Part shown: positions 1 through 64,000 of the stretch, piece by piece
Layout: the number at the start of each line of letters is the position of its first letter
How positions within the stretch are numbered: the first letter of the stretch is position 1
Assembly (NCBI GenBank): GCA_030295235.1
Contig: AP026130.1
Span: 248,001-312,000, forward strand
Source: Fistulifera solaris
Lineage: Eukaryota; Bacillariophyta; Bacillariophyceae; Naviculales; Stauroneidaceae
Length of the DNA: 64,000 bases
Direction: 5' to 3'
Made by a program: the position numbers and the translations under genes
The notes under the pieces: generated by a model
What the model saw: the letters and a program-made list of their open reading frames with translations, nothing else
The model's database searches: none
Told to the model about the DNA's origin: nothing

Positions 1-1
1 C

Positions 2-561
2 ATTTCCTTCAAATGCTATCGCTGCGGAACACCGGGACACGTCGAAGCCGATTGTACGGCATTACCGAAAGCCCGTCCGTGTCCACTCTGTGCGCAACTG
101 GATCACGATGTCCGGACCTGTCCCTCGAAAGCCGTCTGTTTCAATTGCGGTGTGCCCGGACATGTTTCACGACAGTGCCCAAAAGCAAGGGTGTACCGCC
201 CCGACGACTCGAGGCCTTGCCCTATACGGCCACGCGCGGGGCCGTGTGTCCCGTGTGTCATCGTGCGGGTCATTTTCTGTGTCAAGAATTCAAGTGGTTT
301 GTGGGACTGCAAGGAGGTATCACGTGTTTCAATTGTGGCCGATTTGGTCACAATGGATTTGATTGTGATCGTGTGCGTCCGGAAGAATGTTTGCATCGGG
401 AGGATTTGGTGTTGACCGAAATCAGTAAAGTTGACAAAGAACAACGGACGGAACAATTGATTCAGGCGGAGCGTCATCGTGAAGCATCACGACAATTGGA
501 AGTGGAACGGCGTCGTGCCAAAAGTGCTCCGCCGTCGCGAAGAGAGCGGTGGCGTAAATAA
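2..561 (+). CDS. CCHC zinc-knuckle protein (AIR/CNBP-like), 5' end outside window
   Basis: The open frame enters from the left edge, so the start is missing. Five zinc knuckles are visible: CYRCGTPGHVEADC, CPLCAQLDHDVRTC and CFNCGVPGHVSRQC at about bases 14-180, then CPVCHRAGHFLC and CFNCGRFGHNGFDC at about bases 249-380. The last two lie in a different frame from the first three; the change falls between bases 190 and 250, and no plausible intron fits. A basic, glutamine-rich tail follows and the frame ends with TAA. Proteins with serial CX2CX4HX4C knuckles (AIR1/2 of the TRAMP RNA-surveillance complex, CNBP) bind single-stranded RNA or DNA; which subfamily this is cannot be told. The spacing is too regular for chance and the protein lacks gag context, so I read it as a host gene. 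Confidence 0.7.
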   Translation, partial: FLQMLSLRNTGTRRSRLYGITESPSVSTLCATGSRCPDLSLESRLFQLRCARTCFTTVPKSKGVPPRRLEALPYTATRGAVCPVCHRAGHFLCQEFKWFVGLQGGITCFNCGRFGHNGFDCDRVRPEECLHREDLVLTEISKVDKEQRTEQLIQAERHREASRQLEVERRRAKSAPPSRRERWRK

Positions 562-639
562 AAATAAACTATATTTTAAGTGGACTAGGCCATCTAAAGA
601 GTGTAAAACATCCGGACATATTATTCTTTTCGATTTTTT

Positions 640-1953
640 TTAACCATCCATCAAACGCGGTATCAAGTTGACTTTGGGAATGTGATCGAACCACAAATAA
701 TCGGCCACTTTGGATTGGGACGCCAGTGTTTCGGGTCCCGTCCCAATTTCGAGTCGCAAAAACCGACTTTTCGACAAGGTATCTTCAGCCGTGGGATTCA
801 ACAAAATGGTCGTGACCGAATCGTCCGTGACTTGGGATTGTCCCAAGAAACGACACAATCGAGGAATGCGTCCATTGATGCCATATAAGAAGCGGACCTG
901 GGTCATGGGAGTGACTGTCACGACCAACGGTGCCGTCCCGTGGGTGGCGGCGTATTTTGCACACGCCGTCGCGGCCGCTTCGTGTTCCAAAATCGTTTGC
1001 GAAAAGAAATTGGCAAAGTCGAGCGACGGTGGTAAATCCTTGATGAGGGATCGATCGGTATAGACTTTGAATTTGGGATCTTGGGGCAACGCAATGAATC
1101 CTTGTGGGTCAATGACGTATTGAGTGCGACGGTCCATGTCGACATTTTGGAGACCCCCCTTTTGGACGGCTTGGATGTCTTGAATTTCGGGAGATAAAGC
1201 AATAAGATCGAGTTTCTTGATTTTGGCCAATTGCCACAGTGGTTGATAGAGTGCTTGTAGAGTCGAATCGACATTGGCTTGGGATAACGCTCGCAGAAGA
1301 TCATCTTCCTGACATTGATTGGACGTATATTGATTCAGCATCGATTGCACACTGTACGGGAACGGCAATCCGAGTGCCGTGTTACTATTACGACGCGACG
1401 CCAGAGTCTCTACAAGATCGACCGCGAATTGAATATCACTGGTGGTAAATTGTTGAGGCAATCCCAAACACACAAAGGTGGGACCCGCTTGCGGTTTGGT
1501 TTTGGTGACCGACTCGATGGTCCCAAAAACGGCCTTGTTGAGCATATTGTTCAAATTGATGGTATCTACAACAATGGCATCTTTGTTCGTCCCGGATCCT
1601 TGCGCGAGTTCTTTTAATATTTGAGTTTGTTGCTGGCTGCGCAAGGGCAAGAGTGTCGGAGGAAGGGTCGAATCGACGCGATACGCGGTCGGGCGAATGG
1701 CGGGTCGATAGTCGGTGGCGGCAGCTATTTGGGGTTTTAATACGACGGTAGAAGCCATTCCCGCCAGCATTTGGCGTCGCGATGGTAGCATATCGAGTGC
1801 AGTGGTGGTTCTCGGGGTAGTGGTGGTGAAAGTTGAAAAACTCTGACTTGGAAGCGTCCATGAACTCCATGACAGTATGAATAATAACCAGTATGTTGAC
1901 ATTCGGAGTGTGATCATCCTGAATAAGACTATCGATTGACTTAAAAATTGCAT
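640..1953 (-). CDS. Predicted thylakoid-lumen protein of unknown function
   Basis: Intact 437-residue frame from ATG at 1953; M13 or M18 are alternative starts. The N-terminus reads as three targeting parts. First comes a hydrophobic signal peptide ending LPSQSF (about residue 39), which matches the stramenopile plastid rule of F at the cleavage site. Next is a Ser/Thr/Arg-rich transit-like stretch. Then a twin-arginine segment, SRRQMLAG (about 58-65), runs into a hydrophobic patch ending in an AAA cleavage-like site near residue 79. This order is known for proteins exported to the thylakoid lumen by the Tat route. The mature part (about 355 residues) has no family I can name. It sits divergent to the oxygenase gene at 9304, with the retroelement lying between them. 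Localisation is an inference; function is unknown. Confidence 0.7.
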   Translation of the reverse strand: MQFLSQSIVLFRMITLRMSTYWLLFILSWSSWTLPSQSFSTFTTTTPRTTTALDMLPSRRQMLAGMASTVVLKPQIAAATDYRPAIRPTAYRVDSTLPPTLLPLRSQQQTQILKELAQGSGTNKDAIVVDTINLNNMLNKAVFGTIESVTKTKPQAGPTFVCLGLPQQFTTSDIQFAVDLVETLASRRNSNTALGLPFPYSVQSMLNQYTSNQCQEDDLLRALSQANVDSTLQALYQPLWQLAKIKKLDLIALSPEIQDIQAVQKGGLQNVDMDRRTQYVIDPQGFIALPQDPKFKVYTDRSLIKDLPPSLDFANFFSQTILEHEAAATACAKYAATHGTAPLVVTVTPMTQVRFLYGINGRIPRLCRFLGQSQVTDDSVTTILLNPTAEDTLSKSRFLRLEIGTGPETLASQSKVADYLWFDHIPKVNLIPRLMDG

Positions 1954-2309
1954 TTGATTGTGATGTAATATTGAAAAGATCCGGTGGATGATTCTATATC
2001 ATCGGCATGTGATTGTTGTCATGGTGGGCGTTTTTCGTTTTGGTTTGTTTTTGTTGAGGTTTTATTATTTCTCGTTGATCGGAGAACTGACAGACTGACG
2101 TCACAAGGAAAGGTGACTGGAACACAAACACAATTCATACTTAATTGTAAAGGTCACTTTCGGACATCTACCGGGACCTACTACTATCATATTTTTGGAC
2201 AAACGAGACGGAGTCGATCCTATGTCTGTCGTTGTGGTTCTCGATCTGTTGTAATCTAGAACGTCTTGTGTCCGTTGAGGGTCACTGAGCACTGAGCACG
2301 AACAAATAA
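1954..2309. promoter_or_regulatory. Upstream region of the lumen-protein gene, left flank of the retroelement
   Basis: No coding sequence seen in these 356 bases. They hold a perfect TGACGTCA palindrome at 2096-2103, about 143 bases before the ATG of the minus-strand gene. The right end stops at the retroelement, next to an ATAA that also occurs immediately after the element at 9131-9134. Before the insertion this stretch was probably continuous with 9131-9303, forming one divergent promoter of about 530 bases. Confidence 0.5.
2096..2103. promoter_or_regulatory. CRE-like palindrome TGACGTCA
   Basis: Perfect eight-base palindrome in non-coding DNA 143 bases upstream of the ATG at 1953. TGACGT cores are known in Phaeodactylum as CO2/cAMP-responsive elements bound by bZIP factors in carbonic-anhydrase promoters. 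That this copy works is inference; a second perfect copy lies at 41443-41450, also in a divergent promoter. Confidence 0.4.
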
Positions 2310-2398
2310 CGAAATAAGGCAGTGGTGTAAAAATTATAACTACAAGTGTTACATCTACCACGGAGGCTTCCCCGTCTGTACTACACTCGGTTATTTCG
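2310..2398 (-). repeat. 3' terminal direct repeat of the copia element (89 bases)
   Basis: Identical over 89 bases to 9042-9130. It begins CGAAATAA and ends TTATTTCG, so the repeat is itself bounded by an eight-base perfect inverted repeat, extended imperfectly (CAGTG / CACTC). On the element's sense strand it is preceded by purine-rich GAGGGGAC, as expected for a polypurine tract before a 3' LTR. It lacks the usual TG...CA ends. Confidence 0.75.
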
Positions 2399-2522
2399 GT
2401 CCCCTCACGATGAGACCCGAGCTAGGGCTTCAACGTGTCCTTCATAACCGATAAACCCTTATTTCATGGAAAAACAACATAAAAACCATGACGATTCATT
2501 CATCGAATCCATCCTTCATCAT

Positions 2523-2585
2523 GTGGAAAATACATCAAAACCACACATCGACTTGTCCGTGGAAAATACGTCAAAACCACGTATC
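2523..2585. repeat. Tandem pair of a 27-base unit inside the retroelement
   Basis: Copies at 2523-2549 and 2559-2585 match at 24 of 27 bases and are separated by nine bases. They lie between the RNase H region and the 3' terminal repeat, in the untranslated part of the element. Confidence 0.6.
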
Positions 2586-5500
2586 AAACTTGAAACTTCA
2601 ATCACTGTACCTGGACGAAAAACTTATCCCCAGGAGGCTCATCCCATCGGAATAGTAAACATAACTACCCAACCAGTGCATCGGGACCTATCGCCTGCAT
2701 CACTGATGTAAAATACGCTTCACCAGTGGATCTCGTACATTCCCAGCTTGAATCTTCGTCAGAATATCTGCCAAATTCGTCTTCGTGAGGCTCGTAGGAT
2801 ACATCAACAATACCCATCGCAACTCGCTCACGTGCATAGTGATATGCCACCGAATTGGACTTCTTCTTCAGAACTGATTCAGGAATACTCGAGTTCTTGA
2901 TCACTGACATATTGTCACCTTTGACAACCGCAGGATCTTCTACCGGCACACCCATCATCTGTAGTTTGTACCGTAGACCTTCGATTAACTCGACCGCCGT
3001 TTTCATAGCACTAAACTCAGCACCAAATGTCGACGTCTCAATCAAGTTTGCTTCTTGCTGTACCATACTGTCAATGACCTGTTCAAATAGACCAAGACAC
3101 CTGTACGGGAACGACGAGTAACATGGTCACCCGCCAAGTCAGCATCAACGAAACACGTTATTTGCACAGGCTTACCCAATGGCTTTGGACAATCCGTTGG
3201 AATCATAGGCTTAGCATCTCGGTAAAAGTCATTCCAATCAGGTCTAGGTTGTCTGGCGTGCTCGACATACGAAGGATCGAACACAATCTTAGACCTTTCA
3301 TGTGACCTCAAATATGCAAAGACATGCACAACCGCAGCTAGATGGCCTTTCCTTGGCATTGCACTGTGAGACGCAAGCATCGAAACTTCACCACAAATAT
3401 CAACTCTTCCAAGCTCGACCATCCAGCCGTAAAACCCCTATTTGCGAGTGATAAAACTGGATTTCGTCGTCATCGCACTCCCGGCGATATGTCAAGCTCC
3501 GGACGGTACTTCGGTGGTAAAACACTTGGCGCCTTCTTCGGTAAAGCCTCATCTCGCTTTTCCAACCAAAGACAAACGTTTCGTATTGCTTCCTTCACAT
3601 ATTCATTCGAACTCATCGACCAACAAGGCTTTTCATCACCCGGGAATTGATGCTGACCAATCGTTGAACCCAAGTAGCGAGTTGGCTTGCCTATCGAACC
3701 TTCTTTCAGAAGAAAGTGTTGATCAAGCTTGTATAGAATAGCTTCCGGTGCCACAGAAACACACAGGATGTCATCCGTATAGACCAATACCAACTCGTAG
3801 TAACTAGTCCCATCCGGCTTTCTGTGCCGGCCGTATCCATACATCGTTATCCATTTCGACAAGGTGTAAAACTCAACGACTCATGCAAACACTCACTCAG
3901 ATATGACCTCCACGCAGCTCCAGAACTCTTCAGTCCGTAAAGAGCTTTCACGATTTTCGCCTTTCGACCTTTGAACTGTGGACCAAATTCGGCACCGCAA
4001 ATAATAAAGATTCGTTCTCGAACTGGTGCATTCAAGTACGCATTTCCAATATCTGCCGCCATAATGTCCAAATCGTTCAATGCCGCTAGTAGGAAGGCAA
4101 TCCGCACGCTTTCTCTCGATACAACACTAGCATAGGTAATCGAGCTCGGCGGATCCGTCATATGTCCCCCCTGCTGAGGGCGGGCCTTCCGTGTGAAATC
4201 TGGTTTTATATCAAAAACCATGTGAACCCCAATCTTGGTAAAACCAGCAGGATCGGGAGGCGTCTTCGTCAAGGATCTGAAACGCCTTAGCTACCGCCGC
4301 ATCTCTTCGCGAATCGCCTTCGCCCAAAAGTCAGTTCCCGTAGCGCGATCAATGCCAATGCTTCTTCGACTGTCTTTGGCAATGCGATCCCATATTTCTG
4401 AGTAACACGAAAGTAGCGCTTAGCCATCGCTTTGATGATCCTGGTCCTTCTCTTGAGCGTGTAGGGAACCCACCATGAGAAAGCAGGCTCCTCAGCAATC
4501 TGTCTCGCAACAGCAAATTCCGCTAACTGTAAAGGGTGAGACTGCTTTAGGTCTTTCAGTTTCTCCCAAGTAGTAGTGCCATCATTCCATAGACAACACA
4601 GCTTCCATCCCTTGGTAGTCCGCTTAGGATACTTTCGGTTGTTGTGGATCACGAATGCCTCTTCATGCGGAACCGCGTCGACTCTTTCTTGTAGTCCACT
4701 ATTTCCTTTAGGACATAACTTCGCACGCCCATGGTCATCCACTTCGGCATAGATGGCTTCAGCGATCTGATTCGCATGATAAGCCTCCACTTCACCCGTA
4801 TCAAATTCAATCTCATACAGAGCGGTATCGAGCAAAGGGTTAGGATGGTACCGGCCAATAGGATTCCCGTCTTGATCGTGCTTCCGACCTTTAACCGTGC
4901 CGTCACGACATCGAGTCCCCTTGCGGAAGCATTACCCTTGCTGAGACATATTGATTGTATGAATCGTAATCAAACTCATCAGCTTCCTTTATCTCGGGAA
5001 CCGGGATCTTGCGACTCGGTCGAACATAGTATTCCAACTCTGGGGTGCGCTTCGTCTTCCGGTATCTCGGTCGGATCCAAGGGCATGGCTCGGTCCTTCA
5101 GCTTTTGCTCCAACGTCTCGCGTGAACTTTGCCTTCAACTCAGCAACGGCTTGGCTATTCTGTTCCTCAACTGACAAAGGGAAAACACTTGTACGGGAAA
5201 TCGGTCGACCAGAAGCGGGTAGGATCCTAGCACATAGGACATCACCGACATCGGAAACTGGGACCAAGGTATCTTCCAAGATGCTTCCTTTCCATATTTT
5301 CGTCTTGGTGAGATAAACCAAACCCAATCATACCAACCGAACTCACAAATGTGTGAAATATCAGCGGTGTCCCCTGTCAAAAGCGTCTGCGGCACTTCAC
5401 CATCTAACTGTCTTATGGAAAGACAAGAGTGGCTCCGAACATACGCGTGGTAGACCAAACATAGGTCCCATAGACAACGTGGGGAATTCGTGCGAATCAT

Positions 5501-8500
5501 AGCACGCCTATACATCCTTTTCAATTCACGAATGCCGTCTTCAGCGAGGTTGGCGTTAGCGGTGTGCTTCGATCGGCCTAATGGTCGCTTGCACTCGTTA
5601 AGCCTTTCGCTTAAACTCTCCTGCTGTCAACTCTCCGGCATTGTCCGGAATTAAAGTGTGAGGGACTCCGACGACGAAACAAGTTGTCAAGCGTGTAATG
5701 GGCATCGCTTTTCTTTTCAATCGGGTCCACACATATCCAGTGAAAGGGGGTGCAATACACAGCCGCATATTTGTTACCCAGCAGTGAGACACATGTACCG
5801 ACCAGAATGTCGCAGTACATCTCCGTATTAAGCCGAGGATAACGCAGCTGGTACGCCAAATGGTTTGAGACGGCAGCGTTCCAGAGACTGTCGAGAAGTC
5901 CCGAATTGCCCGTTGCGTCGTTCGCTGGAGGCGTTAAGCCTAGCCGTCTCGAATCCCTATACTCCATCGTTTTGCCAAATCTTCGGGTGTGACATATGCT
6001 TTCCGGTTCTTCGTTGAGATTGCGGCACTTGTAAGCGAAGCAGCATACGAATCGATGTCAAAAGCTGCCGAACCGCTCAGCTGAAATCACAGCAATCGAA
6101 CGAGCTGGCGGGACAAGCGTGCGCTCACTCGTAACCGAACCAAGCATCCTCTGTCCCCCTAAACGAAGCTCAGAGTCAAGGGAAACACGCAATGAGTCCT
6201 CATCATGCTGGCGTGGTTAGAATCCATAGGATCCCAGAACGACTTCGGAGGTGACGTTTACATGGATGCAGTCAACGTCCGAGCTCAGTTCTTTGTCGGT
6301 CGGTCGGCGAGTGGGGAAATATGAAATAGTCCCCATCAGTTTCAAAGGAATCTGGAGAGCTGGCTCAGAAAACAAAATAGAATGGCTCTCCGGGCGACGT
6401 TGTTCCGGGAGGTAGGTGTAGGAGAGGAGTTTCATTCACAACGACTTGGTTGTGCCGAAGTTGAGCGGGGCTGATCAAGTGTCGATGCATGTTTGAAAAG
6501 TAGAGTGACTGGTGAAAGAACAAAACGTGGGTTTGCAGCGTCGTGGGGCAATCGTATGCAACCGCAACTGTACCAATGGGAACTTTGGTCACTTTCCCAA
6601 GAGAACTAATGAATGGTTCCACCGAAACTGTTTCGCCGGTATCATACACGAGAACCGCGTCTTTACCGAACGAGCAAGTATCACAGTGCGAGTCCAATTC
6701 AGCTCTACCAGGAGTCTGTTGTCGCATTGCCGCCGCAACTCGCTGCACCGCCAGTCAAGGTCGTCGACTCATGCGGTTACCTGTCGACTCAACCACATCG
6801 TCACTATCGGAGTCAGCCGTCTCAACAGCTGAAGCATTTCGCTCTCGGACTTAGCCCTTTCACGAGCATTGCGAACTTCTTCCTGTTTCTCTTTCGGTAA
6901 CTTGATCCACTCCTTCCATTTGTAGTACGGGACACCATCTTTGCCTCTCTTTGCTTTTCCGCCCTTTCCTTTACCAGATTTGCCGCCACCTTTCTTGTTG
7001 TTACCGCCGCCAGAATTTCTGGTAACCGAAGAAATGTTGCGAGTGGAACCACGGGTCTTTGCTGCATCTTGCTTCTTTCTATCAACCTGCTCAGCCAAGT
7101 AGTTCATCGCGTTTTCGAAGGTACTTTCCAACACAGCATCAGCCCGGACGCTCGGCGCTCATCTTTAGTTCATCTGCCCAGATGTTGTCTAGAAAGATTC
7201 GCACCTTCCTATCTTCAGTCATCACCTCACCCGCCTCTTCCAAGTCCAAGAAAGCCAAGTTAAGCTTCTGACAGTAGTCTTCAAAGGTAAAGTTACGCCT
7301 TTCCATCATAGAAGACTGTCGAAAGGACTCGGTCAGCATGAGCAATGTTGCGCTTCTGATAAGAACGCCCCATATAGTGAGTCTTCAAGGCAAAATAAGC
7401 GGCGTCCATCTTTGCTGTAAGCAAAAGGCTTAACCCAATTCCAAGCTGGTCCACCGTGTGAAACCTGACGAATAACGGCTCCACAGCATCATATTGTCTT
7501 CTTCATACTGGTCTCCATCATGGCGAAAGTCACGACGAACAAGTTCCGACATAGCATCAGGGACACCGAAACCTGGATCATCAACCCCTTCGATTCCATC
7601 GGGATCGACATGCTCCCGCACAAGGTGCGACAAAGGCGCACCATAAGCTCCAAGGTGATTGCCAAGTACCTCGTCGATGTCTTCAATCGTCTTCCGAGCG
7701 TTTTCCACCTTCAACAACACATCGATCTTAGGAAGATCTTTGTTGGTCTCACGCATCGGCGAATGCGCTCACGCGAAAGTCCAAGCGTTCCAATCGAGCA
7801 AGAGTTGCAAAGCCAGGAACAAACTTCAGCTGCAAGCGGTGCAAGTGGAAAGGAAGTAGCGAAGCTGACGAACACGGAGCTCAAGATTGACTCCGATCGC
7901 AATACCACGGTTCGGAATCATCGCAGGTACCATCGGTGCAGCCTCCGCTCCAACCGCAGGAGGGACAAAGGCTGGGTTTGGAATCAAACCCCCAGGGTTT
8001 CGAATCTTCGTAAAGATCTCCTGAACGTACTTATCACTCCGGTGCGTCAAGTCGTCAAAGCGCGGTAATGCCTTGGCCATTGATGGCCTGACGAGCTGCC
8101 GCATCCTCAATAAAGAGGACATCACGGAGGTAGTTGTTGAATGCAGCAAGATTGGCTGCCATCGTAAACAAGGAGAAAGGAGAGAAAGTTCACAAATCGG
8201 AATGCGAGGGAGATAAAAGCGAAGCGGCGTTTCTTTTTCTTTTTGTGTGCGAAACTGCATCGTCGCTAAAACGTTTGCACGAAATTCCGACCCCTTTACT
8301 CTCCCTTCGAGTGTTGTTTACTGTAGGGAACTCCAGTGTAAAGCGCCAAAAGTGCCCTTATGTACGTAAGGCCATTGTACACACTAGGCCCTACAGAACA
8401 ATCGTCCACACCCTCATTTAGCTCTGAATCCGTTCATAGTCAAAAGACAGATCGGCCTAAACAGTATAGAACACGACCTCGGACAGGCCAAAATACACGC

Positions 8501-9041
8501 ACAACACGATTTCACTTGCGCAACTTCTCGCGAAATCCGACGATGTTGTGCTTTGACCGCCTCTGGAGGAAAAACATCCCTCCACCATGAGGACTTCGCA
8601 ACAATCGGGTGAATAATTCACTCATTTATGTATTCTAGCATTAAAGGTGTATTAGCATGTATACGAGGCGTCCCCCATATTTTACCGACAAGTGACATAA
8701 TCACTGTGGTCCGATGCATCCATCGACAGAGCCAGAACTGTCAATAAAGGAAAGCAACGGTGCTTCATAAGCGCTAATTACCTCACAAACCCAGCCATCT
8801 AATCAAGACATATGATTAACATGATGACTCCATGGGGTCGACCTTTACATAAGGTCATGATCTCACATTTTCATGTGGACAATTGTCGACTTCCGACAAC
8901 GCCGAGATCATCTCCTTGACCACTCAAGCCCAACAGTTAGTAACACATACATAAGGAACATTACTCTTACGATATTACCATTGTTTTCCTGTGTATTTCA
9001 TCGTTTCAGAGGGATTCATCGCGAAACCCCGGTTTTTAACC

Positions 9042-9130
9042 CGAAATAAGGCAGTGGTGTAAAAATTATAACTACAAGTGTTACATCTACCACGGAGGCT
9101 TCCCCGTCTGTACTACACTCGGTTATTTCG
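9042..9130 (-). repeat. 5' terminal direct repeat of the copia element (89 bases)
   Basis: Identical copy of 2310-2398, with the same CGAAATAA...TTATTTCG ends. It is followed on the right by ATAA, which matches the four bases left of the other copy. The element's sense strand continues from it into a GGTTAAAAACC stretch, where a primer-binding site would be expected; no tRNA could be assigned by eye. Confidence 0.75.
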
Positions 9131-9303
9131 ATAAACCGTTGCGGCGATGGTGAAGAGTTCGCAACGGGAGACGAGAGGCATTATTCCTCTTTCCTTTTAT
9201 TTTTGGACATTTTGCATTGATTGATCTCTGTTGTTGTGAATATATAATTATTTTCTTTGGCTGAAAAAGGATCATAACTTTGCAGACGACTCGATTCACA
9301 AGA

Positions 9304-10617
9304 ATGCTATCATTCCGAATTATTCTGTTCGCATGCGCTTTCTATTGGACACCATCTTCCGGTCAATCGTCGAAACGGCATGTTTCCATTCTCAATGACT
9401 CGACGTCCCTCAAAGCGCAAGTGAATTGGGTGCATCCCCAAACGGGCGACCGCGTGCCTCTCTCACAAGAATCACTCCGTCCGGGAGGAGAATTTCCGCT
9501 CGATACCTTTGTGGGTCATGAATTGGAATTGCAAGAAATCGATTGTTCGAACGCCTGTCGTCGCACTTCCTTTGTCGTTTCCGAACGCCATCCTGCACTC
9601 GTTCGTTTAGTCGACAATTTTGAACTCGTTTGGCAAGACCCTGCTACCAAAACAACACAAGCCGAGACGTTAGTACAAGACTGTCGAAAACAGGCCCAAC
9701 AACAACCCGATCCCTTGAACTATCTTTCCCAGTGCGTCGAACAAGGCATGGCGGCCGCTTTGGAACAAATTCAACAAGACATTGCCTTTCAAACATCCGT
9801 ACGGACCGATATTGCGCATATGCTCGAAAATTATACCTGTTTGGATGGTTCTTTGGAGTCAACGCCCGATGTTCGTCAAGAAGAATGGCAACATCAACCC
9901 GGTGAACCGGTACTCCAGGTACACATCAAACACGAACGACCCGCCAGTCGCATTCATATGATTGAAGATTTCATTCGTCCCGATGAATGCAAAGCGATGG
10001 AAGAAGCGGCCGCCGTCACATTGCATCGGGCCACCGTCGCCGATGGCAAAGGAGGTTCCCGCGTTTCGGAAAATCGCAAAGCGATGCAAGCCGGTATTAC
10101 CGTGCCCTGGGACAAAGAAATGGACGATCATCCGATTGCTCGATTGAGTCGGCGGGTGTACGATTATACCAATCATGTGTTGGGCTTGAATATTGATGAA
10201 TTTGGACAAGAAGATCTCATGTCCATTCAGTACTTTGGCCGTGGACGCAACGATACGACGCCGGATCGGTATACGCCCCATTGCGATGGAGATTGCACGG
10301 GACAACCGCACAAATCCGGCACGCGGATGGCGACCTTGGTCATGTACTGTGACGTGGCGACCGATGGGGGTCATACCAACTTTCGCAATGCGGGCGTGCA
10401 CGTCAAACCGACCACCGGAGCCGGCATTTTCTTTTCGTACATTGATCCGGACACACTCATCATGGATTCGGGATATACGGAACATTCGGGGTGTCCGGTG
10501 TTTGAAGGAACGAAACGCATTGTCACGCAGTGGGTGCGGTTGGGTGTGGATACGGAAAATCCGTGGGATAGTTACAATACGTTGGGAATCAAAAAGTCGT
10601 TGGCGGAGGAGGAATAA
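9304..10617 (+). CDS. Prolyl-4-hydroxylase-like 2-oxoglutarate/Fe(II) oxygenase, secretory
   Basis: Intact frame of 437 residues from ATG at 9304. An in-frame TTG at 9280 extends it, but it is not an expected start in a eukaryote. The N-terminus has a signal peptide (FRIILFACAFYWTPSSGQ). The C-terminal half is a P4H-type catalytic domain. The iron ligands are visible as H and D in TPHCDGDCTG (about residues 325-327) and the distal H in TEHSGC (about 393), followed by the 2-oxoglutarate-binding lysine in GTKRIVTQWVR (about 403). Family members hydroxylate prolines of secreted proteins using 2-oxoglutarate, oxygen and iron. The N-terminal 200 residues are not recognised and contain several cysteines, fitting an ER or secreted setting. 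A TATA-like AATATATAATTATT lies about 60 bases upstream. The retroelement ends 173 bases before the ATG. Confidence 0.88.
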   Translation: MLSFRIILFACAFYWTPSSGQSSKRHVSILNDSTSLKAQVNWVHPQTGDRVPLSQESLRPGGEFPLDTFVGHELELQEIDCSNACRRTSFVVSERHPALVRLVDNFELVWQDPATKTTQAETLVQDCRKQAQQQPDPLNYLSQCVEQGMAAALEQIQQDIAFQTSVRTDIAHMLENYTCLDGSLESTPDVRQEEWQHQPGEPVLQVHIKHERPASRIHMIEDFIRPDECKAMEEAAAVTLHRATVADGKGGSRVSENRKAMQAGITVPWDKEMDDHPIARLSRRVYDYTNHVLGLNIDEFGQEDLMSIQYFGRGRNDTTPDRYTPHCDGDCTGQPHKSGTRMATLVMYCDVATDGGHTNFRNAGVHVKPTTGAGIFFSYIDPDTLIMDSGYTEHSGCPVFEGTKRIVTQWVRLGVDTENPWDSYNTLGIKKSLAEEE

Positions 10618-10808
10618 TGTGTAGAGCCGATCGTTACGTAATTAGTAGTGGGAGTTGTATTTAGTTGTAAAAAGGTAATTGCTCGATTGTGCGTCAGTCG
10701 TTGTGTTCGTTGTCAGTCTCTCTTTCGTTGTTCCGGCGTGGCTTGACCTGTCGTTTCGGCTAGTTTTCAAAAAAAAATTGGGAAGAACCTACGTGTTGGA
10801 TCCATCAT

Positions 10809-12227
10809 CTATGACTGTTGTTTGGATGTTTCCGCCAGTGTTCTCGTACTCAAATAATTGCGAATGGCCACTAAATTGCTGCACAAATCACGCACAATCC
10901 GTCCTTCAATCATGCGGACGGGCAGATACGCCCGGGGACTCACTTCCACGGCGTACGTCAAACGCATGTACTCCGTCCCGGGCGGTGAGCAACCCGGCAA
11001 GGGTTGCATCCTCCAAACGCCTTGATACATCCGGAATTCTCCGTCATCATTTTCAATCGATTGCATGGAAATATCCCGCGTCGGTAATTTGGAGACGGCA
11101 AAGGGTCGAGGGAACTTGTACCGTTCCAGAGGAATCGTCGTCAAATCGTTGGCCCGTTGTTTTCGCGATTTGCCTTCCCAAACATCATCTTGAAAGTGGG
11201 CAAAATCGGGCAAACCCTGGGGCCATTCCCGAACTTCGAGTGTCGTGCGGGCCGAAAATTGGAGACCGGCAATCTTGGCCCCACCGACTTGTCGTAACAG
11301 AGCTCCTTTCATTTGTTGCGCCAATTGTTGACACTGTTCACTTTCGGGACGGGACTTGTCGACCACGAGTCGTTCGGAAGCCTTATATTCTTGCAAGACT
11401 TCATTGACGACGAGGTTGGGAACGACATCTTGCAAATGAGAATAATCCGTCAAAACATTCCAGACATCCTCTACGGACGCCATAATATCGATACCGGCAA
11501 AGATCCGACGGGAATTTTCGGGTGCTTTTTCCACCCTCACCACGGGTTCCCCCGGCACCAAACACTGATCATCGTCCAAGAACGGCGGTGCCATTTCACT
11601 GGTACCGTAATCGACATCTTCAAACGCCAAGGTGGAAACATCCACATCACTACTGTTGACGGCCGCCACATACATATCCGCCAATGCCTTGGAGGCAGCT
11701 TCTTCTTCGGCTTGTTCGACGACGACCAGGGCCCCTTCAATGGCTTGTTCCAAGGTGGCCGCTTGGACGGCTTGCAACGACAATCGTGTTTGCATTTTGG
11801 CTTGTTCAATGGCGATGCGGGTTTCTTGTACGGCTTGTTCCAATTGCAGTAATTTGTCTTCGAGTGGTTGGAAAGTGTCGCTGATTAACGTATTCAAATC
11901 ATCTTCGGAAGTGCTTGCTTTTGTCGTCTCTTTTAGTTTGCGCTGTCGTTGTTGCAAATCTTCGACCGCCATATCCATCGCTGTCAATGTAGCATCCGAC
12001 AAGACGGCACCGACGGGTGATATGAGAGCAATCGGTTTGGACATGCTTTTGACTAAATTGGTGACCCGTTGTTTCAATCGGGCTTTGCGTTCTTCCGGAA
12101 GTGGACGACGGGCGGGGAGTGGATGGGGGGGAGGTCGACTCTTCTTGTTCAAGCCAAAGGCGTCAACGGAGGCGAGTACTACCAGCCACACAACGGCCGT
12201 CCAGAAGAAATGATTTCTTGAATGCAT
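10809..12227 (-). CDS. Plastid-targeted START-like (polyketide cyclase/lipid transport superfamily) protein
   Basis: The frame opens at an ATG at 12320, but the ATG at 12227 (M32 of the longer form) starts a clean signal peptide ending LASVDAF-G, a typical stramenopile plastid leader, so I prefer 472 residues. Residues about 60-200 of the shorter form are charged and helical, likely coiled coil (many Q, E, K and A heptads). The C-terminal part, beginning near GEPVVRVEKAPENSRR, contains the pattern IDIMASVEDVWNVLTDYSHL. That pattern marks the SRPBCC/START helix-grip fold, also found in plant plastid lipid-transport-superfamily proteins. Ligand unknown. It is transcribed divergently from the ROK kinase gene. 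The frame is intact. Fold assignment is fairly secure; function is inference. Confidence 0.75.
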   Translation of the reverse strand: MHSRNHFFWTAVVWLVVLASVDAFGLNKKSRPPPHPLPARRPLPEERKARLKQRVTNLVKSMSKPIALISPVGAVLSDATLTAMDMAVEDLQQRQRKLKETTKASTSEDDLNTLISDTFQPLEDKLLQLEQAVQETRIAIEQAKMQTRLSLQAVQAATLEQAIEGALVVVEQAEEEAASKALADMYVAAVNSSDVDVSTLAFEDVDYGTSEMAPPFLDDDQCLVPGEPVVRVEKAPENSRRIFAGIDIMASVEDVWNVLTDYSHLQDVVPNLVVNEVLQEYKASERLVVDKSRPESEQCQQLAQQMKGALLRQVGGAKIAGLQFSARTTLEVREWPQGLPDFAHFQDDVWEGKSRKQRANDLTTIPLERYKFPRPFAVSKLPTRDISMQSIENDDGEFRMYQGVWRMQPLPGCSPPGTEYMRLTYAVEVSPRAYLPVRMIEGRIVRDLCSNLVAIRNYLSTRTLAETSKQQS

Positions 12228-12592
12228 AATGATGAAAGGGAAGCCTTTTAATGAATGCAAACAAACAGATAGGAACGCAATACAGAGGTGAGAGGCAAAA
12301 AATGGCTTCCGCTCTCGCATCTTTTCCTCCTCTCATCACGCGGAGCAGCTTGCCGATGTTACAAGTATCCAGAAAAGTGTAGACGGGTGTCACCTTGGAA
12401 GGCTGACGTATGCGGCGTGTCGGATTGGGGAATCACGTCACGATACTGTCTTAACGGTAACCATCTAAGTCCCGTATAATTTGATACGCGTGCTTCGCAA
12501 AACAACAAAATGAGAGATGACGATCGAGACGACGAGCCATTGCAAATGACAAAAACGTAGCTCTTTCCATCTCCTGGCACCCAAATAATAAT
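12228..12592. promoter_or_regulatory. Divergent intergenic region (START-like gene / ROK kinase)
   Basis: About 365 bases between two divergent start codons, with no coding support beyond the possible 31-residue upstream extension of the minus-strand gene. It contains GGCTGACGTATGC near 12403, a TGACGT core. No other motif stands out. Confidence 0.35.
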
Positions 12593-13704
12593 ATGACACA
12601 AGAAGAAGAAGACACGTATTGGATTGCGGCCGTCGAAGCGGGTGGAACGTCGTTTCATGTCGCCATTTGTCAAGTGACCGCTCGTCCCACGATTGTCCAT
12701 CGGACGGAAATTTCGTCGGATCAAGCGCCGCATGTGACGTTGGAGGCGTGTGCTGCCTTTCTCCAACAATTCTCGTATCCGTATCGTGCGTTGGGGATTG
12801 CAACCTTTGGACCGGTCGGATTGCGTCCCGAACATCCGGACACGTACGGACGAATTTTATCCACTTCACCCAAAGAAGCGTGGCGGAATGTCGACATTGT
12901 GACGCCCCTCCGGGAGGCTTGTTCATCGAACAATCCTCACTTGAAAGTGCGTTTGGAAACCGATGTCAATGCCCCCGCCTGGGCCGAATATTTGGAGGCC
13001 AAGGGAAGTATTTCCAGTTGTGCGTACATTACCGTCGGGACCGGCGTCGGTGTTGGCTTGGTCGTCAATCATCAACCCGTGCACGGTCGGCTGCATCCGG
13101 AAGGAGGACATGTGGCGGTACCGCCACTGCCCGGCGACACCTTTGGTGGATATTCGTGGGGCGCCAATTGTCCGTATGGGGGTCAAAATACCGTCGAAGG
13201 ATTGGCTTCGTCAGTCGCTCTCACGGAACGGCTACAGATTTTACAATCACCCGACGCACCACCCCTCCAACGTAGTATTTTGAGTACGTTGCCCGACAAT
13301 CATGAACTATGGGATCATGCGGCCAATGCCTTGGCGAGTTTGTGTACGACCTTGTTGTTGACCTTGTCGATCGAAAAAATTGTCTTGGGGGTGGTGTCAT
13401 GAAACGGCCGGGATTGTTACAAAAGATACAAGTGAGGACGGTCGAACTGATCAATGGCTATATCGAGTTGCCGCAGAATATGTCTACGCTCATTACGACT
13501 TCGGCGGCGGGAGAAGATGCCGGATTGGTGGGTGCCATTGTCTTAGCGCAATCGGCGTGTAATGACGAAGAAACCGCACGCGAACAGCAGAAACTCACCA
13601 AGATGAAACAGACCGCATTTACCTACGGAATATGGCACGGTTTACTCGTGGGAAGTCTTTTGACGGCCGTCTTGTGCAAACGCTTTTATCGAACGACCAA
13701 GTAA
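12593..13704 (+). CDS. ROK-family sugar kinase (fructokinase-like) with a C-terminal membrane segment
   Basis: About 370 residues from ATG at 12593. The N-terminus AAVEAGGTSFHVAI is the ROK phosphate-binding loop. ETDVNAPAWAE carries the catalytic aspartate region; ITVGTGVGVGLV and HPEGGHVAV...CPYGG match the ROK zinc-motif region of bacterial fructokinases such as YdhR. The adenosine-motif glycines (KIVLGGGVM) are reached only after a one-base change at the G run 13387-13391, which is one base short; downstream conservation (AGLVGAIVLA) resumes at once. After the domain the chain ends YGIWHGLLVGSLLTAVLC followed by basic residues, a tail-anchor-like membrane segment not usual in this family. 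The substrate, probably fructose or another hexose, is inferred. The gene diverges from the START-like gene and converges on RanGAP. Confidence 0.82.
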
Positions 13705-13791
13705 GTAGATGAGGTTCCTTTCTCTATGAATAGCAAAGTACAATCAAAGAAAATGTAGCTCTATATTAGTAGCTCACAAAGTGTCAGCATT

Positions 13792-15045
13792 TTACAATGC
13801 GGCCTTTTCCAACTGCGCCGCCAAGTCTTCAATGTCTTGATCGTCTTTCTCGTCGTCCTCTTCTTCCTCGTCATCATCTTCCAACAAGTCGTCTTCATCC
13901 ACGACAACATTGGAATACATGGCCCGCAATTGTTGGGCTTGTTTTCGCGTCATTTCCGTTTCCGTCAAGATGAGAGTTTCTAAATTCGCAATTTTGTGTT
14001 GCAACAGCAACTGGACGGCCTCGGTCTCCAACAAATTCTCCGACAAATTCATTTCGAGCAAGGACGTGGTTTGTTGCAAATAGGGCAACAATTGTTCGAG
14101 TCCTTCTTGTTCGATTTCGTTCGTCGCCAATTCCAAACAATCGATAGTTGGGCATTGCAACAAATATTCCGTCAACCGTTCCATCCCTTCCACTTCCAGT
14201 TCATTGCCACTGATCTTGAGGGAAGTCAATTGGGCTTTGGATTTCGTCAAGGCCGTCAACAGCAACTCCAATCCATCGGGTTGTAAGGAACAGTCGACAA
14301 CATTGAGTGCTTTCAAGTGTGGACTTTGCGCAATGGCCGCACAGAGATCATGAATGGGATGTTCGGGATCGTCCCCGGATTTGAGTTCCGAATCCATCAC
14401 ACTAATGTCCCGCAAATGGGGGTTCGCACGCGTCTGTTCCGACAATCCTTGACAGATGGCTTTCGTGCCCTGTTGGAGAGGCCGACAACCGTTGTAATGC
14501 AAGACTTGCAAGTGTTGCCATTGCGGCAACCGCTCAGCGACGACTGCAGCACCTTGCGGCCCAATTTGATTGCGTCCCAACCGAATGGCTTGGATATCGG
14601 GTCGGACTTGTAAAACAAGAAGAGATTCTTTCGATAGGCCGGTATTTTCCAAGGTCAACGTGTGCGGCAATTGCAATAGTTCACGCAACAATTCGACACC
14701 CCGTATCCCCAAAGCATTGTCATCGAGGTGAAGGACTTCCAGGGACTTGCTACTCGAAAAGACGTCATTGAAAAAGGATAAACTCGCCAAGCCATCTTCC
14801 GTCACGAGACCCGCAATGATATCATCCAGCTTTAGTGTATGAATGCGATTTACAATGGATTGCAAAAATTCGCGCAACACATCTAAACACTCTTTGCGCC
14901 AGACCCGACACGACAAATCCAAGACAATGGGAGCGTCGTTGGGTAACAACTGGGTTTGCCATTGTTCGACCAGTGTTTCGGCGATGCTAGTCGTGATGGG
15001 AACCAAACGATCCCCGTGTGAATGAAGTGTGAGCATAGTTGTCAT
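13792..15045 (-). CDS. RanGAP: Ran GTPase-activating protein (LRR type)
   Basis: Intact 417-residue frame (ATG at 15045; M4 is an alternative). It consists of tandem ribonuclease-inhibitor-type leucine-rich repeats of about 28 residues, for example LEVLHLDDNALGIRGVELL, IQAIRLGRNQIGPQGAAVV and LTSLKISGNELEVEGMERL. It ends with a strongly acidic stretch (EDDDEEEEDDEKDDQD) before a short helix. LRR crescent plus acidic C-terminal tail is the architecture of RanGAP (yeast Rna1), which stimulates GTP hydrolysis by Ran to drive nuclear transport. No plant WPP domain or animal SUMO-targeted domain is present. Another LRR-RI protein with an acidic tail is the alternative. The gene is divergent to phytochelatin synthase. 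Confidence 0.75.
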   Translation of the reverse strand: MTTMLTLHSHGDRLVPITTSIAETLVEQWQTQLLPNDAPIVLDLSCRVWRKECLDVLREFLQSIVNRIHTLKLDDIIAGLVTEDGLASLSFFNDVFSSSKSLEVLHLDDNALGIRGVELLRELLQLPHTLTLENTGLSKESLLVLQVRPDIQAIRLGRNQIGPQGAAVVAERLPQWQHLQVLHYNGCRPLQQGTKAICQGLSEQTRANPHLRDISVMDSELKSGDDPEHPIHDLCAAIAQSPHLKALNVVDCSLQPDGLELLLTALTKSKAQLTSLKISGNELEVEGMERLTEYLLQCPTIDCLELATNEIEQEGLEQLLPYLQQTTSLLEMNLSENLLETEAVQLLLQHKIANLETLILTETEMTRKQAQQLRAMYSNVVVDEDDLLEDDDEEEEDDEKDDQDIEDLAAQLEKAAL

Positions 15046-15459
15046 GAAAATGAAGATTGAAAGAAGGAAGAAAGAAAAAGGATAAATTAGTAAATGCTGG
15101 GGAAGGGAAAAAAGAAAATGACGGGTCTTCCCAAGCCATTTGCATCTCGTTTGGTTGTGGCGGGTTCTTGTGGAGATGACGCAAGCCGCGGGATGACCGT
15201 TGGTAAGGAATTCACTGTACCGGTAACTGTACTGTCATGTCCGTCGCTCGGTGTCCGTCTGTCCGTCCGTTATACCGTCGTCTGTCTGGCCTTCCGTCCG
15301 CTTGACTTCGCGTTTTCGCACGTTGAACGCACTTTCAGCACCCGCTTTTCTTTCGCGCCTTTATGTTCTGTTTTCTTTCACTGTTTCCTCCTCGGGTCAC
15401 ACAAGTTACTTTCTTTGCTGGACTTTAACACTAGTTTTCCTTGAAAAGTCAATGCCAGA
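15046..15459. promoter_or_regulatory. Divergent intergenic region (RanGAP / phytochelatin synthase)
   Basis: About 414 bases without a supported gene. Bases 15236-15302 are low-complexity, rich in GTCC and GTCTG units (GTCCGTCTGTCCGTCCGTT). I found no recognisable metal-response element. Confidence 0.35.
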
Positions 15460-16493
15460 ATGAATTGGGGCTCGCAACGTTTGTTACAACGCTTGTATCC
15501 TAGAAGGAATCATCCTCGCGTCATTCCATCCTGGCATCCTCGTTCATCGTCGTCTTCCGTAGCGCAAGACGAGGATCCTTTGACCGAATATGATCGACCA
15601 CAGAAAAATTGTCACACTGTCCGACGTGTACTTGTTCCTCATCCTCATTGCCACCACCATTACCGGAACCCCAATATTCCGTTCGACGTCGCGTCTTGCC
15701 GTCGCATTTGACGGCACTGAGTTCGGCTCCAGGAACCCAGCTCTTAATTGAGGCATTGACGAAAAACAGTGCCGCAGCGTATATTCCGTTAACAGAACAT
15801 TTTTGCAATCAATCCGATCCGGCCTTTTGTGGGATTACAACTCTCCAGATCATTTTGAATGCGTTGGCGGTCGATCCGATGGTCCGATGGAAAGGAGGAT
15901 GGCGATATTTTGGCGATGAAACCGTGCTGTTGAGTCAATGTTGTTTGTCGGTGGAAATGGTCCGACGAATGGGTGTCACGATGGAACAGTTGCAACAATT
16001 GGCCGTTTGTCACGGATTGCGGGTCCAAATGGAACGGCCCTACCAAAATGAAGAACTCTTTCGAACGCATGTGCGGGATTGTTTGCAACAAACCGATCCT
16101 TCCGCCATGCTGGTGGTATCGTATGCCCGGAGTGCCTTGGGACAAACGGGAGAAGGACATTTTTCGCCGTTGGCGGCGTATCATGAAGCCTCGGATCAAG
16201 TGTTGTTGTTGGATGTGGCAAGATTCAAATATCCACCCTACTGGGTTTCGGTATCGGAATTGTATCAGGCCATGACCTTCGTGGATCAAGTCACGGCACA
16301 ACCGCGGGGATGGTATGTGATGCGTCCACCCTTGCTTTCCAGCAGTTACAAGGGCGTACCGATTACGTCGGAAGAACGTCGTCCGGCGTCGCTGGTGCCA
16401 TTGGCCGGTCAAAGTGTTTCCCCGTGTCCTCTGCATCCGGTCAAGATCGATTTCTGTCAAGCCGTCCGGCCACGCCGTCGTCCCAATTCCTAG
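15460..16493 (+). CDS. PCS: Phytochelatin synthase, with a basic N-terminal leader
   Basis: About 344 residues. The catalytic triad of this papain-fold transpeptidase is visible: Cys in DPAFCGITTLQ (about residue 123), His in GEGHFSPLAAYH (about 233) and Asp in LLDVARFKYPPYW (about 251). The gaps of 110 and 18 residues match those of plant PCS1 closely. The enzyme makes phytochelatins from glutathione when metals such as cadmium are present. The ATG at 15460 begins an Arg-rich leader (MNWGSQRLLQRLYPRR) that looks mitochondrial. It joins the domain frame across the A run 15604-15608, apparently one base short; the domain frame has no ATG of its own upstream. The variable Cys-rich C-terminal sensor region of plant enzymes is nearly absent (only a CPLHP and one further Cys). 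The enzyme class is secure; the leader is less so. Confidence 0.9.
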
Positions 16494-16565
16494 TATTACG
16501 AAATGCTCATTATAACTCTACCAAGTGAACGGCTATTTTTCATTCGCAAAAATTTGCATTTTATT

Positions 16566-17601
16566 TTATGTCAAAACACCATATTTGCGAAGAATGTCGT
16601 CCGCCGCAAATGCCAAGAGTTGACTGTTAGTATAGGGAATGTTTGGATCGTTCCTTCGTTGGCTGCGAGCCTGATCCATAGCACTCTCGAGTTGCAGTTG
16701 GCGCCACTCCACAAATCGATTCTCTTCTTCTTGCTCTTGTTGACGATATGTATCTTCCTCGGGCATGGCTGGTTCTATTTCAGGAATAGAGTTGTCTACT
16801 TCCATGACATCCTCTGCTTTTTTCCGGACGCTGGCGCTTTGTATTCGGCTGCTGCTGTTTCAATGTGTGATAGGTCTCCTTCACAAAGGGCAAGACTTGT
16901 TTCAATTCCAAGCGCGTGAATTCGGTGGAAGCATCGATGAGGTCCTCGAGTGCCACGTCGGCGACACAAATCAAGGCCGCCGCCTCGTACGCGGGTCCGT
17001 AGCGAACGAAATCGTACAGTTGACCCCGACGATCGGATTCATTCATGGTAGGATGGTTTACTACAAATTGTGTCATTTGATCAAACAATTGTTGCGCCAA
17101 TTGACTGGCCTTGCTGGAATCTAATATTTGGAGTCGAATCGCCAACGCTTCGATGCGCCGCGGATCGGCTTGCGCGGTGGTGGAACGGGAGGATCGTCGT
17201 ACTTCGATGGGGCGTTTCTGTCCGGTCAGTTGGCGAATGATTGGCACTTGCGTGCTTCGTTGAATCGGTGGATGTATGGAGCTCGGCGGTTGCAGATAAT
17301 TGTTGAGGGATTGTTGCAATTGTTCGAGATGCAATGTTTTCGTATTCACCGCCTTTTCCAATTTTTGCCACGGCAGACGGCTTTTGGTTTCTTGACGATA
17401 CGCTAATTCCAACAAGACAGCTGCACGAGTATTGGGACGATCGTATTTGCCGAGATTGCCTGTTTTGACGCGTGTTTCGAGGATACGGACCTGTTCGGCG
17501 GCTTTGCGGATCGTTTGCTTCGAAATATCTACGGCGTGATTTTTCGTCAGCACTTCGGCTAATCGTTCGACGGGGTTCCCCAATTGATACGTCAGCGGCA
17601 T
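16566..17601 (-). CDS. Orc6-like protein (origin recognition complex subunit 6), tentative
   Basis: About 344 residues from ATG at 17601. The N-terminal 75 residues (DISKQTIRKAAEQVRIL...TRAAVLLELAYRQ) resemble the first TFIIB/cyclin-like helical fold of Orc6. A second helical segment (EALAIRLQILDSSKASQLAQQLF) would be the second cyclin-like repeat, joined by a Ser/Arg linker. The C-terminus (RFVEWRQLQLESAMDQA...YTNSQLLAFAADDILRKYG) is reached across a one-base change at the T run 16818-16823 (one base too many). Orc6 is the least conserved ORC subunit and needs structure-based searching, so a different helical protein is possible. The gene is divergent, with a gap of 482 bases, from a kinesin-4-like gene, which would suit shared cell-cycle control. 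Confidence 0.45.
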
Positions 17602-18083
17602 CTTTTCTATGAAGAAGGAGGATGAGACGAGTACGCGAGACTTTTTTCAAAAATCCGAGTGAACAGCAGTGGACGAAAGCCTTTTTTTTCATCATTTTTG
17701 TGTCATGGTCGTTTATCATCATCTCTCTTATTCATTCGTCGCGGTGCAATTTTGGCAAGCTGAATTTCGGTGCCGGTCCGCTGAGAAGTTGTTCGCGACA
17801 ACGTCGCAATTTATTATTCCGTTGAAACTATCTGTTGACACTTCGTGCAACATAAAAAACCATACTAATCAAGATGATTAGAGCCCAACCTCTAATCAAT
17901 CTCACGCCTGTCACTCGAAGTCACATTCTTTCTATAAATTATTATACAGCGATGAAGATACAATATTCCCGACAGAACCAACCAAAATCCCATCGTCCAA
18001 CATTTTTGTTTTTTGCGGCACGACGTGATTGTGAACAAGGAACAAGATACCTTACCTGGTATACATCACATATTACAGCAACC
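17602..18083. promoter_or_regulatory. Divergent intergenic region (Orc6-like / kinesin)
   Basis: 482 bases between divergent start codons. AT-rich, with several T runs and ATAAATTATTATACAG near 17935. I saw no clear E2F or MYB site and no RNA gene. Short open frames here have no recognisable content. Confidence 0.35.
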
Positions 18084-21000
18084 ATGACGTCCTCTAGAGT
18101 TCGTGTAGCGGTCCGTGTGCGGCCATTGGGTCATCAAGAGGTCGCACAAGGAGGCACTCATGTGGTGACGGCGCGACACCCCGAGATTCGTTTGGGGGAA
18201 CGACGATTTACGTTCGATTCGGTGTTTGATACTTCCGTGAGCCAGGCGGCTTTGTTTGAGGAAGTTTCCGGGCCACTGCAAACCAGTTTTTGGATGGATA
18301 CAACGCTACGGTGAGTTCTCTTTGAGTTCGAGCTTGGGGCAACAAAGGTGCTCGATTCTGTCCTCTCACATACTTGAATTTTGTTTGCAGATTATGGCGT
18401 ACGGTCAGACGGGTTCCGGAAAAACGTTTACCATGGGAAGTGAAGCTCATTCAGAGCTTGAAATTACGGATAGTACGGGTTTGATTCCGCGTTTCATGAA
18501 TGGCCTTTTCGAAGAACTCGAACAACGCCGCGGCACGAACGCGCTGTCGAGATACAAAGTAGAAGCGTCGTTTCTGGAAGTATACGGAGAAGATGTTCAT
18601 GATCTGTTGCTCGAATCTCGTCCGTCGTTGCCGCTCCGCGAAGGTGCGAATGGGGGGATCGTTTGTCCGGGGTTGACGATGAGACACGTGCAAACGGCCG
18701 AACAAGCGGTGGAAGTTCTTCACGACGGAACGAAGAACCGCACCACCGCGGCCACTTTAATGAATCTCACGAGCAGTCGATCCCATGCGGTGTTTACGGT
18801 GACGCTCACACAAACAGCGTCGTTGCCGAACAGTGACGTGGAAGTCACCACCACGAGTCGTTTCACGTTTGTGGACTTGGCGGGAAGTGAACGATTGAAA
18901 AGACGGGTGCCGAAGGCACGCGGGCGAAAGAAGGAATCAAAAATCAATGAGGGGCTGTTGGCTTTGGGAAACGTTATCAATGCTTTGGCGGATGATGAGC
19001 GTTTGTTGGAAGGAAAGAAAATGCATGTTCCTTATCGTCAGTCGAAATTGACTCGGCTGTTGCAGGACGCATTGGGTGGAAACAGCCAGACTCTGTTCCT
19101 TGCCTGTATCTCGCCGTCCGATACGAATGCTAGCGAGAGTTTGTCAACTTTACATTACGCGAATCGAGCCCGCAACATCAAAAATGCTCCGACGAAGAAC
19201 GTCGATTCGAATGTCTTGGAAATGCAGCGGTTGCAAGCATACAATAATATACTTCAAAGCGAGCTGGTCAAACTTCGCTTTGGTGGCGGCGAGAACCCTG
19301 AGCTATCCGTGGACGAGCTGCTGTTGAAAAGTGAAGTAAACGATTATCTTTCGCGACTACATCAAATTGCAATGACTTCTATTGACGGGTCAAGTCTGCC
19401 ATCCGGCTTCGGAACAAGTCATCACGCTCCAGTCAGTCTTACCTCGCCGAAGCCAAATAAAGTGAGACCCTGTCCGAGTTCCGTGCTCCGCGACATCTCA
19501 CCGAATAAATCGATATTTGAACACTGCGACGCAGACATGCTTACGGAAGTGAACCCAGACGAGGGAAATGTCAATCTTGAATCACCTGCTAGAGCTTCAG
19601 CAAAAGACTCAAGACTTCGACGATTCAAAGAAGAAAGACGATGAAGAACTAAAAGCCGTTACGGGGGAACTTGTCGAGCAGGAGGCGATGTTGCTTCAAC
19701 TTCGCGATAGTCTCAAAGTATACCATCATATGAAAGACCAATACGAGAAGCTGATGGTCGAGGTACAGCACCTCGAGACCGAAAAGGCACAGCTTGCTGA
19801 TCAACTCGAAAAAAGCCAAAAGTGATCCTAGCGCTGGATGTTCCGTTGCGATTAAAATGAATCTGGAGAAGGTGGAACAAAACTTAGCTAGAGCACGAGA
19901 TGAGACGAGAAAATATCGACAGATGTGCAAGAAGGCGGAGCAGGAACAGCAAAAGTGTTTGGTGCTAGAACGTAAGGTCAGCGAACTAAAGTCTAAGAGC
20001 GCAGCCCTGGTACGAAAACAGAAAGCATCAGCAGCACAGTTTCGTGACTATACTGAGTCCAAGCAGCGCGAAATCGCCGCCTTGAAGAGAAAAGAAAAAG
20101 CTACTGAAAAGAAGATGAGCAAGCTGCAGTCGGAAATTCAAATCCACCGCCGGAACCTCGATAAGCGTCAGGTATTCTGCAACAAACTTTCATCGAAACT
20201 CAAGGAGACGGAGACGCATTTGATGAAATTGCTGGCTCTCCGTAAGAAAGAATGTCGTGAAAGAAATGCCAAGACGGGCAAACAACGCGCAACCATGGTT
20301 TCGAAGGACGCCAATGTCCAGCAGGGCCTTGCTCCTGCTGACGATGAGGTATTGAAGTCGATCAAAATGTTGGTTGACAGAGTTGTATCAGCAGCTGTGA
20401 CTAAGGAATGCGCAAAGAAGAAGTATCAGAGCAGATTCAATGAATACACACAGACTATGAGGCTGCTTGTAGATCAAGTCAAGACTTTGGAAGAATTCAA
20501 GAGTACTGAAAGCGGGGATTCGGAGGACGGGTTGCAGCAGGAAGCCGAGCAGCAGATCGAAGACCTTGAGCTCAAGATAGAGTTACTAGCGGGAGAGTTG
20601 GAGCTGCTCAGTTCCGAGCTTCCAGCCGACGATGATGGTGCGAATGATGCTTCGGAGCACATCAATCAGCTACTTGGAGACAAAGAAGCGCCTGTTCTTC
20701 GTAGCATGTTAGCCGCTTATCTTCAAGAGTTGATACATGCGGAGGTACGAGAAACCAACTTGTAAACCGTACAAGAACTCATTGACACAACATACTCACC
20801 GTTTTCCTATCAGTTTGAGAATAAGCAGCTTTCTGAGTCCATCAAAAGAAAGGAGTCCGTCGTTGAGGGTTTGGAGTCTGAAATCGCACAGTTGTCTTCA
20901 CGGATTTCAATATTGAATTCCAGAGACGAAGAACACGAAACATCACTTGTCGAAGCAGAAAAGCAAAAATTAGAACTGGCAAACCAAAGCCTATCGAGCA

Positions 21001-23121
21001 AAGTTGCGGAACTGGAAGACAAGATGAAGATTTTGAAGAGACTTGAAACAGAAGATCGCATTGAAAGGACGAAACTTGCATCAGCGCTAGAAAGAATTGC
21101 TCTACTGGAGGCTGCCTTAAAGCAAGCAGATGTTCATAATGTTTCAGAAATGGCTTTGCAAACCATGCAAGGTATCTGGGAGAAATTAGGGACGTCGATG
21201 GAAGACCGCGAGAAGGTCAAGGAACAGATTGCAAATTGTTTGGATGACACATGCAATCGCAAGCTTGATGAAGCACAAAAGCAGCTTGAAAGCTCCTTAT
21301 CGGTTCTTGAGCACGAAACGGCGAAAATGCACTTCATGTATTTATCCTTAGCCGAAGATATTCCAATGCTCTCAGAAGAGCAACAACCTGTCTACCAGCA
21401 GGTGGAAGAAGTGCGGACAAAGTTAAAATCGATCGAGGCTTGGTTCGAGACAGCTTTGAAACGAAGAGACGAGATTGTTGACCAAGCGCAAAACGTAGCC
21501 GCGAGTCTAGAACTGGAAATTGGAAGCATTAGCAATGATCTACAGATAGCCATCAGTGAAGCAGGTGCAAGCCGAGATAAATACGATGTCCCGATTCATC
21601 TAGAAGACAGCTTTTGTCAAATTGTGAAGCTCAGTTACGTCACCTTCGAATTGAAAAGTCCAAAGCGACTGCCAAGTATGCCTCCATGCAGACCGAAACA
21701 CAAAAGCTTATCGCGGATATGAATCTTTCAGAATCTGCTATTCTTCCCATGGTACACACTTACCTTGAGAAGCAGTCGCTTGGCCTTCCTTCATGGTGGC
21801 GCAACGAGATTGCGTCAGCAGTGACGTTCTCCCTGGTTTCTGAAAATGGCTTTAGCAGACACACTTCGGTCTACGTCAAACATCTCAGTAAACTTCACGA
21901 AATAATCACTGCGGTTTTCTCTTGCACGCGGTCATCTGTCCGCAAAACTGAAGGGGATTGTTCAGAAAGCCCAAGAAACCCTCCTTGACACTGTTGATGA
22001 AGAAATCGATGCGAAGGAGGCGTACTCTAGTTTTCATGACGCTTTATTTCGTCTTCCGCCACTTTCAAGAGAAATGATTAACGCGTGCAGCACGGAGATC
22101 GACGCGTTGTTAACTGGGGTGCAGTCCATGATACAGAGCGAAATTGAGGCCTTGACAGTTGTTTGGGAAGCACTTGACATATCGAGTAGCAAACGAGGGA
22201 CATTTTGGGGTGAAATCCAAGAATCGATGAGATCAATAGAAAATAGCATGTCTAGTGTATTCGACGGCGATGCTTCCTCGGACTGTGTCTGGGATCTCGA
22301 AGAATGGATACTCCCAGCCAAGGAGAAGGCTACAGTAACTTTCTTGGAACTCGAGAAGCTACTTTTCAAACTTCAAACGATCCATAAAGAAGTCGAGAGA
22401 CTTTCAGCGAAACAGGATGTCAAGAGCCGAATTATATCTTTGGATTCTGAGATACGAATCCTAAATGCCAAACTTGCAGAATTTGGAAGAAACGAAGTGC
22501 GACAAAGAGAGACTTATTACAAAGAAAGCCACGAGCTCTACTCTTCTCAAGGAAGAGCGATATCGAAAGCAAATGCAATCAAAGTTTTCGGCGAAATTCG
22601 CGCAGCTTGCGGCGCTCCTGAAAACGTGGTCAATCGATGATGACGGTCAATTTGATCCGAGACTTTTGAGTGAGGAGGTTCGAAATCTTCTTGCAAATTC
22701 CAACGAAATCGATTCGCTTGTTGAAAAACGCACTGAATTCATGCATTTACGTACCATACAACCTAAGACTACCAACAAGCGAAAAGCAGACGGGGATGTG
22801 CAGCCGAGAAAGATTGCGAGGATTCAAAGTCGCGATGATGAAAAGCCTTTACCGTCGTCATCAAGGCGGGATGCAAAGAATGTGTTCCAGAATGTGGCGT
22901 CTAGTGATATCAAGAAACTCAGTCCACCAAGGGCAAAGAAGACTCATTCTTCCGGAAAGATTCAGAAAGCGCCACGCCTTCCGCTAGCCAACAAAGTTGA
23001 AGCGATGCAGGTGGCAAAAGGTCTTTCTCCAAAGAAAAAACTTACTCTCCCTCCGTTCGGGCATGTTCTTGAAAAAGCTTTTACTCCAAGGGACAAGAAT
23101 AAGGAAAACGAAATCATTTAA
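18084..23121 (+). CDS. Kinesin-4-like (chromokinesin) motor protein
   Basis: Two introns: 18311-18390 (80 bases) and 20745-20813 (69 bases, gtacga...tcag). About 1,630 residues. The motor domain starts at the N-terminus (SSRVRVAVRVRPL). It holds the P-loop AYGQTGSGKTFTMG, switch I NLTSSRSHAVF, switch II DLAGSERLKR and the end NRARNIKNAPTKN followed by a short neck, which fits kinesin-4. A very long coiled coil follows, then a Lys/Ser-rich basic tail (KLSPPRAKKTHSSGK...KNKENEII) that could bind DNA or microtubules. The frame changes about six times: T run 18287-18291, near 19,600, A run 19809-19814, T run 21612-21615, near 21,925 and near 22,540. Most of these are mononucleotide runs, and coiled-coil character continues on both sides. 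Kinesin-4 proteins act in midzone microtubule length control and chromosome arm transport. Confidence 0.85.
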
Positions 23122-23187
23122 CTAGCTGATATTCATCATTTAAAATTACAAATAATAGTACCATTGCCGTACAGTTGCGCATGTCAT

Positions 23188-24612
23188 TTATGTATCATCT
23201 AGCCATACCATAACCACACAAATGTTATCCCCTGATCCTCTCTTGAAGGCCTCGTACGCAACGCTCTTGGCCATATTCTTCCGGAGCACGAGCTTGTAAC
23301 TATCCTTTTCTTGGCTATCCATGTCATCATTGTTTCTAAGCTCACTCTCTATTCGATCATGCACGAACGAAACAACATCTTGACTCGACATAGCATCCCA
23401 TAACCCATCCGATGCCAAGAGTATAAACTCGTCGCGGTCGTCGAGAACTGGAAAATGTTTGATCTCCACCTCTCCACTTACAATGGGCTTTGCGTAGCGG
23501 TCTCCGATAGCCCTCGATAACGATAAATTTCGAACGCGATGGACCTTGGCAAACCTATCCCACTCTATGGTTTCACCCATTCGCATTATGCGTGCCTTTT
23601 CGCGTTCTTCATTCGGCTTGTGATCGGTTGTCAGGTCGATCGCCTGACCCGCTCGACTCAATATGGCTCGGCTATCCCCGATATTTGCAGACATCACGGT
23701 CCGATATCCCGCTTCGTTGTCATGTAGGAAGACTGCAACAGCGGTACTTCCTTGGTAATGGAGTGCATCATCTTGTAAAACATCCTCTTCAATTCGATTG
23801 AACGCATCGCGAAGCGCACTAGCAAGACACGCTAGCGACGGATTTGCTTTATGCTGGGGACACGTTATTCTTTCTTCATCGTGTAACTCTTTCAAACTTT
23901 CTCCAAGCTGTTGATAAAGCCGTCGCTTGAGATACTGGCTCACACCTCCTCCTCCGTGTCCATCAAATACCGCAGCGAAGCGACCTCCATCGGCAACGAA
24001 GTATTCGTCTTCCATGGTAATTCGTCCACCTTTTATGGCTCGAGCAGATATCTATATTGGGAACAAGTGTGAGAGCTGAAGTTGATCGAGCTCAACGGAA
24101 GACATTTGTGAGTTCACTTACGTCATAAACTCGTCGCCGATCGTGAAGAATGGGAACGTTAATTGCTTGAACTTTGCTGTCTTCTTCGTTAACTAGACTG
24201 TCTCGTTTCTCTTGCTTTTCTTGTAAAGAAGATTCCACTTCGTTTGAATCCGCAAGATATAAAGCAGAAGCATTGGTAGCGCTTTCTCCTCCTTGATTTC
24301 CACCACCCGGAGGGGTGGGTCACCCGCGGATCGGTAACTTTGCGACGGAAAAAGTGACACAAGTGTCGCAGACCCAGCGAAGGCGATGGTAGTGGAGAAT
24401 AGAATCTGACGGAGGGATACCCAGTCTTTCTTTTCGCTCCTCTGTGTCGTATTTTCAGAGCTACCTAATGCGGTAGAGAATTCTCTGCATACGAGCGCGG
24501 AATGATACAGAGGAAGAGCCCGTTGGTTCACGGTCGATACGAGCATGGTAGGCGGTCTGGTTGCATTTAACAATGAGGGGGGAGTCAGAGAAAAAGCGCG
24601 GTAATTGCCCAT
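23188..24612 (-). CDS. PP2C-family Ser/Thr phosphatase with N-terminal leader and membrane segment
   Basis: Exon 1 runs from ATG 24612 to 24122 and exon 2 from 24051 to 23188; the intron 24052-24121 has a GTAAGT donor. About 450 residues. The PPM/PP2C motifs run in order: ITMEDEYF, AAVFDGHGG (metal-binding Asp), QGSTAVAVFL, ANIGDSRAIL, RAIGDRYAK, LLASDGLWDAM and SGDNICVVMV. They carry the aspartates that bind two Mn/Mg ions. The first 100 residues carry a basic, Ser-rich leader and then a hydrophobic segment (QILFSTTIAFAGSATLVSLF), so the enzyme may be anchored in an organelle or other membrane. The exon-1 frame changes once in a GC-rich stretch near 24,300-24,330. Divergent from the TLDc gene. 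Substrate unknown. Confidence 0.85.
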
Positions 24613-25426
24613 TATTTTTTCGATCTCTGCAAGTTCCGCTGGTATACTGATATTGATAACAGCAGCGAGACCTTGGTAAAAAGCTCGACGAAGTAGCGCT
24701 GTACGCTGAGGATCTCACATAGCTCATAGTGCGAACGAAAGCAGAAGCTGAACACTACCAAAGCTTTCTCTTGTTTTTGGACTGCTGTAGAGAGGATGAA
24801 CCTCGAGCAACAACAATGAGATATCCAGGGGAAAGAACAAAGAAGGATCCGAGGCCTTTTGCTGTTGCCTCGGCCGCTGCGTTTCTCGAAAGAAATTTTA
24901 GTTGTTGACATCTTCGTGTCTTCGAAGGAACTATGCAAGAGACTGTACTCACTACTCGTGACTCAATTACAAACAGGACGGAAACCATTTCCGTTCCGTT
25001 AGTATTGTGTGTGTTCTTCGCGAACTTTCTGCCTTGAAGTCCGGCAGCTTTTAGTCGCAACGGTAACTAATTTGGAGGTATCTTTTGCCCCTTGCTTTTG
25101 CCTTGATCTTTGCGTGTTGCGCGATTGTGCGTCGCGCCACAAGGCCAAATAGTATTTCAAAGAACCGTTTAATCTATAGGCTAAAGAGTAAAGACAGATG
25201 CCGGATCATCGCTATCCTTGTTCTTTTGATATTTTTAGTACTCTCTGCTTTAGTGCAGCAGCTTTCTCCAACGGAAATTATTGGATCGCTTTCGGCTCCC
25301 GGCTCCACCCTTTTCAAGAAAGCTTTGGAAAAGAACAAGAAAAGACGCAATTGTATTGCAACTTACTTGCTGCGACGCTTGGTCAATATATCATAAACTT
25401 TGTTATAAAATACGAGATACGAAGTA
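24613..25426. promoter_or_regulatory. Divergent intergenic region (PP2C / TLDc)
   Basis: 814 bases, unusually long for a divergent gap here. It contains several open frames of 90-108 codons (for example around 24612-24938 and 25085-25396) with no domain-like content and no consistent codon pattern; I regard them as chance. No RNA gene recognised. Confidence 0.35.
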
Positions 25427-26911
25427 ATGATACCCACGATGCTCGAAGAAAAGAAAGATGGCGATAAGGTTTCTTCGGCCGATGATTTGCCTAGCATGAT
25501 GTACGAAACGAATTGTGAAACGCCAAGGTTTTCTCCATCCAGTAAATTCTCTCTCAATGCAACTGGAAAGCGACTAAAAGAGCACTTCTCCTCGACTCCA
25601 ATTGATCCTGAACTAGCGTCGTCGTTTACAGAAAGTAATCGGCTTACCGACGCAGAGAAAGCATACCTTGGGTCGCTTCTAAGGAAAGGTGATTTATCAC
25701 TGATAGAACGCGCCACGAAGCGACTCAGCGACCCGATCGTTTTCCCACCCGCAGAAGATGTCGACGCAGAAGTCACATTATCTGCCGCTGAGGATGTTGC
25801 TATTGCGACAACGAAACGCCGAAACTCGCAAGTTCAACAAGAGCTCTATCGCTTGCATGAAACTAGCTCGGTCAATCCAAGTCATCTTTTGAAACGGATG
25901 AACTATCTTCAAAAGAATTCGATGCTGGAGGACACGGAAGATAAATTATCCGGGCGAGAATCTGATTTGGGGGACACGGACCTCAGTGAGGCTGTTGCCG
26001 CTGTAGACGCATGGAACCCCTTTAAAGACGTGTCTAGTTGGATTGACGGCAGCCAAGGAGTTGAAGTTGGAGACAATGGAGTCCCAATTCCGAAAGAAGG
26101 AGGATCTCGAGCTGCTCAGAGACTTTCACATGCTACTGATCCTTTTCGCATTCTAGGCACGACTGCGGATGACGTCTCATGTCATCCGCACGTTTTGTCG
26201 CCTCCTCTGATGGAGTCCTTGCTTGCTTTTGTGCCCGAGCCCTTTGCGCAGCATAATTTCTGGCTCAAATATTCACTGGTGAGAGACGGAGCAAATATGT
26301 GGAACTTTTTGCGTCAAGTTCGTGCGTCCGAAGTATCATTTCTGGCGATTGAGACAGTGGACGGACACGTTTTTGGAAGTTTTACTTGTCAAGCTTGGAG
26401 ATTGTCCCAGGGCTGGTATGGTAAGCAGACTGGTGAGGCAGCGTTTTTGTGGAAAATGAGGCATTCCAGGGACATTGATCCTATCGATGTAGCTCGATCG
26501 TTCGTGGAGCAAGTAAACAAGGAGAGCGAAATCCAGGTGTTTCCTTATCGCGAAGGCAATGCAGCTGTGCAATACTGCTCTTCTGGGGGCTTGATGCTCG
26601 GTCAAGGAGAACTTCTTCCTCGAAATGACTTGAAAGGCAAGCATTATGGCCACGGTTTGTACCTGGAAGGTTCCTTGCTGAAAGGATCCACTAGCAATAG
26701 TGAGACGTTTGGAAACCCGTGCCTCATCAATGCCGATGAGCGAGGAGCTCTATTCGAAGTAGCAAATATGGAAGTCTGGACGCTGACTTCGCATTCAGAC
26801 ATGAAAAGCGCAGAGCAATCAGAGCTGTCGCAGCTTTTTTTGTTGAATCGCGACAAGGACGAAGGCAAAAATCTAAACATTATGAAAATTCTCGTCGGCG
26901 GTCCGATTTAA
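25427..26911 (+). CDS. TLDc-domain protein (OXR1/NCOA7 family)
   Basis: Intact 494-residue frame (ATG 25427; M5 is possible). The first 250 residues are polar and probably disordered. The C-terminal 230 form a TLDc domain: LSPPLMESLLAFVPEPF, WLKYSLVRDGANMWNFL, EVSFLAIETVDGHVFGSF, FLWKMR, QVFPYREGNAAVQYC, GLMLGQG, GHGLYLEGSLLKGSTSNSET and FEVANMEVWTL. These are the standard TLDc strands and the C-terminal LYLD/WxL-like signature. TLDc proteins protect against oxidative stress and bind the vacuolar H+-ATPase, promoting its disassembly in yeast and animals. The acidic and hydroxylated N-terminal half may be regulatory. No LysM or GRAM domain is seen. Confidence 0.88.
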   Translation: MIPTMLEEKKDGDKVSSADDLPSMMYETNCETPRFSPSSKFSLNATGKRLKEHFSSTPIDPELASSFTESNRLTDAEKAYLGSLLRKGDLSLIERATKRLSDPIVFPPAEDVDAEVTLSAAEDVAIATTKRRNSQVQQELYRLHETSSVNPSHLLKRMNYLQKNSMLEDTEDKLSGRESDLGDTDLSEAVAAVDAWNPFKDVSSWIDGSQGVEVGDNGVPIPKEGGSRAAQRLSHATDPFRILGTTADDVSCHPHVLSPPLMESLLAFVPEPFAQHNFWLKYSLVRDGANMWNFLRQVRASEVSFLAIETVDGHVFGSFTCQAWRLSQGWYGKQTGEAAFLWKMRHSRDIDPIDVARSFVEQVNKESEIQVFPYREGNAAVQYCSSGGLMLGQGELLPRNDLKGKHYGHGLYLEGSLLKGSTSNSETFGNPCLINADERGALFEVANMEVWTLTSHSDMKSAEQSELSQLFLLNRDKDEGKNLNIMKILVGGPI

Positions 26912-27143
26912 CATGTTGACTCCCATCAACTCGCACTCATTCATCAGGTTCGCTAATAAATCTGTTGAGGGCTTCCACCAAAATAATTTACGACAATGGA
27001 CTTATTGGCATATAACAGCGCACGAAGGCTTCCACTCTTAATAAATTCGAATCGAACTTTACGAGAAATGACTGATTAAAAAATCATAATATTTTCACGT
27101 TAGCATCCTTGTACCCTGCTGTGTTCCAACGTTTACTTAGAAA

Positions 27144-28500
27144 TTAGTGTGGCTTACAATCGACGTCTACGGCCAACACGCGGGCACCAGCCGAAGCGGT
27201 TGTGACAAAAACATCACACTCCTTGTCGTACTTCGCTTTGTAAGCTCCCTTCAAAGCTTCCGTCAACTTCTCTACCTTGTCTTTTTTTCACAAGAGTGAT
27301 GGTGCAGCCACCAAATCCACCTCCTGTGATTCTGCTTCCGTAAACTCCTTCGACCTTCTGCGCAGTCTCCACAAGTAGATCAACCTCTTCACAACTAACG
27401 TCGAAATCATCTTTCAAACTCGCATGACTGTCATTCATAAGAGCACCAACGCGGTCCCAGAGTCCCATCTTCAATGCTGTTTTGCATTCGAGCACTCGTT
27501 TATTTTCCGTCACGACGTGTTTTGCGCGCCTGTAAATGACATCCCCCATCTTGTCCTTGGCGTCTTCGCAATCCTGGAGGTTTGCATCACGCAAACTAAG
27601 CACGTGGTATAGAGGAACATTTTGCATGGTGGCCACAGCGTCGGCGCACTCGCGTCGCCTCTTTCCGTATTCTCCATCCGCAATCTCGTGTGCCACGTTC
27701 GAATTCGCCACAACAATGGCGGGGGTATCCTCGGCCTGTTTGAATGGAATTTGGGTAATTTCAAGCGACTGGCAATCGAGAAGCATGCAATTGTTTTTCT
27801 CGGCAGCGGAAGAAACATACTGATCCATGATACCACAGGGTGATAAAGCCCATTCGTTCTCCGCTTTTTGGCAACGAATGGCTCGTTCTCGCTGAATGTT
27901 GCCACTCGAAGTGGCGGAGAACGCCATATCGTGCATGAAGCACTCCAAAAAGGTTGCAGTAGCCGTTTCAAGAGCCGCCGAACTGGACAATCCGGCACCT
28001 ATGGGCACGTCACTCGCAAAGGCGATGGCTAGATCCAGTGTGCAGCCTTCATGAGGCAAATCGGGGACGTATTGAACGATCGTCCCCACCACATAATTCG
28101 TCCACGATTTCGGTGTTGTCTCGTCAGGGGGTGTAAGAGCATTCACTGCCAACTTTCTTTCTTCAACAATATCATCACCATCGTTCTTTTGAGATGAGAT
28201 CATTCTTAGACGGATCGTTGTGGGTCCAGAACCTTTTCCTGTGTGAACGAATCCTGTTCCGTACGCAACGACTTGGTAGTCAATGGCCATGGGGAGGCAA
28301 TATCCATCGTTATAGTCCGTATGCTCCCCTATCAAGTTCACCCGTCCAGGAGCACAGACAATGAAGGCTGGAGGTTTGTGTGTTTCGGCCAAATGTGCCA
28401 GTTTGCTCTTGTAGAGGCTCTTGGCTTCGTCAACCAGTTTGGAAACATTTGTGGGAAGCTTTGCGTTCGCCAATTTCGGTGGATGGTGAGTCTCAGACAT
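27144..28500 (-). CDS. GALK: Galactokinase (GHMP family)
   Basis: About 451 residues from ATG 28500. The galactokinase signature APGRVNLIGEHTDYNDGYC lies near residue 48. GHMP motif 2 is PIGAGLSSSAALE and motif 3 is SRITGGGFGGCTITL. The enzyme phosphorylates galactose at C1 in the Leloir pathway. The uninterrupted frame stops early at 27214. Across the T run 27282-27288 (seven T, one too many), the neighbouring frame continues with a typical C-terminus (VEKLTEALKGAYKAKY...) ending at a TAA at 27144-27146. Conservation on both sides makes an indel in the run far more likely than a genuine truncation. Length and motif spacing suit eukaryotic GALK. Confidence 0.93.
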
Positions 28501-29349
28501 AGTTCGGTTTGTGGGTGTATCGAAGAGCTATTGTAAATCACTGTGGATATAGCCGAGTTATAGTTCGACCAGGTTTGGAAAGAAGTGATAAAAAGGATTT
28601 CCAAGCCAAGTTATGAGAGTCATCGTCATCGATCACAAAAACGGGGTAATCTTGAAACGCGAGATGAGGAGACGAGAAAAGATCGTTGCACGTCTATCGA
28701 ACAATAAAAGGACCATGACCGATGACCCCGATTGTACGATTAAGGTTACAGTTGCTTTTAGTACTACACCCTCAATAGTTCTACGGAGTAGTTAATTTTT
28801 TTAGTATCTCTAGCTCCCTAGGCACGGTTTAGGTAAAACAAAACGAAACGCTGGTTCTACCGAACGCCGTTGATCCAACCTCTTTCAATTCTTTGGTTTG
28901 TATTTTTCATCTCTCTTTGCTCCGGGATAGTATACAATGATAGAATCGAAACCAAGATATTTTGAGCATGCAAGATCATCTCGTCCATGTCCGGATCATA
29001 ATCGATGACGAAATAAGTATGATCTTGATTGTGGAGATTGCTTAGCTAAGCACCAAAGAGCCAGTTGCTACAAAGAGAGCTCCCCTTTCTAACTTCTATC
29101 TTTTGTAAGTCCATTCATTGTTTCTAAGCTAAAAGATCCCCACATCGTCTTTGCTTCACATCGGCTTCTATATGTTGGGAACGGTCAAAAGATAAGGGCA
29201 CATCCATTGCAAATTCTCTGTCACTATTTTCAGCAATGTTGTAAATGTTTACTATTTATTTCGGCTCAGTTGAATGTGTGGTTATTATCTATCTTGAACA
29301 ACGGTAAATCCTTCATGATATTCAAAACGCAAGATCAATGTGACGGTGC
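28501..29349. other. Intergenic region, no gene seen
   Basis: About 850 bases upstream of galactokinase and downstream of the next minus-strand gene. AT-rich, with stop codons frequent in all frames. A 60-codon frame at 28613-28795 has no recognisable content. No tRNA-like cloverleaf, repeat or CRE palindrome found by eye. Confidence 0.4.
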
Positions 29350-29754
29350 TCAAGATGCTTCAGCATCCTTTCCGGCTTCCTCGGCATCCTTTGCCTTTTT
29401 CTGCTCCCAGTAGCTATCCATATCTTCATCAAGCTTCTTGCTGGCGACCTTTTCATCCTTCATCATGTAGTCGTCCATTTCCTTGTCCAGATCCTCTTTC
29501 GTTTTCGGCTTCTCCTTTTGCTGCGACTTCTTCTTGTCTCTCGCTTTTCCTTGAGACTTGCCTTTATTCAACTTCGACTTATCACCGCGGGACATTTTCT
29601 TTTTGTCGGGAGTTTGTGACTTGTTAAGAAGGCTTCCTTTCGGCTGTTTGGCTTTCGTGCCCTTCTTGGTGACATTCTTGTCAGCAGCAGCATTCTGTTT
29701 GGCGACCTGGGGCTTGTTTTTGCCCTTTCGACCTTGTGAAAAGCTTTTCGCCAT
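29350..29754 (-). CDS. Small basic protein with C-terminal UAP56-binding motifs (mRNA export adaptor-like)
   Basis: 134 residues if started at the ATG at 29754. A longer frame to 29901 has an N-terminal part rich in hydrophobic and Trp/Cys residues that looks like translated 5' UTR. The protein is about 35 percent Lys. Near the C-terminus two copies of a LDxxMDxY-type motif appear: EDLDKEMDDYMMKD and KKLDEDMDSYWEQ. LDxxLDxYM repeats are the hallmark of CHTOP/ALYREF C-termini (FoP-duplication domain), which bind and stimulate the RNA helicase UAP56 in nuclear mRNA export. RRM and RGG parts are missing; the Lys-rich body could bind RNA instead. Other small Lys-rich nuclear proteins remain possible. 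Confidence 0.6.
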   Translation of the reverse strand: MAKSFSQGRKGKNKPQVAKQNAAADKNVTKKGTKAKQPKGSLLNKSQTPDKKKMSRGDKSKLNKGKSQGKARDKKKSQQKEKPKTKEDLDKEMDDYMMKDEKVASKKLDEDMDSYWEQKKAKDAEEAGKDAEAS

Positions 29755-30669
29755 GATTTTCGTTTCAATCAATTTAGTTGTTCGAAAGGTCTTGATGTCT
29801 TGCAATGATACAAACTGCTTTGACATCCAACAGCAAAAAGGCCAGTCGTTCTTCAACGGATCACGAGTTGTCAACTGCGAAATAATTTCATCACGAATCA
29901 TGAATCACGAATCATCATCACGAACCATCTGGCGTGCAATGGAAGTACAGTTAGATACAAAGTATCAATTATGAATGTCTCGTTGTTTTGGTGTCGGTCG
30001 GCTCGCATCCGGAACTGGCCTTATACTATAATTTCACACTAAATATTCAAAGCGCGAACCATGCTTGCGTGGCTGGATGACTTTTGTCTTTTGACCTTTG
30101 CTTTATTGTCCAATGCATCTTGACACCATGGCGAAGGCGAAGATCCGAAACCAGATTCCAAGACGACGAAAGCAAGACCATGGCAATGACAATGACCATG
30201 ACCATGACAGGTTATCAAACAAGTTGCTCTTTATAAAAACATTAATCGGTTAATATAAGGGCTTTTTGCGCGAGCTGCGGTTTACAAAACGATAGTCATT
30301 CTACTGCATAGTTAGAGACTTGCGTCTTGCGTGGCGGTTATCGTTAAAAAGCGGGAGATGATGCCCCAGTTCGCGTTCTTGTTGCAATGCCAGCCTACTT
30401 GGCTGACGAGTTGTCTAGACTACCTGGTACGTGGAAATGCAGACGCCTAGTTCTAGAAATGGACGAAAATGATCATTGAAAATCTTTAAGTAAACACAAG
30501 CATGACAAGTACATCGGCGCAATCCGCAACCCTTTCCTCGACGGCAACGGGTCGATCTTCCGCGAACGTGACTTATAAAATGATCATAAGACGATACGAG
30601 TGAAGAAAACCCCCGACGCTATACCACACATTCCCCCAAGAAGTTGACACATGACGCCGTTCGTGGCGC
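29755..30669. other. Intergenic region with short imperfect repeats, no gene seen
   Basis: About 915 bases. Just upstream of the export-adaptor-like gene, 29889-29925 is an imperfect repeat of ATCACGAATCAT units; 30190-30208 holds three ATGACC-like units. Neither is long enough to be a satellite. No RNA gene or coding region is recognised. Confidence 0.4.
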
Positions 30670-30944
30670 TTAAGCAGCGGCTTCAACGGCCGGGGCTGAT
30701 TCCGCTGGCGCAGCATCGGCCGCCTTCTTCGCTCCCTTCTTCGCCTTAGGAGCAGCAGCCTTCTTCGGAGCAGCCTTGGCCTTTTTGGGAGCGGCAGCTT
30801 TTTTCGGGGCGGCCTCCTTCTTCGCAGCGGGGGCTTTCTTCGCTGCGGTTCCCTTCTTGCCACCGTCTTTTTCTGCTCGGCCTCGCTTTCCTTGGCTTCC
30901 TTAGTGGCTGTTTTGGCCGCGCGTGGGATCGATGCTCGAGTCAT
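30670..30944 (-). CDS. Histone-H1-like Lys/Ala-rich protein
   Basis: About 91 residues. It starts MTRASIPRAAKTATKEAKE and then changes frame at the T run 30868-30872 (one base short). After that the product is almost only Lys, Ala and Pro in KKAAAPKK-type repeats, ending in an acidic/Ala tail (APAESAPAVEAAA) at TAA 30670-30672. Without the shift the frame would give an implausible Arg/Pro/Leu polymer, so the shifted reading is preferred. Short (K,A,P)-rich chromatin proteins resembling the H1 C-terminal domain occur in protists lacking the winged-helix H1 core; none is visible here. Likely nuclear and DNA-compacting by inference. Confidence 0.65.
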
Positions 30945-31436
30945 GCTGCTTAAATATTAAAAGTAGTTGATAAAACCTTTGGTTTAGCTGCTTTGTAAAC
31001 GATCTTCGTTCCGCTTTTTTGATTTTTTGCCAGAGCCAAACGGACCTCGGCTCGTTCAAACGGAGGTAGGATTCCTTGTAGAAATCGTACCATGACATTT
31101 CCTTGAGAAAAACAATTCTGAAGTCTTTGCCCGTAGATCTGTGTACATTTTGTACCAGAAGTTGCGTAGGGAAGTTGAATTTTAGTGTCGGCCCAAATTT
31201 ACAAAAGCGGCGCATTGAGCCAAAAGGATGTTCTTAGTACACTTTTACTGTACACGCCGTTCGGCCAAAGACACAGCGCACAGCATGCGCAAAAATTCAA
31301 ATTGTTTACTCCCGGTACGACACCTTTGAGCATAGGCGGACGAGATGGAGAGCTTCATTTTGCGAGCTGTTGCAGATCCGATACCAAATGGCAGCACCTT
31401 CATGATAATGATTCATACCCAAATACTATCACAGCA
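30945..31436. promoter_or_regulatory. Divergent intergenic region (H1-like / unknown)
   Basis: About 490 bases. The open frame of the next plus-strand gene extends back to a GTG at 31185 with no in-frame ATG before 31437, so part of this region could be coding if an upstream exon or a frame error was missed. An opposite-strand frame at 30901-31215 has no domain-like content. Confidence 0.3.
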
Positions 31437-32321
31437 ATGATAGCACTCGGATTATTCACACTGCTGGCAACAGATATTACCAAGCGAAGTCCCTGGTCAC
31501 CGGCGGAATGGCAAATTTTAGTGAATATTGGAAGAGAAGAAGGCTCCTGGATGCCCGAGACGTGGGCCACATCCGGTGCTCGTCTTTCGTTTCCCATGGA
31601 CGTGATGGTGGCCTCCGATTATAATACTGCAGAAAAAGACAAAGAATGCGAATTCATGGGTGGAAATTCCATGCGACTGGTTGTATTAGAAGACCCCACG
31701 TTTGTGAGTTCTGATGGGGAACAATTTATCGGTATCCGCGAAGAAGGGGCGTGGAAGATGCAGATGCCGAAACAACGCGGAACCGCCGGCATTCTGCGGT
31801 TTTGGGTCGATGTAGAACAGGCGGATGGATTGAGCCAAGGTGTAGGAGCTTTGCGCAATGATGTGACGTTACCCGCCGAGAGGATTTTCTTCATGTCGAA
31901 ATGTTGGCGCGAGGAAGATTTGAAAATTGCTGCACGAAAAATGAAGCCATATGAGACTGCAGCCGAAGAGGCTCAACGAAAAGTGGAAGAGCAACTCTCT
32001 CATGAAACTGGAGATCGGCGACTGGATGGGACGGATCCATTGGAAACGGCTTTGGGAACAATCAGCATGGCGAAATTAATAAAAGATCGAGATGACCGAA
32101 TGAGGGAATTGAGAGAGGCTGAAAACACACTGCCACGAAATGCCGAACGCCTGAAACTAGGATTTTGGCCGGGAACCGATGAGAAGCTTGCTATCGGTGA
32201 GGGGACGATCGCTGTCAAGAGGAAAAAGTTCTTTGGTGATGAATTCCATATATTGGGGAAATGGCGAGCAATTCCGATACTACAAAAAGAAGATTCAACC
32301 ATCCTTGAACAAAATAGATAA
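31437..32321 (+). CDS. Conserved-looking protein of unknown function
   Basis: 294 residues from the first in-frame ATG (31437). The frame is open back to 31185 without an ATG, so the true N-terminus is uncertain. The first residues (MIALGLFTLLATD) are hydrophobic, a possible short signal or membrane anchor. A beta-rich middle follows (MRLVVLEDPTFVSSDGEQF, GILRFWVDVEQ, DVTLPAERIFFMSKCW). Then comes a charged helical segment (about residues 165-240) and a C-terminal section (LKLGFWPGTDEKLAIGEG...FHILGKWRAIPI). The pattern of Trp and Gly in beta strands suggests a calycin-like or other beta-barrel plastid protein, but I do not recognise the family. No frame breaks. Confidence 0.6.
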   Translation: MIALGLFTLLATDITKRSPWSPAEWQILVNIGREEGSWMPETWATSGARLSFPMDVMVASDYNTAEKDKECEFMGGNSMRLVVLEDPTFVSSDGEQFIGIREEGAWKMQMPKQRGTAGILRFWVDVEQADGLSQGVGALRNDVTLPAERIFFMSKCWREEDLKIAARKMKPYETAAEEAQRKVEEQLSHETGDRRLDGTDPLETALGTISMAKLIKDRDDRMRELREAENTLPRNAERLKLGFWPGTDEKLAIGEGTIAVKRKKFFGDEFHILGKWRAIPILQKEDSTILEQNR

Positions 32322-32768
32322 GCAATGAATAGATTTAACAAGTTATCTTGTCATTTTGATAGCAACTTTTTATACCATCCGGTTAGAGCTCCTAAGCTTG
32401 CACTTAGATGTACTCAACACTTGATAGTCAAATCACCGCAGTACTAGAATCCAGTCATTCGATTTTTATTGGTACTCAGTGCTATAGGCAAACAATTCTC
32501 AACGAACAGCAGCGACAATAAGACGTTATGTACATAGAAGCTATCGTTCGAAATTTGACAAAGCTTGAAAATTACTTAGACGCATTTCAATACTGGATGG
32601 ATAATTAGGGAAAGTGTTGCGGTGGATGCAGAAGGAACTTATCGTCGCGACGCTTTCCGGTCCGAGCGGCCGGACATTATTGTTTTGACTTTTTTTTAAT
32701 TTGAAAGCGGCTTCTCTGTGTTGCATTGAATCTTCGCAAGCCTTTGCATGATTCGTATCTAAGAAAAC
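32322..32768. other. Intergenic region, no gene seen
   Basis: About 450 bases between two plus-strand genes. It probably holds the 3' UTR of the unknown gene and the promoter of the flippase gene. No repeat or RNA gene recognised. Confidence 0.4.
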
Positions 32769-35700
32769 ATGACGGCAAAAGTAGCTGAAACGGAACCCGA
32801 GGCCGATCGGCTGCTGGTTCTGGGAAGACCCGATTACGATCGTTGTGATAACAAAGTCGTGTCGGCACGTTATACGTTCTACAACTTTTTACCTGTGGTA
32901 AGTAGCCGTTTGTTGCCGCCTTTGCTCGTTCCCTTCTTCTGTTACGGCAAAATTTGGATCGTTCGAGGCTTGCTGTTTGTTATTTCATCTCTTGTTGCAT
33001 GAAAAAATAATTCGGAAGTTGAATGAAGCAATGTGTTCATTACTGTTCCTGACGCTTCTTGCATTTACAGGCCACCATGGAACAATTTCGACGCTTCGCC
33101 AACTTGTATTTCTTAATAGTCGGTTTTATCATGTTTTTGGGTCAATACACTACTTTGTTTGAAACCGCCATTTCCCCCCTGGACGACGTGGGGTCCCTTG
33201 GCAGTGGTGATTTCGATCTCGTTGTCGGTCGAAGGATCGGCCGACCGTAAACGTCATCGGAATGACCAGGAAACCAACAACGCGGAATGTGTGGTCATTC
33301 GAAGTGCGGCCGATATTGACAAAGATGAGGCGAAGCGTGACGAGCATATTTTAGGGGGCGCCGATGTCGTGGTGAATACTTCCAAATCCTATTTCAAGAT
33401 GGACTCTTCGAGTGTACACGGCCAGGCCGACTCGATTGTCAAAATTGGTTTCCAAAAAATCCGTCGTATGGATATCCGACAAGGACACCTTGTTTTAATT
33501 AAAAACAGAGAAATGGTTCCTGCCGATTGCGTTCTTCTCGCGAGCAGCAACGATCAAGGTGGCGCTTACATCGAAACGTCGTCCATCGATGGAGAAACCA
33601 ACTTGAAACTGCGAAATAGTCCACAACTGCCAAAGGAAGTTACCAAAGCTCTGCGGAGCCAAAAATTGAAACCTTTGAAGGAAGTAGACGAGGAAGTGGA
33701 TGGTGAGGTTCATCTGTTCGAGAGCATTGAAACGGCCACGAAGCGCATTGCGCGATTCTCGGCTCTAGGTCATCCCAACGGAAGAACTGTGACAGAACAC
33801 CCGACCTATCGTATCGATGAAAGTTCCTTGGCTCCCCAAACGGGTGCGGAGGCCCCTCGCCGCGGTCACAAATTTGGGCAGTATATGGAGCAGAGGGGAA
33901 GCGTATCGGCCAAACATCCCGAGCCAGGGGCGGCGGACGATGCATACGTCGCGGCGTTGGTGACAGAGCCACCCAATGCGAGTGTTCACACTTTCGGAGG
34001 AAAACTGACTCTTCCACCATTGACAGTCGGGGAGATTGCCACGACATTCCCTTGGGTGCAGAGAATGTTCTGTTGCGCGGTGCTGTCCTGCGCAATACGG
34101 AATGGGCGATTGGAGTTGCTTTCTTTACGGGCACGGATACCAAGTTGATTCAGAACTCTCACGAGACGCCTCCAAAATTTAGTCAGCTTGACAGACTGAT
34201 GAATTACACAGTCCTGTGTATCCTCTGCATCATGTTCTTAACTATCTCATACTTGGCTTCGAGGGCTGTTGTCACAAATCGCGACGCGTTTGACACGTTG
34301 TTTTACGTTGGGTTTAGTGATAATGCCACCGAACCTTGGCCGTATCTTCCGGCGGAACAGTTTGGAAATTTGCCTCCTAACTGGACGGAATCCACCTACA
34401 ACTGGTTGCAGTATTTCCTCTTGTACATCACATTGTTGACAAACTTTGTGCCTTTGAGTCTCTACGTGACGGTGGAAATTGTCACTGTGTGCAACCTGTG
34501 GTTTCTTTACGCCGATTTGGACATGTACGATGATACAACCGATACGAGAGCTACTGCCCGCAGCACGATCATCACCGATTTGGGTCGTATTCAATACATA
34601 TTCTCGGACAAAACTGGTACGCTTACACAAAACGTAATGCGCTTCAAGCGTTGTTCAGTTGATGGAATGATATTCGGAGCGCCTATCCAGAAATCACGAC
34701 CAGGTGAAACGGATGGAGACGATGATGAGCCCGCAAGCTTTCACCCAGTGCGTCAGCTTTTAGTGGGTCAGCTCCCGCTGCCGGCGTCGGCTCGGGGATT
34801 GGAAGGTCTTGGTGGCGAATCTAATGAACAACTTGATAACAAGCTGACATTCAATGCGGAAATGTTTCTTCGGGTGATGAGTTTGTGTCACACTGTCGTT
34901 GTCGAAAAAGATATCGACAATAAAGAAGATATCGATGCAGGTGCTTCTGCCAGCTCAGGACGCTCGAGTAGATCAGGGATGTCGAGGCTGTTCGGTAGAA
35001 AGCGCACAAACACGAACGACTCACAAAGTGGTACTCCTTTGTCAATTGTCAACGAAAAAGCCGAGCTTGACAGAATGTTTATGGAGAAAACTCCTTTTCG
35101 CCGATCGAACTCGAACGAGTCTTTTGATCCGGCAATAAATCGTCGTGATATCCAAGGCCCTGACGGAGCTCCATTGGGGTATGCATATCAAGCGGAGAGT
35201 CCAGACGAAGGTGCTCTCGTCTCGGCAGCAAGTAGTACGTTCGGTTTTCAAGTTGTTTCACGTGATACAAGCGGAATAACGCTTCGAACGAAGTACATAT
35301 CGCATCTGGAAGATAAACGACTCGTAACTGGTCTTGTGGATAAGACTATCACAATGGATCGAATCGCAGCAGAGACGGCGAGCTCGCGTGAGTTTCCTTC
35401 ATCTGGGGCCGAAGAAACTCCGTCGACTGCGCCACCTACACCCGTTGCCGAAAAGTCTGAGAGGCAGGACGAAAAATGGTCTATTTTAGCTGTGAACAAG
35501 TTCGACTCTGATCGTAAGCGAATGTCGATCTTACTTAGATCACCTCCTGAATTGGGCGATTTGCCCATGTTGTTTTGCAAAGGTGCTGATTCTGCAATGT
35601 TGGAACCTGGAATTATAGCTAGTTCGCAAATAATCAGTGGTGATGGCGGCGCTCCCCCATCTTTTGCAGATATGCAAAGGCCCGCAGGCACTGATTCTAG

Positions 35701-38337
35701 AGGACGCGATGTATCTGAACTTTCGTTCGTCCCTGAACGTGACGATTCTGACGCCAACGGGGTTGACGCTGAAGGGTGGGAACTCGCTCAAATGCTCGGC
35801 ATGCAGTCTCATCTCGGAGATTTCGCCAGAGAAGGTCTCCGCACATTGGTACTTGGTATGCGTATTCTCAGCGAGAGTGAATGTGAGAAATGGATGGAGC
35901 AATACAAGGCTGCTGCTACATCCATGACAAATAGATCCGAGTTACTCACTGAGGCTGCGAAAGAAATAGAACGCGATCTTCATGTTGTTGGTGCAACTGC
36001 GATTGAAGATAAGTTACAAGTCGGTGTACCGCACACTATTTCACAACTTGAAAAGGCCGGTATCAAGCTTTGGGTCCTCACAGGCGACAAACGCGAGACG
36101 GCTATAGAGATCGGGTATTCCACCCACGTTCTTACACCAAAAATGCACTTGACCGAGGTTCCTGATAACGGGGACGTTCACGTTCGGACCCAAATGGCCA
36201 TGGAATTCATGCGTCTCATTAAAATTGGAAAGCTCCGTGAATACCAAAAGTCCACGTTGGACGATTTAGGTCCGACGACAATGAAAATCAGGATGGAACG
36301 ATTTATGTTCACTACTGGGAAGCGTTATCGAGCTTTGAAACGGATTACCACAAAGTGGATTGCTTCCGTTGTAGCTTTGTTTGGCATGAAGGATAAAGCT
36401 AAAGCTTTGAACAAAGAAGTCGAACGGTGGGAACAAGAAGAACGGGATATTCTAGAAGCCGTGGAAGTCCGAAAGAGAACCCGCGCCCGAGCCGAAAAAG
36501 TTATCCAAGATTGGTTGCAATCAGACGAAGGGAAAGCAGCAAAAGACAAGAACAGGTCAAAACAAGGCCAACGGCCACGACGATGAAGACTTATCGCTGG
36601 CTTCTGAAGAGGTACCTGGTGTTTTCAATAGAGCGTCCTCGGCCAAGTCGTTGCTGAGAAGTTTTACGGGGACGGGGAAATTGTCCCAACAGGAGGTGCG
36701 ATCACTTTCGCTAGCTCATCTTACCGCTCAACAAGCAGAATCATCGGACAACGAACCTCTCGTTGACGAAGACGCGCTTTCGCTTGAAAGCTTTGTTCCG
36801 GGAGGTGACGCCAAAACTATGGACTATGATAAGAAAAAGCGAACGATTCTTGAACGGTTATTTGCGGTTGATAAACAAGTTCGAAAAGGTCGACTTATGA
36901 AACACATGTTCAAATCGAGGATTCAAGAAATATCTGAGAGGAAACTCGAAGCAGGCCACACGGCACAACCTACCAGTATGACATCGGGGCCTAGAGCACT
37001 CGTCATCGAGGGCGCTGCATTGAAGTCGCTACTTGGAGATCCTGAATTGGAAGGTATTCTTTTGCAGTAGCCAGTAAGTGTGAAGCGGTAATTGCATGCC
37101 GTGTCAGTCCAAAACAAAAAGCGTTACTGGTAAACCTGGTCAGACGAAATGTGAAGCCCGAACCGGTGACGCTTGCCATTGGAGATGGTGCAAATGACGT
37201 GGGAATGATCCAAGAAGCCCATGTCGGTATCGGAATTTCTGGAAAGAAGGAAAGCAAGCAGTGAACGCTTCCGATTTCGCTATTTCTCAATTCCGATTTT
37301 TGGAGGAGTTGATTTTGATTCACGGACGCTGGAACTTTTTCCGTCTCAGCACTGTCGTTTTATTTTCCTTCTACAAAAATGCCGTCATGGCTGGGTCCTT
37401 GGTTGTGTTTGCCGGGCGTACTCTGTATAGCGGAACTCCTCTGTTTGACGAGTGGGTTATTGCCATGTTGAACTTCGTCGCCGCTTTCCCTATTATCTTC
37501 TTGGGTCTTTTCGACAGATGTCTGGATAAAGATTACGTAAAACAGAACCCCGAAGTGTTCAAGGCAACCAGAGAAAACGAGCTGATGACCTTCCGAACTC
37601 TCAGCCGATGGGTATTTCTTGTCTTTGTTCATATCTTCTCCATCTACTATCTCACTGTCCCTCCACACGGTGATGGTGGCGGTATCTCCACAGCTTGGAA
37701 GGGTTTGATGAATGGAAGAGACGATGATCGACCCGGTGATGGTGAAGGTGGTGATCTGAAGAGCGTTGGCACAGTAGCGTACACGTGCATGATTTTCATG
37801 TTTGCCTACAAGGTAAGTTTTCTTTTGCAACATTTACAACGATTGCAATCCGATATTGTGCGTTGTTCTGACCCATGTTATTTGACCATTAAACAGGTTC
37901 TCTTCGAAAACAAGACGTTGATTCACGGACGTTGGCCAGCCTTCACGCTCCGCAAAGGTGTGGGCGAAGGCTTTTACAGTCGTCTGGCCTATACATGGCA
38001 TGGAGTCATTTTTCTGTCCATCGGCTTTTACTTCTTCGGTATTTGCACGTACCAGTTGGTCGGTCGCATCGGAGCCAGTGACTTTTCCTCGTACGTGTAC
38101 GTGCCCAATCACGTCTTTGGCACCCGCTCGATGAGTTGGATGCTGGTCACCTTTGTCCCCATAATCGCCATTGGATTCGATGTGTCCGGCAAAGTGTTTT
38201 CGAACATGTTCTACCCGACGCAGACGCAGATACATTTGGAAATTGAATGCATGCAAAATATGGAAAAACAGAATAATCATTCTCCCAACAAGCAACCGAG
38301 TACCCGAGCTGACGGTCGTATCACGGCGACGGCTTAG
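32769..38337 (+). CDS. P4-type ATPase (aminophospholipid flippase)
   Basis: Introns 32898-33070 (173 bases) and 37813-37896 (84 bases). About 1,770 residues. Family motifs in order: [44 protein letters not shown] (the P4 form of the TGES loop), [15 protein letters not shown], the catalytic [25 protein letters not shown] (nucleotide binding), [48 protein letters not shown], then six C-terminal membrane spans. P4-ATPases move phospholipids to the cytosolic leaflet, usually with a CDC50 partner. Long polar insertions lie in the actuator-M3 region and around the N domain, making the protein longer than the usual 1,100-1,300. About five frame changes cut the gene: C run 33174-33179, near 34,040, near 36,570, near 37,063 and near 37,250. 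Conserved motifs resume immediately after each. Confidence 0.93.
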
Positions 38338-38448
38338 GAGGGACTTTTGAACCCATTGTAATTGAAACAAATCATACTTTTAATAAAAAATTTATTTTAG
38401 GAATCAATTTACTTCGCACCAAGCGTTACTGTTCACTTGTGCGATGCA

Positions 38449-39600
38449 CTAGAGTGACATGGCATCCCGAATGGCTTTCAGAGCATCCGACGATTCTTCT
38501 GCCGCTGATTCTGGCGCTGGCGCAATGACTCCATCACTGTTTCCTGCATTTTCTTTCAAAAACATCGGCTCGCCTTCTAAATCACCTACTTTCTGGAGAA
38601 TATCACAACGCAAACTGGTCAAGGCCGGTGGTTCAAATCCCACAATTTGTTCGTCTTGTAGTACAGGTTGCAAGACCGTGACACCGGCTTCGACGCGCAA
38701 GAGTGTTTCGTCTTTTGCAAGCCACGCCAATCGACACAATCCGACTTCGGCATCGGTCAGAATGCGCGGACATTGGACAAAGACCCCACCGGGCAAACGC
38801 AAATTCCAACGATCGACCGGGGCACTCCCGTGCCAATCATCGCCTTCGGGTAATTCATCAATGGTCCATCCTCGATTTCCGTTGGTAGGGCCCCACGTCC
38901 AACTGGTTCCTTGCCATTGTTTGTGCCACGCGTACGGTGGGACGGGACGATGAAAGCGAATTGAGTTGTCTTCCGTTTCGGTTTCGGCCGTGGGCGGCAC
39001 GTCTCTCAAAGCTTCGCGCGCAATCAAACAACGAGCCAATTTCAATCCCTGCGGTGGACATGATCCCGGTTCAATGTCCCGTTCCCAGACGGGAGCATGT
39101 TGCAACAAGACACGGACACGGGCGTCTTCGTAGGATAGAATCAATTCGGTCGCCAACAACCCCGATCGCGTCAACGTCGGTCCGACAATTTGGGAATGCG
39201 CGGCCAAACGATTGCGCACCATCAAATTGTCGCGGGTGTATTGTGCGACGGGTATTGTTTGTGTTTCCATGCGATCGAAACACGTCGCACAATCGGACCG
39301 TGTCGCTCCCACGACAATCTGATGGGTTTGTTTTACCGTATCATCCGTCAGCAAATCCAAATCGACCGACGCCACCACTTCATCCAAAACATCGCCCATG
39401 TAATCGTAGGTCGTCCAAATGCCTTTCCAGGAACCTCGGGCGTGATATTGTTTGTATAAATTCCATTGTAAATCGGGATCGTCGGGTTCGCCCAGCGAGG
39501 AAGCGAGGGAGGAAGTCGAACGGGGTCGAGTCGTCTGTGTAATGAAGGATTGACTGGGGTGTATCAGCCATGTCGCCGTAAGCAGGAAATGTAGTTTCAT
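38449..39600 (-). CDS. Plastid-targeted calycin-like protein (DUF3598-like), tentative
   Basis: Intact 383-residue frame. The leader MKLHFLLTATWLIHPSQSF-ITQTTRPRS is a signal peptide with F at the cleavage site, followed by an Arg/Ser transit-like stretch: plastid targeting. The body begins QWNLYKQYHARGSWKGIWTT and has many short beta segments with conserved-looking GSW..GIW and Trp-rich loops (WHKQWQGTSWTWGP). This resembles DUF3598 and related lipocalin-like plastid and cyanobacterial proteins, some of which act near chromophore lyases. The C-terminus is acidic and Ala/Ser-rich. I am fairly sure of the targeting, less of the fold, and make no claim on function. Confidence 0.6.
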   Translation of the reverse strand: MKLHFLLTATWLIHPSQSFITQTTRPRSTSSLASSLGEPDDPDLQWNLYKQYHARGSWKGIWTTYDYMGDVLDEVVASVDLDLLTDDTVKQTHQIVVGATRSDCATCFDRMETQTIPVAQYTRDNLMVRNRLAAHSQIVGPTLTRSGLLATELILSYEDARVRVLLQHAPVWERDIEPGSCPPQGLKLARCLIAREALRDVPPTAETETEDNSIRFHRPVPPYAWHKQWQGTSWTWGPTNGNRGWTIDELPEGDDWHGSAPVDRWNLRLPGGVFVQCPRILTDAEVGLCRLAWLAKDETLLRVEAGVTVLQPVLQDEQIVGFEPPALTSLRCDILQKVGDLEGEPMFLKENAGNSDGVIAPAPESAAEESSDALKAIRDAMSL

Positions 39601-39965
39601 TATCTTAAAACTGAGGGGTTCAAAAATGTATTAACAAAGGCAAGGCAAAGCTTTCACAACAAGTTGAATGAAACCTCACAACATCACTTTTTTCAAGAGC
39701 ATGCATCGGAATGCTGTGCACGGCGCACATCCGAAACACGATGCGACGCGACACGTGCGTCACAAGGAACATTCTACGTCACATCAATCCTCAAAAACGT
39801 TCCAGATTCCACAGGAGCTAGGTAGAGTTCAAGGGGAAATCAAAATCTATCTTATCGTCAAATAAGAACAATTGCTAGTTACAACCTCAATGACAATCTA
39901 TTCATCGTGTATAAACTAGGCAAGCCGAGAGGTACATTCCAATGAATGTATTCGACCCAGCTTCT
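39601..39965. other. Intergenic region, no gene seen
   Basis: About 365 bases between two minus-strand genes; it holds the promoter of the calycin-like gene. A 65-codon plus frame at 39668-39865 has no recognisable content. Confidence 0.4.
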
Positions 39966-41287
39966 TTATTCTTCCAATTCCCGCATCCATTCTTGATGCA
40001 AGACACCGTTTTCCGACAAGGCACACGATGGGATCGGGACATCCCCATCAACAATCACGCCACGATAAAATGCGACACCTGGACGTGCTTCGAGACATCC
40101 GGTACGTTGTGCCACTACCTCGGGAGGACCCATACAGACATCGGCGACATAATGATTCACCGTCGGGGCAAACGATTTCACTTTTTGCACATGGTGCAAA
40201 ACCACCATCCAGGACGCGGGGGCATACGACAACAACTGCGTGCTGAGCCAGTTTCCCCACACGTCTCTCTCCTCAACGGGAACATTGGCGTGCACGTGCA
40301 ACCATCCACCACAGTCTTCTTTCAAGGCCCGGACGGCAGTTTTCCAACCCCTTGACTACTCGGCAACAGACCTAACGAGACGCGATCAAATCGTTGATGA
40401 CCCCACGGAGCGTGTCGACAATCGCCTTCATAGACAGTCGCCCGATCGTGCACGTGATTGTCTTTCAAATTAAAGGTCAGCGCCGCCACGGCTTCGGGAT
40501 TCCATTCACACGCCACGACGTGTTTCGCTCGACCGTGCACCAATGCCGGTAACGTAAAATAGCCAATGCCCGCATATAAATCCAAGACTTCTTCTCCGGA
40601 TTGCACTAGTGTTTGTCCGAAGCGTATTTTTTCGGTAATGTTCCCCCGACTAAACATGAGTTTCGTTATATCCAGCGATTGTCGTATGCCTTGTTCGGTA
40701 ATGGTCATCCATCCTTCCTTGTCGTAAGAACCATCGTGCCACACCACTTCAAAAGTACTGTGACGAACTGGATTGTTGGGATCAATGGTGCCGCGACGGA
40801 CGACCCGACGACTGGAATACAATGCAGCGAGACGTTGCCACAAGGAGTCGTTGGAAATGTCGTTTGTGGTAGGGGCATGCCGTCGAATATAAGACGACAA
40901 TGATACGGGCTCCCACATGGTCGCTGGAATCACCACCGTCCGATCATCTCCCATGAGTTCCAATGGATGATGGGGACCAGTGGGTAATGTCGAAGGATCC
41001 ACCTTCATCCATGCTTGCAAAAAATCCATCAAAATTTGTTGAATGGCATTCGGATTGGTAGGATTCCCCAGAACCGCCGAACGGTAGGGACAAAAGCAAC
41101 TTCCTCGTTCGACATTTTCAAACTCTTCTTCTTTCGTTTCGAGAACAGGAATCGCAACCCGACCATCGGGAACCGGATGCATTCGTACGCGAGGATGCAG
41201 CAGTCCTTGTTGCGTCAATCGTGTTTTCCATCGTTTGGCCTCGGAGGGTTGTACATAAATGACACTCACTTCTTCTCCTTTTTGCAT
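39966..41287 (-). CDS. TYW2: tRNA wybutosine-synthesizing protein 2 (TYW2/Trm12-like)
   Basis: About 440 residues from ATG 41287 (MQKGEEVSVIYV); upstream in-frame ATG 41416 is possible but adds a stretch without family character. Motifs: MFSRGNITEKIRF, then the SAM-binding DLYAGIGYFTLPALV, ACEWNPEAVAALTFNL, GDCR, and RVSLGLLPSSQG. The last corresponds to the NLGLxPSS that separates TYW2 from the related methyltransferase Trm5 (which has NLP). TYW2 transfers the 3-amino-3-carboxypropyl group of SAM onto the tricyclic base at position 37 of tRNA-Phe during wybutosine synthesis. The C-terminal 120 residues (WLHVHANVPVEERDVW...) follow a one-base change at the C run 40348-40351. The gene shares a 304-base divergent promoter with the carrier gene. 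Confidence 0.85.
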
Positions 41288-41591
41288 TTTTGTTGGATTC
41301 AATGAGAGAGAATGAAATGTTCGGGGCACTGCGATGGTTTTATTGCCAAAGAAAATGCATCCTGTTTGCGCCCGGTTGGTTTTTCGGCACCGCGAGTCGT
41401 GTGACGGTCTGTCCATCCTCCCGGATGAATGAGTCTTGTGTATGACGTCAATACACAACGAGAGACCACCCAAAAAACCGCGCCCCTTCGCAACTTTTTG
41501 TTTTGTTTCTCACTTTTATTTTTCTTCTCTTTTTCATTTTTGATTGTACCGGTTGACTCTTCTTTTCAATATTCTTCATATACACACAATT
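41288..41591. promoter_or_regulatory. Divergent promoter region (TYW2 / mitochondrial carrier)
   Basis: 304 bases between divergent start codons. It holds a perfect TGACGTCA palindrome at 41443-41450, almost central, and a T-rich tract at about 41495-41540. Confidence 0.4.
41443..41450. promoter_or_regulatory. CRE-like palindrome TGACGTCA
   Basis: Perfect palindrome 156 bases upstream of the TYW2 ATG and 142 bases upstream of the carrier ATG. Same eight bases as at 2096-2103, where the distance to the nearest ATG is also about 143. bZIP binding is inferred from the motif only. Confidence 0.45.
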
Positions 41592-42701
41592 ATGTCTTCT
41601 ACAACAACACTCGATGACTCCGAAGACTTGCCACAACATCGCGTCCTTCCCGATTCCCGCGCCACCGAAGCCGCCAAACAATTGTTGTGTGGTGGCATGG
41701 CCGGAGCCGTCGCCAAAACGTTGACGGCACCCTTCAGTCGTTTGACCATCCTGTTTCAAGTCCATTCCATGGTCACCACGAAAGAACATCGTCCCAAATT
41801 TGCCATGTCCTTACGGGGAGGTGTCGATAAAATCATTGAACGGGGCGGCGTTCGAGCCTTGTGGAGGGGCAACATGACGTCCGTCTTGCATCGATTTCCG
41901 TATTCGGCCATTAATTTTGCTGTCTACGAACATACGTTGGATTTGTTAACCGAACGAAAACAACAACAACGACACGATCCGCACGAAACGACGGCACAAT
42001 TGGTCCGGCGGATGACCAAAATTGTCATGCCGGCGCAACACGACGAAGAGTCATCACAACAGCATCATCCTCCCAGCAACCACGCGGATACTACCAAACC
42101 ATTGCACAAATTCATTGCCGGAGCCGTTGCTGGAACGACGGCCTGTTTGGCGTGTTATCCGTTGGACTTAGTGCGGACGCGATTGACGACGGAATTGGAA
42201 GGACACGAACATTATCAAGGCATTCGGGATGCCTTTCGCAAAGTCTATCGAACGGAAGGCTTGAAGGGATTTTATTCCGGAGTCGGACCGACCTTACTGG
42301 TGGCGGTCCCCAATTTTGCCATTTCGTATACCGTCTACGGGACATTGAAAGAATATACGCTCGATGATGATTTGTTTTATAATTTGCGGCGCATCGATGC
42401 GGACAGTGGAGAACCCAAATTGGGATTTTGGTTGACGGTCGGTTGTGGCGCATGGAGTGGGATCTTGGCCACGTTGGTGACCTTTCCGATGGATACGATC
42501 CGACGACGGATGCAAATTCAATCCTTGCATGTTCCTGCCGAACAGCGCATGACGTCGTATCAACAACTGCATTCGTTAATTATGAAGGAGGGATTGGTAT
42601 CGCTGTATCGTGGTTTGACACCGGAAATTCTCAAAGTCATACCCATGGTGGGGACGATGTTTACCGTATACGAATTTGCCAAGGATCATTTGAACGTGTA
42701 A
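41592..42701 (+). CDS. Mitochondrial carrier family (SLC25) protein
   Basis: Intact 369-residue frame from ATG 41592; an in-frame TTG at 41544 is not a credible start. Three tandem carrier repeats with six membrane helices are present. The signature PX(D/E)XX(K/R) appears as APFSRLTILFQ (first, with Ser for the acidic residue), PLDLVRTRL (second) and PMDTIRRRMQ (third). Gly-rich helix starts (GGMAGAVAKTL, IAGAVAGTTACL) and the LYRGLTPEILKVIPMVG end are typical. The first-repeat pattern APxxRLTILFQ recalls the plant coenzyme A/thiamine-type carriers and SLC25A42/Leu5p, which carry nucleotide-like cofactors. A polar loop with a QHDEESSQQHHPP stretch separates repeats one and two. Likely location: inner mitochondrial membrane. 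Substrate not determined. Confidence 0.92.
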   Translation: MSSTTTLDDSEDLPQHRVLPDSRATEAAKQLLCGGMAGAVAKTLTAPFSRLTILFQVHSMVTTKEHRPKFAMSLRGGVDKIIERGGVRALWRGNMTSVLHRFPYSAINFAVYEHTLDLLTERKQQQRHDPHETTAQLVRRMTKIVMPAQHDEESSQQHHPPSNHADTTKPLHKFIAGAVAGTTACLACYPLDLVRTRLTTELEGHEHYQGIRDAFRKVYRTEGLKGFYSGVGPTLLVAVPNFAISYTVYGTLKEYTLDDDLFYNLRRIDADSGEPKLGFWLTVGCGAWSGILATLVTFPMDTIRRRMQIQSLHVPAEQRMTSYQQLHSLIMKEGLVSLYRGLTPEILKVIPMVGTMFTVYEFAKDHLNV

Positions 42702-43624
42702 CAAAAAATACACAGTTTGGTACCTATTGCACAATTGGCTTTTGTTTTAGGCAATGTTTAGACATAATCAATGTCAAGTAAATGGTCGACTCCTGAGGCG
42801 TGGAAGCGCTTTTCCATTTTCAAAGGCAATTGTACAGGACTGGCCGACATGTCGACCGCATGCGCCGTGAGTTCTTCTTCTATTAAGTATACTTAGACTT
42901 GGAGTTAGAATGATCGATCGAGTTCAAGTTCGTCCATTGATTGGACCCGCTTGAATCCGTAGTCGCGTTTCTAGGATGTCACTTTGACATTATTGTTCAC
43001 AATCTGCCATGTGACGCGCTCGGATTGAAACCCGAGGGGCGTCGTTGCGGAACGAATGTGAGGGGCTTCCTCAAAAAGATTGACAAGATGATGATTTCCG
43101 TAGGTATATCTCGTTGCTGGACCGTACGGAAGGAGCAACTATCTGGCCTTTTCGGCAATGGCTTGCGCCTAGTCTCGATTAACTGGGCACGATCCCGCAC
43201 AGCGGTGCTACTAAAGTATTTATTGCGTCTTGGAAACTGGAGAAACCACCACGCCGGGTGCATACTTGTGGGTTGTGGTGTAGACAGATGGTCGGTCCTA
43301 AATAGTTCCTTGTTTATAATGGTTTACGCTACACTACGATGAGAATTGGTTTCGTGTAACCGGTACGACATTTACTGTGAAACGTCACTCCTCGGCATCC
43401 ACGAATGTCGCTCCACAATAAAAAAATCACAACACCTTCAAGAAGTCGTCACAATCCTTTGTTCTATCGTCGTGATAAAGCATAGAAAGAGTCAACATTA
43501 TTTCATTGTTATTATCATCAGGCGGATAGCATTTGCGACTCGATACCCAACTACTCATCATTACATCATTTTCTTCATTCGCAACGTTTTCGACGACAGG
43601 TTCTTTACATTCCAAATCTCCAAC
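42702..43624. other. Intergenic region, no gene seen
   Basis: About 920 bases between two plus-strand genes. The longest frame (42941-43342, 133 codons) lacks any recognisable motif. It probably holds UTRs and the promoter of the lycopene cyclase gene. No RNA gene or repeat recognised. Confidence 0.4.
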
Positions 43625-45715
43625 ATGTCGGGAAGACTCTTCCTCTGGACACTACTACTCGTCGTGACCGAGGCCTTTCAACCAATCTTGCATCGTTCCT
43701 TGCCGAACACCCGTTTATTCGCGACTCCTCCGACTTACGATGATACGTGTGATATTCTCGTCTTGGGAGTGGCCCCGCGGCTCGCGCCATTGCTTCGCTC
43801 CTGGCCGTATCCGATGATCTCGATGTTCTTTTGACCGATACCAATATCGACAAGGAATTTGTTCCCAATTACGGAGTGTGGCAAGATGAATGGCAAGCTG
43901 TTGTGGATCGCTATGCGGCGGCCGGTGTCAGTCTCGATGGGAAAGAGGTTCCTTCTTCGGTGAATCGATTGTGGAAAACGACCGATTGTTATTTTGGGGG
44001 CAGTTTTGATATTCCCGTCACCGAACGACTCCGCATCGATCGTCCGTATTGTCGGATTGATCGAATGGCGTTGCGGGAAGCATTGTCGCCCGACAGTGGC
44101 AACGGGAATGCACCATACCGAATGATGGCGGCAAAGCACATCAGTGAAGCCTTCCAAATCAATCTCTATCAACCTGCCGGGACGTTAATTCATGATGCTG
44201 ATGGTACCACGATTCAATTGGAAACTCTCGAACAAGAACGCTTGACGGTACGAACGAAATTGGTCATTGATTGTACGGGCCACGAAACCAAATTGGTGTT
44301 GCGGGAACCCCGCGGTGGGAATCAGGCTCCGCCCGGATTTCAAATTGCGTACGGGGCCTTGGTACAAGTCGATGAAACGGAGAGTCCCGACTTGACGCAG
44401 ATTGGACCGTACGATAAGGAAGCCATGACCTTGTTTGATTATCGGACGGATCATTATGTCGATCCCGAGGATGAAGCCAAAGTGGGTGCCGCACCCACGT
44501 TCATGTACGCCATGCCGCTGTATGACAATCTCATTTTTCTTTGAAGAAACGTCCTTGGTCGCACGTCCGGCCGTCAGCTTTCAAGAATGCAAAGACCGGT
44601 GCATTGAACGTTTGAAATATCATCGCATTAAAGTCACAGAAGTGTATGAAGAAGAATTCTGTTACATTCCCATGGGTGGTGCGTTACCGGCAAAAGATCA
44701 ACGCATCATTGGATTGGGTGGCAGTGCGGTCATGGTACATCCCAGTACCGGTTATCATTTGTGTCGTGTCCTGATGGCCGCGGCCGATGTGGCCGAAGTC
44801 ATTCGGAACGAATTGGTCGAAACCGCCCAACCCAATTTGGACCGGGCCGCCGCGGCGGCCTATCACGCCATGTGGTCCCCGGAAAACATGCGGCAACGCA
44901 ATTTTGCCGTATTTGGGGGTGAGTTTTTAATGAAACAGGATGTGGTGGGTTTGCGTGGATTCTTTGATGGATTCTTCCGGTTGCCGCTTCCTCTGTGGGC
45001 GGGATTCTTAGCGGGATGGCCCGGTTTGCCCAACAATGACAAGCACGAATCGTGGTGGGCGCGTTTGTGGTACGGTTTGAATTTTATTGTTCGAATCCCG
45101 GGACCCGTGGCGGCCGATATGGTCTATAGTATCTTGACGTATTCGATCTTCCGCAATCTGTCGTTAATGCAGTCGGTGACTCCTTTTCTGGGTGCTCCGG
45201 AGAGTTATGAATACAAAAAGAACATGGATACCGTTGGAGATGTTGCAGCCAAGCAAGAGGGTCGACGAATGGTACAAGCATCGCAAATTACCATGGATCT
45301 ACCCCGCTTCTTTGATGATGACACGGGAACCAAAGCCGAGACGGAAACTGCCTTTTTCCTGAAAGATGATGTCCCTTTCGTTGGCACCGTTTTCCCGGAG
45401 AAAAAGGAGATCGTGTCCGTTGCGTCCCCGGAATCCACAATACAAGAAAGTACGGTTCAAAAGGAGTCAATATCTTCACAAACACCCCCGGAAGACAAAA
45501 ATGATGATATTATCATCGCCCGACAGAAAGTAAAGGCCCAAGAAGCTTTGTTGAAGGCTCGTTTAGAATTGAGCAAATCTACTAGAACGGCGGAAACTTC
45601 ATCACAACATGATGTAGTACATGAACCGGTCAATTCTTCTGAACCAATGGACGCCGCTACAAGACAAGAACGAGCCCGCAGAGCTATGATGGAAGCGAGA
45701 CTCAAACGCAATTGA
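43625..45715 (+). CDS. LCYB: Lycopene beta-cyclase, plastid-targeted, with a long C-terminal extension
   Basis: About 696 residues from ATG 43625. The leader RLFLWTLLLVVTEAF-Q is a signal peptide with the plastid F motif. The FAD-binding motif DILVLGSGPAARA is restored across a one-base gap at the G run 43765-43767. Further motifs are KLVIDCTGHETKL, the characteristic MYAMPLYDNLIFFEETSLVA (crossing the T run 44534-44538, one T too many), YIPMGGALP and GGSAVMVHPSTGYHL. These are the lycopene cyclase signatures. The enzyme closes beta rings on lycopene to give beta-carotene, feeding fucoxanthin and diadinoxanthin synthesis in diatoms. After the cyclase domain (about 500 residues) some 150 extra residues follow: Ser/Thr/Glu-rich, then an Arg/Ala helix ending ARRAMMEARLKRN. 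That tail is not part of known cyclases as I know them. Confidence 0.92.
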
Positions 45716-45794
45716 GGAAAGGTGCTACTATTCTAGATTGTATTAACATAGATAAATAATGTTACATTCAATAATTGTGTTCTTTTCTAGAGAG

Positions 45795-46604
45795 TTACAC
45801 ATCCAAATAATCGGGGTGCGCCGACGACGGCAATCCTCCTTTCCGTAACGGTTTGCCATTGGAAAAGTTGCGCATTTCATTTTCGACTTCCCGGCAAAAT
45901 TCAAACCGCCTCCGGCCGGCGAAAACACCACGGTGAGGCGGGGACACGAAAGACAACACAGCGATCGGTCCGGCTTGCCCGCCGATCGCGGCCACAACTC
46001 AAAAAGGCGTCGATGGCATCGTCGTTACAATGGAAACACCGTCCATCGGTGTCGACAAGAAGCCACGGTAGGGTTGAGAGGTGAGAAGGAAACAACACGG
46101 CATGGACGGGTTGACGCGTCGAATGGACACAATTTTGTCGAACGGAACATCGACTTCAATGTTTCCGATCCAAAAACGGAGTGTTCCATCGGCTGTCACA
46201 TCCACCGACCGCACTAAATTGTACCAGAACCACGCCAGGAGGAACAAATTCGCCAAACAAATCCCCACGACCGTTCCGTGCGCCCCGACGGGGACGGCGG
46301 CTATCATTAATCCAATAAAGACGGCTTCTAAGATGATGATTTGTATTTTGAAGCCTTGATGATTCAAATGAATATATACGAGTCAGTGTTATAATTGTTG
46401 AAGTTACAAAAGAATCACTTTCTCTCACTTACTCGTCGAAAACGGCGCCGAGTGAAACGAGTGCAAGACGCTGCCATCGTCGGTCACGTAGGTCAAGGAT
46501 TGTGATATAAGAAGCGGATCTTCGTCAGCCAACATTTCTGCCTTTTGTTTTTGTGCTGCTCGAGCTATTTCCGCCTGCGATGATGATTCGGATTCTAACG
46601 CCAT
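45795..46604 (-). CDS. Small membrane protein with two N-terminal spans and a PH-like beta region, unknown function
   Basis: Exon 1 runs from ATG 46604 (or the upstream in-frame ATG 46748) to 46433 and exon 2 from 46354; the intron 46355-46432 has a GTAAGT donor and joins in phase. The acidic N-terminus (MALESESSSQAEIARAAQKQ...) leads to two hydrophobic helices (ILEAVFIGLMIAAVPVGA and VVGICLANLFLLAWFWYNLV). A beta-rich domain follows (SVDVTADGTLRFWIGNIEVDVPFDKIVSIRRV) that looks like a membrane-linked PH-like fold. A one-base change near the A run 46001-46005 leads into a C-terminal part ending SSAHPDYLDV. Which frame is used for parts of the last 65 residues is unclear. Family not recognised. 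Confidence 0.6.
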
Positions 46605-47355
46605 GGCGCAAAAGAATTGCAACAAATGAAAGGATTTGCTTTCGAAAACAAGAAAGGCAAGGGCGTTTGCGGTTTTTGCAGTTTGCACTTTCCCAGTTTG
46701 TGCTCCGTGCGCTATAATAAGCGCCTGCACTCCCAATGATGGTGTCATTGCTACTTTCCAAACATATAATCCAGTACCAGATTATTTCTTCAACGGAAAA
46801 TTCATGAAAAGCTATGGAATGAGGAATCCAGAATGATCATGCTTTAATTTTTCCTCCTCCCCGAGGCCGGCGGGCGCGCGATGAGTCACTTCATCACCAA
46901 TGACGTACTTTCCGGACGAAGAACAAACGAAAGAATCCTTTCTACTTTTCATTTCATACAAAAAGGAGGCGCAGCGATCTTCGTCAGTTCAACTTCCAAT
47001 GCTGATCCGTCTTTGCTGAATGCGATTAAGTAAGATACGTGTTATTTCTACTAGCTAGGAATTTACTATTTTCATGACTAGTTTTATTTCTATTAGGTTG
47101 TTTTTGATATAATACTTTCAAAATACTGTGTAGAGGCTTGCGCGCATAGCTACTGTCACTATGGCGGTCATTTGTGGGACGAATGACGGGCCATCACAGC
47201 GGGTGAAAAAACTTCGTCACCGGCCATCGGTCCTCGAGTACCGCACGCTCTGCGGACGCTTGCGTAAGTTGTTGTACGAACCCTTTTTCATCATCATTGC
47301 GCATCCTCTGCTTGCTGCCTCAGTCATTACTCTCTTTATTCAAATAATAGAAATA
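46605..47355. promoter_or_regulatory. Divergent intergenic region with a CRE half-site
   Basis: About 750 bases. It contains a very GC-rich patch (CGGCGGGCGCGCG near 46870), followed by ATGAGTCAC (AP-1-like) near 46881 and TGACGT at 46901-46906. The frame of the plastid gene is open back to 47161, with ATGs at 47161 and 47356; the second begins the signal peptide. Confidence 0.4.
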
Positions 47356-48038
47356 ATGAAAGTTTCTGCAGCTGCTTGTCTTTTGTTGGTTTCATCGGCA
47401 ACCGCCTTTGCTCCTTCCCGACCGGCCTTTTCGGCCGTTTCCTCGCTTCGCATGACCGAAGAGGTAGAAGCGCCGCCCGCCCCCAAGGCCGATGTCGGAG
47501 GTGCCTTGGTTCCCATCAAGGAAGAAACGGTCGAATTCACAGCGGGTCTTCTCGGTGGTGCCTTTGGCTTTGCGGTGGGTGGACCCCTATTTGGTCTGAT
47601 TGCGGCCGCCGCCGCCAACTACGTCTCCAAGATGGACGGTGACGTTTCGGATGTGGTACAGGCCGTCTCCAAGACAAGTATTCAAGTGTTCAACTACCTT
47701 GCTACTCTAGACAAAAAGTACGAAGTGCTCAAAAGGCTCAAGGATCCCTCGAGAATGCTCTGGACAACCTCAAGAAGCAGGAATCGGTTGACCCTGCTAC
47801 GATTGAGAAGGTAGAGCAAGCGTTGGCCAACACCAACAAGAAAATCAAAGAAGTCAATGATGAATACGACCTTGTTGGAGGTGGTGTCACAGCTCTCGGT
47901 GTTGTTGGTGATTTGGTGGAAAAGATCGTCGACAAGGCCGGAGAATTGAACAAGGAGTACCAGCTTACCGAGAAGGCCAAGGAATCATTGAACAGCGCTA
48001 TTGCCAAGGCCAAGGCTGCTGCCAAAGAAGCATCGTAG
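47356..48038 (+). CDS. Small plastid-targeted protein with hydrophobic hairpin and coiled-coil tail
   Basis: About 227 residues from ATG 47356. The leader MKVSAAACLLLVSSATAFAP is an almost textbook diatom plastid signal (ATAFAP), followed by a short transit peptide. The mature protein has an acidic Ala/Pro stretch, then a Gly/Ala-rich hydrophobic segment (AGLLGGAFGFAVGGPLFGLIAAAAANYV) of about 28 residues that could be a membrane hairpin. The rest is a long amphipathic helical region rich in Lys, Glu and Ala. A one-base gap at the A run 47731-47734 separates its two halves. No enzyme motif is present. The arrangement suggests a structural or membrane-associated plastid protein. Two ATGs are in frame; the earlier one (47161) would bury the signal peptide. 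Confidence 0.75.
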
Positions 48039-49229
48039 ATATTTATTTCGTCCTCGTAGAAGAAGTTTAACTGAAGGGAGTTGAGTCCATTAAACTTTGA
48101 CTTTGTTCGTAAGTTTGATGCAACGATACCAGAAAGCTAATTAAATTTGCCTTGCATCACCTTAGATTTATCCATTGACTTGTGCTACCATACTTTGCTG
48201 CAATCGTTGCAGTCCTTTGTTAACACGGAAACTGCTTATGCCTAAACTTAGACTGCTCCGTAATGCTTTCTTTGCCCTAGTGTTGGGCAGCGCCTACTGT
48301 ATACAGAAGCCGTCGGCGTACGTAGTCATTGGCGAGTCTTTAGACGTCACGGTCTAGTCTGCTACAGCAAACCTTTTTGTGCATTATTTGTCTCTAAATC
48401 AATGAAAGTATCAGGTAATGCAAAGAATTGCAGCTTATATGCGACACCATACACCCTTTTAGCACGCAAAGCAAAACCAAGGATCTTGTGGTGTCTCCGT
48501 CACACGTTCGAAATTCGCAATGGAGAGGCATCTTGTCTCATCGAAGCTAGAGATATTTTAGTGTGATACAGACTGTTTTGCGTGTCTTCGATTCCGCAGC
48601 GATCGGATGTACTGCAAGAATGCAAAGCTACCTCACTTTATTAGTGCTGGTAAGGAGGTCACCGTCACCGTCACCGTCGATATTATGTTTTTTATTGATT
48701 TGACTACCTTGGAGATTTGCTCATGCGTGGCACGGTGTTGGGATCTGTAGTCTAGGAGAGCGAAAACAACGACCCTTGCTAAAGAGACCGGGAGTTCGAT
48801 GGGGGGAACCTTAGCCGGATGTGGAACAGACCGTCGGTTTCATAGCTAGCTGGCCCGCGCACCCAATCGCTGATTATCGGTTGCAACGGAAAACCCACTT
48901 TTCGGTTATTTAGGCAAAGCCTTCAATGTATCGGATAGAGAGTAGGAAGGACGAAGCCGCCATGGATGCTGCCATGGTTGTGAGTTGTGAGCACTGCGTT
49001 CGAAAGCAAAATTAAAATTTCAAGAAGAATGCAATAACCTTTCTTATGCGCCGATGATCCTTGCCAGCATCACAGCATCCTTTCCGAAAGAATAAAACTC
49101 AACTCGCATTTGACAGCACAAGGGTCCACGAGAGGCACGAGCAATTGAGGGTTCGACGAATTTTTGATTCACAACGTCTTGACGAGGCCACATTAAAATA
49201 CATTTTGTCACCTTCTTTTTTTAAGGGAA
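48039..49229. other. Intergenic region with a short CACCGT repeat, no gene seen
   Basis: About 1,190 bases, the longest gap outside the retroelement. It holds a CACCGT triplet repeat at about 48658-48680 and a stretch of moderate GC at 48770-48900 without a coding frame. I looked for tRNA and snRNA features (GGTTCRA T-loop, boxes) and saw none convincing. 49061-49229 may be the 5' UTR of the next gene. Confidence 0.4.
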
Positions 49230-52200
49230 ATGCAGTCTCCGCGAACGCCAAGTATGTCGATCCAAGACCGCATTCGAGCGATGAACGAAACGCTGGATAA
49301 GGTAGAAGCAACCCCGCTGTAGATTTATTGAATTCCACTCCATCGGAAGAAAAAACAATATTGACAATGGAGTCCTCCGATGACAAAGCGCAACAATCCG
49401 CATCGGAGGAGAATGCTTCCACACCGTCTTCAAAACGTACTTCTGTAGTAGATATGTGGAGAAAGAGAGAAGGACCTAAGACAACGGCAAGTCCTTCCGC
49501 TGCGGAGCGTCCTAAAGGGTCGTCAACGTCAGGGGCGCGTCAAGTGGTAGTGACACCTCCTTTTGTACAGAAACGACGATCACTCGTTGCTTCGCCGGAT
49601 TTGACATTGCCTCCCGATAGCAACAAAGTGGAAAGTGAAGCGAGAAATGGTGGGGAGGAAACTAGGAACGAACCGTCAAGAGTAATGCGTAATTCGTGGC
49701 AGCACAAACAGTCGCTCGTTCAGCCATCGCCAGCTTCTGTGCCCAAGCCTTTCTGGGTCTCTGCACCGAAAGTGAACGGTGTTAAGGAATTACAATCCTT
49801 TCAACCTCCAGAAAAGATGAATACTCCTGTTGTGCTTCCGAATGAGACAGACGCGCCACCCCGAGAGAATGTAGCTGCATTGCTGAGAACACAGTTAGAG
49901 AAAGATGCTCCCAAATCTCCCAGTTCCTTGAATTCACAGAGCAAGCAGCAAAGCGTGGCAACAAAAATTCCTTCCTTCAAGAAACGTGCACCTGTAGATT
50001 TGACAATCGTGCCTTCCACGAACGACCCGGAGGCAGATACCCGATCGACACCAGGAAGTAGGAGGTTATCCGACTTGGTAGCTGTCGTTCAAAAGCACGA
50101 GCTAGCGGAAGGTTCTCCACTTCCGGAAATTTTGAGTACGAAAGCTTCATCGCCAGCGATGGAATCTCCGGGGGTGAGGAGGTCAAGCGTGGTAGATTTC
50201 TGGAAATCTCGTACGACGCAACCTGTCGCGGATCGTCCACCCGCAAACGTACCGCGCAAGTCGACGGCCCTTCCTGCTGCATCACTAAAAGATGTTTTTG
50301 AGAAGATAAAGGAAAAGGAAGCGCCTATCGAGGACAATGATCAGCACGAGATGAAGTCCGAGGTACCAAGCAACGGAGCACAGCATGAAATGACAAACGA
50401 AGCGGATAATGAGACTGTTACCACCAGTACAAGCGTTGCTGACCGATGGAAGCAGAATATGGAAAATCGCGCTATAGAAAAAAGTCAACTTCCCCGTGAT
50501 CGACCTTCTGATGCAGCACGGACATCAACGGCTGCTCTATCGAGTACACTGAAAGATATATTTGAAAAGAGAAAGGAGAAGGATCAAACGGAAAGTAATG
50601 CGGAGCTTGGCAATCGTCCCAGAGATAGTGGTCTGCAGCAACAGAAACCAGCGGCGAAGAGCGAAACCGGCACGGCCAGCGTCTTGAATCGATGGGTTCC
50701 GAATGCGGCTACACGTGCTCCTGGAGCACTTTCCTCCAATCGAGTCGCAGGGGAGCTTTCTTCAATCGTTTCAGAGCCCATCGAACCTTTCGAGGGGACA
50801 ACTGCTGCGTCGCCACACGCTATTAGCTTCAAGGAAAAAGCTCAATTGTTCGAAAAACCCTCAAAAAAGCAACCTGAAATTTCCGTCACAAAGAAAACAC
50901 AGCATGTTGGGAACGCTGTCTCTGGAAAATTTAGCGGGCAACCAAAGCAATCACCTGCAGTAGAGGCTGCCTCGAAGCGATGGAATCAAAATGTCATAAG
51001 CAAGCCTTCCGCGAGTAAGACAGTCACCGTTAGTACTGCCGCATCTACATCCGGAAATGGCCGTCTGCCACAATTTCCGCCAATGCATCCTAAGAAAGGC
51101 TCTCCTTTGGAAGGATCTCCCAAATCTATGAATTCCTCACGCAAGCCTGCGCTGCGCAGTTCTATTGTCCAGGAGGATGGCGTATTTTCGAGAAATTGGG
51201 AAGACGACTCGTCTGGCCCAGGGGTGTCTTCAAGCTTGGGCCCGACAAATGACAGTCTCGTGGACCCACAAGTTGCAAACGATAGGGGATTCGAACCCGA
51301 GAGGTCGATAGTGGACAAACTTCCCCGAGAGAAAGCGGCCCACGGTACAGCAACACATGCACGCTCAGCATCGACCGGATCATTCGGCGAGCTTCTACCA
51401 GATTCTAATGGAAACCCGACACCATCTTTGAAAAGACACGCTAGAATACCATCTGCTGGATCGATGGGTGATCTTGGAGCTAGGTATAGGGGTTCTTCCA
51501 TTGGATCCGTCGATGACGCTATGGGACCGACTAAAGAGTCCAGCTTGAAACAAAGTGAAGAAACTGCGAAGTCTAATGATGAATCGAACAGAAAGACACC
51601 TTTGTCGTCACGGATAGCGCAGTCTTTACTAGAGCAGATGAAGTCTTCGGAAGCATCGGGCCTAAGACCAATTGAATCGACTGTTCTTCCTAAACCACTG
51701 CGATTTCAAAAAGCTGATCAAGAAGTATCTGGGGCCAAGAAAAATCAAACAAAGTCAGGAGACTCTCTTGTTTCGTCCAAGGAATCTGCGTTCGATACTT
51801 GGCCGTCAAAGAGCGACGAGGGAAACGAGCATGACTTTGGTAGCGCTCGCAAGCGCAACCGACGAAGCTTGGCGAGTCTTGGAAAAAGGCACATTGCAAA
51901 AAACCTGGCGCAGAAAACCACGTTTGGCGATGCCTCCAGTCTAGTTAGCAATCCAGCTACTAGCCTTTTCAGCGGTAGCAGCCAGCGCTCAGCAACGTCG
52001 TTGGGCAAGGGAACAGAAGGCACTGTGAAATCATTGAATGTGGTCACTAGTGATTGGTCAGATAGTGCATGGCCTACTGACGGGGTGGGTCCAATGTTCA
52101 GTTTGAGTGTAGATTCCGGTTCACCAGGGCACACAGAAATCCCTAATGAGGTTGTAACAAAGAAAATACAGCCTCCAGGTCAAAGCCTAAGAAACGAAAC

Positions 52201-53390
52201 CCCCAGAAGAAGACTCATGAACAAGAAGCCGTCGTCGACCAAAAGCACCAGCTCTGGCAAATTTTACATCCCAGATACCTTGGAACCTATCGATGAGTAT
52301 CAATGGTCGCAACAAGCGGCGAATATTGCGTCACAAGCGATTCCTCAACCTTCGGAATACACAGCACTAGATGTGTCCGTATCAGATCCTAAATGGCAGA
52401 GTGCTTCAGATATGTCCTTTGGTATGAAGCCATCTCTACACTCTCCTGGTTTCGAAGACCACAAGTCTGATTTTTCTGTTTTCAGCGACTCTGCCATTAG
52501 TAAGGCTTCGTCGACATCTTCCTTGGCGAACAGAGCAGAACGGGCTCTCCAAGCTCGACGAAGAAAAAACCGAACATATGTCACTACCGTGAGAGAACCG
52601 AACATGCCTGCGCAGGTGACGCAGAGCGTCGTTGGTCACAGTGAACAAAAGCACCCAGCACGGTCAGCTTCCCACTTACATGCTTCCAACCCTGAAGGCA
52701 GTTTTGAAGAAGGAGAAGTAGATTTTCGATACGATGAAGCCTATGTGCAATCGCTTTCCGAAAAGCGAAGAGCAGCTGGAGTTAGGACCACCTACAATAC
52801 TTCCTCGCGATTCATGGAGGAGGAAGAATCTGAGCTTCAGTCTGCGCCACCTCGGGTCCGCAAGCCTGTAGAAGATGATGCCTCAGTGGAGAGTGGTGAA
52901 AGCTCTTATCGAACTTTGGAGACAGCAACATCGGAGAGCGAAAGCCCATGGTCAAAAGGGCATTCGAAGCGACGCGCTGCTGGCCCTGTTCCAGAAAAAG
53001 TTCATTGATGAAAGTGCAGAGAATATGGACAACTTTCAAAAAGCCTTTGAATCTTTAGGTCTTTCGCAGATTGCATCCGATCTTGCTCGGGAAGTAAGAT
53101 TAGCAACGTTGGATATATCAAATCTTGCCAGAGGTATGAATGAAACTGTCAAGACGTTCCGTACCCCGGCATGCACGAAAAGCAAGGCTATGGTCCCAAA
53201 GGAAGACGCGCCTTTTGATGAGGATGTCGCTATCGAAGTTGAATATCTTGAAGATTATGCTGATGATGACGAATCAGAATCGAATCCCGCTATGTTGCAT
53301 GGAAGCTTCAACGATTTTGATTATGAGGACGAAGTGCCCTTCGACCAACCACCATCACAGGGTCGCGGTACCAAATCTGCCTATGTTTGA
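49230..53390 (+). CDS. Large disordered Ser/Lys-rich protein with repeated SVxxxW motifs, unknown function
   Basis: About 1,386 residues. I place the start at ATG 49230 (MQSPRTPSMSIQDRIRAMNE). This joins the long frame across the C run 49312-49315, one base short; the long frame alone has its first ATG at 49367. The protein is mostly disordered (Ser, Pro, Lys, Glu). Two short motifs alternate. One is a tryptophan motif: TSVVDMWRKR, SSVVDFWKSR, TSVADRWKQN, ASVLNRWVPN, ASKRWNQN. The other is a helical motif: SLKDVFEKIKEKE and TLKDIFEKRKEKD. The end (DALLALFQKKFIDESAENMDNFQ..., then an acidic tail) follows another frame change between about 52,930 and 52,990. No catalytic domain is visible. Repeated linear motifs suggest a multivalent scaffold, for example on cytoskeleton or membranes, but that is inference. 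Confidence 0.75.
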
Positions 53391-53472
53391 GCATCGAAGA
53401 CCACTTCCGTGGAAATGCGATTTGAAGCTACATTGTGTACTGTAATTAGTGTTCATTGCAAAACTTAGCATT

Positions 53473-56146
53473 CTAGTTGTAACTCTTGGTTGTCCCCTTT
53501 GTTGTCAAGAATTCCACCATTTCTATTGAAGCACCATTCAGTAAAGCGCAATCAAGAACACCATGGGCTGAACTATCGTGAGCATCACTAAAGAAACCGA
53601 TTAGAAAACCCGTTGGAAAAATACAAGCAATCTTTTCATTCGAACTTACAGTTTGCCGCCGTTTTGAAGTAAAAACTCAGCCATCTCAATGGCGTGCCAC
53701 TCTTCGTCTCCTTCTGGTACAGGTACGAGGGCACAAGCGTGGAGGGGCGTCCGCCCACCTTCGTCTGGGTTAGTCCAGTCAGGACTCCCTCCACGCGCAA
53801 GAGACCCGGCTGCTGCTACGAGGTCACATTTTTGGCCGCGTCGTACAACGCCTTGCTGTACTTCTCTACCTTTTCTTCATCCGTCAAACCCTCACATCCC
53901 TCATATTGCAAAAAACCTTTCCACTGATATTTGCTTTTAATCCAAGCTTCCCGCCCCTTCCTGTCGGCATTCTCCGTTGGCTTTTGCCATCCTGTCTGCG
54001 CGGCCAGTCCTTCTTCCCAAATTGGATTTACTTTGTCATTCCCGAGCAAGCAGATGACACCGCCTTCCGCGAGACTTATTGAGTCGAGCTTTAGGGATCG
54101 AACTCGGCTAACGTGTATTCCCAAAGAACGGTGAACGCCACTGCATTCTATGCAAACCAGAATGCCGAGATTTAGTGAAGCCCAGTCAGGTGAAGCCATA
54201 CCACAGTCCGCACAAGTCGGGTTCAGGTTCATGATCTTTTCCACCAGTGGGCTGGCGTTCTGAGGAGGACCAAGAGGATTTGTTTCCATTTCCGGTGATG
54301 TGTCGCTTACTTCGCGTACTTCTGTAGGCGGCAATTCCGAAAAGCTAGATTCTCTCGTATTCCCTGAATTTATGGGCTTCCTTCCGAGGTTTTGGTTCAA
54401 GTGCGGCGCATTCGGGTCGCCGTGGTACAACCTATGTTCCATCGCCGATCGGATACCATCCACCCAAATCTTGTAATCGATGGGTCCAGGGGCTTGCAAC
54501 GTCAAAGGCTTTTCACTGGGAGTGACTAACTGAAAACAAAAGCGTGGTCCTTGTCCCTCCACTGGAAGTTCTCGGACGGTACACAATACTACGTCACAAA
54601 CCTTCACTCGCGAAGAATAGGCCCCCTTTCGACGATAGGGACGGTCGTCGCCATCCGCACTAAAGTAGTAAATTGCATCATTGTCCATGACAAACCATCG
54701 ACGTTGCCAAGCCTGCAGTGCCATCAGTGACGTATTTTTCTTATAGAGCCAACCTTCGATTTTCACTCCCGGCATTGTGTCGCGCTGATATCGTGATGTA
54801 GCCGCCAGTGCATGTGGTAAATTCCACAGTTGAACTTGCTCTTCAATGTCATCTACTTTGAGGAGCTGTCGTTCTATTTCCTTGGCATCCCCATCTGCAA
54901 TGGCCGCCGCAGCTTTGGATGCCTCCGTTGCCTTGATACGGATCGAGTGCACCGCATCCCTCAGGGCAGTCTCACGACCCTGCCATGTCGGAACAATGGT
55001 ACTCGCATGTTCTTCTCGAAGCTTATTTTGTCTCTCTTGAATTTCTTTGATACTCGGAGACAGAGCGTCCACCGCCGTTTTGCACCTTCCGTGATAATTG
55101 CTGATTTCGTGCAAGGTAGAGATAGCATTTTCGGCCACTTCAAAATTGCGACGGTGTTTGATGCTGATCAAATGCTTCATCAGCTGGAATCGCCTTAATT
55201 CCGCCATGCCCTGCAATACACGAACCTGTTCGAGTGACGAAACGAGATTGCTAGCTTCCATCGCCTTTTCGATACGCGAATCACCCGGATTGGACGTAGC
55301 AGCATCATGACCTCCACGACCTAAATTCCAGTTTTTAAAGGCTTTCCCGAGACGCTCTCCGGCCGCTGTTTTTCCGGCGGCCTTCTCACAAACGATTCCG
55401 AAAAGTTGTTCTTTCCGTTCAGATACTTGCCAAATTGGAGTTCCGCCGCTTCGGTGGCTTCATCGGCGTCGGATTTGAGGATGGATACCGTTTTGAGTTC
55501 CGAAGCGGCAAAGGCCTCAAAGGACATGCCCAAGGTGCTTTCAATCGACTGCAGCATGGCAATCTGATAAAAGGCTACTTCATCCAGCGCCTACGAATTC
55601 TCGTGAGATTTATTCCTCAAACGATTCGATTTGGATGTTATTTCTTACCTTCCCCAAATGTTCCAACAACTCGGCCATTTCTCCACCCACCGCTTTGCGC
55701 CGCGCTGCCACCAATTGATCAATTTCCTCTGGCGTCATGCCATCTTCCCTACTTTGCTCTTCATCCCACCGCAATCGACACGAACTCGCCAATCGCCGTG
55801 TCGCTTCTCCCATTAAGGCACCCGTTTGACACAAGGTCTTGGTCCGCGTGGTGATTTCGCGCATCGCGTCGGTCAACAAACTGAGCGATTGGATTTCGTG
55901 GTCACAGAACGATTTAAAGTACGGTGAATCGGCCGTAAAGTTGTGACGCGGATTCCAAGCTGCATCGGACGTGGTAGTGGGAAGAGTGGAAGTCGTAGTC
56001 GAGGGTTCTTCCGGACTGTCATTGAGTAAATGTGGTTCACCTAAATCAAAGTTGTCGTCGCTCGAGTTGTTGGAAGCGTTTTCGACCGTTTCCTCGGTTT
56101 CCTTGACTTCCTTGGTTTCTTGGACTTGCTCATCGGTACTGCTCAT
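53473..56146 (-). CDS. ArfGAP with BAR, PH and ankyrin repeats (ACAP/ASAP-like)
   Basis: Three exons: 56146-55649, 55590-53650 and 53587-53473; introns of 58 and 62 bases with GTAAG donors. About 851 residues. Order: acidic N-terminus; BAR-type helices (about residues 60-420, DSPYFKSFCDHEIQSLSLL to MAELRRFQLMKHL); PH domain (KIEGWLYKKN...WQRRWFVMDNDAIYYF...WVDGIRSAM); ArfGAP zinc finger CADCG...CIECSGVHRSLGIHVSRVRS with the catalytic Arg; two ankyrin repeats (GRTPLHACA and SAHGVLDCALLNGASIEMVEF). The family speeds GTP hydrolysis on Arf proteins at curved membranes. Two one-base changes are seen: T run 55412-55414 (short by one) and T run 53829-53833 (short by one), the latter hiding the ankyrin part. 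Complete ACAP-type architecture, unusual only in its acidic N-terminal tail. Confidence 0.92.
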
Positions 56147-56598
56147 CTTACGGTTGCTTTGACTACAATGTAAAGGCGCAGCAAGGATGAACAGCTTGTT
56201 TCAATGAGAAAATGGGGATCTTTCGATGACTTTTAAGTTTTGTTGCGACCTAACGGTTCCTTTTTTGGAGCCGCAAAAACGACGAAGGGGAGAAAAAAAG
56301 GCAAAAGGGCGGTCGGAGTGTCGTTGGCTCACGTGTTTTGTATTATCGTAAGCAGTGCCGCTACGATTTAAGCTGGATCTTGCTGGGTTTATCCAAATGA
56401 CCCGTGACTGTGACCCTTCGGACGCAATCACCCTAGTTTTCTAGCTGCGTAGGCCTTGCACAGCACTTGTTACGGCGCCAAAAACCCAAAATGTAGGGAG
56501 CACTGAAAAAATTTATACAAGGGCAAAGCGGGTATCTCTATATAGAGTAGTTTTTAACAATTAACTCGCTCGTAGTAATGTCATGAAGAATGCGACAA
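56147..56598. other. Intergenic region, no gene seen
   Basis: About 450 bases between two minus-strand genes, the promoter region of the ArfGAP gene. A 76-codon frame on the minus strand (56201-56431) has no recognisable content. Confidence 0.4.
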
Positions 56599-58621
56599 TT
56601 ACCTCGTCGCCGTCTCATCCGCCCAATCCGCCGACGTAGAGAACAATAAGCCAATCACCATAGCCCAGAATATAGACAAGAATGCATAAATCATTCCATC
56701 GAAACGCATGAGAATGGGGTCAACACCCGCCAAGATTTCCACCACAAAACTCGCCAACGAACTCATGGTACCACCAAATCCATTGATGAACGACACCAGA
56801 ACAATGCTTTCGAGAGGTCCCGGTTCACCCGCGAGCAAATTGCCCAGTCCACCCGATAGCGCACAGGCCAGCATGTTGGACGTAAATGTCCCCAAAGGAA
56901 ACGTCGGTCGCCACGCGTTCAATCGAGAAAGTCGCCAACGCGCCAGGACGCCCAACGGTGAGAACAACAAGCTCAAGGCGAGTTCTTGATTCTTTGGGTC
57001 GTCAAAGAAGGAAAGTGAGGTACATTGTGTGACCAACGCCATGATGAACACGGCCGTGATGATGGCACGGAGCGACGGCATTTGGTCTTCGGTGTGACGC
57101 AAGGGAGGAGCCGTTTCGGTTTCCGAGTCGTCGGGAGCACTTTCCGACTGGTCATTGGCCGCCACACGAATTCCGTAACCGCGACGCTCGTCCCGTTTCG
57201 TCTCAAAGCGACAACGCCAAACAAAGATGTAGACCGCAATGTGTTGTCCGAACCGGTAGGCGATGATGGGGAGCTGCAAGCCCAGCATGTAACCGACGAC
57301 CGCCTTGCCGATCTCGCCTTGCTCCAAAAAAAGTCACCATGGCCGAATTCCAAGACGAAAAGGACGACAGGGCACCACAGAAGCCATCCCGCAGTCCCAA
57401 CATGATATCATCACTCATGGCTTCGGGTGTCGTACCCGCATCCCATCCATCAGCAATGTTCACTCGTCGCAGACGTGAGATGTTCTCCGTCACATTGGCA
57501 GTGACATCCGTAATGATCTGTTCGACTCCGAGCGGATCGTCGGAAGTTGGTTCCGCTTCCTCGGGCTGTGAAGTGTCGCTCGTTTCTTTGCCGGAAACAG
57601 TGCTGGAGTTTGCATTTCCCAAGTGAACGTTTGACATCTGGGACGAAGGGTGTTCCGGTACTCGAGGAGGTGTCATTGTGGTTCTTTGCGATCGTACAGG
57701 TGAATCGGGACATTCTTGCAATTCCAAATCAAACGACATATTGGCTTCTGGTCGATCGGCCTCGGATTGCGGAGAATAAATCCCCGAAGCCAAATGTGGC
57801 TCGGGGAGATCATCATCATCATCTTCGGAATTCCGCCGATATCCGTCGGCAAAGTAATGTTCCATCACATCCACATCTTCCTTGCGGACGGGGAAGAGTA
57901 TTAAACATTTCGACGCTCGTATGCGACGCTCCAATGCCAACAACTGGACATCCCGTAAATCTTCATTTAAATGAACGGGTGGTTGCCAACTGTGAAAGTA
58001 TTTTTGTTTCTTGGGTCGTCTCCGTCGGAGGGTGGGACGAGTCGTCGTTGCAATGTGCAAGCCGTCTCCTTCATCATCTTCTTCTTCCTCATTCGGATTG
58101 TGACGACGATCCCGAATTTCTTCCGCCAAGACCATTTGTTGCAAGCGGGGTGGGGAAAATCGTGTATGAATGATTTCCATCAATCGTTCTCCCGAACACA
58201 GCATCCCCATGAGAAAGCACGACAAACAATTGAGTGGTAATACCACAAAGAGTGGACTGTCGGAATTAAAGACATTATCAAAATTCGCAAACCACGTCGA
58301 TGCCCCCAAACGAAAGACAATCCCGAGTTGCGTAAAGAGCGATAGAATCAAAATATCATCGTACGTGGTCCAGAAATGATGGACGAATTGTTGATCTTCG
58401 TCCGCTTGTGGGTCTTCGGGAGTTTCTTCGGCCGGTGAAGGCTCTTGCCGCTGTCTGGATTGTCGCTGCGGATAAAAGAAACTGTGCACGGCTTCTCGTG
58501 ACGGTTTCGCAATCGATTCTTCAAAATGCGTCGAAACTTCATCGAAATGACTGACGAGAAGATCGGTCGTTGTTGCTGCGTTAGGGCGATTCGTTTCGGT
58601 GGGTGGATTCGAATTTGACAT
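56599..58621 (-). CDS. FEX: FEX/CrcB-type fluoride channel, fused two-domain form with long acidic loop
   Basis: About 673 residues from ATG 58621 (the frame opens at a TTG nine bases earlier). Two CrcB-like halves are present. First half: LFTQLGIVFRLGASTWF, then VVLPLNCLSCFLMGML; after an insertion of roughly 240 residues, LRDGFCGALSSFSSWNSAM and GYMLGLQLPIIAYRFG. Second half: LLFSPLGVLARWRLSRL, PLGTFTSNMLACALSG, VSFINGFGGTMSSLASFV and AFLSIFWAMVIGLLF. The (G)xxGxxSSxSS-type pore segments and GTxxxN motifs are those of fluoride channels; eukaryotic FEX is the fused form. It exports fluoride across the plasma membrane. The large loop in the first half is acidic and Pro/Ser-rich. A run of seven A at 57326-57332 shifts the frame by one base inside the first pore segment. 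Confidence 0.88.
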
Positions 58622-59002
58622 GATGAACAATACTGTTCTTTTGAATTAAACGAGAAGCATTGAGAAGGAAGATGACGATCGTAGGATAGACCTTTGCTTG
58701 GCAATGAAACGAATAATAAAACGGTGTGGCTGCGCGTGTCTCCAACTCCCCCGATCACACACGCTCTGCGGTCCGTTAAATAACGGCACCGTTATCGTAA
58801 TACCGAGCCCAAAGTACTCACAGCGTTGTACTCTTTTCCAGTCCCGCGTGAGTCCCGGCTCACGGAATGAAACACACGACAATTATTAACCGCGATAGGC
58901 CAAGATGCGAACAAATAATAAAAACACAATAACAATTACTGTTGACATCTCTGTATTATTCTCTGTTTTCGATCACAAATACTCACATAAACACTTACGA
59001 TT
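58622..59002. promoter_or_regulatory. Divergent intergenic region (FEX / PUB-domain protein)
   Basis: About 381 bases between divergent start codons. Contains an AT-rich stretch (AATAATAAAAACACAATAACAATTA) at 58914-58938. No gene or fluoride-response motif recognised. Confidence 0.35.
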
Positions 59003-60337
59003 ATGAAGTCTCAAGATACACCATTGAAAGAAGAAGAAGCGAATGAACATCCAGCGGCGCGAAATCCTCCTTCGTATTATCCGCCTTCTCATCATCTTCC
59101 TCCTCCGCCGGGAGTCTTCTATCCTCCTCCTGTTGTACCAGCACAAAACACTACCAGTCCGTTCCACACATCACTACTTTTAGCGACAGGAGGTTTTTTG
59201 GGAATGACGGCGGCCGCGGCGATTCGGTGGTTGAATGGTGAAGATTTTTCCTTACTTCCTCCGAAACAGGACCCACCACCTTCCGTGGACGTCGAAGAAT
59301 TGCGACAACAACAACAACAGCAACAGCAACAACAACAAGTAGATAAAATTGTACAGCGTCTAACGAATGTGTTAGAAAAGCAACACGAAAAACAGCGGAC
59401 CAACGATTGTGTCAATTTGTTGCGAACGAAATCGTCGTCGTCGGAAGATGTCGTAGTACCCCGGTTGATGCAGATACAATCCGAGCTGACGGCGTTGCGA
59501 CAGACACTGCAAGAAAATGAGCCATGGGAACAGCAATTATCGGATACATTAAACAATTTACACGACTGCGTGGAGCATCTTCGAGGGAACACCGTCGATG
59601 ATGGTTCGAATCATCGTACCAACGCCATGACACGCGTCGAACTACCTAAATCATCACTGAATCATCCGAATGAAAACAACAAAGATCCGTCTCCTACTTC
59701 TTTAACAGAATCCGTCCGTACATTGATGGAACAGAACCACCCGGAGGATTTGCGGGCCGGTGTCCCACTGTTGTTTCTCTACATATCCAACCTATTGCAT
59801 CATCCGACGGCACCACGGTACCAAAAGATATTCATGTCAAATGACAGCTTCCAAAAAGTCGATCAATTGGTGGGTGGAAAAGAATTCTTGTTGGTACTGG
59901 GATTTGTGGAACAGGGCACCTATTTGGAATGGCAACAAGACGTGAAGGATCACGGGGAGGTATTACAGTGTGCGACGTCGGCTTTGAAAGTACTGAAAGC
60001 CGTGCCTTCTGTTATGGAACCGGAATTCGTGGAACGAGTCGTTGCGGCGGCGCGAGGAACCAGTTGTCCACCCACACCCACAATCCATACGTCTCATTTG
60101 GAAGAAATAAAAACACCGGAAATCGGTCTAATTGCATCACCACCAAATACGCGAAAACAACATTTTGAAAATCCTGCATTTCCGTTGCTGGATGGGAACG
60201 ATGTTGCTGATAATGATGAATCTCCCGTTTTGCCCATGTCTGCTCAAAGTAACCGAGAGCGGACGACCGAGGAATCGTTTTCACCAATTCGAGATAGCAC
60301 GGGTGATACGGAGGCTACAGATGTATTATGGAAATAG
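59003..60337 (+). CDS. Single-pass membrane protein with a PUB domain (Cdc48/p97-binding type)
   Basis: Intact 444-residue frame. Pro/Tyr-rich N-terminus (YYPPSHHLPPPPGVFYPPP), then one hydrophobic segment (FHTSLLLATGGFLGMTAAAAI, about residues 53-75). An 11-glutamine tract and a coiled coil (about 100-190) follow. Then a PUB domain (about 235-325): RAGVPLLFLYISNLLHHPTA, RYQKIFMSNDSFQKV and EFLLVLGFVEQGTYLEW. The LLxxYIxNLLxxPxxxKYRxI and LLxxGFxE patterns are the PUB signature of PNGase and UBXD1, which binds the tail of the AAA-ATPase Cdc48/p97. The C-terminus is polar. A PUB protein is part of the diatom periplastid ERAD-like import machinery, but no plastid leader is visible here, so ER, peroxisome or mitochondrial membranes are equally possible. 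Confidence 0.78.
   Translation: MKSQDTPLKEEEANEHPAARNPPSYYPPSHHLPPPPGVFYPPPVVPAQNTTSPFHTSLLLATGGFLGMTAAAAIRWLNGEDFSLLPPKQDPPPSVDVEELRQQQQQQQQQQQVDKIVQRLTNVLEKQHEKQRTNDCVNLLRTKSSSSEDVVVPRLMQIQSELTALRQTLQENEPWEQQLSDTLNNLHDCVEHLRGNTVDDGSNHRTNAMTRVELPKSSLNHPNENNKDPSPTSLTESVRTLMEQNHPEDLRAGVPLLFLYISNLLHHPTAPRYQKIFMSNDSFQKVDQLVGGKEFLLVLGFVEQGTYLEWQQDVKDHGEVLQCATSALKVLKAVPSVMEPEFVERVVAAARGTSCPPTPTIHTSHLEEIKTPEIGLIASPPNTRKQHFENPAFPLLDGNDVADNDESPVLPMSAQSNRERTTEESFSPIRDSTGDTEATDVLWK
59305..59338 (+). repeat. CAA/CAG tract encoding polyglutamine
   Basis: Eleven consecutive glutamine codons, mixed CAA and CAG, between the membrane segment and the coiled coil of the PUB-domain protein. Such a tract may vary in length between strains. 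Confidence 0.8.
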
Positions 60338-60380
60338 ATGATTGAATAAAGAGAAAGTAATATACTATTAAATGGAAAAA

Positions 60381-63300
60381 TTAGGCAAAAGGGTCAAACG
60401 GATTCGTGCTCTTTGGCGGAGCTTGTTGAGAAGGTTGCGGAGCACTACTGGTATAACCTGCCTGGTATTGTGGAGTAGGTGCTTGCCCTTGGTTGTAATG
60501 ACTATTGTATCCTGAATATGGTGCTGTTTGCCCGGCGGCGGGGATAGACGGCTGAGCACTCGGCTGTGCAAATCCGTACCCTGCTGAGTTGTATACTGGG
60601 CCGACAGAAGGTGGGACTTGCGGAGGTGTGGAAGGAGCGTGAGCTAAAGGTGCCGCGTTATTTGCTACAACGGAAGGTTGTGCTGCAGGTACGGGGACAA
60701 TGGTTGGCTGATATGTTGTGTCGACTTGTATTGGAGCCTGGGCAGTCCCAATCAATCCAGCTCCGCTTGGAACCGTCCCAGGGATTTGTTGTGTCACATA
60801 TAAGTGTTGGTTAGCCACTTCGGGAGGGTCGGGTTTAGTAACGGTATCGAAGGGGTTTGAACTAGCTACCGGTACCGTTGGTTGGGAAACTGTCATGCTG
60901 TCGAAAATGCCCAACAAGTCATCGTTAACTTGGGGTACCGGCACCGAAGGGGCTGTGTTTGCCATTGCACCTCGCGGGTCGGTAATAGGCGGAATGTTGA
61001 CTATGGTCCCCCGAGCGTTCGGATGCATTGCAGCATGCATAGTATCAAAAGGAACATTGAACCATAACTTCTGATCGCGTGTCAACTGTACTACGTGTTA
61101 GTGATACCGCGTAAGAAAACAGCCACATACCAATTGCCGACAATTACTCACCCGCGGCGCAGCGTTATTCCGCAGCTGCCATCTCCGCTGTGCGCACACT
61201 CGCCGCACATTGAACAGCCGGGACCGATCAACGAGGAGACCATATACGTCAGTAGCCGCATTTCGAACCTGCTGCACTATTTGTCCCCGCATGTTTTCAT
61301 AATTCTTCATCGCTCGGATCTTATCAAGCCCATCTGTTGCTTCCGCAATCACGGCGGTTGGTCCGTGGTAAAGAAGGTTGCGCAAAATCATTAGTGCCTG
61401 GTAGCCGTGTTTCCATTGCATGCCTCGCGAATCGCGAATGCGCAGCCACAGAACCGACATGACATCGGCCAAAATGGTACTGCACTCAAGACACTCCTCG
61501 ACAAGCTGAGCCACAGCTTTTGCGTAATCGCCTTCAAAAGGTTTGTTGGATGTCAAGAGCATGGCAGTGCGACGAGCGTTTGATTGCACTGCCGCTGCTC
61601 TCCTCGACAGACTGCTTTGCGCGAGTTGACGACATACTTTTCGGACATCGAGTAGGCCAAAATCTATTTGATGCCTGCGGTGATAGTAACAGCACTGCAA
61701 GAACAGGGGTGTGTCAGGTGTATTGAGCGGCTGGCGGTTTCGGATTTCTTCGACACGGCGACTGACAAATTCCGCTAGCATTTGTGTCTGGCAGAAATTC
61801 TGCAGTAAGGGCCAAATGGGGGTGCCTTCACCTTCTCCCGCCGATCGTTTGTGGGCGAGATATTTATTTCGATCGAGTACGGCCGCCGAATCGCCCGGTG
61901 AAACAGAGAGATACCAACGAACATCTCCAAACATACAAAGGAAGAAAATGGTGAAAGAAATTCGCGCTTCCTCCTCGGCTGCCTCGTTGTGACAAGATTC
62001 AACATAGATATAGTCCGGTGCCATGGATTTCGCATCCGGTGCTTCCGTCGCGGCTAACTGCACTTCCACTTCTTCCACCTCTTCAACATCATTGCTGTCC
62101 TGGTTGCTCGACGATCCTTTTTTCTGCAAAAACATCTTGCCTTTGTTCTTAATTTTGTTCAAGGTCGTTTTTACGGCTTTCGTGGCTTTGGCCGCCGTTT
62201 CCCCCATATTGGCGAGCGCGGACTCCCCGTACATGGCTTTCTTATCCGCCTTGACAATGTCCACCAGCTCTTGCGCCAAGCACTCGGATGGCGTCGCGGG
62301 AGCACCCGATCCCAGCTGATTTACCATTTGTCGTGGCGACGAAAATTCTCCCTTGACCGTGGTCATGAACAGATCCGGAATGCGCTGATTGACGGTATTG
62401 GCATCCATACCCCGCGTTTCCATGTTGTTGGTGTCCAAATGAATAATAAGAACATCACCCAATCCGTCCGTATAGTCTAAACGGGACACCACGGGCGACA
62501 AAATACCAATCAAGTAGGGATAGGGCGCCGCCAGATACTGCCACAAATGCGGCGGCATGACGGGAATGTACAAATGCTGCCATTGGAGCATGCCTTGCGC
62601 CAGCATGGCGAGAGCCGCATGCGAGCAAGCGGCCAACCGGGTCGGACTATGGCTTACCATGATGACACGACGTTCCGAAAGAAGAGCCGACAAAATGCGG
62701 AGCGCGTGGGCCACACCCACACAGCGTAGTAGGGGTAAAATGGAGTTGCTGGCATTTGCCACGGATTGACTCGACGAGGCGGTCAGTAACGCGGTGGGAA
62801 TCAAGTAGCGATTGAGATCGACGGAAGTAAAGGTGGGAACGGACAATCCCAGTTCCAGTCCTTCCAAAGTTGCGAGAAGAGGAACTCCCTGTTGCTCTGG
62901 GGGTCTCGTCTGATATATTCTCGCCAAATGCTGCTGATGATTGACCAGATTGTGCAACAGCCACTTTTGCGGTTCCGCGTGAGCTTGTTGATACGGCGGC
63001 ATCGTCGCTTGATGGTAGGAAATCGCTTGCAACGATTTGAGAATAGAGGCATAGAGCGAATCGGCACCCGCCGCACGCGTCAATATCACCAGTGCCCGTT
63101 CTCCTCGTCGTCCTACATCGTATCGGGATCGAGCCACCAAATGGGGCGGTAAATACCTTCGTACGTGCCCATGCATGCGGGCGCCCGTACTGAGCTGCAA
63201 CGAAAACGTGAACTGAAGGAAGGGTGTATTTTGCATCGCGTGGTAGTCGTAACGATTGAGGGGTGACGCTCCTGAAGCGGGCGGAGCCGACGTCTGATCG

Positions 63301-63478
63301 TATTCTGGAAACGCAAAACTGGCGACTTGCGGGATACTTTTTGCATTTCTTCCATGAGAGCATCGTCTCTTGCCGGGGACGGCACCCAGAAGGGTTTTGG
63401 GCAAGACGACGAAGCCGCTGGATGCGGAACATCCAAAAACAGATCAAAGAGGGGCAGCGGGCTTGCAGGTGCCGCCAT
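60381..63478 (-). CDS. DENN-domain protein fused to an ENTH-like domain and an NPF-bearing tail
   Basis: Exons 63478-61152 and 61085-60381; intron 61086-61151 (GTGAGT...TACAG). About 1,010 residues from ATG 63478 (MAAPASPLPLFDLFLDV, typical uDENN start). uDENN: LFDLFLDV...VASFAFPEYDQ...FLQFTFSLQLSTGARMHG. cDENN: LLRCVGVAHALRILSALLSERRVI... WQYLAAPYPYLIGI. dDENN: ARISFTIFFLCMFGDVRWYL...PLLQNFCQTQMLAEFV. Then an ENTH/ANTH-like helical unit (about 650-770): VMSVLWLRIRDSRGMQWKHG, ALMILRNLLYHGP, IRAMKNYENM. The tail is Pro/Gln/Ala-rich with two NPFD motifs and a DPFA end. DENN domains activate Rab GTPases; ENTH, NPF and DPF bind lipids, EH domains and AP-2 in clathrin traffic. One frame change lies at the T run 63338-63342. 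DENN is secure; ENTH is likely. Confidence 0.82.
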
Positions 63479-63878
63479 TTTGCAGCGTCTTTTTGTTGAA
63501 CGAATTATAAATAGCTTCAAGTGAATCAATACAGATTGCTGATTACCTTGTTAATGCGCAACCCATTTTCCTCTCGTCATCGGCTGCTTCCGCGACGACG
63601 GTTGAAAAATCCAACCGCAATCGCACCTCGTGTCGTACTGGTTTCTGTCGGATCCGTTAGGAGCTCGGAGTAATAGGAGGTCATTATCTTTTGGAATCGC
63701 TATAATGTGTATCGTGAGAAGATACTACAGCCTAATGCTAAACAATGAAAAAGACGAAAGCGAACGATGATATGACCTGGTTGCTTATGAACCGGTCGAT
63801 GCTCAGAAATGAACAGAAAGTAGCGTTGGCAAACTATCAAGCGATCACTATTCTTTTATATTGATGAGAACACCCATC
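63479..63878. other. Intergenic region, no gene seen
   Basis: 400 bases between the DENN-ENTH gene and the 3' end of the next minus-strand gene. A TATA-like TTATAAATAG at 63505-63514 lies about 30 bases before the ATG at 63478 (minus strand reads CTATTTATAA). Nothing else recognised. Confidence 0.4.
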
Positions 63879-64000
63879 CTACAAAAGAGTAACTTCAAGA
63901 GCTTGTTTCAAGGTCGCAAGCTCCACGCCATAACTCTTTGCGCCTTCGCTCGTGTCGCAACCGAGACTTCCCAGCGCCCGGTTCTCCAAGAAGATGCAAT
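63879..64000 (-). CDS. C-terminal fragment of an unidentified protein, cut by the window end
   Basis: A 39-codon open frame enters from the right edge and ends at TAG 63879-63881. It reads CIFLENRALGSLGCDTSEGA followed by KSYGVELATLKQALEVTLL. The regular, amphipathic composition and the good codon pattern suggest a real C-terminus, but 39 residues are too few to name a family. The rest of the gene lies beyond the window. Confidence 0.4.
   Translation of the reverse strand, partial: CIFLENRALGSLGCDTSEGAKSYGVELATLKQALEVTLL

Follow-up and report, generated by a model that had tools for sequence, protein, structure and literature searches.

The window, a 64,000-nucleotide stretch of the Fistulifera solaris genome (contig C11, positions 248001-312000), carries on its minus strand a gene that very likely joins a DENN module and an ENTH domain in one protein and ends in a Pro/Gln-rich tail with NPF and DPF motifs. 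DENN proteins are Rab exchange factors, ENTH domains bind phosphoinositides, NPF motifs bind EH domains, and DPF/DPW motifs bind AP-2; research on vesicle traffic has long asked how the forming of a coat is linked to the identity of the Rab. Judging from sequence comparison and by analogy with characterized proteins, we see an even chance that the product is a Rab exchange factor of the DENN type that acts at clathrin/AP-2 sites and carries both an epsin-type ENTH domain within its chain and a coat-binding tail.

Gene structure and homoeologous copies

We searched 51.7 Mb of genome sequence in 61 contigs for domains and copies. A homoeologous second copy of the gene (L009) was found on contig C12, with 3119 of 3478 alignment positions identical (90% DNA identity) and with the same domain order, intron, and NPF/DPF motifs as the window copy. 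Paired copies of this type fit an allodiploid diatom, and homoeologous chromosomes are described for F. solaris in the available text of PMC5935921; the fusion is probably a single nuclear gene of such an allodiploid. The features of the window copy are collected in Table 1.

Table 1. Features of the DENN-ENTH gene in the window copy, listed from the start codon to the stop codon, with the dN/dS ratio of each coding piece
Feature	Window position	Strand	Evidence	dN/dS (residues compared)
Whole gene, ATG to stop, one intron; first ~45 codons one base off the remaining frame	60381-63478	-	Frame and copy comparison	
N-terminal 45 residues, separate frame	63344-63478	-	42/45 identical in homoeolog	0.050 (45 aa)
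uDENN-like region and DENN	62154-63338	-	Pfam DENN match 62427-62753	0.045 (395 aa; 2 gap columns dropped)
Linker between DENN and dDENN, Lys-rich then acidic	61956-62147	-		0.023 (64 aa)
dDENN region	61647-61955	-	Subthreshold Pfam match ~61746-61805	0.040 (103 aa)
ENTH domain and its upstream helix region	61152-61646	-	Pfam match 61215-61556	0.026 (165 aa)
Intron, 66 nt, phase 0, GTGAGT...CTAAC...CAG	61086-61151	-	Conserved in homoeolog; predicted from sequence	
Pro/Gln-rich tail, 234 aa and stop	60381-61085	-		0.209 (231 aa; 7 gap columns dropped)
NPF motif 1 (SSNPFD)	60849-60857	-	Both copies	
NPF motif 2	60396-60404	-	Both copies	
C-terminal DPF (end DPFA)	60387-60395	-	Both copies	

On the minus strand, the ATG at 63478 opens a frame of ∼45 residues, and a second frame runs open from ∼63338 until the intron is reached at 61151. 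Near 63340, a length difference of one base sets the first ∼45 residues of the window copy in a frame other than that of the remainder, a shift that the initial annotation had missed. Downstream of this point, DENN, dDENN, and ENTH share one common frame without a stop in the window copy. Past the dDENN match, the first Met corresponds in the alignment to residue 25 of epsin 1, beyond epsin's first helix, so that a separate ENTH gene would be without a fitting start.

Each copy contains a one-base indel, which in the window copy adjoins an A run and in L009 falls in a T run within the linker, and therefore neither copy is one intact frame in this assembly. Because the two sites differ and are associated with homopolymers, and because the unrelated epsin pair L011/L012 (frames of 543 and 259 aa) likewise shows single-base differences in A runs, the evidence points to assembly error, which is probably the source of both indels. 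Single-base differences in or beside homopolymers within conserved frames suggest that residual assembly indels able to break gene models are present.

Pairwise dN/dS ratios between the window copy and its homoeolog were calculated by the Nei-Gojobori method with each piece in its own frame and with a few codons beside the indels omitted. All six pieces are under purifying selection, which is strong in the folded parts (omega 0.02-0.05), and the constraint on the ENTH part equals that on the DENN part.

Two neighbors of the gene were also noted. A 448-aa stop-to-stop frame on the plus strand (58991-60337), with a Q run, a start rich in Pro, and a PUB domain matched above the Pfam cut-off (E 6.5e-11), lies tail to tail with the DENN-ENTH gene, 43 bases separating the end of the frame from the DENN-ENTH stop; its start recalls PEX14, as an impression only. 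On the minus strand, two overlapping frames at 56599-58645 each match CrcB fluoride-channel proteins (Pfam E 5.3e-8 and 9.6e-11); the probable explanation is a single gene for a two-domain channel, interrupted by an intron or an indel.

DENN and ENTH domains

The DENN core was matched above the Pfam cut-off in the 738-aa piece P0001 (residues 205-313; E 5.6e-26), and it was also matched in the homoeolog (E 1.9e-27). The dDENN match fell below the cut-off (E 0.013 in one search and 0.0021 in another), and no Pfam match to uDENN was obtained in the fusion protein; when the whole genome was searched for uDENN at E<=10, 11 rows were returned, none of them at the fusion locus or its homoeolog, and alignments of the N-terminal region with DENND1A/B had negative bit scores only. 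A region of fitting size that is conserved between the copies lies where a uDENN would be expected, and the N-terminal 45 residues upstream of it gave no Pfam match. In the PDB, the DENN part was most similar to DENND1B (2e-22) and DENND1A (2e-20), with no other DENN chain matched at E<=1; because few DENN proteins have solved structures, this affinity is weak evidence of orthology.

The ENTH domain was matched above Pfam cut-offs both in the 738-aa piece (E 1.7e-12) and in a 183-aa piece (E 1.6e-13), and its best solved relatives in the PDB are epsins (1.4e-6); the assignment of an ENTH fold is made from these sequence profiles. The domain is internal and not N-terminal, lying behind the DENN module without a change of frame. 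It scored 34.2 bits with epsin 1 versus 25.9-26.1 bits with epsinR, and tepsin was absent among the 16 PDB sequences that matched it at E<=10. An ANTH reading of this part was rejected: PF01417 was the sole family match at E<=1 for the piece, and the genome search for ANTH gave two places (on contigs C1 and C2), both away from the fusion locus.

For the phosphoinositide contacts of epsin, we considered six residues, which we take to be R25, N30, R63, K69, H73, and K76. In a HMMER alignment to 1h0a, three of the six are kept in the fused ENTH (N30, R63, and H73) and three are altered (R25 to M, K69 to M, and K76 to Q), the helix-0 residues lying outside the alignment and being uncounted. Judged by these residues, phosphoinositide binding by the fused ENTH is doubtful.

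Overall, the Pfam matches, the open frame, and the homoeolog bear out the DENN-ENTH-NPF order that the initial annotation had proposed for this locus. Its description of the DENN module as complete is not confirmed, given a uDENN without a Pfam match and a subthreshold dDENN, and of its ENTH/ANTH-like unit the ENTH alternative stands and the ANTH alternative falls.

Intron and coat-binding tail

The splice link from the ENTH part to the tail that had been proposed previously was confirmed as a phase 0 intron with the exact boundaries given in Table 1; in the homoeolog, the intron is also 66 nt long, and the GTGAGT donor, the CTAAC element, and the final CAG are common to both copies. Retention of the intron would lead to an in-frame stop in both copies, so that an isoform without the NPF/DPF tail, and with it a switch between forms, is possible.

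The tail, which is probably disordered and had no Pfam match, contains two NPF motifs and one terminal DPF in both copies, in agreement with the two NPF motifs and C-terminal DPFA first noted in the window copy. In 100,000 composition-preserving shuffles of the window tail, at least two NPF motifs occurred in 0.165% and at least two NPF motifs together with a DPF in 0.008% (8/100,000), in a test that is post hoc in that the motifs were those chosen in the initial annotation after the tail had been seen. Pattern searches of the tail of either copy for a strict clathrin box, FxDxF, WxxF, and DPW returned none, and two patterns that we take to represent AP-4 beta/epsilon binding motifs had zero matches in both copies. 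A stretch at ∼60893-60922 (minus strand), DDLLGIFDSM, is kept in the homoeolog bar one D to E change; it resembles a relaxed clathrin-box-type motif and fails the strict pattern.

ENTH, DENN, and partner genes in the genome

The domain search scored exons one at a time, and the counts it gives are minimum values. ENTH was found in at least four places, a strong pair on contigs C5/C6 (117 bits) and the fusion pair (51 bits). Two ENTH genes were thus found, each in two copies: an epsinR-like gene and the DENN-ENTH fusion. The C5/C6 ENTH is marginally nearest epsinR/CLINT1 (100.3 bits versus 98.6 bits for epsin 1), and the two diatom ENTH parts are identical to each other at 19 of 102 residues by BLASTP. 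DENN gave at least 16 rows genome-wide, with exons counted apart, and the DENN and ENTH lists overlap only at the C11 and C12 loci.

Genes for possible partners are also present. EH domains were found in at least eight places, the AP-2 alpha appendage in at least two, and Ras-family GTPases in at least 60, with exons counted apart. Two of the Ras-family genes were compared with the PDB and were best matched by Rab8A and Rab1B; in this comparison of two Rab genes, no Rab35-like gene was identified. The EH frames examined retain a Trp, which we take to be part of the NPF pocket, and the appendage frame retains an FMQRW stretch, presumably the DPF pocket. In viral and other genome contig collections, tblastn found no relatives of the 738-aa piece among 10 and 16 pattern matches.

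The ANTH search gave a match above the Pfam cut-off in two copies (L015 on C1 and L016 on C2; E 6.1e-7 and 8.2e-5 in the two copies). In the L015 frame, the ANTH part is preceded by a hydrophobic start and then by a long, charged stretch of low complexity. These matches contrast with the absence of ANTH from Chromista reported in the accessible part of PMC3473312.

Discussion

We infer the exchange activity of the DENN-ENTH protein, the Rab involved, its binding to lipid and coat proteins, and its location. On our preferred reading, the protein would be brought to clathrin/AP-2 sites on membranes by its ENTH domain and its tail, in which the NPF motifs would engage EH proteins and the DPF would engage the AP-2 alpha appendage. 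There, the DENN module would activate a Rab, such that the vesicle would depart with an active Rab. It is plausible that the fusion protein couples Rab activation to coat recruitment, and such coupling already has a precedent, not considered in the initial annotation, in DENND1A/connecdenn, which the available text of PMC3785455 describes as an exchange factor for Rab35 that carries motifs binding clathrin and AP-2. The diatom protein would parallel the animal connecdenn/Rab35 system, with the difference that its chain also includes a folded adaptor domain; in the simplest case, it would work like DENND1A/connecdenn with ENTH as an extra targeting part. A coat-linked DENN exchange factor is therefore known already, and the folded ENTH in the same chain is the new part, as judged from searches of open-licence papers.

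DENND1A/B (connecdenn 1/2), which activate Rab35 on clathrin-coated vesicles and are the nearest solved DENN proteins, likewise have a long tail with AP-2-type motifs; the diatom protein differs in its folded ENTH domain, and its tail contains a DPF but no strict FxDxF, WxxF, or clathrin box motifs. Epsins 1-3, which provide the best PDB matches of the ENTH part, share with the diatom protein an ENTH domain and, behind it, a tail that looks disordered and carries NPF and DPF; in contrast, the diatom ENTH is internal behind DENN, its lipid pocket is partly kept, and the tail is without a strict clathrin box or DPW. EpsinR/CLINT1 belongs to the ENTH family reported in Chromista in the accessible part of PMC3473312, but it is the other ENTH gene of the genome that is epsinR-like, by a small margin, and the fused ENTH prefers epsin 1.

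The domains detected by Pfam and in the PDB, the homoeolog, the dN/dS ratios, the kept intron, the NPF/DPF motifs, and the presence of EH, AP-2, and Rab genes make the preferred reading the best explanation, against which weigh the undetected uDENN, the subthreshold dDENN, the altered contacts, the internal position of ENTH, the lack of strict clathrin/AP-2 motifs, the indels, and the finding of no Rab35-like gene in the comparison of two Rab genes. In an alternative reading, the ENTH part would be a remodeled scaffold that has lost phosphoinositide binding and either packs on dDENN or engages a SNARE or an adaptor. The protein would then be a DENN exchange factor that acts at the endosome or trans-Golgi network and owes its targeting to the tail or to its Rab. 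The replacement of R25, K69, and K76 by M, M, and Q, the low Pfam score of 51 bits versus 117 bits for the other ENTH gene, and the non-N-terminal position argue for this, but N30, R63, and H73 are retained, the best matches are endocytic epsins, and the DPF end fits AP-2; we hold it to be somewhat unlikely. The preferred reading could also be extended such that in diatoms, whose group reportedly has no endocytic epsin family, this protein stands in for the endocytic epsin. A protein aiding nucleation of the clathrin coat would then itself be the exchange factor, and a single polypeptide would provide every coated vesicle with an active Rab from the start; we regard this extension as unlikely.

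Tepsin, the AP-4-associated protein, has a divergent ENTH domain, and the fused ENTH might be of this type, in which case the protein would connect a Rab with the AP-4 vesicles of the trans-Golgi network. This reading is favored by the accessible part of PMC12517565, which reports tepsin across TSAR, with AP-4/tepsin alongside AP-1/epsin in all TSAR members examined, and by the sole other ENTH gene found here being marginally nearest epsinR. However, no tepsin structure was among the 16 PDB matches at E<=10, and the two AP-4 motif patterns are missing from both tails; a tepsin-type ENTH seems improbable. We consider it very improbable that two adjacent genes, or a decaying pseudogene, have been taken as one. 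The one-base indel in each copy is what would be expected of such an artefact, but the indels are at differing homopolymer-associated sites and the L011/L012 pair shows similar ones, DENN and ENTH lie in one stop-free frame, the first Met downstream of dDENN falls beyond the first helix of epsin in the alignment, the intron joining ENTH to the tail is kept in both copies, and omega is well under 1 in all six pieces.

Consistent with the earlier statement that no characterized protein is known to have this order of domains, a DENN-ENTH protein was not found in the open-licence PubMed Central literature that was searched; the combination may sit unremarked in protein databases. The main text of a DENN survey (PMC3521125) does not contain the term ENTH, and the main text of the ENTH/ANTH/VHS survey of De Craene et al. 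(2012; PMC3473312) does not contain the term DENN. The latter survey covered 84 genomes, with Phaeodactylum tricornutum and Thalassiosira pseudonana among those named, and in its accessible part reports that Chromista have the epsinR-type ENTH family only, that the endocytic epsin family is opisthokont-specific, that T. pseudonana has no member of the superfamily, and that Chromista lack the ANTH family.

The available text of PMC13276009 reports genome editing in F. solaris. The gene described here bears on the organization of endocytic adaptors in a group for which, in the accessible part of PMC3473312, only the epsinR-type ENTH is reported, and a protein that combines the exchange module with a folded ENTH domain would open the link between coat and Rab to direct testing.
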